DNA of 64,000 nt from the NCBI GenBank assembly GCA_000733355.1, contig JNVV01000001.1:1626240-1690239 (forward strand), read 5' to 3'. Shown in pieces: positions 1 through 64,000 of the stretch. The notes below the pieces were generated by a model. The model saw nothing but the letters and a program-made list of their open reading frames with translations, was not told the DNA's origin and ran no database searches. The DNA is from Falciphora oryzae (taxonomy: Eukaryota > Ascomycota > Sordariomycetes > Magnaporthales > Magnaporthaceae). Numbering within the stretch: position 1 is the first letter of the stretch; every line of letters starts with the position of its first letter. A program made the position numbers and the translations under genes.

Positions 1-192
1 GTCGGGGATCGAGTCTGGCGCGGGCGCGGGCGGCGCCTTGCCGGCCGTGGAGGAGCCCATGCGCCTGGCGGCGGCGGCGGCGCAACAGCTGGGCAGCGCG
101 GCGGGGACCGTGGTCGTCGCCGCCCTGTGGATGCCGGCCAGGATGCGCCTGCCGCCGCCGGCGGGGCGGAGGATGCGCTGTAATGAGGCCAT
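1..192 (-). CDS. Partial CDS, N-terminus of a probable mitochondrial protein
   Basis: An open minus-strand frame starts with ATG at 192 and runs off the left edge, giving 64 codons. The first 45 residues are rich in Arg, Ala and hydrophobics with no acidic residue, and start MASLQRILRPAGGGRRILAG, which looks like a cleavable mitochondrial presequence. A Pro/Ala stretch follows (KAPPAPAPDSIPD). A second ATG at 60 could be an alternative start. The mature part lies outside the window, so the product cannot be named. The frame could also hold an intron near the edge. Confidence 0.5.
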   Translation of the reverse strand, partial: MASLQRILRPAGGGRRILAGIHRAATTTVPAALPSCCAAAAARRMGSSTAGKAPPAPAPDSIPD

Positions 193-1018
193 TGCTGGGA
201 GGGGCTATGGTATTGAGTGTTTTTAGTAGTCGCTGACTGCACGGCTGAAGGTCAAGCGTCGAAACGTTCAAGGCGATGGGATCAAATATAAAATCAATCA
301 AAATAGGTAGGTAGCAATTGTACCAGCGCACTGTGGGGCTGGACGAAACTTTTGTCACATTATTGTACAAACCACCTAAATGCATCATCACTGTGCGATT
401 GGAGGTGCGGTTGTCGACCTCTCAACTCCCGCGGCCCTGTAGGGACTGTTTACGTTTGCCACAATCAAGGAATCAAAAACCAACCGTCAGGTGTTGTTCC
501 TGGGTTGTTTCACGGTTCAGGGCAAAGAGCCCTCGCCCCGCGCAGCATGTATGTACAAGAAAGCGAGCCCGGGAGATAGGGCTGCGAGAGAGGAAAGAAG
601 AAGAGGTAGTGCGAGGTGGAATCGAGGCCCTCACCCGGTAATTCTCCAAGGGGTACAAGGGTGATTCACCAATCTTGCTGAAAGCCAAGGCCGGCCCGCC
701 TTTCCCAGATAAAAAGCAAAATACCTCCATCGACAGACTCGGGCAGGGTATCGCCGCCGCCAATGGCCCTAAAACCAACACTCCCAAGGCGCCTTGAAAA
801 GGAAAGTGAGATAGAAGAAAAAGACCCAAATCACGCCTCCTGCCAAAAGAAAAAAAGGTGAAACAGAACGCTCATCTCGTTTCGTTATGTCGTGAACAGC
901 CCAACGTGGAAAAGACGCAAGGGCATAGATGATGGGTATAAGGTAAGGGTGTTGGTAGCGGTAGTGACGTGAGGAGATGAATGAGAAAAAAAAGGCCCTG
1001 CCAGATCCTTGGCGAAGC
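193..1018. other. Intergenic, no gene seen
   Basis: This holds the promoter and 5' leader of the partial gene on the left and the 3' flank of the DSN1 gene on the right. A 118-codon minus frame at 473-829 has no recognisable domain and a composition unlike the neighbouring genes. Confidence 0.6.
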
Positions 1019-3020
1019 TCAGCCGTCGTCTTCTGGTAATATCCTGCCCAGGCTGCGGAGGACTTCCATGACGGGAAGGTTCCTGGTTCCTGCCGCCGCC
1101 TTCTCCCTCTCCTCGCGCTCCTTGAGCCGGTCCGCGCTCAGGGCGAGCACCCTGTCCGCCTGCCGCCCGGCGACCTCGACTCGCTGGCCCAGCTTGTGCA
1201 CGCCGTCCGCCAGCTGGTCGATGTCGATCTCCAGCGACGACTGCAGGCCCCGCAGCCGTGATTGGGTCTTGCCCCTGAAGGACGAGAAAGCGAAGGACGG
1301 GTCCGTCAGCGACTGCAGCATCCTCGCTTCTTCCGGGTCGAGCATCGACTCGTCCGGGAGAGGCGCCTTGGTCGGGTTCTCGTCCTCAAAGAGCGGCGGG
1401 AATTCCGGTGGCGGTTTTTCTAGTGCCAGCCACTTTTTCCTCTCTTGCTTTAGTCTGTGCGAGAGTGCCGTGTTAGCTGAGGATTTTGTATGCGGTTGGC
1501 CGAGAATCAAAGTGACAGATAGGGAGTTCAGACTTACTGCTTGATACTGGCTTCGAGCTCCTGAATCTTCCTTTCGTTCTCAATATTAACGGGGTTCGGC
1601 TTTACCACCACTGGTCGTTTAACCTCGGGTACGGTTGGCTGGTCTTCTCGATTGAACCAGTCCGAGAATTCCGACTTGTTCCCAAAGTCTTTGAGCAGCT
1701 GGTCTTGTATTGCACGTGCTGTAGTTTTGCCTGTTAGCAACTGCTCCGAAGCATGACAGGCCTCCCTGACGAGACAGGGACAGGCGACAGGGAGCAGATC
1801 CCCGACATACCTCCCAGAATTTCATTAGAATTAACCGAGCCATGTGGTGGCCTCTCTAGCAACGCGCGCTCGCCGCACCACGTGAGCAACTGCCTCATAC
1901 GCCGCGGCTCCATCAGGCCCTCGGCGATGTGCTTGTAGAACTCGTCCGGGTTGACTTCGCGGTGCGGGATCGCGCTGTGCCCATTCTCGATGAGTGAGCT
2001 TGCCCGCCGCCCCCGCATACCCAGACTGCTCCTCCGTCCGCTCGCCGCCCCCTTCTTCCGCAACTCTTTATTGCGGTCCATAATGGGCGTGTCGCTGAAC
2101 GGCAGGGCAATCTTCCTGCCACCATCCACACTGCTGCCGCCGCCGCCGCCATCGTCGGGGTCGTGGTAGTCGTCATCGTCGTCCGGGTCTGCAGCGTCCA
2201 TCTGCATCCGAGGCGTGGCCACAGGCTCCAGCTGCCTCTGCCGCACAGGTTCTGGCGCCGCCCGTTTTTTGGCCGGCCTCCCTCGGCTCGGTTTTGGGGG
2301 TGGAGCGGCCGTAACAGGATCACTGCCCTCATCCTCCATCTCCATCGAGGACCGCGTTCTCCTCCCATTCGCTACTGGTGCTGCTGTCGCCGCCGTCGCT
2401 GCCTTTGTCGTTCTCGTCGGCGCTTTTGTCGTCGCCTTCGGTGGTGCAGCCGCCGCTGCTGTCCTAGTACTTCGCGTCTTAGGAATGACCAGCTGCGGCT
2501 CTGGCTCCTCCGGCACAGGTGACGCGACGGCCTGCTTCCGCCTCGTCGGTTTCCTCGCTGCCGGCGCGGGGGGAGGGGTCTCCTCCTCGTGTATGGGCTG
2601 CTGTCTCGGTGGTGACGGCGCGCGCTTCCGGCCGCCGACAGCCGCCCTCGGCCTCCCCGCAGCCTTCCTCACGGGCGCGGGTGCAGGTGCCGGGCTCGGA
2701 TCCGAGGCCGACGCCAACGACGTCCTGGCGCGCTTCGTGCCTCTGGTGAAGAGAAAGTCGCCATCCTGCTCGTCGTAGACTGCGGCATCTGCTGCAGCAC
2801 CATGTGGCGAGTTAGCACTGCGACTCGACGCGTCTGGTTCGCCTTGACCGCTCCGCCTCCCCTTCATCATCGTCATCCCCACCATCCCTGTCTCCTCGCC
2901 ATCAGTTTCCCCCACTCTACGCTTCAACGTACCCGCGAGGCGCTTGCTGTACCGTCTCTCCGGCTGATTGCTCATGCTCAAATCCTGTAGCGGCTGGCGT
3001 GCACGTATGAGAGTCGTCAT
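1019..3020 (-). CDS. DSN1: Kinetochore protein Mis13/DSN1 (MIND complex subunit)
   Basis: Dsn1/Mis13 is a subunit of the four-protein Mis12/MIND complex (Mis12, Nnf1, Nsl1, Dsn1) that links centromeric chromatin to the Ndc80 complex. Exons are 1811-3020, 1538-1718 and 1019-1454, giving 608 residues. Introns are GTATGT...CTACAG (1719-1810, GCTAAC branch) and GTAAGT...GCACAG (1455-1537). About 290 N-terminal residues are disordered, basic and Pro/Ala-rich. The conserved core follows: RRSSLGMRGRRASSLIENGH, HREVNPDEFYKHIAEGL and RRMRQLLTWCGERAL, then across the splice ARAIQDQLLKDFGNKSEFSDW, and a C-terminal coiled-coil-like part. The GRRASS element fits the Aurora-B-type basic sites known in Dsn1. 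Start chosen at MTTLIRARQPLQDL; a later Met at MSNQPERR is possible. Confidence 0.85.
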
Positions 3021-4517
3021 GGATGGCGGATCATCAGGCGCAAACGCATCGGTTCGGTTTCGGGCAGAGGACGACTCTCGGGAACAATATCGGGTGGTGA
3101 CTGTCGCGTCGCCGGACGAGTTGTAGAGGTCGAGGCTGGAACTGCTGGCCAGTCACGCGGAATGGGAGGGGAAGGCTGTCGCGTCGCAAAAGGGTTGTTG
3201 GGCAGGCCCCCCATCGACGAGGTATGTCCTTTTTTTCCTCAGCGGCGCCCCTCACTTGGGCGAATTCCGAGACGCGTCAATTGCTGCAAAATCGTCCGAG
3301 GCTCGTCGTCGCGCGACAGCGGTATCGGTCCTGCTCCCTGGCGGCTCCGGGGTCTGTAAGTGATGCTTCTGGGCGGCTGCGTGTCGTCGCTTCAAGTGTC
3401 GTCGGGTTGGAATTACGCGGTGGAGTGTCGTCGCGCAAAGAGCGCTCGCTGCTTCCCCAATTGTTTACCTAGGAGCTGCTGGCCCGCCGCAAACCAAGGT
3501 TACCATCCACGATTACCCACCCGCTCATCCCCGACGTTCATTGGTTCCCCAGCACCACGCTAGTCCCGTTCTGGGAGCAACACAGATCAGTCGGCCGGCA
3601 CAGATGGTGGAGGATTTTGTGTCCGTCCAATACAATCAATCCATCAAATGAGCTGCTGGAAATTTAGATGCTGGTCTTCGCAGAATCAACGTGCACGGTT
3701 GATAATGTATGCATTTCAGAGCCTCATCACAACCCAGCTGCCACGACCACCTCGAGACTCAGAGACACAGAAGGCCCAAAAAAAAAAAAAGTCATAATCC
3801 ATAATCTTCTCACTTCTTTTTTTTTTCTCATCTCAGCTATTTAGTGAAGGCTTCGTGTATTGCTAGAACTTAAAATGCGCTGTAACTAGTCGATGCGTGT
3901 TTCTAACTAGTTTGTGGTACAGAGTGGAAACGAATCTCCTCGTCCAGACCTGACAAGGGCGCGGACAGCCATCCATCCATCCACCGCCCTTATAAGAGTA
4001 CTAGGCTAAGCCAGACCTTGACACCCCCGCAAACCCCATAACTCCTTCCAGTAAAGTTATCATGTAGGCAAACACAAGTCAAAATCCTTTTGACACCAGC
4101 CCAAAGCCAAACTCCACCACCCTCCCAATTCTCTTTTCTCGTGTATAGGACCCGCGAATCCGAAAGAATACTTACAGCCCGAACAAACAACCACCAACAT
4201 TAGCAAAGCCCAGCCGTACCCTGCGAGAAGCGCCGCACAAGCCTCCAGACGACGCTTCCCACCAACCGCTAATTGCTACCCATGCTGCACCGTTCCAAGA
4301 ACCTTCCCAAACCCGGGACCTCGGGTTTCCTTTGTTGTACATTTAGTAAAGCCCCTGACTGGGGGGCTTTCACTCGTTATCGCTGTGTAGGGGACGAGCC
4401 TCCATGTCCCGAGATAACGTCGCTGGGGTAATGCGGATGGCCAGCTGTAAGAGCCGATTTTTCGGCCATCAGTTGAAGTCCGCTCAGTGTTACCTTGTCG
4501 AGTGCGTTGGCGTCGCT
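3021..4517. other. Intergenic between DSN1 and atfA
   Basis: This carries the DSN1 promoter and the atfA 3' flank, both minus-strand genes. A10-12 and T-rich tracts lie at 3780-3830, and there is a short CATC/CCAT repeat near 3968-3982. Small frames such as 3017-3214 have no recognisable domain. I see no gene. Confidence 0.55.
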
Positions 4518-6446
4518 CTACGAGAACCGTCTCTGCCCGGCGGCCATCACCGGCTGGTTAGGGATCGGCGCTGCCATGCCGTATGGGTTCATCTGCGCAT
4601 TGAACGGCTCCATTGCTGCCTGCTGCTGCATAAAAGCGCCGTGGAGACCTTGCTGCTGCGTAACGGGACAGTCCTTGTGCGCCAGCAGTAGCGTCTTTAG
4701 ATTCACCACCTCCTCGCGTAGCTGCGCAATCTGCTGCGTCAACTGGTCGTTTTCTTGGCTGTAAATCTCCACTTTGGACTGGAGGTTGGCGAGCCATTGC
4801 TTTTTCCGTTGCCGACATTTCAAAGCAGCAACACTATCAAGGAATGTTAGAAAACCAGTCATAAACACTCAGGGGAAGATACGAAACCATACCGGTTGCG
4901 TTCCAAGAAGTTCTTCCTCTTCTCCTCGTCAGTCATCTTGGACTTGGTGTTGCCATCCTTGTCCATCTTCATGTCATCGTCGTCGTCAGAGAAGTCTTCT
5001 TCGATTGGTGACTGCTGCGGTGGTGATGCGTTCATCTTGCTCTTCTTAGTCGCTGGGGGTTTAGCCGGCGCCTCTTCAGCAGCCTTCCTCCTCCCGTTCG
5101 TAGCGGCCGGTACGGTTGTTCCGTTGGCCTTCTTCCCCTTGCCACCCCTCGTGCTCGGCCGGGCTTGCTCGCTGTCGTCTGATGCCGCACTCGCCCCTTC
5201 GCTCCCTACAGCTCGTTGTCTCGCCGCGTTGCCGTTGACTGTGCGCATCTGCGGGGACGTGTTTGCCGACGACTGGATGGCCACCGGTGGAGGAGGATGG
5301 GCATGAACCGGCTGTGGAGGGGGCTGGACTGCAAAGTTATTCTGCGCGGGTGCCCCGTTGCGCCCATGAGCTAACAAATAAAGTCCGTTTGCCGCGTCGT
5401 TGTCGTGAGGATCGAACGGGCCTGAAGATGACTTCGCCTCTGGCTTGATAGAGCTTGCGTGTTCGATATCCTGCGGTTGCGAAGTCACAGGCTGTTGTTG
5501 TTGTTGCGGTTGTGGTTGCGGTGGCGGCGGCGGCGCTTGTGGTTGTGCTTGGGGTTGAGGCGGCGGCGGGGGCGCTTGACCTTGAGCCTGAGCCTGAGCC
5601 TGCGCCTGGTCTCGTTTCGCGGCGGCAGCGCTGAGTGCTGTCCGGTGAAAGTCCAACGTGCTCGGGGTGGCGCCTCCGCTGGCGATCGACGCGAAAATGG
5701 CAGACGAGTTTGGGCTGGGGGCTGGGAACATGGACCCGCTACCGCCCGGGGTGAGGCCTGTCCTCAGGGACGATTCGTTCGGCGTGGGGAAGCCGCCGCG
5801 CAGATGATGGGCGTCGCTGAAGTAGTCATTGGCCGGGCCCGATAGCATCGCCGGGCTGAGGGGGCCGGTGCGCAGCGAACCGCCGCCCCAGTTGAACGGG
5901 GTAGCGCCGCTGCCAGGCAAAAGCGACGACGGGGAGGTCAGGGCCGCAACCGGCGGCAACTTGGTGCCGCCTGGGGTCTCGGGCGGCGCACCGCCAAATG
6001 ACTGCTCAAACGGATTGGGCTCCAGACTTAGGGAACCACCTGTCTCGGTGTTAAAATAATCATTCGCACTTCTTGAAACTTGCGTCGCGGGTCGAGGGGA
6101 GGAAGCAGGGAAGTTGGTGGTTTCGGCATAGGTAGGTGGCTGATGTTCCCATGTCTTCGAGGCCGCGTCCAGCTGATTTGAATGTGACGACGGAGGGGTT
6201 CATTCGCAGGGGTGTGACTTGAACACAGGAAGGCGAGGGCGCAATTTTGGTGCGTGGATTGTGCGGAGGCGTGATGATGGCGATATCGCCGCTTTGGCGC
6301 ACACAAGCTTCGTCGCTTGACCGGGCGGGTTTGGAGAACGGGGCAACGGCAGAGTGCGCAAGGCAGGACGGCGAAGCCAAACAGCAAAATGATAGACAAG
6401 TCGAGTCGTCACTTACCTTGGGGCTTTGGCTTGGGCGGCGATGCAT
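4518..6446 (-). CDS. atfA: bZIP transcription factor, AtfA/Atf1 (ATF/CREB) family
   Basis: Atf1/AtfA is the nuclear bZIP effector of the stress MAP kinase (Sty1/SakA/Hog1) and controls oxidative and osmotic stress responses and spore viability. Exons are 6417-6446, 4893-6172 and 4518-4833, giving 541 residues. The N-terminus carries the Atf1 osmotic-stress signature (SKTWEHQPPTYAETTNFPAS, then SANDYFNTETGG and LEPNPFEQSFG). The middle is Q/P-rich. The DNA-binding region EEKRKNFLERNR spans the 59-bp last intron into VAALKCRQRKKQWLANLQSK, followed by a leucine zipper; the end is QRRFS. The ATG at 6522 begins a plausible Thr-rich peptide but is out of frame with exon 2 across the only good splice, so 6446 was chosen. 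An exon-1 model error or a single-base sequence error could change this. Confidence 0.85.
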
Positions 6447-6522
6447 TTTTTGTTGGGGGAGACGACTTAGTTTCGCCGGCGACAGCCGTTGTGGTGGTGG
6501 TGGCGGTTTCGCTGCCAGCCAT
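6409..6522 (-). promoter_or_regulatory. Candidate overlapping upstream ORF of atfA
   Basis: An ATG at 6522 opens a frame of 37 codons (MAGSETATTTTTAVAGETKS...) that ends at TGA 6409-6411 inside intron 1 if unspliced. If spliced, it runs out of frame into exon 2 and overlaps the predicted atfA start at 6446. Such overlapping uORFs can reduce translation of the main frame. The alternative is that this is the true N-terminus and the splice model or sequence is wrong by one base. Confidence 0.35.
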
Positions 6523-9500
6523 GACGCCGAGTGTATTAAAATCGACAGCGACGAGGTCGTCGGTGGAGTGCAAGGCTCACAAAGCCAAAAACGGGAGACG
6601 GGAGAAAATCAAAAGTCAAATGCTAAATGAGGTCAGCGGAGTACAGAGGAAGGCCTGCTGCAACGCTAACACTGGATGCGTTCCCCTGGGCACAGTCGCG
6701 ATGTGGTCGAATGGAGGAGAGACTGGGAAAAAAAATTGTATGGGGGAAGAATACGTCAGAGACCGGGAAAAAAAAAGACAATGACGTGTGTGCAGGAGAG
6801 GAAGAGAAAAAGATAAAAGGAATTTCCAGGCCGTGGAGCCAGCGGGCGCTGGGAAATTTGGCACTGGCCACCTTCAGACTAGCGTGTGGGGCAGACACCC
6901 ACCCACCCATGACCACACCCGTCGTCGGCCACGCCCACGACCGCGCGCGGCACCCATCCGACATGGAAGGGGCGGCCTCGCTGGGTCGCTGGCCGAGACA
7001 AGGTGGGAAACGGGCAGGCAGGTACGCACAAAGCACAAAGCAGCGCGCGCGCCATGGCCAAATGCCGACTGCCTGGGAGGAGCACCTTGCCTTCTTCCCC
7101 ATTTTCGATTCCGGCCCTGGCGATGGAACAAAGAACAAGGCGAGCACGCTCCCGCGGCCTGGCATCGTGGCAGTCGATCGATCTCCCCTCCCTCCCTCCA
7201 TCAACCACACACATCCTGCTTCGAGCCACCCAACCACCACCTGCCTCCTACCGCTCCAGACACACCAGGCAGCGGCAGGTCCACTCCCTCTCCCCGACGC
7301 ACTCTCACCGTTCCTCGCCATCCCGGCCGACAACAGGACGGGGAGGCAGGCAGGAAAGCCTGCGTGTCGGTATACAGTGGTTTTCTCTCAAGACCGGACT
7401 GTGGAAAACTGACCGACCCACTCCCAGCAGAGTAGGATTGCTTCATTGGTTCAGACGTTGGATGTCGTCCCTCCCCCTTCCTCGGGGTCCTGCCATTCGG
7501 CCGTTTGGCCCGTTCTGTTCTCGCCCGTCTCCTGCGGGTACGAAGAAAAATTCTACCTTCAAAGGGGTCTTTTTTCTTATGGGGCACGCGTGGGTAATTT
7601 CTGCAACGGGGGTTGGGATAATTACGACGTCAACGTTGCTCGAATCGAGGATTGCCGGGGAACTCCTGGCAGCTTTGAGCAATCATCCCTGACCTCTGCG
7701 GGAAGAAGCACGCACGGCCCAGGGAAAGGTAAGAGGGCAGCAGCAAGCCCACGACAACACGCAAGACCCTGGGCTGCTCGCGGTGAGGAGAAAGGGAAGC
7801 ACTGCACGGATGCCCGCCCCGGCCCACGAGAGCTCACGGTTTACCAAGAATTGCCTGTGCTAGCCAACCCCTGACACCGAAGGAAAAGAAGCAACAGCCC
7901 CATAATCATATCCAGAACCCGCAGAAAGCAAGCCAAACCGCCTATCTGCTTGTCAGTGCGCCTACAATACTGGCAAGCACGCGACGACCTCCAGCATGCT
8001 TCGGCCGCCGCAGGTATTATTAATGCAAGCAGCACACCTCCTAGTCGCCGAAAAGGCTCCGTTTTTACCGCATCTAGACTCGTCCACTCAGGCCTGGAAC
8101 TCGGGATGCACAGTGCTGTAAGATGTGACGCCGTGCGAGCGACGAACGGAGAGGAGGACGAGCCACGAGAACGAGAAAGGGCAGGGGAAGGGGGAGGGAC
8201 CAATGTCGAACGAGCAAATGATTGCAGCGTGGTCGGGGGAGACTCCTCGAAAGATTGCCGTCGTGCGTCCCGGTCGAATCAGGAGAGGCGAGTGCCCATC
8301 CCATGTTGACACCCTCCCCACTCTTTCGCTTGCAATTCCGGAGTTGTTCTGGCGCCATCCCAATCCCAGTCTTTTTTTCCTTTTTTCTTTTTTTTTTTCT
8401 TCGCTCGTCTGCGCTGCTTCCCGCGCTCCCACCAAACCAAGTTTCGTCCACCCCGTCGAGGGAACCCTGCCGCCGCCCCATTCGTCTTCTCTTTGCAGAC
8501 GCGACGAGTCAAACATCCAACGTTGGCGGTGACCACGTTTGTGGTATTTTGTGGTATTTGTGGCCTCAGGCTGTTTTTTTTTCTTGCCGAGATTCGACAT
8601 TCGACACACGCACAGCTTCCGCTAGCAGGATGGAATATTGGCGCGGCTAAGCTTGGGTCGTGCGGATTGCCAAAGTCAACGTTATTTGCCCCGGCTTAGC
8701 CTATGACGTAGCCCTGTCGCAACATGGAGCGCCCTCATGCGTCACCATGAAGTCTGATCAGGCCGCTCCGACAGCAAACGTTTCCCACAAAAAGAAAAGC
8801 TAGTCAGCGTCAGCGCTTTGCAAGCGCCGTCGCGATTCATACGGCATTATCCAGCAATCGCTAGGTTTGATATCGACAAACAGATACTTTGGCTGTTTGG
8901 ATTGTAGATTGGGGGTCTCTTCAATCGGAGGCAAGGGGAAAATGATGCAATGCGTGATGATGGGAGGAAATGGAGGTGGATGGGGTGGGCACGGAACCCA
9001 CTACTGAATGCGGCGCGGCACTGTGCCGCAGAAAAAAGAAGGGAGCGGGCAGAAAAGAATGCAGGCCTGCGCCGCTAGCGACCACACTATGACGCATTGC
9101 TACATGCCAAAATGGGGTGGGGCGGCGACTGATTCGACGCCACCAAAACACTGTCCGAGTTGGCGCACCCGGCCAGGCATTCCCCCTGGCCGCACCATCG
9201 CGTAATGAGACTGATGGTTCCGGGGGCGGGCACGGTTTAGCTAGAAGGCCGGCACGCACGCGTCTTTGCTTCTTCCGCCAGGACGCCTCGGCCGCAATCG
9301 TCTTCGCTCGCCGATAGCGCGTCTGCTATCGATGGTGACCTACCATGGGCCCTCGTATCATTGGAACGGCGCATCAGTGTCGGAAATCCTGAGGTGCTTG
9401 CGAGTATAGGTATACAAACCGATATGCCCCCAAGTGCTCACATCTTGACAACATTGGCATCGTCCAGAGTACGAAAGCCTTTTTTTTTTTTTTCTTTTTT

Positions 9501-9809
9501 CTTTTTGGGCTAGATCGAGGCCCAGGTGCCACATCGAGGCTCTGCAACGATTTCTAAACGCTGCGGCGAGAGATCGGCATGATAGCCAAATGCATTTGAT
9601 CTCGCTGTCTAGCCCTCGCCAAGCACGCGGGCACGTCGCGTTAAGTGGCCATAACGTCGCGAATCCAGATTGTACCTGTTACACACCGCCCTAAGTCCGT
9701 CGAAAGGACATGCATGGAGGACAGATAGGCTTAGAAATGCAACTACCTACTATCTGCGCAAGTACCATTGCATGGCAAACTACCTAGGCGTTTGACACCC
9801 TGCCAACCA
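6523..9809. other. 3.3-kb intergenic region upstream of atfA
   Basis: No gene with a recognisable domain or splice pattern is visible. Long frames near 6620-7690 exist on both strands but read as GC-rich chance frames of low-complexity character. It includes CT-rich and T-rich tracts (8370-8400, 9480-9510). It must contain the atfA promoter and leader and the 3' flank of the GST-like gene. Confidence 0.5.
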
Positions 9810-11105
9810 CTAGAGACGACCAGTCTCCTGTCCCGCCTCCGGCCGCACCCTAAAGCCGTGGCGTGGCGCGTGCAGGCGCACGCCAGCCTCCCCGCCGGCC
9901 CGGGTCGTCTCGATGACGATCTCGTCGTGGTCCAGCCCCACGAGCCGGCCGGCGTCCCGGTGGTTGACACCCGTGTCCGTCGGCCAGAGCTTCACCGCGC
10001 TGCCCCTGGCGACCCCGCGTTCGCCCCCGCAGGCTTCCGGGCTGGCCGTGCACTCCTGATCATGGAAGGGCGAGGCGAGGACCAGCCGGGCCGCCTCCTG
10101 CCCGCCCAGGGTCTCGGGCTTGGGCGCCGCCGACTTGGCCGCGCGGACTGCCTTGTCGAACCGGTCGATCCAGGCAAAGACGCGCGGGAACACGGCGGCT
10201 GAGACCTGGTCCGGGGGCAGCGCCTGCTCCGGCAGCGTCACGAGCCAGTGGAACGGCCACACGGCCTCGATGTCGGCGAGGCTGGGCTTGCTCGTATTCA
10301 GGATCCAGTCCCCTGCGTGAGGCGATGAGTGATGTCACGGGTCAGCACAAGTAGCAGTCGCTCCCATGTCGATAACAGAGGTGGCGAAGAGATAGGGGGA
10401 TAGGCAGCATGGTGTGGAATCACATACTCCCATCCGCAAGCAAGGTCACCTCTAGCACCTGCAAGACCTCCCTGAACCGATGGACCGCCTCGGCTTTGGA
10501 CGTCCACCCACCCGGGGGCGTGGCCACAAAGTCCGCCCGGTCCTTCTGGAAGTCGGGCTCTTTGAGCAGAGCCAGCTTGTCCCCCGGCAGCAGGCGGAAC
10601 GCCGTGAGGAAAATGTCCGTGTCGAGCGTCAGCGCCGCCAGCAGGCGCTCCACTCCCTTGGACTGCGGGTCCGGGGCGCCGAGCCTGGGGAGGGACCGGT
10701 GGGTATCCTCGAGCTTGGCCAGGATCAGGCGCGTGTCCAGGTAGACGTCACGCCCGATGGCCATGACCGGGATGCGCCGGTGCTTGATCCCCAGCTCGGA
10801 CAGGTCGGGCCGTGGCATTGTGGGTGGTTGGATCTGGAAAGAATTAGTTGGAAATGTCGTCATTTAGATAAAAGCTGCCCTGCCAGGCGTGCGAACGCTA
10901 CCTGTCCGTTGTTGCTGTCGTCATCATGGATGGCCCGGCTATCCGCCGGGCGGGCCTAGGGTGCATCCTGCACTCTGAAAACACCGGCGAGACTTACGCA
11001 TTGTTTGTACGGTATGCCACGGAGCGACAGGTACCACAGCACCCGCCGAGCATAGGGCGAGAAGGGATAATGGTAAAGGACTATGGGTAGGTTGGAGCCT
11101 GCCAT
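9810..11105 (-). CDS. Glutathione S-transferase-like protein
   Basis: Exons are 10998-11105, 10428-10833 and 9810-10312, giving 338 residues. Exon 1 encodes a thioredoxin-fold start, VLYHYPFSPYARRVLWYLSL, typical of fungal GST-N domains with a Ser/Tyr-type active-site loop. Exon 2 begins at the cis-Pro region (QPPTMPRPDLSELGIKHRRI), with VMAIGRDVYLDTRLIL as the second half of the N-domain. Exon 3 (DWILNTSKPSLADIEAVWPF) is the helical C-domain. Introns are canonical (GTAAGT...TTCCAG, GTATGT...ACGCAG). The last about 100 residues extend beyond the GST fold with no recognised motif. The likely role is glutathione-dependent detoxification in the cytosol; the substrate is unknown. Confidence 0.8.
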
Positions 11106-11832
11106 GTCGACACCTCGACGTCTGTACGGGATTGGCGGCGATGTTTTCTTTACACTTGGGTAGGCACCGATAGTGGACGGTAGCGGTTATGTGGCCGGGA
11201 AATTCCAAGAGTCGCGCATGCGCCTCCTATTCATATGTGCTGCTCGGAGTTGTCAAGCACGGATTGCTATCGAATGGAGTTGGTAGCCCCTTTGCGGCTG
11301 ATGTTCACTGTATTCCTCGCCCTCCATCCCGGCTTGGTACCATCCGCAACCGGGAGCGGGGGCCAGACTTACCTCGGCAAAAAGTGGCGCTATGACAGAA
11401 AGCCGAGGACGACATTTTATATCGACGCCCCGGATTAGAAAGCATTACAACGATAAGGAGTTGGAAATCCACGTGGTGTTTAGTTATTCGAACAATAAGT
11501 CGAAATCGCAATCACTTACCATATTATTCGACTCCTTGTATGCAAAAGAGAAAGGAATCACATTCCAACGATCCAGTTGTGTCCCGTGTCAGTTTTAGAT
11601 TACAAAGGTTGAAGTTTATGACAGATATGGTTACCATAAGACGAACGAGTAAAAAAATTGCCATGAACTAGTATCAAACACACCCTCCTTCTCCAGGGTC
11701 ACGCCCGGCTGGGACGGGACAGGGAATAGGAAAATAAAGGGGAGGGAAAAAAAAGCTTCACATCCAAGGGTGCGGCAAGCAAAGGCCACCATAGACCTGG
11801 TGTACGCCGCCGCCCAGACAGTTCCTAGAGCG
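11106..11832. other. Intergenic, no gene seen
   Basis: This is the promoter side of the GST-like gene and the 3' flank of the Ras-like gene. The stretch 11400-11660 is relatively AT-rich. No frame with a recognisable product was found. Confidence 0.55.
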
Positions 11833-12879
11833 TCAGGGCGGCATGGTGCTTCGACGTCTAGAGAAGGGGCTCGTGATGGTTTTCCATATGCCCCGCCTGC
11901 TTCTCATAGTTGTCCCCGTTTGCGCCTTCAGATTCAGCATCGCAGCCAGCTCCGCCTCTTCTCTCTGTTCCCTGCTCAGAAGCTTGAGTCTGAGTATTTC
12001 ATGGCCGATGGCCGGGAAAATGGCGGCAACACTTCCGGGAAGTCGAGTCAGCGGTCATACCAAGATCGAGATAAGTAGGCAAAGAAGTGTCCAAGACACA
12101 TGTAGCGGGACGAAGAAGAATGGCGTGGGATGGACCCAAAGACTCACTTCTCGCCGGTCCTGGCGCTGGCTTCCATGAACCCGCACTCCATGTCGAACGA
12201 AGCGGCGACCATTTTCCCATCGGTCGCGGGGACGACACGGCCCATTTCCTCGCTGACGTCGCTCTTGTTGCCCACGAGCAGCAGGCCGTACTCGCGGGGG
12301 CCGACCGCGTCCCTGACGAAGCGCTGGATGCGGGCGGCAAGGGCGAGCGAGGCGCGATCCGTCACGTCGTAGACCAGGACGGCGCCTTCGGTGATGTTGA
12401 GGGCATTCTGCAGCATCACGTCGGTCGCGAGGTGCTTGGCCGGCAGCTCGACCACGTCCGCCGTGTAGCTCTGGCCGTCGACCTCGACCAGGCGCCGGCA
12501 GCTGCCTTTGAAAGAGGGGTCGGCCGTCCCGGAGTCTCCGCGGAAGGCATCTACGCAGAACTATAGGCGGCGGCAGGAGATTGAAGTAGGGGCTGGGTTA
12601 GCAGTGAAACTGATTTGGGCGGCTCTGGTGGTGATGACATCTCAACTCGTTCGTTGCCACAAGCACACACATCCGGTTCCTGCTTCCACGGCCCGCTGCT
12701 CCCGGGATGGCCCCGGACTGTGGTATGTCAAGTCACAGAGAGTGGGAAGATGCCCAAGTGCAGGCAGGTAGACGGACCCTGGTCAAAATGCTTGTCTTGC
12801 CACAGCCCGCGGCTCCGGCGACGAGGATGCGCAGATCCCCGACAGGCTTCTCCGTCATCTCATCCTGCTTTTCAGCCAT
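11833..12879 (-). CDS. Atypical Ras-like small GTPase
   Basis: Exons are 12778-12879, 12148-12560 and 11833-12031, giving 237 residues. The P-loop GAAGCGKTS (about 22-30), the base-recognition motif GNKSD (131-135) and the G5 motif EASAR (164-168) are present, so the fold is Ras-like. The G3 motif that should read DTAGQ is ELPAK at 72-76, so the Mg-coordinating Asp, the switch-II Gly and the catalytic Gln are all lost. The C-terminus ends SRRRSTMPP without a CAAX box, so Ras-type prenylation is not expected. Intron 1 has an unusual GTCCGT donor; intron 2 is GTGAGT with a GCTGAC branch. The frame is open upstream to 13113, so the start could be earlier; MAEKQDEMTEK was chosen because it precedes the GTPase fold closely. 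Function unknown; it is probably a slow or non-hydrolysing nucleotide binder. Confidence 0.75.
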
Positions 12880-15800
12880 GGCAAGACTGCTAAGCCTCGA
12901 CGACGCTCTTTTGTTGTCGGGTTTGGCCTGCCATGTGAGTATGGCCCTCAGATACCTGGTCTCTTCTTCCGTCCATTGCATTGATCCCACCATAACGGGT
13001 AGTGTTCTGTCGAGATCGCAGGGCCGCTCAGCCGGTGCAAAGCAAAGGTGACCGGAGTCTTTGTGCCTCTGGGGTGATGCTTTTCGTCCCAGTTTCACAA
13101 ATAAAGGAAGCAAGGGAGGGGAACGGACAGTGGCAGAGACCCGAACGAAACAATAATCGAGAGTAATACTCTTTGCAAGAAATAGTGTCTTGTTCCAGGG
13201 GAGCGTACATCATATTATAATGACATGCTGTGCAAGTCAGGCGAAGAGAAGGAGTCTGATCTGTAGTGATCGGCCACCTCCTGCTTGTGGTATCTTCCCC
13301 CTCGTGTCCGTCTCTCCCGCCTGCTCGGCATTGAAGTTTAGTGGACTTTGGTATGACCGGGTGAAGGAAAGCGAAGGCCGACGCCAGCAAAAGGGGCCGT
13401 CAAGGTGAAACGTGCCTTGCTCAGGCAGATAATGAATTCTGCCGAACGGGGAACAAGTGTCACGAGCGGACGGGCGACGACTGGCTGGCAGTACGGGCTT
13501 GGCTCGCCCTCCACCGGTGAGCTCGCGGACTGGCGGGTTCTTTGGTGGTATTTTGGGAGCTCTCGGCGGGAGCACGACAATAATCACCACCCAGGGCCCC
13601 GGAGGACGTCATTTGTGCTGATGTCGTGCATGCTGCCTCTACCCGATAGGCCCTCTGCCGATATCACGGCCGGCCGCCAGACCGGTCTCATCATCAGCTG
13701 CCCCTTTTCTGGTGTTGCCGTTTCTGTCTGGGCACGAGGGGAGGCTTTGATATGGGCGGCCAGACCACTGGCCTGTTGAACGAGGTGAGATGGCGCGCCC
13801 TTCGCACACATTTCCGGATGGAGTGGCATCCTGCCGGTGCCGTGCGGCACTTGGAGGGGCTGGACGGGCAATGGCAGGTCGAGCAGTGGCCAGAGGGCCA
13901 GCAGCACTACGTGGAAGTTGTCACTTTCGGTCTGGCGGGAGCCTCCACCATCCTGCAACTGCAAACCTGCGGTGCAGGCACGGCTCCGTCCAATATCCGC
14001 GTGAAGGGACGGGAGCCGCAGCGAGGGGTAGACCCTGAACATTGGTCGTGGTGGTCGCATTGACGTGCATTAAATGGAAATTTGCGGATCCAAGACGAAG
14101 GCCACGACCACGTTGGTCACTTGTCAAGGTTGCTGGTCCCAATGACTCGGGCTCGGTTCTCTCCGTGAGTTTCTTCCCACTCCGCCCAATGTTCTTTCGC
14201 TTTCTGAGGCAGCCGGGCGGGCAGAAGTTACGACTCAATTCTGTGACCTCAATCTTTGCAACCGACGGCGGGGGCTATTTTGTAAGACGCCCGAGGCACA
14301 CAGGTCAACCCAGGGCAGCCCGGTGTTGGAATGATCAACACCCACCACGCCACTGGTGTCTTCATTTTTCGTCCATCGGTGCACCCATCTTATCTGGCGC
14401 AGGGTTGGGGGCGGGCAAAGGCTGCGATTCTCGGTGGATGGGAATTCAAGCCGGAGAAGCAAGGAACGGAGCAACTGGCAACCCCCATGATCACCTCCTC
14501 CAGACATGCTCTGCGCCTCGTCTCTCCACCGCTGCTACACGCTCACTACTCGTGTGCTCAGATTGTTTCCCCGTCGCCAGCAAATGCTTTCCTTGCCGGT
14601 GGATCGTCAAATCTCGTCCAGGTCGTCGGCAAAAGGAGCCCGGTAGCGAGGCGTGCAAAAGGACCAGAGATCCAGTTATCAAATCAACTAATCGCGTCTC
14701 CGCCCGCAAAAGCTTGGCCTCTGGCGGTCTCTTGGATGTTCTGCCCTGCGAGCGGATCCATCACCTCATCAGACGGCCCCAAAGCGACATCAACCCCTGG
14801 TGGCACCCTTCGACGCGAAGCGGCGGCCCCTGGTTATCAATAGCGGGCGCACTCGGGCTTGATTGGCTGCGCGACGCTGTTTGGCGGCGGATAATTGGGC
14901 CCGGGGCTGCGGGCAGGCGGCGGCAATCGATGCAGCATCTGCAGATGGAAGGCGGGCTCGTTGGCTGCTGGCTGCTGGCTGTGCTGCCCGCTTCCAGATT
15001 TGTGTCAGGCAGGAGGAGCTGGTGGCTGGAAAAGCAACCTCAAGTGTGGACGCGCCAAATCAAGATGGGCGTCTGGGCCTCAATAGTGGCAGCCAACACC
15101 ACCATGACCACCCACGAGACAACCGCGTCGCATGCATCCGTGCGTGAGCTCCCTCACGCTCCACCCAACGACTTGACGCCGTCCACCGTGAATGGATCCA
15201 TCGCATCCGAGACATGCCAGCCTGGCCGCTGGGCTGGTCCCCGCAGCCCATGGTCCCATGTGTCCAAGGCGCCTAATAAGCCCCACGCCGGCCTTGTTTG
15301 GCTGGTTTGTTGGTCGGGAGGCAGCTGGCCGGTAGGGCAGGCAGGGTTGCGGCAATGCGCTGACCAGGGCAGTATAGAACTCGGTTGAGCCTGCCCTTGG
15401 ATGGCAGATTGGATGCTGCCCGGCCCGCTCGCCTCTACACCGCACGTTCTATTGCGCCCGCCGGTCTTCGGCCTTCTAGTCTTCGTTGTGCCTTGTGCTC
15501 GCGCGTGCTTGTGCAGCTCGTGCAGCTCGTGAGCTCCCAGCAAAGCCACGGGCCAGAACCCTGACGCCATCTCGCCAGGCACAGCGCCGCACACGCTACC
15601 AAGTCCCGCGGGCTGGGCTGCCGCTTCAGCCGCACAGCGGCTCCGGCGCCATCGTGCTCTGGCCCTTCAGAGTCAGTCGTCGGCCTGGGGGCCCAAATCC
15701 ACCCAGGGGCACGCAGCAATATCAACTATATCCATATTTGATCCCCACCCGTTTCGCTGAGTTGCCGTCGCCTTACACGCACGCTCATCTGTGTCCCCGA

Positions 15801-16103
15801 TTCCCGTGTCGCGCTGTGCCCACATCACCCCCACCCCATTTCCTGTCTGCACGGTTTGATCGTTGTTTCGCTGGAGCCCGTCGCTTCGCCCTAGAAAAGT
15901 GGGCTCGATATACGGATAAGTAGTCTCGGCTGCCCGGCCGCGTCGTCTTCGCGACTGCTGCTGGCCCTTTGTCGCCGTCGTCGTCGGAAGAGGTTTCCGG
16001 AATTCCTCAAACCCCAACAAGCGCCTGGTAGCGCAAGGGCCCGACCGACCAACAACACCAACCAAGGGGGCGCTCGTTGCAAAGAACCAACCGCCCGCCC
16101 GCC
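12880..16103. other. 3.2-kb divergent intergenic region
   Basis: This lies between the divergent Ras-like and DUF3433 genes and carries both promoters. A 448-codon plus frame at 14042-15388 has no domain, no splice logic and erratic composition, so I do not call it. Nothing else supported. Confidence 0.5.
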
Positions 16104-18957
16104 ATGGCCTCCTACTACAACTACGGCCGCGACGACTCGCGCAGGCTGACCAACTCGGCCCAGCGCCCGCTGCACCACCAGGTCTCCAACATATCCGAAG
16201 TCAGCGACTTTGGCAGGGCCCAAGACGAGGCCGGCTCCGGTGCTGGTCCCATCAGGGGGCGACCTTCGCTGGTGTCTCTGCCATCCATGGCCTCCCTTCA
16301 GAATCCCAGCAGCCCCTCCAGCTACCAGCCCGGCCCGACAACACAACAGTACGCGGCTGCTGCCACGGCACAACCCCAGCAGCAGGCCTACGCGAGTCCC
16401 ACAACTCACTCGTATGCTGGATGGGCTGCGTCGTCGCCTTTCGGGGCAGCCGCCCCCGGCGGAGTGTACTCTCCCGTCGGCGAGACCCACCACCGCCATG
16501 CCTCGGCGGCAGATGAGCACCCTGGCAACCCCGCGAGGGATCGGCGCAAGTCGCGGAGGGCCCAGGACACTATCCCGGAGGAGGGAGAGGCCGGGGATAT
16601 GTCGACAATGAAGCCCCTCCCCCAATCGACGCGTGGCACCCCTTCCACGCCCTACTTCCCGGTCCCCAGCCACGAACCGGAGCCGGAGCCGGTGTACCAG
16701 GACCTGAGCACGGTCGGTGGTGATTTTTCGTGGGGCGGCACTATGGATGCCGACACGGCCGCTCTGTTCCAGAAGCAGGAAGCGAGCGGCCACCTAACCG
16801 GGGGGCTCGGCGAGGGCTTCCGGTCCAACGCGACCATCCACCAGGCGGAGCTGCTGGCGGCATCCCCTAAGTCGCCCTCGGCCACTCAGAATCAGGCAAA
16901 ACGCAAGTCAATGCTGGGCCGGAAAGCCACCATCAAGGCCATGCTCGGACGCAAAGCCACCGTCAAGGATCTCGGTCAGATCGAGGCCAACAGGCGGGGT
17001 GAGATTATCGAGGTCGTCATGGACTCGGAGTTACCCCCGCCGCAGCGCGTCACACCTGCCGACACGTTCGACCTGAGCGAGATGGGAGGGCCCCTGGGCG
17101 ACAAGGGCAATGACTTCAGCATGCGCACGTCCACGTTCCCAGTGCGCCAACAGACGACACAGGTCTTCTACCCGCAGCCAAACTGGAAGCCCTTTGTCAT
17201 GAGGCCGCTCTTCCTGGGCCTCCTGATCGCCATGTCGGTCGCGCTCGGCATCGGCCAGGAGGCTCTCTACCGCGCATCGGCCGATCAGCCGCTGCTCAAG
17301 TTCCGGACGCCCGAGGAGATTCCCCGTGGTCTCTACTTCGCTTTCAAGTTCCTGCCGACCATGATATCGGTCACATACGGCGTGCTGTGGTCCATGGCTG
17401 ACTTTGAGATCCGTCGTCTCGAGGCCTTCTACCAGCTATCCAAGGAGGACGGCGCTTCAGCTGGCCATTCCATCAACGTCGACTATATCACTTCCTTCAG
17501 CTTTATGAGGCCTGTGCGTGCCCTGCGCTGCGAACACTACGCCGTGTTCATCTCTTCTACCGCTTCGCTTCTGGCCATCTCGCTGGTTCCGACACTCGTG
17601 TCGGCCTCCATCATGCTGTCTCCCGATCGTCACACCAGGATGCTGGACCCTATGGGCGACAAGTTCATCTCCATCAACAGCGTCTGGTCGCGTATCTTGA
17701 CGACCATGCTCTTTGTCATCGCCGGCTTGGGTTGCGCGCTGCTCTATCAGCTACAAACGAGGAGGTCTGGTCTGCTCTCCGACGTCAAGGGGATTGCTGG
17801 CCTAGCGTCCATGGCCGTCGTCAGCCGTGAGTTACCTCGTTTATCCTTTGCTTTCTTTTGAGGGCGCTTGAAATAGGCTGTTAAGTGCTAACTGTCAGAT
17901 TTTACCCGTTACAGACATTCTGATGGACTTCAAGGACATGGATCTTGCTACGCACCATGACATTCACCAGAAACTCAAGAAGCGCCGCTACGTCCTTCGC
18001 AACTCGTCACTGGCGCCGGACGATAACAACAAGACAGCCAGCAGCAAGGAAAACAAGACCAAGACCGATGACCTGGACAAGGAAAACGATCTCCCGGAGA
18101 ACCCGCATCCGTTCATGCTTCGGGCGGTGGGCGTAGGGTCTCTGGTTGTTGGCATCGTCCTCTTCATCATCCTCATCCAGGTGGTCCTCTTCACCGAGGC
18201 GACGGTGCTGACTGATCAGGCACCCTGGGTTATCACGGCGCTCTCGGTTGCCATCAAGATGAGCTGGTCCGGACTGGACACGGATATGCGCATGATGGAG
18301 CCTTACTACATCCTCTATCGGCGGCATGCCGAGGCCAAGACGCTCACCCTTGACTACACGGCCATGCCCTTCGGCTGGGTCGCCATCCAGGGCGCGCTGA
18401 ACCGACACTTCCTCATCTTCTTCGTCGGCCTTGGAACCGTCATGTCCGAAGTCCTGACTGTCTTGGCGACCTCGCTCGCCACCGTGTCCGGGCGCGATTT
18501 CCTGGACCTAGTCAGCAAGGCCAAGTCTGGACAGGCGGATGGGAACTCGGACTGGGGCAGGATCAGCTCGGGACAGGAGACGGTGCTGTCATTCTGGGCC
18601 ACGCACAGCATCACGACCTTCATCCTGGTGTACATGGCGGCGGTGGCGACGGCGGTGCTGGTGCTGCGGCGCCGCCCGTTCCTGCCGCGGCAGCCCAACA
18701 CCATCGCGAGCGTCCTGGCCTTCATACACCAGAGCAAGATGATCTACGACTTTGTGGGCACGTCCAAGCTCAAGACGTCGGCCATGGCCAAGCGGCTGGA
18801 GCAGGGGGGCAAGACGTACGGCGTGGGCTGGTTCCAGGGTCGCGACGGGCTCACGCACTGCGGCGTGGACCAGGAGGAGCTCTCGAGCGACTACAAGTTC
18901 GGGTATGACTATTCCAAGGCCAAGGAGCCGTGGCTCGCGTCGCAGGAGTGGATGTAG
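16104..18957 (+). CDS. DUF3433 family multi-pass membrane protein
   Basis: Exons are 16104-17826 and 17915-18957 (GTGAGT...TTACAG, 88 bp), giving 921 residues. The first 350 residues are disordered, Gln/Pro/Ser-rich and presumably cytosolic. They contain a tandem MLGRKATIKA / MLGRKATVKD repeat near 271-292. About seven hydrophobic segments follow: near 365-390, 408-428, 479-502, 530-551, 643-668, 740-762 and 802-826. A charged loop between the fourth and fifth spans the splice site. The pattern and motifs such as NWKPFVMRPLFLGLL match the fungal DUF3433 family. Its biochemical role is not established, and I know no catalytic residues. Confidence 0.8.
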
Positions 18958-21900
18958 TGGATTGGATATTAATGACCACGTATCCGGCCGCTGGAGGGGC
19001 GGGGGAATGCGGACGGGCTCTGCTGAGGATGGGGGGCGCATGATTCCGTAATCGGTAATCACGATAATAGGTTCTGGCAATACATAAGACAATAATACTC
19101 TCTTGGTTAGGACTTGATTGGGCGGTTGGTCTATGAGCAGGCGTAATTAGTCGTTGGATTGCCATTCCGTTTATCTGGTAGTTTGCTTGTATAAAGCATA
19201 TACATGCTATGGAGGCTGAAGACATAGTTTTTGCATGAAATTAGGTAGTCGTCAAGTGTATTGGAAAGCGTAATTCACCTCAAGTCCAGCATTGATCTTT
19301 CAACATTCTGCGAAAGACCAAACAAACAGACACTCTTCCACGTGTTAGCAAGTCCCGGCGTGGCGGTGTGATGCAGATCGTGATCGATCAAAACTTTACG
19401 ATACCAACCAAGCGCACTCCGCACTGTAAAACCGAATGCTTTTCCCTTTCTCGATCTTCCCTTCGCCCTCCCGAGATTGCAAGGAAGCCCTGGTGGAGGC
19501 GTCCGCTGAGCGGGCGAGCCGGGGGTTGCGGGGCGGAAACCGGGTTGTTTCTGGAGAGTGCGCCTTTCGCTGCCAGTGTCGTGTTTGATCAGAGCGGCTC
19601 TGGTCTCTTGGTGGCCGTGGTGGAGCGGGAGATGCCAGGCGGGTTCCTACCGGCGATCTTCTCCTCCTTCTGCCCTCCTGCTCTGCGCGTCGCACTACCG
19701 ACGGCTTCGATCCGCCGGTGTGCGCTTTGGGTTCTGCTAGCTCAAAAACAGGGAGGAACAATCGGACGGTTGAGCGGCTGTGTGATGATGCAAGCCACGG
19801 AGTTCGTGGTGGTTGCTGGCTGTCGGGTCGCTGCAGTTGGTGGGATGGACGAATGGATGACGCAAAACGGCCTGGTCAACCGGGAAACCGGCCGTGAATG
19901 AATGCGTCCCGAATTCAATTCACTTCATCCGACCTTGCTGGCTGGCAGCAACTCGCGACTCTGGCGGAGAGAAAACCCGACTACGAAATGCAATGCAATG
20001 CAGCGCGCTGCAGCAGACGCTAGCTGAGCTGCGCTTGCAGGCAATCACCCGGGCACCCCACCCAACCAACCACCCATGATGGCCGCAGTCAAACGCCCTC
20101 ATGCGTCCCAAGGACGTCCAAGGACCGAGCCCAGCATGCCCAGCCGGTGCCATGAATGCTGGCTCATGTGCTGTTCCGTGTAGCGCGTCTTGGTGTTTTT
20201 GTTGCCTGGCTCGCTTCCAATGTTTTTTTTTTGCCCATCCACTCTCGCTCGCTGCGCCGCCGAAGAGGCACACTATCACTGCCCAATTGGTCGAGTCGTA
20301 ATCAAATATTGAACCGGCGGTACGTAAGAGGCTGGTGGCTGTGCAGCGCGCCATGGGGGCCCGAAGCGACGTTCATGACCCGCAAAGGGCTCTTGGCGAA
20401 TTCTCGACGCAAAGAGTGTTTTGAACTTTGGGCTCAGGCTTTTCTCGCCGTTCCTGTTTCCCCGGCCCACCTTGCCCACCTGCCAGAGCCCAGGCCTCTT
20501 GGCCGATCTGCTTTGCACAGGAGAATGAGCCCGCCCACGCACTCCGCACATGCAGGTTTGTGGACTTTTGTCACCTTTTTAGTGCCGCTGGGCATGGAGG
20601 TTGATGCGCAAGATGACGACCTTCAATGTTCAGGGCGCCATCAGTCAGCCCATCACGGCATTTGCAGGGAAATAGGGAAGCATGGGCCAAGCTGGGGAGA
20701 CACAGACAATGTCGCTATTCTCCCAAAGGTGCGACTGCGCCTCCATTGTACGTTATTTATTTCATCGCCGGGAATGCTGATTGCGCTTGTGTTCCGGGAG
20801 ATCCGGCAAGAGAGGCGACCTGAACACATGCGCTCTTCGCAAGTCATGCACTCATCGCGGGCTGGATTTATGTGCCTCGTAATTAATGCTACGTGAGATC
20901 CATTCACGCTCACTTCCCTATCGTATAGAGACGTCCCACGGGCAGCTACCAATCCACGAAAAAAAAAAAAACAAAAAAAAAAAAAAACGTTCGTGATGGC
21001 TGGGAACCGTAGGCTGACCCCCGCAGTGAGTGAGACTGGCCACCAGAGGACCAGGGGGATACGAGCCTAAGCGGGAAAGAAGAACACCATTCCTAGACGA
21101 TCAGGGCGCGGCGACGCTGACGAAGCGGCGAGCGGCGAGCGGCGAGCGGGCCAGCAAACACGAAACCACCACTTCCAGGTGCTGCCCTGAATCCGTACCT
21201 GCCGCGGACGAGGGAGGCATCAGGGGTGGCGCTGCTTCCATGCTGGGAACCTGGGCCACCCGTTTTTAGATTGTGCATGCTCATAATGCACACCCTCGCA
21301 GACGCACGCGGCCGCTACGGGCGCGTCCCCACCTGCACTAACAAAAGGGACAAGGCCGCCGGGCTGGCCTTTTGTAGCCGCCCAGCCCTCGGCCAATCAC
21401 GTCGCAGCCCGGTTTTTCCAGCCCCTATTGGATGTCGCCCGCCTTCCCCTTTCAAGTGACATGGCCCAAGAAGCCCAGCGACTCCTAGCGGGAGCAAGAC
21501 CCTGTTTTTCCCTCTTCATTCCCCGACTCCGTCACTTGGTTGTTCATTCTTCAATTCCCAACCCGAATCCTCCCTTTTTCCTCCTCCCTCTTTTCTTCTC
21601 CTGGCGGGACACCCACAACGCGACCATCCATTCCCCCCCTCCGATCGTTTTTTAAGAACAGGCTTCTGGGAAACGGGGAATCTCCCATCCGATCGACGAG
21701 CAGCAGACGTCCCTCGCTTGCATCTCCTGCCGACCGACACTTTTTCTTGGACGAACCGCCTTGGAGCACGCTCGGCCCGGCGACAACCACGCCGACCCTG
21801 CCATATAGACAAGTTTATCGATACAGGCGACAGGGTGATTTGGAGCGGCCAATCACTCCGACCGACGCGAGTTGATCGATTGTTACCGAATCACGGAATC

Positions 21901-22013
21901 CGACTGCAGTGACCGGGTACTTGCAACGACGCCGACTACCGTCGACTCGGTCGGGGTTGATACGATACGCGAGTGGGAATAACTGAAGATCGGAGACCGG
22001 GCGACTGACCACC
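18958..22013. other. 3.1-kb intergenic region upstream of the Flc gene
   Basis: Contains the 3' flank of the DUF3433 gene and the Flc promoter and leader. An interrupted poly(A) tract is at 20959-20987, a GGCGAGC direct repeat near 21127-21150, and CT-rich leader-like sequence at 21530-21640. Frames here lack recognisable domains. Confidence 0.5.
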
Positions 22014-24568
22014 ATGTTCTTCTCTTCCTTACCAAAGGCTTTGTGCCTCCTGCCGGCCCTGGCCTCGCTCGTGGCGCCGGTAGCCGCCGAGCGAGTGCTA
22101 AAGTCGACATCTCTGAGCACATGCCAGGATAACTCGGCCTTCAGTGCTAGTCTCTTCGACGTTGCCTACTACCCCGACAACTCGACGGCCATATTGAAGG
22201 TCGCAGCCAGGTCCTCGGTAGAGGGCAAGGTCATTTTCGACGCGTCCGTTCGCGTCTACGGCTACGAGGCCATCACTATCAAGGGCGACCCGTGCACGCA
22301 GGGCCTCAGGGGTCTCTGCCCCATGGTGGCCGGCAACATCCCGCTCAACTTCCCCGTCAACAACATCTCCCTCCCCCAGATTCCCAACATCGCCTACACG
22401 TTGCCCGACCTCGACGCCAAGGTCCGCGTGTACATCAACCTGACCGAGGGACCCAACGCCGGCAAGGCCATTGCCTGCGTTGAGGCCTACATCGTCAACG
22501 GCAAGACGGTCGACCTGCTCGGTGTCAAGTGGGCTACTGCTATCATCTCTGGCCTGGCCCTTGCTTCGTCGGCCGTCGTCAACGGGCTCGGCCACTCCAA
22601 TGCCGCCTCGCACGTTGCCGCCAACGCCCTGTCTCTGTTCGGCTACTTCCAGGCCCAGGCTATGCTCGGTCTGACCGCCGTCCCCATGCCTCCCGTCGTG
22701 CGCGCCTGGACTCAGAACTTCCAGTGGAGTATGGGCATCATCCGCGTCCAGTTCATGCAGGACATGTGCACTTGGTACCAACGCGCCACCGGTGGTACCC
22801 CGGCCACCTTGTTCGACGCCCTCTCAACTGTCTCGGTCGAGGTTCAGAAGCGCTCGCTTGATGCCGTCCCGGTCGTTCACGATCTCTTCCGCCGTTCCGC
22901 GGCCATGCTTCCCCGCGCCATGACCGCCACCGCTGGGAACCTGTTCAAGCGTGCCAACATCGTCACCCCGACTGGTAGCTTCATCGTCTTTGGTATCCAG
23001 CGTGTCGCCTTCAAGGCGGGCATCGAGACCACCAACCTCTTCCTGACGGGTCTCAGCTTCTTCGTCATCTTTGTCATCCTCGTCACTCTTAGCGTGGCCG
23101 CTTTCAAGGGCTTCTGCGAGGTTGCAGCCAAGAAGAGCTGGATGAAGCACGACACCTTCCTCGACTTCCGCAACGGCTGGCTCACCGTGCTCAAGGGCAT
23201 TCTCTTCCGCGTTACCCTCATCGGTTTCCCCCAGATGTCCATCCTCTGCCTTTGGGAGTTTACGCAGGTTGACTCGCCCGCCATTGTCGTCCTCGCCGTC
23301 TTCTTCCTGCTGTCCATGATCTTTACGCTCGGCTGGGCTGCCTCCAAGGTCATCCGGATCGCCCGCCGCTCCGTCGCGATGCACCGCAACCCTGCCTACA
23401 TCCTCTTCTCGGACCCGCAGGCCCTCAACAAGTGGGGTTTCCTCTACGTGCAGTTCCGCGCCTCGGCCTACTACTTCATCGTTCCGTTCCTGCTCTACAT
23501 CTTGCTCAAGGCCATGTTTGTTGCCTTTGCTCAGAAGAACGGCACGGTCCAGGCTGTCGCGTTCGTGCTCATCGAGGCCGGCGCCCTTATCGCGGCTAGT
23601 GTGCTGCGCCCGTGGATGGACAAGAGCACCAACTCGTTCAACATTGCCATCTGCGTCATCAACTTCCTGAACGCCATCTTCCTGCTCATCTTCACCAACG
23701 TCTTTGGCCAGCCGCCTCTGGCTACCGGTGTTGTGGGTGTGTTCCTCTGGATCTCCAACGCTGCGTTCGCGCTGGTCCTCCTGATCATGCTCATCGTCAC
23801 CACGGCCGTGGTTCTCTTCCGCAAGAACCCCGACACCCGTTACCAGGCCATGGCCGACGACCGTACTTCGTTCATGAAGTCGCAGACCCAGCTGACGGCC
23901 ACGACTGAGCTTGATGCGCTCGCTGCGACGGCTCGTGGCGACANNNNNNNNNNNNNNNNNNNNNNNNNNNNNNNNNNNNNNNNNNNNNNNNNNNNNNNNN
24001 NNNNNNNNNNNNNNNNNNNNNNNNNNTCCGCAAGAACCCCGACACCCGTTACCAGGCCATGGCCGACGACCGTACTTCGTTCATGAAGTCGCAGACCCAG
24101 CTGACGGCCACGACTGAGCTTGATGCGCTCGCTGCGACGGCTCGTGGCGACAAGGCCGGCTACAACAAGAACGGTGTCGACCTGGATGATAACGACTCTC
24201 TCTCGTCTGGTTCTATGCGCCGGAGGCAGGATGGTGCGAACCAGCCCATGCAGCAACCGCCGAGGTCTCCCGTCGACCCGTCGGTGCCGCTCTTCCCTGC
24301 CGATGGCCGCCGTGGGCCACCGCAGGGCTACGCCGGTTCGATGAACCGCTCCCCCAGCCCGTACCAAAACAACGGGTCAACATCGAACCTGTCGGCATCC
24401 GCAGCATTCCGGGCGCAGAACAACGCCAGCCCAGCTGGACCCCGGTCAAATGCCGCTCCAAGGTAAGCTTCGCTGTCTCATCGAAAGCTCTATGAATTTC
24501 GCGTACAGTATTTGCTAACAGGTTTCCAATCTCACAGCCCTTGGCAACGCGGTGCTGGTTACGATTAA
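22014..24568 (+). CDS. Flc/TRP-like ion channel family protein, broken by an assembly gap
   Basis: Flc (flavin carrier) proteins are fungal TRP-like channels of ER, Golgi or plasma membrane, tied to FAD transport, calcium and wall integrity. A signal peptide (about 1-25, cleavage near VAAERV) precedes a Cys-containing ML-like luminal domain (about 26-170), then about nine membrane segments to residue 620 and a disordered cytosolic tail. Exon 1 ends at 24462; the last intron is GTAAGC...CTCACAG, and exon 24538-24568 encodes SPWQRGAGYD, the family's usual end. The frame breaks at an N run (23944-24026) flanked by two identical 126-bp copies. Treating these as one unmerged contig end restores one frame of about 756 residues, so the break is almost certainly an assembly artefact. 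Confidence 0.85.
23818..23943. repeat. First copy of 126-bp duplication flanking the gap
   Basis: Identical by eye to 24027-24152. Both start TCCGCAAGAACCCC and end GGCTCGTGGCGACA. Perfect identity ending exactly at the N run fits an unmerged contig overlap and not a biological repeat. Confidence 0.9.
23944..24026. other. Assembly gap (83 N)
   Basis: Run of 83 undetermined bases inside the Flc-like coding region. The flanks are duplicates, so the true gap is probably negative and no sequence is missing. Confidence 0.95.
24027..24152. repeat. Second copy of 126-bp duplication flanking the gap
   Basis: Exact second copy of 23818-23943. The reading frame continues correctly from this copy into the C-terminal tail at 24153. 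Confidence 0.9.
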
Positions 24569-25756
24569 TTCCTCTCTAACAAATCTAACTAAATGTGTTT
24601 CCACGTCGGCAACCGGGCTCCAATGCGGAACGATCGCATGGTTTCCGCTGTCTAATTGATTTCTCTTTTTTGGGCGATTTACTATCTGTCAACCCGGAGC
24701 CGGCCATGGTATTCGGGGATTGGCGGCACTTGCCGGCATTGGCTATATCCAGTTGGAGACGGACGGCTTGCGCGGGATGGGCTTCGGATTCGATAGACAA
24801 CCGAGTCCATCTCGAGTCTTGTTGGCGTCGCGACATTCAGCATGACCACAGGCGTTGGAGAGGGCGGCCAGACACACGCGGTTGCACCATTTTGTATCTC
24901 CTTTCTAAATCTACTAACGTCTTTCTTCACTTTGTTGTTCCTGCCTCTTTTGTCCCTTTACTTGTGTAACCCCCCACTGTGTTTCCTTGTCTTTTTTTGT
25001 TGCACTTGTATCATTCTCATTCTCAGTGATGGAACTTCATCTCAATGCGAGATTGGCCGTTGTGAGCTTCTCTGATCCTGCCGTCTGTACATAGTCGATA
25101 AATGGAGAAGAAGTCTTACAGGAGCCGGGATGCTTTCGGCCTTGAGCGAGATGATTGTGTAACAGACCGGTGCCGATTCACTTCGTCACTCATCGTCGGC
25201 TCGAGTTCGTATTCGCCGGGCTAGACCGAGACGACCAAAAATCGACAGACGCATGGGTTCTACACAGCCCCCGAACAAGCGACGTAATCTCTCGTGGGGG
25301 AAATGAGAGGTGGACCAAGCTCAACAACGGCCTTGCGGCGAACTTTGACAACTAATATTGAAAGCTGAGCGATTTACGGATTGGAAAGCACTAGGCAGGT
25401 TTACACAGCCTCCTCCATTTACGCCAAAAGAACAAAAGCTCAACCTAGTTTGCGCCTCTCCCCTGACACCGATAATGATGAAGGAAGGAAACGGCAAGCG
25501 ATCAAATTATTACAACCCGTTGTCTGCAGACCGAAGAAGCCAGGGACATGAGAACCCGATGATGTTCGGAAGCAACAACGCGAACGAAGAGATACGAATG
25601 CCTGACGAAGCGGAGAAGCGAGTGGAACAAAGTACTAGAGTGTAATAAAAATAAAAAGTAAAAAAAAAGGAGCCAAAAAGAGGAGAAAAGAAGAGGAGGG
25701 AAGAAGAATCAGACCAGAAAAAGAACAAGCAGGAAAGGAAAGCGAAAAGCCCAAAG
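24569..25756. other. Convergent 3' flanks of Flc gene and wetA
   Basis: The stretch is tail-to-tail between a plus and a minus gene, so mainly 3' UTRs and terminators. It is T-rich near 24890-25020 and A/G-rich near 25640-25700. No gene seen. Confidence 0.55.
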
Positions 25757-27997
25757 TCAGATGGCGATGCCCTCGTACTTCAACACCGAGACATCCCCGC
25801 CGACGGCCGAGAGGGCGTCGGCGAGGACCCTCTGCCGCTGCCTCTCGCGCTCGATGGTCTCGTACGTCTCCCTCTCGCGGCGCGCCTTTGTCTTTGCCGA
25901 GCCGCTGGGCGCGACGCCGGCCATGAGCACGTCGTGGTCCTGCGCCGTGTAGTTGACGAAGCCGAACGACGCCGACGGCGGCGGCGAAGGCGGCGCAGCA
26001 GCAGCAAAAGACCGGGCCGTCCCGCCGCCGCCGACGAGGTTGTTGGTCGACAGGGCCCTGCGCGGCACGCGGGACGGGGAGGCCGAGAATGAGTGGGCGC
26101 TGGCTGTTGTCGTTGATGGCATTACCAGCGCCGCCGCCACCGCGTCCTGGCTGCAGCTGCTGCTGACCTGCCGCGCCGTGGTGAAGGACCGCCGCTTCCG
26201 CACGGCCCCCGGCTGCGGCACGGCCGGGCCGGCCGACACGACGTCCCGGAGCGACTGCATCGAGGCGCTGCGGCGCTGCTGGTTGCCGGCGCGGGGCCCC
26301 GGGGACGGCGAGGTTGCGGAGCGCGGGCCCGAGCCGCTGCCCGAGGAGGCCTTGCGCGGGCTCGTCAGCGGCGGGGCGACGGCGGGGCCGCCGTTGCGGT
26401 GGCGCGCGCCCGAGCTCGGGGCGCGCGGCTTGGGGCGCCTGTAGAGGTGCGTGCTGCTGCTGCTGCTGCTGCTCATGCCGGCCCTGCCGCTGTGGTGCTG
26501 CCCGCTGCTGGGGCCGTCCGAGATCGTCATCGGCGCCGTCGCGAGGCCGGAGTGTTGCTGCTGCTGGTAGGCCATGGTGTAGTGGTACGCCAGGTCGCCG
26601 CCGTCCGGGGGCAGCGGGTACTGAGACTGCTGGGGCGGCTCGCGCTTCTGGACCGAGGCGTGCGGCGGGCCCCGCGGCTGCGGCATCTGGATCATCAGGC
26701 CGCCCGAGAGGTCCAGCTGCGACAGCGACACGGTCGGCCCGCCGCCGTGCCCGCGCCTCCTGGCCGCCACGGTCCCGGGCGGCGGGGCCTGCAGCTGCAG
26801 CTGCAGGTTGCGGTCGCGGCTGGCGGCGGCGGCGGCGGGCACGGGCGGCTGCTCCGAGGGCAGGCCGTCCCAGAACTGCTGCCGCTGCCCCTGGTGGACC
26901 TCGAACTGGGCGCCCGTCCACAGCGACGGGTCCACCGGGCCCGGGAGCGCCGCCCAGTTTGGGTTGGCTGCGAGGGCCTCGCGGGACGCCTTGTCGGCCG
27001 CGTCGATGACGCTCTCGGAGCCCAGCAGGGGCGTGGCCACGGGCGTCTCGGGGAGTACCATGTTGTGCTGGTGGTGGTGGCTGTGGTGCTTGTCCAGCTT
27101 GATGTGCTGCTGCTGCTGCAGGCCACTGGCGTCGCCAAAGGGGTCGTCGAGGCTGCTCCTGTCGATGACGAAGGGCTGGCCCTGGCTGTAGTGCTGGTGG
27201 TCGCTCGACGGCGGCGAGAGGGGGAAGGTGCCGTTGTTGTCATTGCGGCGGTCGTCCTCCTGCTTGGGCTGCTGCTGCTCCGTCTGGGTCCGCCTCTGGG
27301 GGGAGCGGCTCGGCCTCGCCAGGGTCGTGGCGGCCTTCTCGTAGATCTTGGAGCACATGCTGGTCAGGCGGCTGCTGCTGCCGGGCTTGGTGGGCGAGCC
27401 GCGCCTCGAGGCCGGGGCTGAGGCAGGCGGGGCGGCGACAGCGACGGGGCGGCGCGGGGAGCAGACGGAGAGGTCCTCGAGCCGGAGTATCTCCGAGTCG
27501 GAGACGGACCCGGGCGCGGCGGTCCCGAGGCCCCGGCTGGGCGACGACAGGTGCCGCCGGCGGTGCAGCTCCAGTTGTGCTTCTATTTGCTGCTGCTGTT
27601 TCTGCTGGTGGCGCTGCACGCCGAGATGGAACAGCTGTTGCTGGGAGAGGCGTCGCTGTGGCTCCTGCTGTTGTTCACCAGAACCTGCAGCTTCGTTGCT
27701 GAAAGGGTCGCGGTGCGCGTCTTCCTCGACCGGTATGCAGACAACGGCCTGCTCGTCAGACTTGTAGGAGATCGGAGGCGAGGTCTCGTCGTCGTTGGCC
27801 ATGTTGCTGTTCCCGTCGATGGAGAGGCGGAACATGTTGCGGTGCTCGACGTCGTCGGTCGACATGGAGTCGGTGGTGGTGGTGCTCCCGTCGAGGTTGA
27901 CGAAGGCGTCGAGGTCGAAAAAGTTGTAGCCGTCGCTGCTGCTGCCCATGGGCTCCTCCTCCCATAGGCCGGCTCCTGGCGGGTCTGCGGCGTTCAT
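25757..27997 (-). CDS. wetA: Developmental regulatory protein WetA
   Basis: WetA acts last in the BrlA-AbaA-WetA cascade and governs conidial wall maturation, trehalose and dormancy genes. This is a single exon of 746 residues. The N-terminus has the conserved acidic-aromatic box YNFFDLDAFVNLDGS. The middle is long, low-complexity and rich in Gln, His and Pro/Ser, with repeated CAG/CTG codon runs. The C-terminus holds the WetA signature, FGFVNYTAQDHDVLMAGVAP, SGSAKTKARRERE and a basic helix (ERERQRQRVLADAL). The ATG at 27997 was chosen because it directly precedes the N-terminal box; the frame is open further upstream to 28330 but reads as UTR. The large minus frame at 25635-26921 is a frameshifted shadow. 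Confidence 0.88.
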   Translation of the reverse strand: MNAADPPGAGLWEEEPMGSSSDGYNFFDLDAFVNLDGSTTTTDSMSTDDVEHRNMFRLSIDGNSNMANDDETSPPISYKSDEQAVVCIPVEEDAHRDPFSNEAAGSGEQQQEPQRRLSQQQLFHLGVQRHQQKQQQQIEAQLELHRRRHLSSPSRGLGTAAPGSVSDSEILRLEDLSVCSPRRPVAVAAPPASAPASRRGSPTKPGSSSRLTSMCSKIYEKAATTLARPSRSPQRRTQTEQQQPKQEDDRRNDNNGTFPLSPPSSDHQHYSQGQPFVIDRSSLDDPFGDASGLQQQQHIKLDKHHSHHHQHNMVLPETPVATPLLGSESVIDAADKASREALAANPNWAALPGPVDPSLWTGAQFEVHQGQRQQFWDGLPSEQPPVPAAAAASRDRNLQLQLQAPPPGTVAARRRGHGGGPTVSLSQLDLSGGLMIQMPQPRGPPHASVQKREPPQQSQYPLPPDGGDLAYHYTMAYQQQQHSGLATAPMTISDGPSSGQHHSGRAGMSSSSSSSTHLYRRPKPRAPSSGARHRNGGPAVAPPLTSPRKASSGSGSGPRSATSPSPGPRAGNQQRRSASMQSLRDVVSAGPAVPQPGAVRKRRSFTTARQVSSSCSQDAVAAALVMPSTTTASAHSFSASPSRVPRRALSTNNLVGGGGTARSFAAAAPPSPPPSASFGFVNYTAQDHDVLMAGVAPSGSAKTKARRERETYETIERERQRQRVLADALSAVGGDVSVLKYEGIAI

Positions 27998-28327
27998 TGT
28001 TCTTCCGCAACGAGAAAGACGCGGAGGGGGAGAGAGGGGGGAGCTTGCGTGGTTTGTGTGTGTAGAGCTAGCTTGCCGCCACCTTCTTTCTCTCCCTTCT
28101 TGCCTTGCCTTGCCCTGCTGCTTCTCTTCGTTTCTTCCTTTGGTTGGCTTTCTTCTTGTTGGCCCGCTCCTTGTTGCACTTGTCGAGCTTGTCACACGCA
28201 CGGAAAGACTGACGGGGAGATGATGAAGAAAGCAACCGGAATGGCTGTTGATGAAGAGTGTTGAGAAAGGAGGCAAAGAGTTTGGAGAGTGTGTGCCGAG
28301 CGAAACAACAGGACACAAGCCCATACA

Positions 28328-28334
28328 CAAGGGA
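28328..28334 (+). promoter_or_regulatory. Possible BrlA response element upstream of wetA
   Basis: CAAGGGA matches the published BRE consensus and lies about 330 bp upstream of the wetA start. BrlA/AbaA control of wetA is established in Aspergillus. Here it is inference from a short motif. Confidence 0.2.
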
Positions 28335-29035
28335 CTGCCTGTCGTATTGATACTCGCAATGTCTTCAACAAGCCCGCCAACGTCAACAAAACAGAGGCTG
28401 CGCTATGGCAACAGGAGATGGGATGGCGTTTCTTCTGCATGCTTGGGAACCACCGCCTCCTTATGAAGCCTGGGAATTTTTTTGGGAATGAGACCTGCCT
28501 CTACCCGTTCTGGTAGGGCTGCAGGAACCAAACTCGCACTCACACTCACACACACAGACTCTCTGTTATCCCTAGATCCCCGGGGTGTGCGAGGCGACGT
28601 GCATGAGACTTTTGGCCCCCCTCCTCCAAGCGGCCGGGTCGATCCACGGGCTGCTTCGAGCCGACCAATCCGTGACGTTCCTCCCTTCTCCGCAAAATCC
28701 GGGCCTTCACCTTCCTGTGACCGAGATTACCCACCGAGAGAAAGAGAGGGCGAGGCGGGAAACAGACGTGCAAACAAAGAAAAAAAAAAAGGATGGGGGC
28801 GTCGTGGAGGGAGAGGGATGGACGATGGCACGTGCCTGTGTGTTTTTTTGCGGAGGGGGCAGGTCCCTGAACAAAGGGCCGCTGGGATGCCCAGCGGAAT
28901 TTTCAGGAGAGAATTTGGCCAGGCAGGCATGGGTGGCAGGCAAGCAGAATGGCCTCTATCCGTAACCCAGTAACTGGTGGGCGCATCACTGGCATGCAGC
29001 CTCATCTTGGGCCAAAGCCACCAGACCTTGACCTT

Positions 29036-29037
<2 letters not shown>

Positions 29038-29069
<32 letters not shown>
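29038..29069. repeat. T32 homopolymer
   Basis: Uninterrupted run of 32 T in the wetA upstream region. Length may be unreliable in sequencing. Confidence 0.9.
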
Positions 29070-30151
29070 CATTCCACCCAGCATTCTGGTCCTCCCATAG
29101 TGGACAAGGATGCCGTTTGAGCCCCAAAAAGAAGGGACCAGCTAAATGACCCAAGTTACGTCGATTCTTCCATGGCTGTTGGATCGAAGGGAGGAGGGCG
29201 GCCGGGCATCCGAGCAACCGTCCCTCCAGCAGAAAAAAAAAAAAAAAAAGAACACCCCTTAGCATCGCCCGTCAGCTGCTGCTGGGATCACGGGAACGAT
29301 CTCGAATGCCAGACGGACACCATCTTTCCTCTTTTTCCCCGAGCCATCGTCGCCCTTGCGGAGTCCCGTGCGGTGGCTGTTTCGCTTCTGCATATGCCAG
29401 TCATTCTTCTTTGAGCTGTTTTCGTCAGCCAATCGCAGCACATGGATCCCGGCTAGCCGATCCCTATTCGTCGGCCTCTCCGTGATCCAGACCTGGACGA
29501 GAGACAGCAGCCATCATCGACGATATCATGAACAAAGAGAGAGGCCATTTTCGTCCGGCCGGCACCGGAAAGGGACGGCTAGTCGAGCACCCCCGCAACA
29601 TCACAGATGCCAGGTCCAGAATGACGACCCCAGTGCCCTCTCGTTGACAACTACCCTGAGAAAACTGTCGCCGGTTGCGTGTCTATTATCCCGTGCGCCA
29701 AGTCCCAAGGCTCAAACCTAGATACATATGTTTAGAAAATCGTGAATGTATATATAGACAGTCCGTTCAGGGGTCCGGTCTGTCCTGTATGAATCGTATC
29801 GCTAATGCAGATAACTCTAGAAAATTCCAGCTCATCTCGTCGGCATCCATGGCTTCCGTGAACGCCATGCATATGCTGCCACGCATCCGCCCCGAGGCTA
29901 ATGCAGGCAAGGTAAGACGAACGTAATATGCGCAAAACAAAAGGGTATATACCACCGCCCAAAATGACGAGACAAATAAGGAGAGAAAAAAAGTGTAAAG
30001 AGAAAACAGACAAGGAGGGACTTGTAGACATGTTGTGTAAAGTGGTGGCGGCGCTAAAAAGCGCTAAATTGGTAGGGAAAGCGCTGTAGCTGACTGTGAC
30101 ACGCCGAGCACGATCGAGCTTGCTAAGCTGAGGCCGGCATTAAAACCTCTT

Positions 30152-31261
30152 TCAAGGTGTGGCGGTAGGAAGGTGGGAATCAGGAGCAGTGCTCGAGGTT
30201 GTGGGCGCGGAGGGGACGGCCACTGACGGTGTTGGTGCCGCCGCCGAGGCCCGGGGAGCGCCACCACGGCCGCTGGTCTTGCCGGGGTCCTCGCCCGTTT
30301 TCCTCCGCTTGCGCATGCGCGGCTTGCTCAGCACCACGTTTGGGCACCGCAGCGCCACCTCTTGCGACGTGTAGTGCATGCGCGCCAGGCCGTTCTTGCG
30401 TATGCCCGCAGGCGTCTTGGCCGCGCGCAGCAGCGCCGCCGTCTCGCGCTCCTTCTGCCACATCTGCCACGCCTCTTCGCCGTCCTCCTCCCCCGAGTCC
30501 GCCTCGATAATTCCGACGCATCCCTCGCTGGGGAGCGGCTGGGGTCGAGATGGTGCAGGTGCTGCTGTCGGCGCTGCGACTAGGCTGTTTGCGCTCGCGC
30601 CGGCTACGGGTGTGGTTGGAGTCGTCGTGGCGGAGATGGGAGCAGCTGCGCTACTCGGGGCGGCGGGCGCATCGGTCGAGGGGGGAATCACTGTGGCCGT
30701 TGGGCGCGCCGCGGCCGTCCTTGAGAGGGACGGCCTGCGCACGTTACACTGATCTGCCCTCGCCATCATGTCCTCCAGAAGAGATAATATCCTGGTTTTG
30801 TCGGCGGGGCCGCCGCGACGCATGAGCCTCAAGTGTTGGGCCCTGCTCAGCCCTTGGAGGTCGGATATCGATTCGGGTATCTCGTCGGCGGCAACCTGCG
30901 TGGGGGAATCCCCCGCGGCACGGATCGGCACACCCCGAAGCTGGTCCGTCTGGTCCGTCTCGCCTTGGCCGCCCAGGTCGCGCATGTCAACGTCCGAGGG
31001 AGACCGCGGTGCCGTTGCCGGTGTCGAGGCGTATTCAGGGCGGTCATCTTCGATATCGGGCCAAAGGTTTTGCCTGTTTAGTCTGGTGATCAGGCTGCTC
31101 ATCCCAGCGGTCCGGGAGGCAGCCGGACTTGGGCCAAGCCTCGGTTCATCCAAGGACGCGGGGGAGGGCGGGCATGACGACTGTCCCGCGTCCGGCATCG
31201 AGTCGTCATCGACAAGCGGGCCGTTGTTGGCCGTGCGGCTGTGGAGAGAGTCTGAAGACAT
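30152..31261 (-). CDS. Unrecognised, largely disordered protein
   Basis: Single open frame of 369 residues starting MSSDSLHSRTANNG. I do not recognise a family. The sequence is rich in Ala, Pro, Ser and Thr. More ordered stretches are SLITRLNRQNLWPDIEDD near 55-72, ESISDLQGLSRAQHLRLMRR near 130-150, and GEEAWQMWQKERETAALLRA near 260-280. A basic C-terminal part (SKPRMRKRRKTGED) could be a nuclear localisation signal. The consistent codon pattern and these amphipathic stretches argue for a real gene; the absence of a known domain keeps confidence moderate. Confidence 0.5.
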   Translation of the reverse strand: MSSDSLHSRTANNGPLVDDDSMPDAGQSSCPPSPASLDEPRLGPSPAASRTAGMSSLITRLNRQNLWPDIEDDRPEYASTPATAPRSPSDVDMRDLGGQGETDQTDQLRGVPIRAAGDSPTQVAADEIPESISDLQGLSRAQHLRLMRRGGPADKTRILSLLEDMMARADQCNVRRPSLSRTAAARPTATVIPPSTDAPAAPSSAAAPISATTTPTTPVAGASANSLVAAPTAAPAPSRPQPLPSEGCVGIIEADSGEEDGEEAWQMWQKERETAALLRAAKTPAGIRKNGLARMHYTSQEVALRCPNVVLSKPRMRKRRKTGEDPGKTSGRGGAPRASAAAPTPSVAVPSAPTTSSTAPDSHLPTATP

Positions 31262-34200
31262 GACGCTGCGGCGGGACTACCGCTTCTGAAGGCCGCTGGC
31301 GCCCTCGTTTCCGTCTGCGGAACCGTAGTGGCAGTTGAAACGGGTGGGATTTCTCGTCCACAATGTGTTCCATGGCAGAGCCGGCCACAGCGCTGGTCGG
31401 TCAGGCCGATGGTTTTCTGGTTGACTTGGGTTGATCTATTATGCTGGCACCGTGCCTGGCATTGAAGCTCGGCCAGGCAGGCGCTTCGCGAAGCACCCGA
31501 GCCAGAGGCTTGGCCCCTCTCTTTTTGTTTGTTCTGTTCCTCTCGCGGCAACACAATGTAGCGCAAAAGAAACAGGTGCTGGCGGCCGTTACAATCCGTT
31601 GTACGCCATGGTAGACCCAGCAGTAAGGTTCGACGACGGTTGGGCGGGCGCTTGGGCTGGTGTCATAGGAAACAGTGACACGAACACGGCTTCGTCGCAA
31701 AGGGGTGTGCGGCAGTCGGAGAGGAAGCAGCTGGTGGAGGGCCATGAGGCCAAGAAGAAGGGAGCGAAGGACGGGATATGCGCTACTGCTGCAGGGCGCG
31801 CTTGGCAGTCTATAACAGCATAGTGCCCTCCCTAAACCCTGCTGGCCCCAGGGGGAGCGGCTAACGGCAAGCGAGAGCAGGTGGGCTAAGTGGGGGTGGA
31901 GCTAGCTGGAGAAAGCAGGTCGGATGCAGGTGAGAAAAGCCCCTACCTTCCTGACGGGTTCCCAGAGGGCGTTTCCCGTCTGCTGTGGAGTCGTCCATGG
32001 CTGTGTTTGTTTCTGCAAAGGTCGATAGTTGGCTGGACCTGTCAGTGGCACACCATGAGAGACCAAACCATCGGGATTTGACTCGAGCGTCCAGCAAGAA
32101 TCGAGGCCAGCACGCCAGCCCCCTGGTTTCATGGAAGCTGCTGCGCAGGAGCGAAAGGCACAGTGCAAGCGCAGCCCGGTGAGCTTGAGGCGCTCCAATT
32201 CGAACTTCAAGCAGGCTAATAAACGACAAAGCCTGCAAGTGCTCACTCACCCAGTGTCTCGGGCCCACCGTCGCTGTTACACGAGGTGGCTGAGCGGCCA
32301 GTTGAACAGCTGATGGCAGGCACGTGCCCGGGCAGGCAGCTCTTTCCTTCTTGTTTTCTTCCGGGTTGTTTCCCCCGAGAACTGGCTGCCCCGCGAACAA
32401 CGCCACCTCAATATAGGGAGGCACCTTCTGTTTGCCTCCCTCTTCAGGCTGTCTCGGCCGGGAAGCTGACGGCGGACCATTGAAGGGCTCCATTTGGAGT
32501 GGAACCAGCGTGTCAGGCGCACAGTGCACCGAGACAGGCAACCCGATGATGGTTCGATAGTTTTTAGATGGTCGCTGTCCTCGCTTCTGGTGTTGCGCTG
32601 GTCGGCCGGCGCCTGCCTGTGCACAGCCAGCCAAAAAAAAAAAGGCAGCGAGTCAGTGCCCCCGTTCGTCTGAACCGAGGAATCGCCATGACGCATAAAC
32701 AAACAGGCAGCGTCTGCGCTGGGCCCGTCAATCAGCCTTGGGTCAGAGTTTCGTTTGGCTTCCCCTGACTGGACCGTTTTCGTCCGTGTCTGCGGATGGT
32801 GTCTGGGACCCTCCCACTGCCTCGGGCCCGGGTCTCCATTTTGAGGCGACGGGCCGTTGAGGACCCAGGTGCCGACGTGTCGGGTGCTGGGATCAATCAA
32901 TAAGAAAGCCCGAGGGACTGCCTGCTGGACCGTGCTCTCTCGGGTTATTGAGAGAAGGCCATGGAGTTTGGCCAGTTCGGCTGCCTCGTGTTTGTTTGCT
33001 CACCCATGGCTTGAGGGTGGCGTCCGCACACCATCTCGTCTTCACCATCTGCTGCTCTAACCTACCTCGGAATCCTCGAATATTGATTGCTGTTTGAACT
33101 TCTCAAATTACTCGCCGTCCCGCCCGGCACGGGAGGTCTTATCGGAAAAGCCAACGCAGCACATTCGATTGGAGGAACCTTGGCCCTCTGTGTGAGTGGG
33201 GTTCACCAGCGATGCTGACGACTCCAAGGGTCTTGCAGTCTTGCATGAGGAGGCGCCTGTCGCTGCTCCCGTCCCTCCCGTGACAGAATATCCGTTTTTG
33301 CCGCCGATGGTGTGCAACAGGAGCCGACCTCGCCCCGGGCTTATCGAGCTGATACCAAGGCCCTGGAGAGGAGGGGACATGACGAGGATGGGCGGGCTAT
33401 GAGGGCAGATGCGAGGAGTGCTCGGGTGGTGGCGACGGAAAGTGCTGAGCCGAGCAGGCAGAGGAAACTACTGCGACGACACCAAGCAACCAAGGGAGCC
33501 GGCCCATTGATCACTGATCATCCAGAGCACATAAGTAATGTGCCGTTTATTATACCCTCGCGCCACGTAGCCGGCAGTCCCAAGACAGTGACAAGTCCCC
33601 GCACGAATCATTCTTCCTTTGCCTTTCTCTTGATGCTTTCTCGGCCTGGTCTAGACTGTCTGGGCCTTGGGCACTGCGTCGGAGGGTTGGCAGCCCGGCT
33701 GGCCACTGAAAACAGCCAGCGCGGCGCTGGGCTTTCCCCCGTCTGGCCGGTGTAACTCGGTACTTTGTTTTCGCCAAGCCCCCGTGCCGAGCTGGTGGTG
33801 GTCATGCATGACCGACACCACGACCGATTCGCCCCAGCGAGACGAGCGCGCCCAGGAGCTTGGGTTTTGTGTTTCGCTCTGCTCGGCGGTTCTGGCTGTT
33901 TGCTTCCTGCTCGCTCTAGGCCTGCCATGGTCGTAGCGCGAAAACCAAGGAAGCGCTATCAATAATTGACGCGACTCCGGAAACGGCCAAGCTGACTGCT
34001 GGCCCAAGGGAATCTCGGGGGCCCCAATCGCTCCTGCCCCTCCCAAGAAACAAAGAAGGTTGTGGGGGGGGGGGGGGGAGGCAAATATTTGGGGCAGCCG
34101 CCAAGTCGGAGATCACATAGCGCCCAAGGCGAGCTGGCGTCCCGGCCTTATGTATGCCCAGCGGTTGGCGCTCGTTCCAGGGGAGGGTTTTGGGCTGGTC

Positions 34201-35653
34201 TTGTCGCTGCGCGCGTCCGGCGCCAGGACGGCAACGTGACATCGCCTGGCCGCTCCCCCCAGGCGTCGGTGTGACTCTGGATTCGGGGAGGAGACAGCGC
34301 TGAATGGCACGGCACGCATTGAGTGCATGCCGCCAAGCGTCCCTTCGTCACCCGCGGGCTGCGCTCCCTCGTGCTCCAAGCGTCTTGGGCCTCGCTCGTT
34401 TTCACGCTCCCAAGACTCTCTTCTCTCCCGTTACAGGGGGCCGGGCTTGGGTCAATCCCCGCCACACAGGCTCATTCCCACCAGCGGTGCCCTGCGGATC
34501 GTTCGATTTCGCGACCAATTAGACAGGGATCTGCAGAAAAAGGCATTGAATCAATACTTGGTCCAGCACACGCTCGAATTTCTTCTCGCAGTCTTTGGGC
34601 TGGACAACTTTGAAGTGAAGATGGGCAAGAAGAGAACGAATAAGACCAAAAAAGAGATACACGCCGTGCCCCGTAAACAGGGCTTGCGCTCCCCTCCAAC
34701 CAAGCCCTGCCGGCATTCCAGTGGCTTGCCCAAGCCCGATTCCCCATCCATGTCTCGCGCTCCCCCATCCGACTTGGACGCTGGCTCGCCCGCCGAGAGT
34801 TGCCAAGTATGAGGGCCAAGTGCCAAGTTGGGAGCATTGTCGTCGCCCGCCGCGCTCCGTTTGCCTGGGCTGTTTCCTCTCAAGTGATCGTCTTCTCTTG
34901 GGGCTTCTTGTCTTCTCGTCGGACTCGGTTCTACGGCATAGGTGCCTTTTCTTGGTGTGCTCGTGTGTGCGTTTTTGTTGGCGGTTCCTTTCCTAAGAGC
35001 TAGAGGCTTTCCCCAAGACCCAGAGGCAGTTATCAGCTGGCGCAGTCCGCCTGCCGCCGACGCCATTTCCATCTCGTCTCCTCTTCCTTTCTTCATCGAG
35101 GGAATCAATTAATCCCGTAGTCGCCAGATCCGATTCCTGCTGCGGCATTTGCCGGCTGTTTGTTGCATCTTCCTCTGCGATTTCGTTGACGTCGCCCGCA
35201 GCCCGGCGGCTCCCCCACCTGCCCGACGCCAGAATTCGCCATCGCAATCATCACCATGATGGCCAGACGCCCATGACGAACTGAGCCAAATTCCCTTTGA
35301 CGACGGCCCACGTTGCTGCTTATCTATTACCAGCCGCTCGTCGCCCACGGCGAGCAGGAGGGTGCTGAGAAAGCCTCTATCGGGGTTCCACTCGTATTTT
35401 TGGTGCCCCTTTTTGGATGGCATCAGTGGTTGCCGCCCCATATAAAGTTTTAGTTCCAAGTCTCCGCGCCACCACATCACCATAGCAAGGAGGAGGAGGG
35501 AAAAAAAAAAAAAAAAGACTCGCTACTATTCCTGGCACAAAAATCCTCCCCCGGCCTGCCCTCTCACTTTTGTAGGCTGGGGTGTGGTGAGCCTGCAAGG
35601 AAAAGAGGAAGAGTAAAAAAAAAAAAAAAAAAGAGAGAACGAGAAGGACGGTG
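31262..35653. other. 4.4-kb intergenic region, no gene seen
   Basis: This is the longest gene-free stretch, between two divergent genes. It holds a G15 run (34064-34078), A16 (35501-35516) and A18 (35615-35632) tracts just before the BTB gene. Frames up to 257 codons occur on both strands but lack domains and conserved splice structure. It may contain unannotated non-coding transcripts or remote promoters. Confidence 0.45.
34064..34078. repeat. G15 homopolymer
   Basis: Uninterrupted run of 15 G. It could form a quadruplex or be a length-uncertain tract. Confidence 0.85.
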
Positions 35654-37228
35654 ATGGTATCCCTATTTGACTTCCAGAGGCGGAGGAGGAGACTCCAAGA
35701 TGAAGAGAAAAATATCGAGGATAGACTGGCAGAACAGGACCCGCCTCCGTCCCGCAGCGTCCTGGTCATCAGGCCAGTGCTCCAGGAGGCCTGTTTCGCC
35801 CACGCCGTCGCCAACAACGATGCCCGGACTCTCGAGTGGTGCAGGGAGCCCGGCGAGCGCATCAAGATAAGCGTCGGCCACGGCGACGCCCGCTACCTCT
35901 TCATGGTCCACAAGTGCCTCCTGCGTCACTACTCAGAGTACTTCAGGGGTGTCCTGCGGCCGGGCAACAGCACCCACGGCCACAGCCACAACAACAGCAG
36001 CAGCACCACCAAAGTCGGCAGCACGACGGCCAGCAGCAACAACAGCGCCAGCCAGCCCGAGGACGGCGAGTTCGACTTCCCCGAGGCCGACCCGGACGTC
36101 TTCGGCCGCTTCGTGCGGTGGCTCTACTCGTGCCGCGTCTGCAAGAAGCCGCGCGTCTACGAGGCCGGCCACCGGTGCCCCGCCTCGGCCCCGCGCGACC
36201 CGGCCTCGTGGTGCGGCGTCGACCGCCCCCTCGAGCTCGACTACGTGCTGGGCGACTGGCTGCTGTCCCCCCGCTACTGCACCTTTGTGCTCTCGCACCT
36301 GGTGCCCCACGTGAGCGGCGACGGCGGCTTCGACCTGGCGCGCGTGCGCTGGATCCTCGACAACACGGTCCCGGACTCGCCCCTCCAGCGCTTCGCCCGC
36401 CACTGGGTCTCGTGGCTCAAGCTGCGCTGGCTCGACAGCAGGGGGCCCGTCGACTGGGCCGCCCACCCGGACCTCGACGGCCTCGACGACGGCTGGGCCG
36501 CCACCGACCCGCGCAAGTTCCGCCTCGACCACTGGGAGACGCAGTGCGTGCCCACCACGGCCAACGCCCTGTGCCCGCACCGCGTCCTCGAGACCGCCGA
36601 CTGCGCCGAGTCGCCCGACTCGCCCACCAACGCCGTCCGCAAGGTGTCGGAGCTGCCGCGCGGGTGGGAAAGGTACCGGGGCCCGCTGGTTGCCTCTTTC
36701 GGCGTCCTGGTGCTGGTGTATCACGTGGGTTTTGACCCCATGCCATCCACGTTCTAGTCGTCGTCCTCCCCAAGACCTCCCAGTATCCAACTGACACAAA
36801 ATATTGCATCAGATATTATTCCCCTTCGCATGGGTGGGCATCGCGGCCTACATTGTCGTGGTCGACGACGACCCTCTGCTCATGGAAGCATCGAAGTTCT
36901 ACAGCCTCGTCATGGGCTGCGTCGCCGTCCTGGGCATATGGCCGATATGCATGAGGATGATGAAGTCCATGTACTTTGCCATGGCGTGCTCCCTTTTTGT
37001 CATTGTGGCCAGCGTGCTCTCGTTTGCGTCTTCTGCGACCTGTCTAGCTGTAAGTCGACCACGACGCGCCACCGATATTAGCATGAAGGATACTAACCTC
37101 TATTTTCTTCACCCACCACACAGGGTGCCGACCGCGATGTCGAGTTGAATATCTGTAAGATGGAGATAGGAGTTGGGGTGTTGCAACTTTTCTACGCCAT
37201 CATCGTGGCGACGTCATATAAATGGTAA
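35654..37228 (+). CDS. Predicted BTB/POZ protein with C-terminal tetraspan membrane region
   Basis: Exons 35654-36724, 36813-37049 and 37124-37228 join in phase 0 to give 470 residues. Residues about 72-107 (RIKISVGHGDARYLFMVHKC, then YSEYFRGVLRPG) and 137-156 (FDFPEADPDVFGRFVRWLYS) are a fungal BTB/POZ domain, split by a Ser/Thr/Asn-rich insert. A Cys/His-bearing loop (SCRVCKKP, GHRCPAS) follows. Near 340 a hydrophobic stretch (LVASFGVLVLVYH) runs across intron 1 into ILFPFAWVGIAAYIVVV, and three more membrane segments follow in a MARVEL-like pattern. Intron 1 (36725-36812) has GTGGGT, CTGAC and CATCAG; intron 2 has GTAAGT, ACTAAC and CACAG. Without intron 1 the frame stops at 36757, giving a 367-residue soluble protein, and the membrane part would be orphaned. 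Confidence 0.6.
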
Positions 37229-37994
37229 AGCGTTTGACCAAGGAAACGGGGCGGTACACAGGACTTGCATTTAGCCGGCGTTTATACCTTTTGTCTTCTT
37301 CAACATTTTCTTCACGTTTATTTGGGATTTCTCATGGTGTCGGCCGGTTTGGCGGTTGACTTTATGACGGGGAAAAGGTCGGTTGGGGTTTCGTGTTTTC
37401 CTCACGAGTTGGGTGAGAGAAGATGAGAAGATTTGATACCAGGCAAGCCATGATGCACCGTCATCCATGGCTGGCCATTGAACGATGCCTACACACTTCT
37501 GTGCCTACCATGGCGGTGACTGTCAGACTTGTGATTCATGGGCCAACAACACTGACATTGCGCACCGTCTGCCATACGACCACAGCTGCCCACAGTTGCC
37601 ATCTTCCAAGTTCGTTGTCAAGAATCAGCGCTCTTAGGCGATCATACCACCCTAGAAACCTGACGCGTGGGCCTTATGCACACGATCCGGCACCTCCAAG
37701 CTCGTCTGTTGTCTGCGCGGACGCGCCGTTGTGCCCGCAAACAGTTCGTGAGAACCACTGGCGCTCTGCCGTGCCCTACAAACGGCCTGCCGTCCTGCAT
37801 ACTATCGCTCAGCTCCGACGCGGCAAAGCATTGCAGACCATTTGTGACGTCGCTGACGACCCGTGGCTTCTCGCATACAGCTTGTACAACATTGTTGCAA
37901 ACGGGTTGTTATTTCGCATATTATCTTTTAGCTCCAATGCCCTTTTTCCTTTTCCTTTCCAACTCCGACTCCAGCTCCATCTTTGTTGAAACAC

Positions 37995-38028
<34 letters not shown>

Positions 38029-38251
38029 CCGATGGCCCTGCCTTTCTAGCTCGTGATAAGTTGAGCCCGTCATATTTGCCCTTATTGGAACTGCCACATA
38101 TTTTTAGTATTTGTAAGTTAATTGCCAATTTCAATAGCTGGGAGGAGGCAGGCATGCCCGGCGCAAGAATAAAAGTCCGGCTTATCTTAAGGGTTTTTTT
38201 TCTTATATGTGCCTACCCATTGTTTTATTCGAGCGGCTTGTGTTGTGATCA
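37229..38251. other. Intergenic with A28 tract
   Basis: No gene seen. Poly(A) of 28 at 37999-38026 is followed by unusually AT-rich sequence to about 38330. This marks the edge of the decayed segment next to the arn genes. Confidence 0.5.
37999..38026. repeat. A28 homopolymer
   Basis: Uninterrupted run of 28 A. It might be the tail of an old retroposed copy, but no target-site duplication or element is recognisable. Confidence 0.85.
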
Positions 38252-38869
38252 ATGTCCGCCTATGTTAGAAGCCAGGGCGACGATGACCAGGTCGAATTAA
38301 TTAACCCGTTTTTGTTGGTCTTCAGATTAACACCATCCTCCATCGGGCTGAACCTCGAGAACACGTTGGTGACACAGTACACACTTGCCCTGGAGCCCCC
38401 GAAGCTCCTGATCTACGGAAAAGCGGGATTGAAGCCCATCTCTGTGATCGGAGCATACTCCCCCATCCCGGATGGCCGATTCATCCCCCCGGGACCTCGC
38501 CGGTCCTACGGCAACGCCTTGGCGGCGGGCTCGTATATCTCAGTTGCACGACTCCAGGCTGCCGAAGCCATCACGGTGTTTGACGATAGGGGCGGCCTTT
38601 GCACCGGGATATTGATCGAGTACGAAAACGGAGCAATGGTTGCGCTCGGGCAGTGCCGAATCGCCGAGACCCCGAGGACGACGATACGGGTCTCCAAGCC
38701 GACGCATACTTCGAAATCGTCATTAACGTGTTCGAACCTGGCCTTTTTGGCTTTCGGAACGTCCTCCCTGGGTGGGACGAAGGCCAGGTTCTTGTGCGAT
38801 GGTTTTAAGTGGGCGAACTTTAAAGATGTTCCGAAATCCCTCCAGAAGATGTGCAGCTTTTGTTGGTGA
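38252..38869 (+). pseudogene. Probable remnant of a fungal hypothetical gene
   Basis: A 205-codon frame contains a stretch that reads like a conserved fungal protein: SYISVARLQAAEAITVFDDR, then LCTGILIEYENGAMVALGQC. This resembles the C-x-G-x-L-x-EY-x-NG...ALGQCR pattern I associate with uncharacterised fungal proteins. After about residue 150 the sequence loses that character. The adjacent frame (38599-38808) is also open, suggesting indels, and a minus frame covers the same bases. No proper start context or introns could be assigned. It could also be an intact orphan gene. Confidence 0.35.
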
Positions 38870-39351
38870 AAGGGTGGCTGGCTAAAGCTTTGGGATTGTT
38901 TTCGTGGCCCAGCTCCCGTTTTACAAAATAGTCGAACTCGCGCCACAGGACTTGAGGGAAAGTGTTGGCTAGGAATTTGATGGGCTGACTGCCAAATAAA
39001 ATTTAACTTGCCCCGACACCACCTCTCCGCGGTCCATTGCCGCTTGAGCTGGTTGCACAAGGTTCTTTTACCGGTGGTCCCCTCGAACGGTCTGGGGTGG
39101 TCGGGGTTGGCTGGGTCTCTTTGGCACATCCCCAGCTAAGCGATGGTTAACTGCCAATTTTCAAATTGGGTAACCCCTCGACCTGCCTCCAGCTCAGCGA
39201 TGGCATCGAGCTTCCGCTGTCTGCCACTTGCCAGGAGGATGTTCTTGCGCCTCCCCATCCAACATGTGTCAATATCGTCGTCGGCTTTGCGCTTTTTGCC
39301 GCCAGAGCCTCCTGCGCGGGGTCTGGGAATTGCTGATGACCGAATCGTCAT
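38870..39351 (-). pseudogene. Degenerate minus-strand coding remnant
   Basis: Minus-strand frames here look protein-like but are interrupted: KKRKADDDIDTCWMGRRKN with LDAIAELEAGRGVTQFENW (39136-39351), then CNQLKRQWTAERWCRGKLNF, and in another frame FPQVLWREFDYFVKRELGHE. Stops and frame changes separate them. I cannot name the family. The pattern suggests a decayed gene lying just beyond the arnA 3' end. Confidence 0.3.
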
Positions 39352-39462
39352 CGGGGTATTAATTATGGACTGCTATCTCCTTGTCTCTGACTACATCCGC
39401 TGGCCCTCTCCTCCAATTACGGTATCAGAAACCCCTAACCACCCCTCCCCCTTCAACCTGCG

Positions 39463-41459
39463 CTACCACAAAGGCTCGCCTGCCTGGGCGGCATCCCTAG
39501 CAAATGGGACTATGGCATCCACCATACTACGCACGCATTCGTCCAAAGACACGGACGGGCTCCAGCCCAGGTCCTGGCAGGTGTTTGCGATGCAGGGCAC
39601 CGGCGCGGCAAGTCCTGATATCCCTCGCCGTACAGAGCCTGCGACCCGGCCTCGACCGTCTTGACACCCGCACACCTACCGGCCAGCTCCGGCGTGCGCC
39701 TCGCCGCGTCCAGCATGCGCCCGGCGAGCTCGCGGACCGAGCAGTCGTTGGCCGGGCTGCCTATGTTGTAGATCTTGCCGCGCGTGACCCCGTCCCCGTC
39801 GGCTACGATGCGCACCAGCGCGTCGACGCCGTCGTCGATGTACGTGAACGCCCGCCGCTGATGCCCGCCGTCCGACAGCGCCAGGTCCTCGCCGCGCAGC
39901 AGGTTGCCCAGGAACTGCGTCGTCACGCGCGCCCCTCCCGGCCGGCACCGCGCGAGCGAGTCCAGGCCCGGCCCTACCCAGTTGAAGGGGCGGAAGAGCG
40001 TAAAGTCGAGCCCGCGCTGGCTGCCGTGCGCCCAGATGACCCGGTCCATCAGCTGCTTGGAGCACGCGTAGATCCAGCGCGTCCTGCAGACGGGGCCGTA
40101 CGCCAGCTCCGACGTGTCCGCGTCGAACTCGCCGTCCCGGCACAGCCCGTACACCTCGGACGTCGAGGGGAACACGAGCCGCTTCCTGTGCCGCGTCGCC
40201 CACCGGACGATGGCGAGGTTCGCCTCGAAGTCGAGCTCGAAGACGGCGAGCGGGTTCTCGACGTAGGTGCGCGGCGTCGCGATGGCCGCGAGGGGAATCA
40301 CGACGTCGCACGCCCGCACCTGCTCCTCGATCCACCGGCCGTTGCTGTTCATGTCACCCTGCCTGAACACGAAACGGCCGCCGTGGTGCTCCTGGCCGTC
40401 CACGAGATCGGCGATGCGGTGCGTACTTATGTCGAGGCCCCGCACGTGCCAGTCCGTCGTCCGCAGAATCCGCCGCAGCAGGTGATGGCCAATGAAGCCG
40501 TTGACGCCGAGGATGAGGATTCGCTTTGGCCTTGCAGCCCCCTCCTCGCCGAGGACCTCCTTCAGCGCATCCGGGGAAACTTCATGGCCGTCCTCTAGGA
40601 GTTGCAGAACTGTCACCACCCCGCCGTCACCACATACTGCGAGGATCTCTCCGTCGATGGCGTGAAGGCCTGGGGAGAGATCCGGTCCTTGACGGCCCGG
40701 CAGCCTCGCCTTCGCGACGACGAACTTGCGGCCGCGCAGCTCGGTGAAGGCTCCAGGGTACGGCGGCGCCACCGCCCGGTAGAGGTTGTAAACCTCCTGC
40801 GCCGGCCGCGACCAGTCTATGCGCCCGTCCTCGGGCTTCCTCCCGCCAAAGTAGCGGCCCCGCGAGAGGTCGTTGTCGTGCTTGGGTATGTCGCCGGCGA
40901 GCATGGCGGGCAGGACGTCCCACAGCGCCTTCTCGGCCGCCGTCACGACCTTGCCGAACACGACGAGCGCCGTGTCGTCCGGTAGGATAGGCACGGACAC
41001 CTGCGTGACGATGTAGCCGGCATCCGGCTTCGCGACCATCTCGTGGAGCGTCGCGCCAGTCTCGGCCTCCCCGTGCAGGACCGCCCAGTTGACGGGGACG
41101 CGGCCGCGGTACTTGGGCAGCAGCGAGCCGTGCATGTTGAAGGCGCCGTGTTTGGCCTGCTGCAGGATGCTCGTCGGCAGCAGGTAGCGGTAGTAGAAGC
41201 TGAAGATCCAGTCGGGCCGGAGGGATGTGATCTTCTCCAGCAGCTCTGCTGACTTGGCGTCGGACGGCACTATGTAGGGGATGCTGAGCTCCTTGCAGAG
41301 CGAGGCGACGGACCCGAACCAGATCTCCTCGGATGGATCATCCTCGTGAGTGATAACTAACGGGACTTTGACACCGCGGGCAAGCAGCACTTTCAGGCAG
41401 CGGACGCCAACGTCGTGGTAAGCGAAGACGACGGCCGAGGGGGACGAATAAGACAGCAT
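39463..41459 (-). CDS. arnA: ArnA-like bifunctional formyltransferase / UDP-glucuronate decarboxylase, frameshifted near the 3' end
   Basis: In bacteria ArnA oxidatively decarboxylates UDP-glucuronate to UDP-4-keto-arabinose and N-formylates UDP-L-Ara4N. The N-terminal formyltransferase (1-300) has FNMHGSLLPKYRG with Asn108 and His110, and Asp146 in KPDAG. The C-terminal SDR domain (310 on) has GVNGFIG, PSTSEVYGLC (Thr433, Ser434, Glu435) and RWIYACSKQLMDRVIWAHG (Tyr464, Lys468). These match E. coli ArnA T432/S433/E434/Y463/K467 with an offset of one. FTLFRPFNWVGPGLDSL is also typical. After GEGYQDLPRR the original frame gives unrelated sequence to 39510. The next frame continues the family (VPCIANTCQDLGWSPSVSLD) to a stop at 39463, so one base is missing near 39601-39605. 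Intronless, about 664 residues if continuous, versus 660 in E. coli. Confidence 0.85.
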
Positions 41460-41929
41460 CCTGACGGGCGCGTTAGGGGCCTAGAGTCTTCCGTTTCTCC
41501 TTGGTTATAAATATGAGTGTAATTAACTAATGCTGACGGACATAGGAAAGACAGAGACATCCCGGATCTTATGTGCACACATAATATATGAAGCGCCAAC
41601 CTATCCTTCGCATTCCTCTCCCCAGGAGTACGGACTGGAGGTGTGAGAATAGCAATCAGGTTGCGTGACATCACAACTCTCGACGACACCAATCTGCAGG
41701 AGGGCCAACCCAATGACGGAAGTGCCGTCTCCCCCACACCCATGGTGCATTTTGCGCTAGAAAAAGGCGTTTAGCGTTGTCTCAACCATGTGACACTCGC
41801 GCAGGAACGCTGTGCCCCAAGGCAAAAGAGGAGCATGCATAACATAAAGCGAAGGCAATAGAAAAAGGAAAGGCCCAAGCGGCAGGCCAAGCTAGATCCG
41901 AGTCACACGACCGAGGCAAAAGAACAAAA
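41460..41929. other. arnB-arnA intergenic spacer
   Basis: 470 bp between two minus-strand genes. It should hold the arnB 3' end and a separate arnA promoter, as expected in a eukaryote. No other feature seen. Confidence 0.6.
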
Positions 41930-43204
41930 CTACTGGTCAGACAGAGGAGGAGGAGGTCTCAGGAGCGCCTTGGTGGCGTCAGCCACTCGGTCGACGTCGG
42001 CGTCGGTCATGGAGTTGAAGAGCGGCAGGGTGACGATCTGGCGGCCCACGCGCTCAGCGACGGGGTACATGTCCTCCCCGAAGCCTCGCGCGCGGTAGAG
42101 TTGGAAGAGGTGGATCGCCGGGTAGTGGACCCCGACGCCGATCTGGTGCTGCTCCCGCATCTGCTGGATGAAGGTGGCGCGGCCCATCCGAGACGGCAGC
42201 ACCAGCTGGAACAGGTGCCAATTGCTGGTGCTGGTGCTGCTGCCCGGGGTCTCCCCTCCTCCAGCTCCGGCGGTGGTGGCGTCCTCGCAGTCGCAAGCCC
42301 CTGAAGCAGCACAGCAGCAGGGTTGCGGCGGCAGCTGTGCGCCATAGGTGCGCTCAAATGCCGCGGGGTCCCCAAAGGCGGTGAAGTAGCGCCGCGCGAG
42401 CCGGCGGCGCTTGGCGGCGATGGCGTCGGCGCGCCCCAGCTGCGCCAGGCCAATGGCGGCCGCCAGATCCGTCATGTTGGACTTGCCGCCCAGCACGTCG
42501 ACCTCGAAGCCGTCGGCACCCGTCCGCGTCAGGCCCTGCAGGCGCAGCTTCTCGGCCATGCGGGCCTCGGCGTCGTCGTTGAGGACCAGGCAGCCGCCCT
42601 CGCCCGTCGTGACGTTCTTGGTCGCCTGGAAGCTGAAGGAAACAAGGTCGCCAAAGGAGCCGATGCGTCGGCCCCGCCACGTCGACCCGATGGCCTGCGC
42701 GGCGTCCTCGATGACCCGAAGAGGACGACGGCAACTACCGGTTGTGCTGTGCGGCGCGCCTGCTGCTGCCAGAGCGTAGAGCCTGTCCATGTCGACGGGC
42801 AGCCCGGCGAGGTGCACAGGGATGATGGCGCAGGTCCGCTCTGTGATGGCGCGCTCGACCTGGTCTAGGTCCAGGTTCCGCGTGGCCGGGTCGATATCAA
42901 CAAAGACGGGCGTGGCGCCGACGGCGAGGATCACGTTGGCCGTCGCGACCCAGGACAGGGGGGTGGTGACAACCTCGTCCCCCGGCCCGATTCCCGCGAC
43001 GCGCAGGGCGACCTCGAGCGAGGCCGTGCCAGAGTTAAAGGTGCGGACGGGCCGCCCGCCAAAGTAGGCCGACAGCGCCGCCTCGAACTCGAGCACCCTG
43101 GGCCCGCTGGTGACCCAGCCGGAGCGCAGGACCTGGACAACGGCCGCGATGGTGGGCTCGTCGAACTCGGGCTTGGTGAAGGGGAGGAACGGCTGGGCTG
43201 CCAT
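41930..43204 (-). CDS. arnB: ArnB-like PLP aminotransferase (UDP-4-amino-4-deoxy-L-arabinose synthesis)
   Basis: ArnB transfers an amino group from glutamate to UDP-4-keto-arabinose made by ArnA, giving UDP-L-Ara4N; it belongs to the DegT/DnrJ/EryC1/StrS aminotransferases. The protein has 424 residues, starts MAAQPFLPFTKPEFDEP and shows RSGWVTSGPRVLEFE, FNSGTASLEVALR, EDAAQAIG (Asp167) and the Schiff-base lysine in SFSFQATKNVTTGEGG (Lys196). KSNMTDLAAAIGLAQL and the C-terminal barrel motif HYPAIH are also present. It is longer than the usual about 380 because of two insertions, near 149-160 and a Cys/Gly/Ser-rich one near 292-328. The frame is open upstream to 43369 but reads as leader. Intronless. 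With arnA downstream on the same strand, the B-to-A order matches the bacterial operon without C. A related sugar aminotransferase specificity cannot be excluded. Confidence 0.85.
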   Translation of the reverse strand: MAAQPFLPFTKPEFDEPTIAAVVQVLRSGWVTSGPRVLEFEAALSAYFGGRPVRTFNSGTASLEVALRVAGIGPGDEVVTTPLSWVATANVILAVGATPVFVDIDPATRNLDLDQVERAITERTCAIIPVHLAGLPVDMDRLYALAAAGAPHSTTGSCRRPLRVIEDAAQAIGSTWRGRRIGSFGDLVSFSFQATKNVTTGEGGCLVLNDDAEARMAEKLRLQGLTRTGADGFEVDVLGGKSNMTDLAAAIGLAQLGRADAIAAKRRRLARRYFTAFGDPAAFERTYGAQLPPQPCCCAASGACDCEDATTAGAGGGETPGSSTSTSNWHLFQLVLPSRMGRATFIQQMREQHQIGVGVHYPAIHLFQLYRARGFGEDMYPVAERVGRQIVTLPLFNSMTDADVDRVADATKALLRPPPPLSDQ

Positions 43205-44176
43205 GGCTTGACTGACGCACCCGATGCTAGTGGGAGAAAGGAGGAGGTAGAAAGTATGGGTGTGACCTACTTGGCAAGAAAGCCGAGGACTGCCTGGACA
43301 TATGTGAGCGAATGGCTGTCTTATGTAGCCACATCGTGAGTTGTCTCTGGCGCCGATCGGCGGCGACACTTGCGCATTATGGCGAAGCGGGAATCAAAGG
43401 AGTAGAAGTAACAATGGTACTGCGTCAAAACGCCCACGGTGCCCGGATAACAGCCCGCAGCGTCTTTCTTGGATCGTTTCTTGTAACCCTTTCCTATTTT
43501 TATCCCTATCTCTTTTCCCGTCTTCAAGCTCGCCGGCAACGAAGTGCTTCACATCGGCCAGTTACTTCTCCTGGGACTTGAAGTCGAGGGAATCGTGGTG
43601 TCGATGCTGTTCTAGGTGATGGGCGGTTCATATGACCTGCTCAGGCAGGACTTCTTCAGAACCGAGGTCATCATTAAGTGGTCTCGTCAGCCCATGATCA
43701 CCCCCTATGATCGGGGGGGAAGTAATGAGCCAGCGAGGTCCAAGTTCTGCGGTGACGCTGAGTCTCAGGACGAGGATGGAAAGCTGGGTCCTGGCATCGA
43801 ACACGACTACCTCAATGATCGCCTGCCTGTGCCCTGGATGACTGAGGGCGGTTCATCGAAAGGCAGAAGCAAGAAGCACTTTAACCTAGAGTGCGTTTCT
43901 GTTTGATGGCCATCCAGGCAGGACTTTTTTGTTTCTTTTCCTGACCATTTTCCTGTCTTTTTTTTTTTTAATTCTCTTTCTTGTCTCTTTTTGTAACCAT
44001 TTTGTCGTGCTAAAAATTGGGGCAGTGGGGTGCCAATAATGAATCGCTGGGCGTCCCATAACGTGGTCGTCAATTGTCAAGTCGTCAATCACCCCGTGAA
44101 CGCCCGCGAATTTCGAACATAATCTCCCATCCACTCGGAGGTTCATTCAATGGCCAAAGCAACCGGCAACTAGACC
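43205..44176. other. Divergent promoter region of arnB and the next gene
   Basis: 972 bp between divergent genes. T-rich tract at 43958-43970. Short frames have no recognisable product. Confidence 0.55.
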
Positions 44177-45051
44177 ATGTCGTCGCAGGCCTGGAACGCT
44201 GTGGCCAAGGCGGCCGAGAGAGTTCCGTACGGGCTCAAGCGGTCCGTCTTCATTAGGGTCCATCCCCAGCCCGAGAGTCTGTCGGAGCGCCGCGCTGTCC
44301 TGCGACTGCTCCAGCGCCATGGAGAAGTCGAGATGTTCAAGAAGCTGCGGGTACGTTTATCCGTTGCCCGCTGTGCAGGAGGCCCGGCGGGCCGCTAACA
44401 TGGGCAAACGATGCGCAGTCAAACAACAACTCTTTCATATCCGTCATGAAAACACCCGACGCCGCCCAAGACCTGGCCAGCCGCTCCCCCATCACATACG
44501 AGCTCATCACGGACAAGTTTGCCCCGCCGGGCGCGAGGGATGTGCTCGAGATTACATCCGCCGTCGAGCCCATCGAAACCACAGCTGCCGCCGACACGAG
44601 CTTCGCCAGCAACTACATGAGGCAGGTCAACAGTGACCCCAACAGCGGCAGCAAGGGCCGGACAGTCGATCCAGGAAGGCCCACGGCAAACAACGGTAGC
44701 AGCAGTGGCCACGGCGAGGGGCGCGACCAGGCAAAAGTGCAGCAAAAGTCGTTTACGCTCCACGCCTTCACCACCGAGAGGTACGACCACGGGCTCGCGA
44801 TCCGGGTCGGACCTCTGTGGGGCCGCTGGCCCGAGGAGCCCGTGGCGCGCGAGATGCTCATGTTCAAGGCCCTGCGGGAATCGGTGCCCAAGGGCCCCGG
44901 CCATGATGGCCTCTGCGACTGGTACACGGGCGGCCAGCTCACCGAAGGCGAGACGGCGACCACAATGACCAAGTCGCAAAGACAGGCGACCAGGTTCAAG
45001 AACGAGGCCGAGGCGACCTTTGTCCATGCAGGTCTGGGTTTGGGCACATAG
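44177..45051 (+). CDS. Conserved-looking protein of unknown function
   Basis: Exons 44177-44350 and 44419-45051 join in phase 0 (GTACGT donor, GCTAAC branch, GCGCAG acceptor), giving 268 residues. The N-terminal half (LKRSVFIRVHPQPESLSERR, LRLLQRHGEVEMFKKLR, then SFISVMKTPDAAQDL) has a beta-alpha-beta pattern like a divergent RRM, which is only a structural guess. A Ser/Gly-rich linker leads to a second ordered part (KSFTLHAFTTERYDHGLAIR, GPLWGRWP). A clean splice and regular secondary-structure pattern support a real gene. I do not recognise the family. Confidence 0.65.
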
Positions 45052-45138
45052 ACCGAGTTTGCAGAAGAGGACGCTCACCGTCCAAGGTGAACACTCGGCG
45101 TCCTACAGAACAGATATTACTGAGCGACTGCCTGCACC

Positions 45139-45169
45139 TATGCTAGATTGCCAGCAGCAATCTAGCATA
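45139..45169. repeat. Perfect 13-bp inverted repeat with 5-nt loop
   Basis: TATGCTAGATTGC, loop CAGCA, then GCAATCTAGCATA. It lies 88 bp after the stop of the preceding plus-strand gene, so it may be a 3' UTR hairpin. Confidence 0.85.
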
Positions 45170-45193
45170 CAACCTCGCTGGTGGTGCTGCTGA

Positions 45194-45207
45194 GAGCACA
45201 TGTGCTC
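45194..45207. repeat. 14-bp perfect palindrome
   Basis: GAGCACATGTGCTC, extended by TGCTG and CAGCA arms with a one-base bulge. It contains a CACATGTG E-box-like core. Confidence 0.8.
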
Positions 45208-45826
45208 CAGCAATCGAGCCGGCAGGGGGCCGCTAGCTAGGGGTCAGTGCACACACCTCAGCACCAAGTCCTGCCCATAGCTTGGCAGACGAAAGCGCTA
45301 CCCCACTTGAACAAGGCCGACTCCCACCAACGACGTCACCACCAAGGCCCATGCCTCAAGCTTCGGCTGCGCCAGAAATCAAGAACTCAGGTGTCACGCT
45401 CTCCAACCAGAGAAACACAATTTGTGGCGCGCACTTTCACCCAGGAGTGGTTCCCCTGACTGAAACGCGTGGAAATCATGCCCATCCAGGTATTGATGAC
45501 GTCGTGCCACACTTTGTTTGCCGCTACTGGCTGGCTAGCGATCCGCGTCTCCCTGGCTTGTCGTCGTCACACCCCGGATTGGCGAAGGCAGAGATGATGC
45601 TTGTAGTCCCTACATCATGTTAGTTACCTCGATCTACCTAGTTTTATATACTAGCACGACCCCCATTCGCGCCCATGAATTCTCTCGGACCTCTGCCTCT
45701 TTGAATCTGCCATGTGCAACACATATCCATAACACCAGTAGTATCCTCAATTCATCACCTACCTACAGGTAGCCAGACAGCCTACCCTGAACCACTTCCC
45801 TTGTCCGTGTCGAGACTCCAGTCACC

Positions 45827-46611
45827 ATGGCGGTAACGGGCCTCGTCCACCACATCGGCACCTTTATGCTATTCTCAGCCGTCGTTCTTCTCGTCATCAC
45901 AAACATCACCGCCCCCGTCGTCCACAACATCTCCCTCCTGAGGATCGACCTGAACGATGCTCGGGGCCAGCACAATCCCGCCGTGACCTTTGGCACCTTT
46001 GGTCACTGCTTGGTCGATGCTCCGGGAGGGTAAGTTTCTCGCCTTATAATCCCGCCCTTCCTAAAAAAATAAAAAAAAAATAAAAAAACTCACGGCTAAC
46101 CCATCCGCCCAGCGATGACTGCTCTCCTTCGATGGTCGGATACGACCCCGCCCAGGTCGTGGCCGACAGGACGGGCCTGAACTACTACTCGACCGCCGCC
46201 GGCACCGCCCGCGCCCTGACGCGCGTCATGATCCTGCACCCCGTGGCCGCCGGCGTCGCCTTCGTCGCCTTCGCCCTGTCCCTGGGCGCGGGCACCGTCG
46301 GCAGCCTGCTGGCCTCCATGGTGGCCCTGCTCGCCTTCTTCGTGACGCTCGTGCCCCTCGTCACCGACTTCGTCATGTTCGGCATCATCCGCTCGGGCGT
46401 CAACGACAACCGCGACGTCGACGCGAGGGCCTCGTTCGGCGCCGGCCTGTGGACCCTGCTCGCCGCCGCCGTCCTGCTGCTCGTCGGCACCGTCATCGTC
46501 TTCTTCACCTGCTGCTCCGCCCGCATGCACCGCCGCCGCGACGCCCGCACCACAAAGGCCGTCGACGGCTACGCGCCCCCCGAGGCGCCTCGCCGCCGTG
46601 GGTGGTTCTAA
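45827..46611 (+). CDS. PalI/Rim9-SUR7 family tetraspan membrane protein
   Basis: Exons 45827-46029 and 46113-46611 (GTAAGT, GCTAAC, GCCCAG) give 233 residues. Four membrane segments are visible: GTFMLFSAVVLLVITNITAP near the start, HPVAAGVAFVAFALSLGAGT, ASMVALLAFFVTLVPLVTDF, and GLWTLLAAAVLLLVGTVIVF. The first extracellular loop holds the family's GxxGxC pattern (FGTFGHCL) and a second Cys (DDCSPS). PalI/Rim9 helps the ambient-pH sensor PalH/Rim21 at the plasma membrane. The long cytosolic tail of classical PalI is absent; only a short Arg-rich tail follows, so a SUR7-like paralogue is equally possible. Confidence 0.75.
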
Positions 46612-47764
46612 GCGCTCCTGGATTAGCTGTCTACGCGTCCGTTTGCTCCGGCGCAAAAATAAACCCTTTCTCTCAAACTCTATAGGGAATCGGGGCTTGA
46701 TCCTTCTAGAGCGTCGCGTGCCTTGGCCGGATACACGGCGTGATATTAGCCCAGAATCACCCCCGTCTGCAGTGTCCAGTTGGAATATTTCCCCGTTTAT
46801 TTTTCTTTCAATACCTAATTTTACTTCCAAGATATCCCACGACGGAGAGACACAAGCAGGCGCATTGTATAATAAATACCCCCTCAAACTCTGAGACTAG
46901 CAGTAAACTATACTACAGAAACCCAATCAAATAGTCAATACTCCATTGCATCTGCGCATTCTCCCATCCAGAAAGTGAAGTTGTCGTAATACTGTATTGG
47001 TGAAATCATGTGAGGTGATTAACTTGGCAGACAGTTCTAATCCCAGGCACAATTCACAGGAGCAGGAAATGGTCATCGCATTGAGCGAGTGGATTGTAGT
47101 CATAATCGTGAAGATAATCATCGTCAACAGCTAGCACAAGATCCCAGAGTGGCGATCCCCTGCGACGCTGCGTCATATAATATTCTACCCTATGTAGTGT
47201 GTGCGCCATGAGGGAGGGTGTAAGAAGAGGACTGGCGATGTAACCTCCCTGGGATTCCACCGCGGGGTGTAAAGTAAATGTATCGAGCTATCCCTCCATC
47301 GCCACGCCCCTGGAGCCCCCTTCCTCGACCCAACGTCCGTTACCGATAATAAGAGAAGAAACCCCTTTTCCGCCTTGCCTCTCTCTTTTTTGATTTTGTG
47401 TGTATGTGACGGCAAACTGCCTTATATGCGCCAAGCAAACCCCGGTCACCTGGCGTGGGAGATCCAACATCAACACTCTATACAACGCTTGCTGGTCAAG
47501 TAACAAGAAATAGACAAAAACAGCGACTAGTCGATAAACTTCTCGCAAGTTCCAAAAGATCAAAGATGAAAAGATGGGGGATATCTTCGCCAATAAAGAG
47601 GGGATGAACGTAAATCAAAGGCAGGCAACCGTCATGAAGCGAGATTCGTAAAATGCTGACTCGGCCAGCCGGTAGCCACCGTGAGGCTATGTCCATGGTG
47701 AACGCCTCGGATAAAATAATGTTAATAAAACAAGAACGCAGCGTAGCATTGTTGATATTTCTCT
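46612..47764. other. Convergent 3' flanks, no gene seen
   Basis: Tail-to-tail spacer between the PalI-like gene and the large minus-strand gene. It is AT-richer than coding sequence, and short frames show no domain. Confidence 0.55.
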
Positions 47765-50700
47765 TTAAAATGTCTCAGACTCTTGTGATGCGAGGGATCC
47801 GAAAGTGTCTGCTGGGTGAACGATCATTAGTATATATGATGCAAGCAACGAAACTCTGGGATCCCGCCCGAGAAAAGGGTAAACGTACCTCGCTTCCGCC
47901 GTCTATCTTCCTCGCTCTTGGGGGTCATAGCCCTAGGGCCGCTCGGCCGGCGCGTCGGGCCGCCGTTGCCGAGAGCGGAACTGAGGTTCCTGTTCTCCAG
48001 CTTAGGGCTGCCGTTGTAGCTGCCGTGCGTCGCCGTGCCGTAGCCGCTCTCGACGCTGTGGTACGGCAGTGGGCTTGGAGCCGTCTTCTGCAGCTTGTTC
48101 ACCCGGCTCGACTTGGGCGGCGTCATGTGACCCGTGTTAGCCTCATCAAGAGGCTCCTTGGGTGGGCGTGGGGGTCCCAGGGGCGAGGCGTCTCCGGCGC
48201 GGGCGAGCGGCGCGGGCGGCGAGCCCCAAAACTGCGGGTCCTGTGGCCGCGCATTGTCCTTCCCTTGGAGGCGGTTAAGGCTGGTTGCCGAATGAGCCCA
48301 GTCGGCCGAGTAAGGCGACTGTGGCGAGTTGAACTGCTCGGCCCCAGTCTCGATGGCAACTTGGTACTGCTGTCCAGGGCGTGGCTGAGGGTGCCTCAGA
48401 TTGAGCGAGTCACGATGGGCTTTGTACTTGGGGTCTTCAGGCATCATGTCGCGCAGGTCTTCTTGGGTGAAGCCCGTGTGGAGCTTGTCATCACCGTACG
48501 GGTCAGTGTTCGGCTGCCCCTCGTAGGCCAGGTCGGACCCTGAGCGCGACGCGTTGTTCTTGCGGAAGACCTTGCCCACGCTCGATGCCGTCGTCTCGGA
48601 CCAGCGGGAGATCTTGGGGAACCAGTTGGACGAGCTGGACGACTTGTGCTTCTTGCTCTTGTCCGTGTGAGGCGTATTCTCGTTGCTGGCCGCCTGCGCT
48701 GGCAGTGTTGGATGAGGCGGAGTGGCCACGGGGACTGAGCCACTACGCGGGATATCGCCGCGCTCCGGCGAGTTGTGCATCCCCAGGGTGTCGTACTGGT
48801 CATCTCGGTGGTAGCCCAGCGCGGCTCCCCGGTCAGCCAGCTGGTGCTGGTGGTCGTACTCGTCCTCATTCGCCTCGTGGACGGTGCTGATGCGGTGATC
48901 CGAAAACTTGCGCTCGTAGCCCGTCTTGTTGGCCGATTGGCCGCGTGACTGCGAAGGGATTGACAGGTGGCCCGACTGGCTCGCGTGGCTGGCTGTCGAC
49001 GTGCCGGCGTGTCCCTCAGGCTCGTAGCCGCGGTCATGCTCGTACTGCACTGCGGGCTGCAGGTTGTCAAAGGGCGACCGCACACCGTCGCGCGTGGGGC
49101 TGGCTCCCATGTGACCTGCCGTCTGCGCCTTGAGGGTGTCCACCTCGGTCAGCAGCTGCATGAGCATGTCCTCGATCCTCCCGAGGTCGTTGTTGCCCTT
49201 AGCACTCAGGCCCTTGAGTGCCCGCCGGAACATGTTCTGCTTCTTGGTCGGCATGTCCTCGGTGCCGGCCTGGGAGCCTCCCTGCACAGACCTGGGCGCG
49301 CTGCCGGGGAACGGTCTCGGCCCGCCGATGACGCGCTGGACTGTCTTCTCCGTGTTCTCATCCACCTCTCGGATGATGACGTCTTCCGAGTCGGCGATCA
49401 TATGCTTGATCTTCTCAAACGACTCGCGCATTTCCGCCGCGGACCGGACAAGCGTCATAAGAATCTCCGTGTCGCGCGCGCTGCGCTGGGCATCGCGGAC
49501 CATGAGGTGCTGCATCAGCGCAATGATATCCTTGGACTCGATGCGGTCGATACCCGCACCAGTCGAAGGGTCATAGAGGGGAGAGCCCATCCCCTGTGAG
49601 AGGCCGCTCATGTGCCTCGCCCCCTTGGAGGTATAGAAGGGGTCCTCGAGGTCGGCGTTGATGGGCTGGGGGAGCTCGACGCCCTTGCCCTTGCGCCTCT
49701 GCATCTCCTGGTTCTCGTTGGCGCCTTGCGAGATGTATCCCTCGTCGACCTTGTTGTTGTGGCCAAGGGGGCTGCGCGTCGCGAACCCAGAACCATAAGT
49801 AGGGTTCTGGAACACGGGGGGCGCGCTGTCCAGGAGCTCGTTACCGAGCCCCGGAAGGTTGACCTGCGGGCTGGTGCCCTCGAAGGGGTTCGTCACCAAA
49901 GTGTCCCGCTTGCGGTCATCGGACGTTCGCTGCCAGTCCTCCTGGTCCTGGCTGGGCTGCCGGCTGTGAGACGAGGCCAACGCAGCGGCAGTTGCCAGAG
50001 CTGCCCCAGCTGCTACTTTGGCTGTGGTGGCCTTCTCGAGGCCATGGCCAGACCGCTCGGCCTCGGCTCTAAAGCTGTCATCCTGGGGCGGCACGTGGCG
50101 CTCTTGAGTTGGTGTCCTCTGGCCTGCCCAGTTGTCCCCCTGGTCCTCCCCATCAAGCTGACCTTCGATAATCGATGGGTTTGATCCCTCGTAGAACCCA
50201 ATTTCTGGCAGGGGGTCATCGACATCAGGCACGCCACTAGCACCCATCCTCGGCTTTTCAAACTCGTCCAGGCGATCCACACTGTGCATGGGCGTGTTGG
50301 CTGGGCGATGTCCATCCATGGTCCGTTCCTTGAAGGACTTGTTGCGCTGGACGCCAGGGCCGTCGAGGGCATAGTCTTCCTCTGCATCCTCGGTCTGCGT
50401 CTGCATGCCCTTCTCCTTGGCAGCGTTTCGCAGCGCAGCCGAGGCGACAGCAAAGGCAGCCCCGGTGATAGCTGCCTCAGACGCTGTTGGGGACTGTCGC
50501 TCAGCGGATTGAGATGCCGCGGGAACCTTGCGCCCGAACTGGTCAAGCTCATACTCGCCAGGAAACCCGGCCGATCTTGGCTGGCCGCGGTCATGCGAGA
50601 GGCCAGATGTGTGCGAGTTGATCGAGCGAGGCGTCCCACCCCTCGCGGTGTCGCGGTTGATAGAGCGGGCATCGGGAGTGTTACGGCCATAGGAGCCTTC

Positions 50701-53211
50701 TTCCGGGAGTGTTGCCATAGACCCACGGTCACCGTTGTATTGCTGGCCACGCCCGGAGTTGTTTGTGAGCACGGAGCCATCGAGCATTGATCCGTCTATG
50801 AGAGACGCCACGGCCGACTCGACCCCGAGCGCCGAGGGGATATGAACAAAATTCGGGTTCGCGACAATGCCCCGGACAGCCTGGCCAGACGAAACATCGC
50901 CGCCAAGCTCGCTGTCCTCGGTGAGTGTCGGGTTCCTGTAGCCGACGGCAGAGCTTCGGACGCTTCGATCATCGTGATCGAAGTCGCGGCTCCTGGTGTT
51001 GCTGAGCTCCGAGCCGGGCGAAAATGGGACACTGTCATGATGAGGCGACTTCCCAGGGGACGACAGCGAGCCGCTTGTTGTGTGAGTAACCCGTGAGTCT
51101 CGGGCTTGGACCTCACTTCCGCCCTCTGTGTATCCTGAAACGCTGGGGATAGGGCTGAGGCCGCGGCGCTCCACCCCGTAGGGCTCGTACTTGAGCGGAG
51201 CCGGAACATGCTGTGTGTCGTAGTATTCGAAGCCTTGCTGGTCGTCATACGGGTAATCATCCTCCGCTTCATCGTAGTCGTCGTACTCTTGTTGGCGGTT
51301 GATTGGGTACTTGCGCCCATATTCGTCTGTCTCGAACTCGGTTGCACCCACGGCGCTGCCCGTCCGTGGCAAGGCCCTGAGGTCGCCGTGTGAAACATTC
51401 ATATGTTGAGTGCCCAGCCCAGCAAGAGTTGCTGCAGGCTTCTGTGTTGGCGTAGTGTTGGACTCTTCGTCGGCTCGGTCCGCGACCCCGCCCTTGCCGC
51501 CAGGGACTCCGCGGACCGGTGTTAGCTCTTCGGTTGCCGAGTGAGGCCGCTCAATGTCTGTGTCCGCAGACAGTATCGACTGTCTCGTGAGTTCTGACGG
51601 GTTGATCTCGCTGCTCAGCGGCATCGGGGCCGTCTGCTGGAACTCCGAGTCGTCGTAATCCTCGGTGAAACCATTCGCCGCGCGGCTCTTGGCCTCGGCG
51701 CGGCGGCGCTTACGCTGCTCTCGAGCAGGCGCCGCAGAGGCGTTATTGAGCGCTGCTATTCCAAGTGCACCGGCGACAGCACCCGCCGCGGCAGCCCTTA
51801 TGCTGTAATCGCGACGACCGGGGGTAGCGTCTATATCTTGGTGCATCGATTCATGGGCCGACTCCTGTGACTCGCTGGGGACGGGACTCTCAACGACAAC
51901 GTTGCGCGCCTCCCTATTCCGCATCTCTTTGGCCTTCTTGCTCCCAATGCTGTCCCTGGGCCCGAGGCCATGGCGTTCACTGCCGCCGGACCTTCGCCTG
52001 TCGGCGATGCTGGTGACATCCTCTCTGGACACCGAGGTGCCACTGGTGGATGCGGTCGAGTTGCGGCGGCCGTGTGTTGATCTCTGACTCTTCTCTCGCT
52101 TGAGCTCCTCGAGCTCGGGCAAGATCAGCCGCCGAATGGCGTCCTCCACCGCGTCGAGAAGCTTGGGATTGTTGATGGAGGACTTGGAAGCCCCCGAGCG
52201 CACTGATTGCTGGTCCTGCGACCGATGGCTAGGCGCCAGGGCGGACGAGACCACGCTCGAGTCCGCGACCGAGTGGTTTGATTCATGTTGGCCGCGGCTT
52301 GATTTTCGTCGCGTAGACTTATCCTCATCTCTGTCTCGCCTCTCGCTCACGCTACTGTTCCTGCTCTTATTCTTACCCTTGCGATCAGATCGCTCCTTGT
52401 CCCGCGTTTTCGGGAGAACCGGGCGCTCTTTGGATTCGCTTCGGCCGTTACTGCGCGCCTTGTCAACGACTGCGGCAGCAGCCAACCCGGCGGCAGCGCC
52501 GGCGAGGGCATGGCCAGCTCGGGATGGGCTCTTGTCGCGAGTCCTTACGGGAGAACCCGATGGCCCTGAGCCGTCGAGGAAGCTATCCGTCGGGATGGCT
52601 GAGATCTCTGAGGCGGTGTTAGGCTGGTATGATACCTTGCTGTTGTCGCTGGTGGGAATCAGCGGGCTAGCAGGACGGCGGCGGCGACGGTGGTCGATCT
52701 CGACCTCGACGGGCTGGCGAGAGACATTAGACTCCTCGGTGGCCGAGGCGTAAGAGTCCATGCTGTAGGCGTCCTCGCCCTCACCACTGAGGATCGAGAT
52801 GGCGTCGCCTTCAATCAGTCGGGAAGGCAGCGTGGCGTCGTTATGATGGCGTGTTTGGGAGGTCTTGCGGCTCGACTTGGTCTCGGTGACCTGAATGTGG
52901 CCGTCCCTGCGGTTCTTGGAAGGGGTCAGGCGCACGCGGACGCTGGGCCTTCGCTCACCGCCACTGCCCGAGGCGGTGCTTCCCTTTGGGCCCTCGAAGT
53001 ACTCGATCAGCAGCGAGGTCTGGGAGCGATTGGGCTTGTGGCGTGTCCTGATAGTGACGGGGGTGCCGTCTTCTGGTAGTGAATAGTGGGATTTGGCCTC
53101 GGGGGGCGGCGAGAAGTCGGTCTCTGTGACTTCGCTCGGAGCGGTGGTCGTCTCGGTTTCGGTAGGAGCAGGGAGGGGAGGAACGTTTTTCTTGGAATCA
53201 ACGACACCCAT
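47765..53211 (-). CDS. Very large disordered protein with Ala/Gly-zipper segments
   Basis: Exon 47889-53211 plus a 47-nt last exon (47765-47811) gives 1,789 residues starting MGVVDSKKNVPPLPAP and ending GSLASQESETF. The donor is AG|GTACGT and the acceptor is a tandem CAGCAG. Most of the chain is Ser/Arg/Asp-rich and disordered. Four Ala/Gly-rich hydrophobic segments recur: GHALAGAAAGLAAAAVVDKA, AAAAGAVAGALGIAALNNAS, ITGAAFAVASAALRNAAKE and AKVAAGAALATAAALASSH. Two likely helical regions are PKLLDAVEDAIRRLILPELE and, toward the C-terminus, ESKDIIALMQHLMVRDAQRS followed by IEDMLMQLLTEVDTLKAQT. The pattern suggests a membrane-associated scaffold of cell cortex or organelle, which is inference; I cannot name the family. 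Confidence 0.75.
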
Positions 53212-56200
53212 TGTGAAGTGTGGAGACCTTGCAGCTCAATGTGGGTGGCGGGCCTGCGTTTTTTTTTTTCCCTTGTTGATTCCCCGCAGGTAATGCCAAT
53301 CAATCCGGCCCAAGCCCGACCTATCCCCTTGGAGCTTTTCGTCCTTGGGCGCCGGCGGAGCGTGGCAGCGCTCGCAGGGCGGCCGACGAGAGGCCGGCTG
53401 GTGTGGGACGGGTCAGAGGCAGGCAGGCTTATTGCCAATGGCAGTCGCGATTGATTGATTTGTCGCAATGCATCAGGCGTTTGATGGGCTGGTCGATGGG
53501 ATGTGGCAGAAAAATGAAGGAAAAGGATAGACAGACAGCCAGCAAGGTCGAGGCAGGGCGGGCGCTTCCTGCCAGTCGCTGCTTGGCTTTGGGGGGAGGC
53601 AAACCTCGTCAGGCCCGAGCTAAGAGGAGGGCGCACATGCAGCAGTCAGGAGTGCCGCCGCGTGTGCGAACCGATGCGAGAAAGCAGGCGCACGCACACA
53701 CACCACGCACGAGAAGAGGAGAAAGAAAACCCAAAGCCCCCCAATTGCGCAGGCGCGATAGGTTAGATATGCAGTGCCCTGCTGGCTCTCGTTTGCGCTT
53801 CCAACGGCGTGCTCTGGAGTGGTCGCGCGGGTGGTTCGTGGTGCCGCAGTGCCTGCCTGGCTGCAGCAAGCGGTCAAGGGCCAGGCGCAGACGAATCCGG
53901 TTGTCGAGCAACGAGTGGCTGGGGGCGACCTTCGATCCCGAGGGCTCAGCACCGAGTAGGGGAAAGCGCAGTGGCAAGACGGCTGGGCTGAACCTGACCT
54001 GTTCTGCCAACGCGCGCGATTTGGTGCGATAATTCAATTCAAGACGACAGTCGCGACAAAAAAGAAAAGCGCCTGTCTCTACTGGTAAACTTTCTAGAAT
54101 TTGTTGCCTTTCGCATCCATGCGACAACAAGTGACTGTGGCTCCGTCCCGTCCTCGTAGCAATAACGGGGGTTTGTTATTGTTGCCGGGCTCAACCAGTC
54201 ACTCCCACCCACCACGACGGAGCCAGAGAGCTTGCATGTAACCCCAGCGCCAGGCGAGCCACAGATGGGAGCCTGCTCCCCACTCGAGTCCAGTCGGGCT
54301 GCGAGGGACGGGAGCCGGGCTGGCTGGGCACATGGAAGATACTTGGGTACCTTGGGTACGCACATCCAGTTCCACACACATGCGTCGACGCAGCGCAGCG
54401 GCTGGACGGCGGCGGAAGGAGGGCAGGATGATGCGGATGCGTTGGCACCCCCGCAGCCAATAGAGCACCAGTCCTGGAGCTGCAGAACGCTGCAGGTGTG
54501 CGCAACGGGCAGGTTTCAAGGAAGAATCGGACAAGCTCCAATCCCCTCGCCCTCTTCTCTTCTGATCCCATCACCGTCGGGTACCAATTCGCATCCGAGG
54601 ATGCCGCCATCTCATTACGGGCAGGTGAAGGGATGCGCGCGAGGGGGAAGCCAGGGACCTGGAGTCGCACGGCGCACTCAAATGACAAAAAAAGAAGCGC
54701 GTGTTATTCCAATAGCGCTTCCCGTCGCACGCCCCGGGAGCCGTCAGCCCAGCCTGCCCTTGTCCTGGCTTGCTCCCGCTGCGCTAATGAGGCCGGCGTT
54801 TGTTGACATTGGTTGATGTTGAGGTTCATCACATCGAGCCTGGCCTGCCCGCTGCGGTCCCCTTGTCACGCCTGGCCACCACAAGGCCCCTCGCCCAACT
54901 CTGTTGATCTCGTCTGCAGCAAACGGACGACGGTGCCGAGCAGGGGCACACCAGCGACAACCAAAGGAAGCAAGTGGGAACTCGGACGGGGCCAGAGTCC
55001 GCGAGGTGGCACCGACGTCTGCCTGGGCGTGGGACCACTTCGATGAAGATCGCGGACCCCGGACCTGGGAAATTTCCTCGCTGTGGGCTGGGGACCAGGA
55101 CAGGCCATCCCCTCCACCGACTGGCTAGGGGCGACCTTGCCAACACGCGCCGTGGCTGGTTGCCCGAGCTCCCATCCCACGTCCCCAGAATGTGCAAGGA
55201 ACAAAAAAGCCTGAGACGGCTCTCTGTCTGTTGTTTGCATCAAACGCGGGAAACTCCCGTCGGCAGAGACAGCACAAGGACAGCACAGCCGTGGTTCAGC
55301 CTCATGCCGCCGAGCCTGGGATATGTCCGCTCCCGTTCCAGCAATTTTCTCATGCCCCTTTGCAATTTCGCCCACTTTGGCATCCCAAGCTCGGCATTTA
55401 CAATCCTCGTCTCGATGTGCTATGGACGTAGTGGAACATGGCACTCTTGACTTGAACAGCCTGAAATGTGAAAAAGGAGACACGGTATCACCCTGAGAGT
55501 TCGTAATATGCCCACTCATATATCTTGTGCCTCTCATATCACCGTGCTTCTTTCAACCATTTTTTCCCTGTTCCTTTTCCCTTCCGAATATCTATTTCTT
55601 CTTCATATTTACATTACAATCGCTTTGGCTTCCAACTTTTGAAGTCCTTGTCGTTGGCCTGTACAGGTTCCGGCCCAACAAACCACCAAGGAGATGATGC
55701 AGACTGAGTGACTGACTCACCCGTCGTAGGTAGGGGGTGGCGGGTCGCACATTGTGTAGCGAATATGCCGCCCCAACGAATTAGAGAGATTCTCTTCTGG
55801 CTTATTTTCTTGTCGCAACGTTGCCAGAACGGCCGTCCCACCGTGCATCGTGTATGCCCATGCCGTTTAACTCTTCTTCGAACCCCGAGTGTTCGCAGAC
55901 TGCCATGATTTACCCCGTCTCGTCTCGCATCACCCAGAATGTGCCCATTCTCTTACCAAAGACCCGGATCCCAAACCTAGTGCTGCTAGTCCATCCCCGG
56001 GACCGTGCTCCGGAAAAGGCTCGACAAGGCCTTCAAGTCTGTTGATTTTCTGGATAGGGTTATTCTGTTATTATACGTCTAGTATAACCAGGACTCTTCT
56101 CTCGACGATGCATAAGAACCCGTGTATGCGGCCGCCTTCTACCAAAGCCATTGCCCATGCAATCACAAAAGGAAAGGAAAAAAACAAAACCCGATCGATA

Positions 56201-56431
56201 CCTGTCCACCCATACGTTCCAGGTGTTGTGAATATGTACACCAGACTAAAGAAAGGGGAAGCCAGAAAAAAAAGTCTTCCAAAAATGGAAGCAAGAAATA
56301 AATCGCAAAGAAACCGGTGAACTCCATACTCCCCCACGTCATTCCCCTAGACCCCATCATCTCACATGCCTGTTGTCTTGGCAGCTGTTTTGCATGCGAG
56401 TGCCACTTGTGCCGTTCGGGGTAGCGGCCCG
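53212..56431. other. 3.2-kb intergenic region, no gene seen
   Basis: Promoter side of the large gene and 3' flank of the IFRD gene. Frames up to 223 codons exist on both strands (53403-54032, 54866-55537) without domains. Short A/T tracts only. Confidence 0.5.
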
Positions 56432-57742
56432 CTAGGAATCGGGAAACGGCTCCAGGTCACCCAGCGTCTCCCGGACGACCTCGTTGCCTGAGAAGTGTGT
56501 GGAAAAGCCACCTTTGAGCACCTCCTGCAGGAGCTCGATGCGGACCTTGGTGGCCCACGACTCGATGACGTATATTTCGTCCTTACTTATCCTGAGCTTC
56601 TCTCGATACCCGAGCTCCTCGACTTCATCGCCCAGATCCGTCTCCTTGGACCCGCCGGTGTGGGGGTTCGACACCGGTCGGCTGGTGGCCGACCAGCCAG
56701 GGCCTTTCCCGAGCTCGATGGAGGTTATGACACTGGCCAGGTCATTCCGCACCTGGGTCCTGCCCTTTTTGGAGATGGACTTGGAGCCCTTGGAAAGCTC
56801 CCTCATGCGCTTGATCAGGAACTTGGGGTCGACCGACAGGTTCAGGGACCGGCCGTTGCCCTCCTCCTCAAGCTCGCGCGAGACCTCAAAGAGGAGAGCA
56901 ATGTTGATACCAGCGGATGATCGCACATTGGCGTCGCTGCTCTCCAGCTGCTCGACGAATGCATCGAGGGCCTCATTGTTGTGCGACGAGGGGTTGTCCA
57001 GGTTTGTCGCGACGAATGCCCAGACCTTCATGGCTGTCGTCACCACTATGCCGCTGTCCGGTGCGCCGATGTGGTGGCCGTCGCTCTCAGCGATGGACGT
57101 GAGGAACTCGAGAAAGTCGTCCATGTCCTGCTCCTCGCCACCACCGTACACGATCACGACGCCCATGGTGGAGAGCGCCTGCACCTTGACGGCTTCCTCT
57201 TCGGAATCCTCACAGACTAGCTTCAATATTGGGAATGCCGTCTCGTAGACGTCATCGGAAGGCGACGTCAAGGTGGTGACGGCTAGTGCCTTCATCGATA
57301 GTATTTGCTCCTCCGAGTTGGCGCTCCGGATGCTTCTAACAAGGGAGGGCAAGATGCTGGCCATGGACCCGCTGACCACGCTGTCGGCAGGATGGTAGCG
57401 CAGATGATGGGCGTAATCACCCAGCACAGTCGTCCGGCCACTGCCACTGCGCTTTCCCGGCGCCAGGAGTTCGGCGATGCGCCCGCGAAGTTTTTCCTCC
57501 CACGACTCGGGAGTGTCAAGGTCTGTGACAGAGTTGGTGCTTGCTGTCATGACGTCGTCAAGATCGGAATCGCTAGTGTCATCGTTTTCTGACGCGTACC
57601 GAGACACGGGGCGTGAGGCTGGCCGCGAGCCCGGGCGAGAGTTTCCGGGTGATGTGTTGGGCGTCTGGGCAGCAGAGCCACGCGCCTTTCTAGAGGCCTT
57701 CTTGCCGCTCTCGACCAGTGTCTTCCTGCGCAAGTCCTGCAT
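56432..57742 (-). CDS. IFRD (interferon-related developmental regulator) domain protein
   Basis: Single exon, 436 residues. Basic Ser-rich N-terminus (MQDLRRKTLVESGKKASRKA), acidic patch, then an IFRD alpha-solenoid: WEEKLRGRIAELLAPGKRSG, SLVRSIRSANSEEQILSMKA, ILKLVCEDSEEEAVKVQALS and later ALDAFVEQLESSDANVRSSAG. The conserved C-terminal part is RISKDEIYVIESWATKVRIE with LQEVLKGGFSTHFSGNEVV. IFRD proteins are coregulators and, in yeast and animals, are linked to transcription repression or ribosome binding; the fungal role is little studied. Start at the only upstream Met. Confidence 0.88.
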   Translation of the reverse strand: MQDLRRKTLVESGKKASRKARGSAAQTPNTSPGNSRPGSRPASRPVSRYASENDDTSDSDLDDVMTASTNSVTDLDTPESWEEKLRGRIAELLAPGKRSGSGRTTVLGDYAHHLRYHPADSVVSGSMASILPSLVRSIRSANSEEQILSMKALAVTTLTSPSDDVYETAFPILKLVCEDSEEEAVKVQALSTMGVVIVYGGGEEQDMDDFLEFLTSIAESDGHHIGAPDSGIVVTTAMKVWAFVATNLDNPSSHNNEALDAFVEQLESSDANVRSSAGINIALLFEVSRELEEEGNGRSLNLSVDPKFLIKRMRELSKGSKSISKKGRTQVRNDLASVITSIELGKGPGWSATSRPVSNPHTGGSKETDLGDEVEELGYREKLRISKDEIYVIESWATKVRIELLQEVLKGGFSTHFSGNEVVRETLGDLEPFPDS

Positions 57743-59978
57743 TTTTGCGGTGTTCCTGGGGCCCTAGCAATGGTGCGCAAACGGACAGGGGAATACGGAA
57801 GGTCGAGGACGGGCGCGTGTGCCTTCTAGGACACGGCTATAGCTGTGTTGCCTCTTGTATCTCCGATTATGTGGGAGAATTTTGCAGCCGCAGGCGTGGT
57901 TTTCGTTTTCGCGGGTGGTAGGGGAGAGTTCGCGGAGAAGGAGTCGAAAGTTGCAGGTGGGAGTGGGAGGGGCGGCGGACGCTGAAAGTCTGGAGATATT
58001 GCGTCACAGAACCGAGTCTAGGGTCAGATGGATATTATTCGACGAGAGATAATACATATGGGACAAGGGCTGTGCGTCTTGGGGGCAGAAAGGGGATGGA
58101 CAGGCTCAAATGTTATCTTGCGACACGATGCGCAAGCAGACGGTCTCTTGAACGAAATCGCAAAAGGGAGGATTTGGTCGTTGTGTGATTGTTTCGTTGG
58201 AAGACTGGTGTGATGTGGATGGACGGGCACGTTTGTTTCGCCCCTCTGAAAGCGGCAGCATGCCCTTAACCCCTGTCCACTGAGAAGGAGAGATGGTGGC
58301 CATGTGGGTAGCTTCCACGGGGCGCCCCAGTTTTGATGTGTGGCCTGACCGCCGTAGGCCCCTGACAGCCATGGGATTTGAGTGTTTGCATATCCCACGC
58401 TAGCCCAATGCGACCCTTGCCGGGGTCGTCCACGAAACTGGAAATATTTGATCTCTTCGTCTGGCACTCCGGATCTGGGGCCGGAGGTTGGCAACCCCCT
58501 CGGGATTGGGCTGGAGCCCGTGTATGCACGTCGCAGGTGTCTATTAAATTGCGTGCCTTTCCGGCGGACTGGGAGACATGTCTCTAAGATGCACATGCAC
58601 GCAGGGGCGTGTTTTGCTTGATTATTCCGAGTCCTAGGGTTTGCAGCAAACAAGAGCGCGACCCATGCCACGCATACAGGAGCCTTACCCTAGGTGCCCG
58701 GCAGAAGTCGGAAACGACATGGAGTCTGGCTTACCGGGAGCGGCTAAGGCAGGCGGACGGGCCTCTAGGCAGCCTTGGTTATTCTGTAGCGAAGGGCATC
58801 TTCGCGGTGCAGGTGGCCTTACAGAGTAAACTGTCGGAATTGAGCTCTTTACATGACACTATGGGCGTGCCCGTCCATCAAATCAATGGCAGCCCGAGGA
58901 TATCCATTACAGGTGGATGCTCCACAACTGAACAAACATTCCATGTCAGTCGAGTGAGAGAGGCCAATGGCCAGACCGAAAGGCAACGGGTGCGGGGTGG
59001 TACGCCGCCCCCTCGACCATGGAATGGGCAGGCTTTATCTGGTGGTCTAGGCAGTATCCTCAGGTACCTTCAGATCTTTGCCCGGACATGCAATTCCTAC
59101 CCGACCGTTCTCTGGTGCTTACCTCGACTGCCTGGGCGCCAGGCATTCGACACCCAACTCCGAGACCCGAGTTCCGCCCACGGGTAACATCCCGATTCCT
59201 CCCCTGGGCAACACCCCTTGCCCCACTGTGCTTTCGCGGTACCGCCGATGACAAGGCGCCCGCCTTCTGTGTTGTCCGCCGCTGCTTGGTGGAGTGCCCG
59301 GGCGTCGGGGTGAAGAGTGAATGAAGCCTACCAGAATGAACCCCAGCTGCGGAGAGGAGGCAAGCGACAAGGGTAGGTGGGCGCAATGGGCCGGGAGTCC
59401 AGCAGCTGCCCCTCCATCTGTGACGCTTCCCGGGCCCCACCCATGCAGGGCCCCACCTTCCCTCTCCAGCTCATGACCTCTCTATCTGCGGGTCGGTGCT
59501 GGACTTACCTCCGCCTATCTACCTCCTCCCGCCTGCCTGAGGTAGTAGCTTCCTGCTGCCTGAACTTGCAGTGCTTCGTGGTGGTTGTATTCAACTTTGA
59601 GCTTGTCCAAACCTCACCCGAACTCTCCCTGCATTCTCCCTCTCACCACCTACTTCACCACATTCACCACCGCCAACAATACCCGTCTCCCTCGACGGCT
59701 GTGCCCACGCTGTTTCCTGGCATCGAGGCTTCATTGCCGCCGGACAGCGTCTCGTCGCTTGTACTCCCAGTCCTGGCCTCGGAAGGGCGGCTGACGAAAC
59801 ACGGCCTCAACCCCACCTTTGCCCTCGCCTCTCCTTCAAACCATCCATAACCACCTACCCATCATACCTTCACGATCGCCCGCCTCGGCCCCGCGACGCT
59901 TTAAGTTCCCTTGGATGAGTGCATCCGCATTCTAAGTCTTCGTTCCGTCCGAATCAGACCCCGCTCTATCGAGACAAA
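57743..59978. other. Divergent intergenic region, no gene seen
   Basis: Contains promoters of the IFRD and FHA genes. The CT-rich stretch 59600-59720 and the C-rich run to 59900 look like the FHA gene leader. No supported coding frame. Confidence 0.5.
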
Positions 59979-62285
59979 ATGACCTCCCCTGGCTCCGACA
60001 CCGACAGTAAGCCCAACTCCGCTCCGCATCCACCAGCTTCACGCAGCCCGAAGACTAACTCCCTGCTCGTAGTGATGGTCACCTTGACCGACACCAGCCA
60101 ACCCTCATCCAACGCACAGCGGCTCCTTCGAGTCACGCGGGAAAACCCCGTCATTCGACTTGGGAGAGCCAGCAAGACACAGGCCAAAGGCCGTGTGGCC
60201 GCCGAGGACAATGCCCTGTTCGACTCACCTGTCATGAGCCGTGACCATGCCGAGCTGGTTGCGGACGTCGAAGCCAAGGCGAGTCCCCTCCATTACCACG
60301 CTGCAGATGATCATCTATCCCCAGCGAGCTTCTAAGCAACGCACACCGACGGCAAACTGACTCTGAAATGATACGCTCGCAGACTCTAGCCGTGCGGGAT
60401 GTCGGCTCTACACACGGCACCTTTCTGAACGGTTCCGAGGTCGCAATCTCTCGAAACACGCCTCATGAAGTTAAGACCGGAGACAAGCTCCGATTCGGCA
60501 TCTCTATCAACCGAGACCGCGACGCCTTTACCCCCATAACCGTCGAGCTCGGAGTCGAATTTGCCAACCGGTTTGTCCACACATCACATTTTCAAATGCC
60601 CTTAGACTTGCGACATGAACTGACACGCAATTTCTAGATGTGGACCGGTAACCTTCCAGGTCCCTGATGACTCCGAAATAGAGGAGGATACCCAAGCCGA
60701 CCATGTCGACCTCACCCAAGAGGTGGAGGCTGACGTTGTCGACCTGACCTCGGAACCGGCCTGTTCTCCTAGCTCATCCAAGCCCGTAGACCTCACCTCG
60801 GAGCCGGCCCGATCTCCCAACCCAGAGAAACTTGCGGCGCCCTCTGAGAGCATAGAGGTTCAGGCCAGCGGCGCCAACCCTAATCTTGATACGCTGACAA
60901 GAATCGTTGAGAATGTCTCCGATGGCGCCAGCAACCCCGGAATCCCAAACATTATATCCCCAATCCATGATGAAGAGTATGGAAGCTCTATCGTGCTGAG
61001 CGACGAGGATGAGGATGCGGTCTACGACGAGGTTAGCGAAATCGAGTCTGAAGACTCGCAAGAGGGAAAGCAGTCGGAAGGCGACTCGGACCCGGATTCG
61101 GACGTTGAATCAGACATTGAATCAGACATGGACTCGAACATGGACTCTGAAATGGGGACATCGGGCGACGAGGACGGCTCCGACGCAGAAGATTCTGGAT
61201 CAGGTACGTGCACCCCGTCCACCCTTTCAGATATATTACTGTTCCCTCCTAACTTACCTTACGCAGAAATTCACGACCTGTTTCTGTGGGGCGAGGACGA
61301 CTCTGATATGGACAACCCTGAATCCGACGACGACAGGATTGGCGGTGGCTACGTGCCCTTCTCCTTCTCGCCTATTCTCATCGACCCCGTGCCTGCTCCT
61401 CTGGCTGTTGAGGTACGTGGTGCGACTACTATCTCCCAGGCTGTGCCACCTTATGGCGCTGCCCCTGCACAGATCGAGGTTACTACCGTCCCATCTTCGA
61501 TAACGATGAGGGCGCCGTCCCCGTCGGATGCGGCTCTCATCTTTCGCAAGCCCATGGCTTCGTCAGCACCAGCTCCGGCGCCGGCTCCGGCGCACACGCA
61601 CGAAGAGTTCCTTGCTGCCCGGCAAGACAACAAGGAGAAACTCGCGGACGCCGTCAACCATATGACCAACCGGCGGATGCTTCCCTTGTCTTACCCCCCT
61701 AGGGACTCAAACCGCCAAAATTCAGGCCCCGCGATCAGTCAGTTGCTTGTCGGTCAACTGGAGCCCCTTCCCTTGCCGACACATCCAGCTGGGCCGTTCA
61801 GTGCCCTTCTCAACGACCAGAGCGTCAATAGCGCTTACACGTATGAGAAGAGAAAGCAACACATCGCTGTAGAGAAGCAGAGCACTGCAGAGAACAACGC
61901 CAACAGCTCTGGTCAAGGCGGCATTGGCATCGAAGACGTCGAGTCTACTCAGCCCAAAGAACAGCCAAGGGGATCTCCAAAGCGCAAGGCCGCGGAGATA
62001 TCCGAGGCGTCCCAGGAGGAGCTCAGCGCCTTGGGGTGTGGAGAGTCTGAACAGGATCAAGATAGCCATTCGGCTCAAAACGAGCTCGCGCCGCTAAAGG
62101 CCCCCTCGTCCGATCGGGTCCCCGCCACGCCCGTCCCGCAACAGACCAACGCGAGGCTGGACGAGCCGAGGCCCATCAAGAGGCTACGGAGGTTCGCCAG
62201 CAGTGTGGGTATCGCAGCCCTTGGTGGGATCACTGTCGGCGCCGTCGTTTTCGGCAGTCTGGCGGCTACGTGCCCTGCGTTCTGA
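59979..62285 (+). CDS. FHA-domain protein with C-terminal membrane anchor
   Basis: Exons 59979-60278, 60383-60570, 60638-61203 and 61267-62285 give 690 residues. The FHA domain (about 45-155) shows VIRLGRASKTQ, SPVMSRDHAELV and, after intron 1, VRDVGSTHGTFLNG, the phospho-threonine-binding loop. Intron 1 uses a GC donor (AAG|GCGAGT). Intron 2 is GTTTGT...TTCTAG with a CTGAC branch. Intron 3 (63 nt, GTACGT...ACGCAG, CCTAAC) is stop-free and in frame, so retention adds 21 residues. A long acidic Asp/Glu/Ser region follows, then Pro-rich linkers. The C-terminus, SSVGIAALGGITVGAVVFGS after a basic IKRLRRF, looks like a tail anchor. FHA plus tail anchor recalls SLMAP-type STRIPAK subunits, but no long coiled coil is evident, so that link is only a possibility. 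Confidence 0.8.
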
Positions 62286-64000
62286 AGCATCAGGAGCTAC
62301 TGTCCTTTTTCATTCTGTTCTCGATACTGGCCGAATGCTCTCCCCCTCGTCTCGGTCGTATTATGTTATTCCGCGTGAGAGTCGCATTTGCTTATCATAT
62401 TAACTTGGCAGCGTTTTATCAAATGAAACAGGAGACCATTGCGATCTTACGCGGACTCCTCTCGGGAACAGGCAGACGTTATTTTGATGGGTATGAACAC
62501 GAACAAGGATTGCGGCGGGATTGGCGCTGCTTCTCACACTTTTTTCCTCTGTACTATGCTGCTACGCACTTTCTTTGCCGCGTCGTTGGGTTTCCGATGT
62601 GTTCTCGTTGCGATAGTGTCTTTGATGGATGTACATGTGGAAATCCAGGATGGCAGTGAGGTCTTGGACCTCACTTTGCCACGGAGGTACAATGGTCGGC
62701 GGAGTATGGAGTATTAGGAGAACGAATCATGACTTACCTCAGACAATACTCGCTTCCAGTATGGCCCAATACGCGTGGAGACGGCATTCAGAGGACCAAG
62801 GGACTGGAGTTGTGAGGTGGAAGCTCACTGAATAGGTACTTGTCTGTCTCGTGAGCCCTTGGGCTGCTGGTCGGAGAGTGAGCACCCGTACGGCTTCCTG
62901 ATAATCACCACCGAAATGAAGGCGTCATTGCCGAGTGACGCCACCGGGTGATAACCCGACGGTGTTGGTTTCTTCAGCTGCTTTTGGAATCGGCTAGCTT
63001 GGGGGAGACTTTGGGCGGGACAAAAGGGATCCGATGTCGTTGTCTCGTACGACGGCGGGATCATGGCATTGTTCGGTTCGTTCTAACTGGGAGAATGAAT
63101 GTTCTTCGGGGGGGCTCTCCTCGGGGCAGGCAAGCCATCATGCACAGCACGGGAAGTGGAAATGGATCTGCCGAGGCGCCTGCAAACACTCAATCCCTGC
63201 AGCCACAGAGTAATCAGGAAATTGCCAGGTCCCCGTCACACCGGCTCGTACATATCCCTAGGCGGGATCCCGTGTATAGACTATTCGATGCCGCCTCCTG
63301 TGTACAGGTCTCAGATCGGATCGGCAGCTACGGGGAGTTTGTTGGGAAGGGGGGGTTGGGTTGGGCGGGTGGGTAAGGGATCAGTGAATGTGGCCGTCTC
63401 GCCGACACTCGGATATCTACGATGGAGGCGGCGGTATCGGGGATACGAGGCAGGGGTCGTCGACAGGGGAGGATGTCACTGAGCGCTGCCAAGATGGGAA
63501 GTGAACGAGTCTAACGCGGAATGGAAGACAGGACAAAAAAAGACATCATTACCGGCTCGTATCCTCCGAGGAGCGGGACGGTGGTGGCGGTCGTACTGCT
63601 TTGTCCGGGCCGACTTGACGGCGGCGAGCATAAAGGTGAAGAAAAGAAAGCAAGGAACCTCACTGGCTTCGAGATGTCTGAATATTGCAGGCCAACCAAG
63701 GAGAAGCTGGAATGTGCGAGAGGCGGGTAGGGTCTTCTGGAGGCTGAGAGACAGCCCCGATGGCCGAGGCTCGGAGGAGTGACGAGGCGGACGCCACCAA
63801 GGAAAGGAAAAAAAGAAACCAGGGGAATGCCCTCAACCCCTGTGGTCCCTCCTTCATCGTGATCTAGCCACACCGGAAGAGATCTCGGTGAGACGTGATA
63901 TTGGTTTCAATATCGGAGACATGGGGTAAGGAAAACCAGCCACCAAGACAGGCCTTTGTCGATCAGGATCGGCCCGCGGAGTTCCATGTATGTACGTATC
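62286..64000. other. Right-edge intergenic region, no gene seen
   Basis: 3' flank of the FHA gene followed by about 1.5 kb with only short frames on both strands. G-rich stretches lie near 63338-63375. Nothing supported. Confidence 0.5.

What the first reader, a model, noticed from the sequence alone, without database searches (positions are those of the whole stretch)
39463..43204. Bacterial-type arnB-arnA pair in a fungal chromosome
Two adjacent same-strand genes encode near-complete ArnB and ArnA, the bacterial enzymes for UDP-L-Ara4N and its formyl derivative. ArnA keeps both domains in the bacterial order, with active-site residues colinear with E. coli (offset of one in the decarboxylase domain). 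ArnB keeps its PLP lysine. The flanking genes are fungal. The simplest explanation is transfer of an operon fragment from a bacterium. The fungus would then be able to make an aminopentose nucleotide with no described fungal use: a new surface glycan, a glycosylated metabolite, or protection against cationic peptides are possible (inference). ArnC, ArnD and ArnT are absent from the window.
Basis: partly seen in the sequence, partly recalled or inferred. Interest (0 to 1): 0.93.

Follow-up and report, generated by a model that had tools for sequence, protein, structure and literature searches.

The report
Bacterial aminoarabinose genes in a fungus
A fungus related to Gaeumannomyces carries two neighbouring genes of betaproteobacterial origin that should make the activated sugar aminoarabinose, otherwise known from bacterial outer membranes; one of them looks like two bacterial genes fused separately from the well-known E. 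coli fusion, and what the fungus does with the sugar is unknown.

Summary
Both genes are real, adjacent, on the minus strand of a 4.49-Mb contig among fungal genes, with neighbouring orthologues in Gaeumannomyces; contamination and vertical eukaryotic origin do not fit. Each domain is closest to betaproteobacteria. There the formyltransferase (FT) and decarboxylase (DC) are separate genes: 48 of the 80 best bacterial loci, including the 47 top-listed. The fungal 'ArnA' therefore looks like an independent FT-DC fusion; the concatenated data reject grouping it with gamma-type fused ArnA (p 5e-5), though smaller single-domain sets did not. Active sites and the ArnB lysine are kept; the genome has a UDP-glucose dehydrogenase; ArnD and ArnT were not found, ArnC only as a weak GT2 match. 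Most likely product: UDP-Ara4N/UDP-Ara4FN for an unknown acceptor. Cautions: the window's ArnA loses its frame in the last ~45 codons, and a 2012 paper listed what is probably the Fusarium DC half as a bacterial transfer, without recognising the pathway. New variant of a known kind; function unproven.

The parts
41933..43204 (-). ArnB-like PLP aminotransferase, 424 aa in one open frame; carries a ~35-residue low-complexity insert shared with Gaeumannomyces
42617..42619 (-). codon of the PLP-binding lysine K196
   Evidence: invariant in the 6-sequence alignment; role recalled from ArnB structures
40560..41435 (-). formyltransferase (FT) domain, residues 9-300 of the ArnA-like protein; N108, H110, D146 kept
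   Evidence: (PRK06988 459.9 bits, above cut-off 316)
39600..40526 (-). UDP-glucuronate oxidase/decarboxylase (DC) domain, residues 312-620; T433 S434 E435 Y464 K468 N493 R511 R620 kept
   Evidence: (PRK11908 462.6 bits, above cut-off 294)
39513..39599 (-). residues 621-649 of the open frame, out of frame with the relatives aligned
39463..39600 (-). homologous C-terminal tail in another frame, ending in a stop
41460..41929 (.). intergenic stretch of 470 bases between ArnB stop and ArnA start; ArnC, which lies between ArnB and FT in L002, is absent here

Best explanation
Genes of a betaproteobacterial (Oxalobacteraceae-like) aminoarabinose operon entered an ancestor of some ascomycete fungi. 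FT and DC, separate in the nearest bacteria, became one protein independently of the enterobacterial ArnA fusion; ArnB stayed as a neighbour. In the fungus the DC domain would oxidise and decarboxylate UDP-glucuronate (made by the fungus's own UDP-glucose dehydrogenase) to UDP-4-keto-pentose, ArnB would transfer an amino group to give UDP-Ara4N, and FT would formylate it to UDP-Ara4FN. With no ArnC, ArnD or ArnT found, the sugar would be used by an unidentified fungal glycosyltransferase. Shown: bacterial origin, adjacency, kept active sites, a UDP-glucose dehydrogenase gene. Strongly indicated: independent fusion. Inferred: activity, product, expression, acceptor.
For: In the 14 Oxalobacteraceae-type loci (L002-L014, L045) FT is 59-68%, DC 58-60% and ArnB 59-63% identical to the window, against 43-49%, 49-52% and 34-40% in the 32 fused-ArnA loci. 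FT-only search: the 120 listed hits are 65-69% identical; those whose name gives an organism are Burkholderiales, Noviherbaspirillum among the best (candidates were limited to 165-525 aa, so fused proteins could not appear there). Concatenated FT+DC tree: fungi one clade (10 rows, 100*), with the Oxalobacteraceae group 21 rows 98*; fungi plus gamma-type fused ArnA rejected, p 5e-5; fungi plus the two fused metagenome proteins P0006/P0007 rejected on FT, p 0.0014. FT sites kept in 15 of 16 aligned rows and DC sites in all rows that reach them (14 fungal-clade rows plus P0006/P0007), so both activities look selected. Orthologues bear consecutive locus tags in G. hyphopodioides. UDP-glucose dehydrogenase on contig C3, 435 bits to 3tdk/2q3e (human, recalled) against 205 to 2y0c (Burkholderia, recalled). 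Codon use matches six pooled host frames (r 0.94 and 0.96) rather than the Noviherbaspirillum genes (0.72, 0.70).
Against: The window's ArnA is out of frame for its last ~45 codons, so this copy may not work as it stands. No acceptor enzyme found. Among the 120 listed hits ArnB was seen only in Gaeumannomyces and one metagenome contig, so it is not shown in Fusarium, Madurella or the others that have the fused ArnA. Thozetella's FT has lost H104 and D140. With fewer rows and one domain, the split fungi+gamma-fused against the rest was not rejected (FT p 0.48, DC p 0.60), and DC alone did not separate fungi from P0006/P0007 (p 0.61). ArnB places the fungi beside Oxalobacteraceae plus Gallionellaceae, not inside Oxalobacteraceae. 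No expression or metabolite data.
Confidence: 0.62

Rival explanations
1. The protein mainly serves as a UDP-xylose synthase: the DC half makes UDP-xylose, which some fungi use (recalled), and ArnB and FT are side passengers.
For: The DC half belongs to PRK11908, named 'bifunctional UDP-4-keto-pentose/UDP-xylose synthase' (462.6 bits, cut-off 294). FT is degenerate in Thozetella while DC is intact.
Against: FT sites are kept in 15 of 16 aligned rows and ArnB is 82-89% identical to the Gaeumannomyces and metagenome copies with its lysine kept: both would be expected to decay if unused.
Confidence: 0.2
2. The window copy is a decaying relic: the pathway is being lost in this species.
For: Frame lost after residue 620.
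Against: The tail beyond the break is still 34 of 45 identical to the orthologue, close to the 503 of 620 before it, so the break is very recent or an assembly error; the other 620 codons and ArnB are open.
Confidence: 0.15
3. The donor bacterium already had a fused FT-DC gene; the fungus did not fuse it.
For: Two metagenome proteins, P0006 and P0007, are fused Oxalobacteraceae-type ArnA, so such bacteria seem to exist.
Against: They group with Massilia, Janthinobacterium, Rugamonas and Duganella, not with the fungi (trees; FT test p 0.0014, but DC test p 0.61). No fused sister of the fungal clade was seen in the 80 best of 590 bacterial loci.
Confidence: 0.25
4. Bacterial contamination or a vertically inherited eukaryotic paralogue.
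For: None found.
Against: 4.49-Mb contig with fungal neighbours, fungal codon use, Gaeumannomyces orthologues with consecutive locus tags; UDP-glucuronate decarboxylase 1 and UDP-apiose/xylose synthase score 62 and 196 bits against 425 for 3slg.
Confidence: 0.01

Closest known systems
Betaproteobacterial aminoarabinose operon (Noviherbaspirillum autotrophicum L002: ArnT, ArnB, ArnC, FT PRK06988, DC PRK11908, ArnD)
   Same: Nearest kind of relatives for all three domains; ArnB precedes FT and DC in the same order
   Different: FT and DC are separate genes there; ArnC, ArnD and ArnT were not found in the fungus, and fungi have no lipid A (recalled)
Enterobacterial ArnA (PRK08125, structure 1z7e)
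   Same: Two domains in the same order, same catalytic residues
   Different: Fused-type loci are only 43-49% (FT) and 49-52% (DC) identical (32 loci); window below the PRK08125 cut-off (672.5 of 777 bits); probably a separate fusion
Fungal ArnA-like proteins in Gaeumannomyces, Fusarium graminearum, Aphanocladium, Cladobotryum, Madurella, Thozetella
   Same: Same fused architecture; one clade in the trees
   Different: Seen here only as database entries; ArnB partner seen only in Gaeumannomyces
FPSE_11221 of Fusarium pseudograminearum (PMC3460631)
   Same: Candidate bacterial transfer, best match Oxalobacteraceae 58%, also in F. graminearum and G. graminis var. tritici; very probably the DC half (inference, sequence not compared)
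   Different: Reported as an epimerase/dehydratase without a pathway; ArnA does not occur in the text, and FT and ArnB are not mentioned in the passages read

Membership tests
ArnA, fused bifunctional type (PRK08125) | Score above curated cut-off 777 | tested here: not met
   672.5 bits for the window, 700.5 for Fusarium P0005, 752.2 for P0006; Citrobacter control 1235.3
ArnA, fused bifunctional type (PRK08125) | FT and DC in one chain with both active sites | tested here: met
   C-terminal ~45 residues out of frame in the window copy
ArnA, fused bifunctional type (PRK08125) | Common descent with gammaproteobacterial fused ArnA as a fused protein | tested here: not met
   AU p 5e-5 on concatenated FT+DC; smaller FT-only and DC-only sets did not reject it (p 0.48, 0.60)
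Betaproteobacterial FT (PRK06988) | Score above cut-off 316 | tested here: met
   459.9 bits; the Citrobacter control also passes at 340.4
Betaproteobacterial DC, UDP-4-keto-pentose/UDP-xylose synthase (PRK11908) | Score above cut-off 294 | tested here: met
   462.6 bits; the Citrobacter control also passes at 513, so this cut-off alone does not tell the two types apart
ArnB (PRK11658) | Score above cut-off 631 | tested here: not met
   275.8 bits; the Noviherbaspirillum operon ArnB also fails at 312.7, so the model does not cover that type
ArnB, betaproteobacterial type | Groups with ArnB of betaproteobacterial arn operons, PLP lysine kept | tested here: met
   35 rows 95*
Aminoarabinose lipid A modification pathway | ArnC, ArnD and ArnT present | tested here: not met
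   ArnD and ArnT no match (E. coli control rings); ArnC only a 36-bit match, cut-off 529, to an N-terminally anchored GT2, ALG5-like by my reading
Aminoarabinose lipid A modification pathway | UDP-Ara4N/UDP-Ara4FN produced | not testable with these tools
   needs LC-MS or enzyme assay

The most novel reading that the evidence does not exclude
A lineage of ascomycete fungi makes UDP-4-amino-4-deoxy-L-arabinose and its formyl form, which no paper in my search listings describes in a eukaryote, with a bifunctional enzyme that evolved the ArnA-type fusion anew from separate betaproteobacterial genes, and decorates a fungal glycan or metabolite with a cationic or formylated aminopentose.
Probability: 0.45. 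Interest if true: 0.8.

Novelty: new variant of a known kind. Interest (0 to 1): 0.62.

Why it matters
If active, it would give fungi a nucleotide sugar known from Gram-negative bacteria (recalled) and raise the question of a fungal aminopentose on wall glycans or metabolites, which could change surface charge toward host or competitor peptides. It is also a natural repeat of a gene fusion: the FT/DC architecture changed at least three times on the concatenated tree and five times on the FT tree (the counts do not tell fusion from splitting), which hints at an advantage of coupling the two ends of the pathway around ArnB. The genes are testable in Gaeumannomyces hyphopodioides, whose database proteins are full length.

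Tried and rejected
Vertical eukaryotic origin and contamination: rejected. Enterobacterial ArnA as source: rejected on concatenated data; the smaller single-domain tests did not reject that split (p 0.48, 0.60). Shared fusion with P0006/P0007: rejected on FT, not on DC. The AU test also forced P0017-P0019 to the fused side, so its very small p (1e-68) overstates the case; one search is the fairer one. ArnC/ArnD/ArnT in the genome: ArnD and ArnT no match, ArnC one weak match, with the limit that the search is six-frame and exon by exon and that the runs with the Noviherbaspirillum ArnD and ArnT proteins had no positive control; in the runs with the family models the E. coli control rang. Whether other fungi with ArnA also have ArnB: not settled, because only the best 120 hits are listed and bacterial ArnB would outrank diverged fungal ones. 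The protein searches scored only the 7998-7999 candidates sharing most words and limit candidate length, so could not show separate FT or DC proteins and could not show fused ones.

Literature: ten searches; in the listings I saw no paper on ArnA, ArnB or aminoarabinose in fungi, but three were listed only in part (20 of 626, 20 of 16,126, 20 of 93). Passages seen in PMC11905480, PMC5897359, PMC5025739 and PMC3460631 (of the last also the whole section 7). PMC5897359 reports five bacterial transfers specific to Magnaporthales (fumarylacetoacetate hydrolase, two N-acetyltransferases, an antibiotic biosynthesis monooxygenase, a hypothetical protein) and points to 321 candidates in a supplementary table that could not be read here, so ArnA or ArnB may be listed there. 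All other papers: search listing only.
Full report
Observation. On the minus strand, ArnB (41933-43204, 424 aa) is followed after 470 bases by an ArnA-like frame (39513-41459, 649 aa). Pfam finds the DegT/DnrJ aminotransferase in the first and formyltransferase N, formyltransferase C and NAD-dependent epimerase/dehydratase in the second. Against solved structures the ArnA-like protein aligns to ArnA 1z7e over residues 9-627 (580 bits), and ArnB aligns best to 4lc3 (481 bits), far above ArnB 1mdo (219 bits) (1z7e is E. coli, 4lc3 and 3slg Burkholderia, 1mdo Salmonella, recalled). The catalytic residues checked are present (their roles are recalled).

A flaw in the ArnA frame. After residue 620 the frame differs from the relatives aligned. 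The homologous tail is found in another frame on the same strand (39463-39600) and is 34 of 45 identical to G. hyphopodioides, against 503 of 620 before the break. The break is thus very recent or an assembly error; full-length copies exist in Gaeumannomyces.

Genome and neighbours. The window lies in contig C1 (4,491,949 bases) of a 50.18-Mb assembly of 123 contigs, which holds one match each to ArnA and ArnB. Of 18 other open frames scanned with Pfam, seven match above a cut-off, all fungal in kind: a Mis13 kinetochore protein, an Aft1-domain factor, two DUF3433 frames, a TRP channel, a SUR7 protein and an IFRD protein; ten have no match and one is below its cut-off. The nearest proteins are from Gaeumannomyces: ArnA 79 and 77%, ArnB 89 and 82% identical, with consecutive locus tags RB595_002991 (ArnB) and RB595_002992 (ArnA) in G. 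hyphopodioides. The species is probably a member of the Magnaporthaceae (inference). Codon use agrees with six pooled host frames (r 0.94 ArnA, 0.96 ArnB) rather than with Noviherbaspirillum (0.72, 0.70); two of the six host frames fit their own pool less well (0.76, 0.55).

Distribution. Among the 120 best hits, fused ArnA-like proteins are named in Gaeumannomyces hyphopodioides and tritici, Fusarium graminearum, Aphanocladium album, Cladobotryum mycophilum, Madurella mycetomatis and fahalii, and Thozetella, a scattered set of Sordariomycetes (class recalled). ArnB was seen only in Gaeumannomyces and one 1.7-kb metagenome contig; bacterial ArnB follow at 66% and below. Absence of ArnB elsewhere is not shown.

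Where it came from. A scan of bacterial genomes kept the best 80 of 590 loci. Of these, 48 (L002-L048, L070) have FT and DC as separate adjacent genes and 32 have them fused. The separate type is closer: FT 49-68%, DC 52-61%, ArnB 40-63% where present, against FT 43-49%, DC 49-52%, ArnB 34-40% for the fused type; 73 of 80 loci hold an ArnB match. In Noviherbaspirillum autotrophicum the order is ArnT, ArnB, ArnC, FT, DC, ArnD (ArnT, ArnB, ArnC and ArnD score best to those NCBIfam models but below their cut-offs). A search with the FT domain alone listed 120 proteins of 297-332 aa at 65-69% identity; those whose name gives an organism are Burkholderiales (candidates limited to 165-525 aa).

Trees. 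FT tree: the fungal clade (14 rows, support 91) sits in a 27-row group (95*) with Oxalobacteraceae and relatives. DC tree: fungi 14 rows 100*, within a 41-row betaproteobacterial group (95*), with long fungal branches. ArnB tree: the four fungal rows (100*) are sister to 31 Gallionellaceae, Oxalobacteraceae and other rows (96*), together 35 rows 95*, so the exact donor family is not fixed. Concatenated FT+DC with 10 fungal rows: fungi 100*, fungi plus Oxalobacteraceae group 21 rows 98*. A topology test on it rejects fungi plus gamma-type fused ArnA as one clade (p 5e-5). With smaller single-domain sets that split was not rejected (FT p 0.48, DC p 0.60), while FT rejected fungi plus P0006/P0007 (p 0.0014) and DC did not (p 0.61). 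Architecture changes at least 3 times on the concatenated tree and 5 times on the FT tree; these counts give no direction.

Independent fusion. Because the fungal proteins sit among separate-gene bacteria and share one architecture, the simplest reading is a fusion after or at transfer, independent of enterobacterial ArnA. A fused donor cannot be excluded: two metagenome proteins (P0006, P0007) show that Oxalobacteraceae-type fusions occur, but they group with Massilia and relatives.

Function. The DC and FT halves pass the NCBIfam cut-offs of the single enzymes PRK11908 and PRK06988, not that of fused ArnA; the Citrobacter control passes all three, so the first two are not exclusive. FT residues N, H and D are kept in 15 of 16 aligned rows (Thozetella lacks H and D) and DC residues in all that reach them (14 fungal-clade rows plus P0006 and P0007), which argues that both steps matter and hence that the amino substrate between them is made. 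The genome holds a UDP-glucose 6-dehydrogenase, nearer to the animal than to the bacterial enzymes in the PDB (435 against 205 bits; organisms recalled), to supply UDP-glucuronate. ArnD and ArnT gave no match, and ArnC only a weak one to an anchored GT2 that I read as ALG5-like. The likely end product is UDP-Ara4N or UDP-Ara4FN for an unknown fungal acceptor; this is inference.

Prior work. PMC3460631 (section 7 and passages seen) lists FPSE_11221 of Fusarium pseudograminearum, an NAD(P)-dependent epimerase/dehydratase with matches in F. graminearum and G. graminis var. tritici and best bacterial match Oxalobacteraceae (58%), as a candidate transfer. It is very probably the DC half (inference from species pattern, identity and donor; sequence not compared). 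No other paper in the library names FPSE_11221. PMC5897359 (passages) reports five bacterial transfers specific to Magnaporthales, none named as ArnA or ArnB; its supplement was not readable. Ten searches showed no paper on ArnA, ArnB or aminoarabinose in fungi in their listings, three of them listed in part.

Verdict. A real, domesticated bacterial gene pair with an ArnA-type enzyme that was probably fused independently; the transfer of one half was probably flagged before. The pathway reading is well supported by sequence and unproven by chemistry.

Noticed in passing
P0006 and P0007 (unnamed metagenome contigs of 24.5 and 8.5 kb): Oxalobacteraceae-type FT and DC fused in one protein, with what looks like the old DC start methionine inside the linker: a further, apparently bacterial, fusion.
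   Followed up: partly
P0014 (Thozetella sp.): FT half has lost the catalytic H and D while the DC half is intact, suggesting loss of formylation in that fungus.
   Followed up: partly
window 41933-43204: ArnB carries a low-complexity insert of about 35 residues rich in Cys, Gly, Ser and Thr before the C-terminal part, shared with Gaeumannomyces and absent in the three bacterial ArnB aligned; a further ~11-residue insert near residue 150 is in the window copy.
   Followed up: partly
window 47827-53211: A 1794-aa minus-strand open frame without any Pfam match; may be a real large gene or a GC-rich chance frame.
   Followed up: no
G000:C64:232937-233299 (L083): A second UDP-glucose/GDP-mannose dehydrogenase N-domain match (50 bits) in the genome, not examined.
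   Followed up: no
Madurella mycetomatis and M. fahalii ArnA (P0013, P0015): DC half has several long insertions and a very long branch, as if under relaxed or changed constraint.
   Followed up: no
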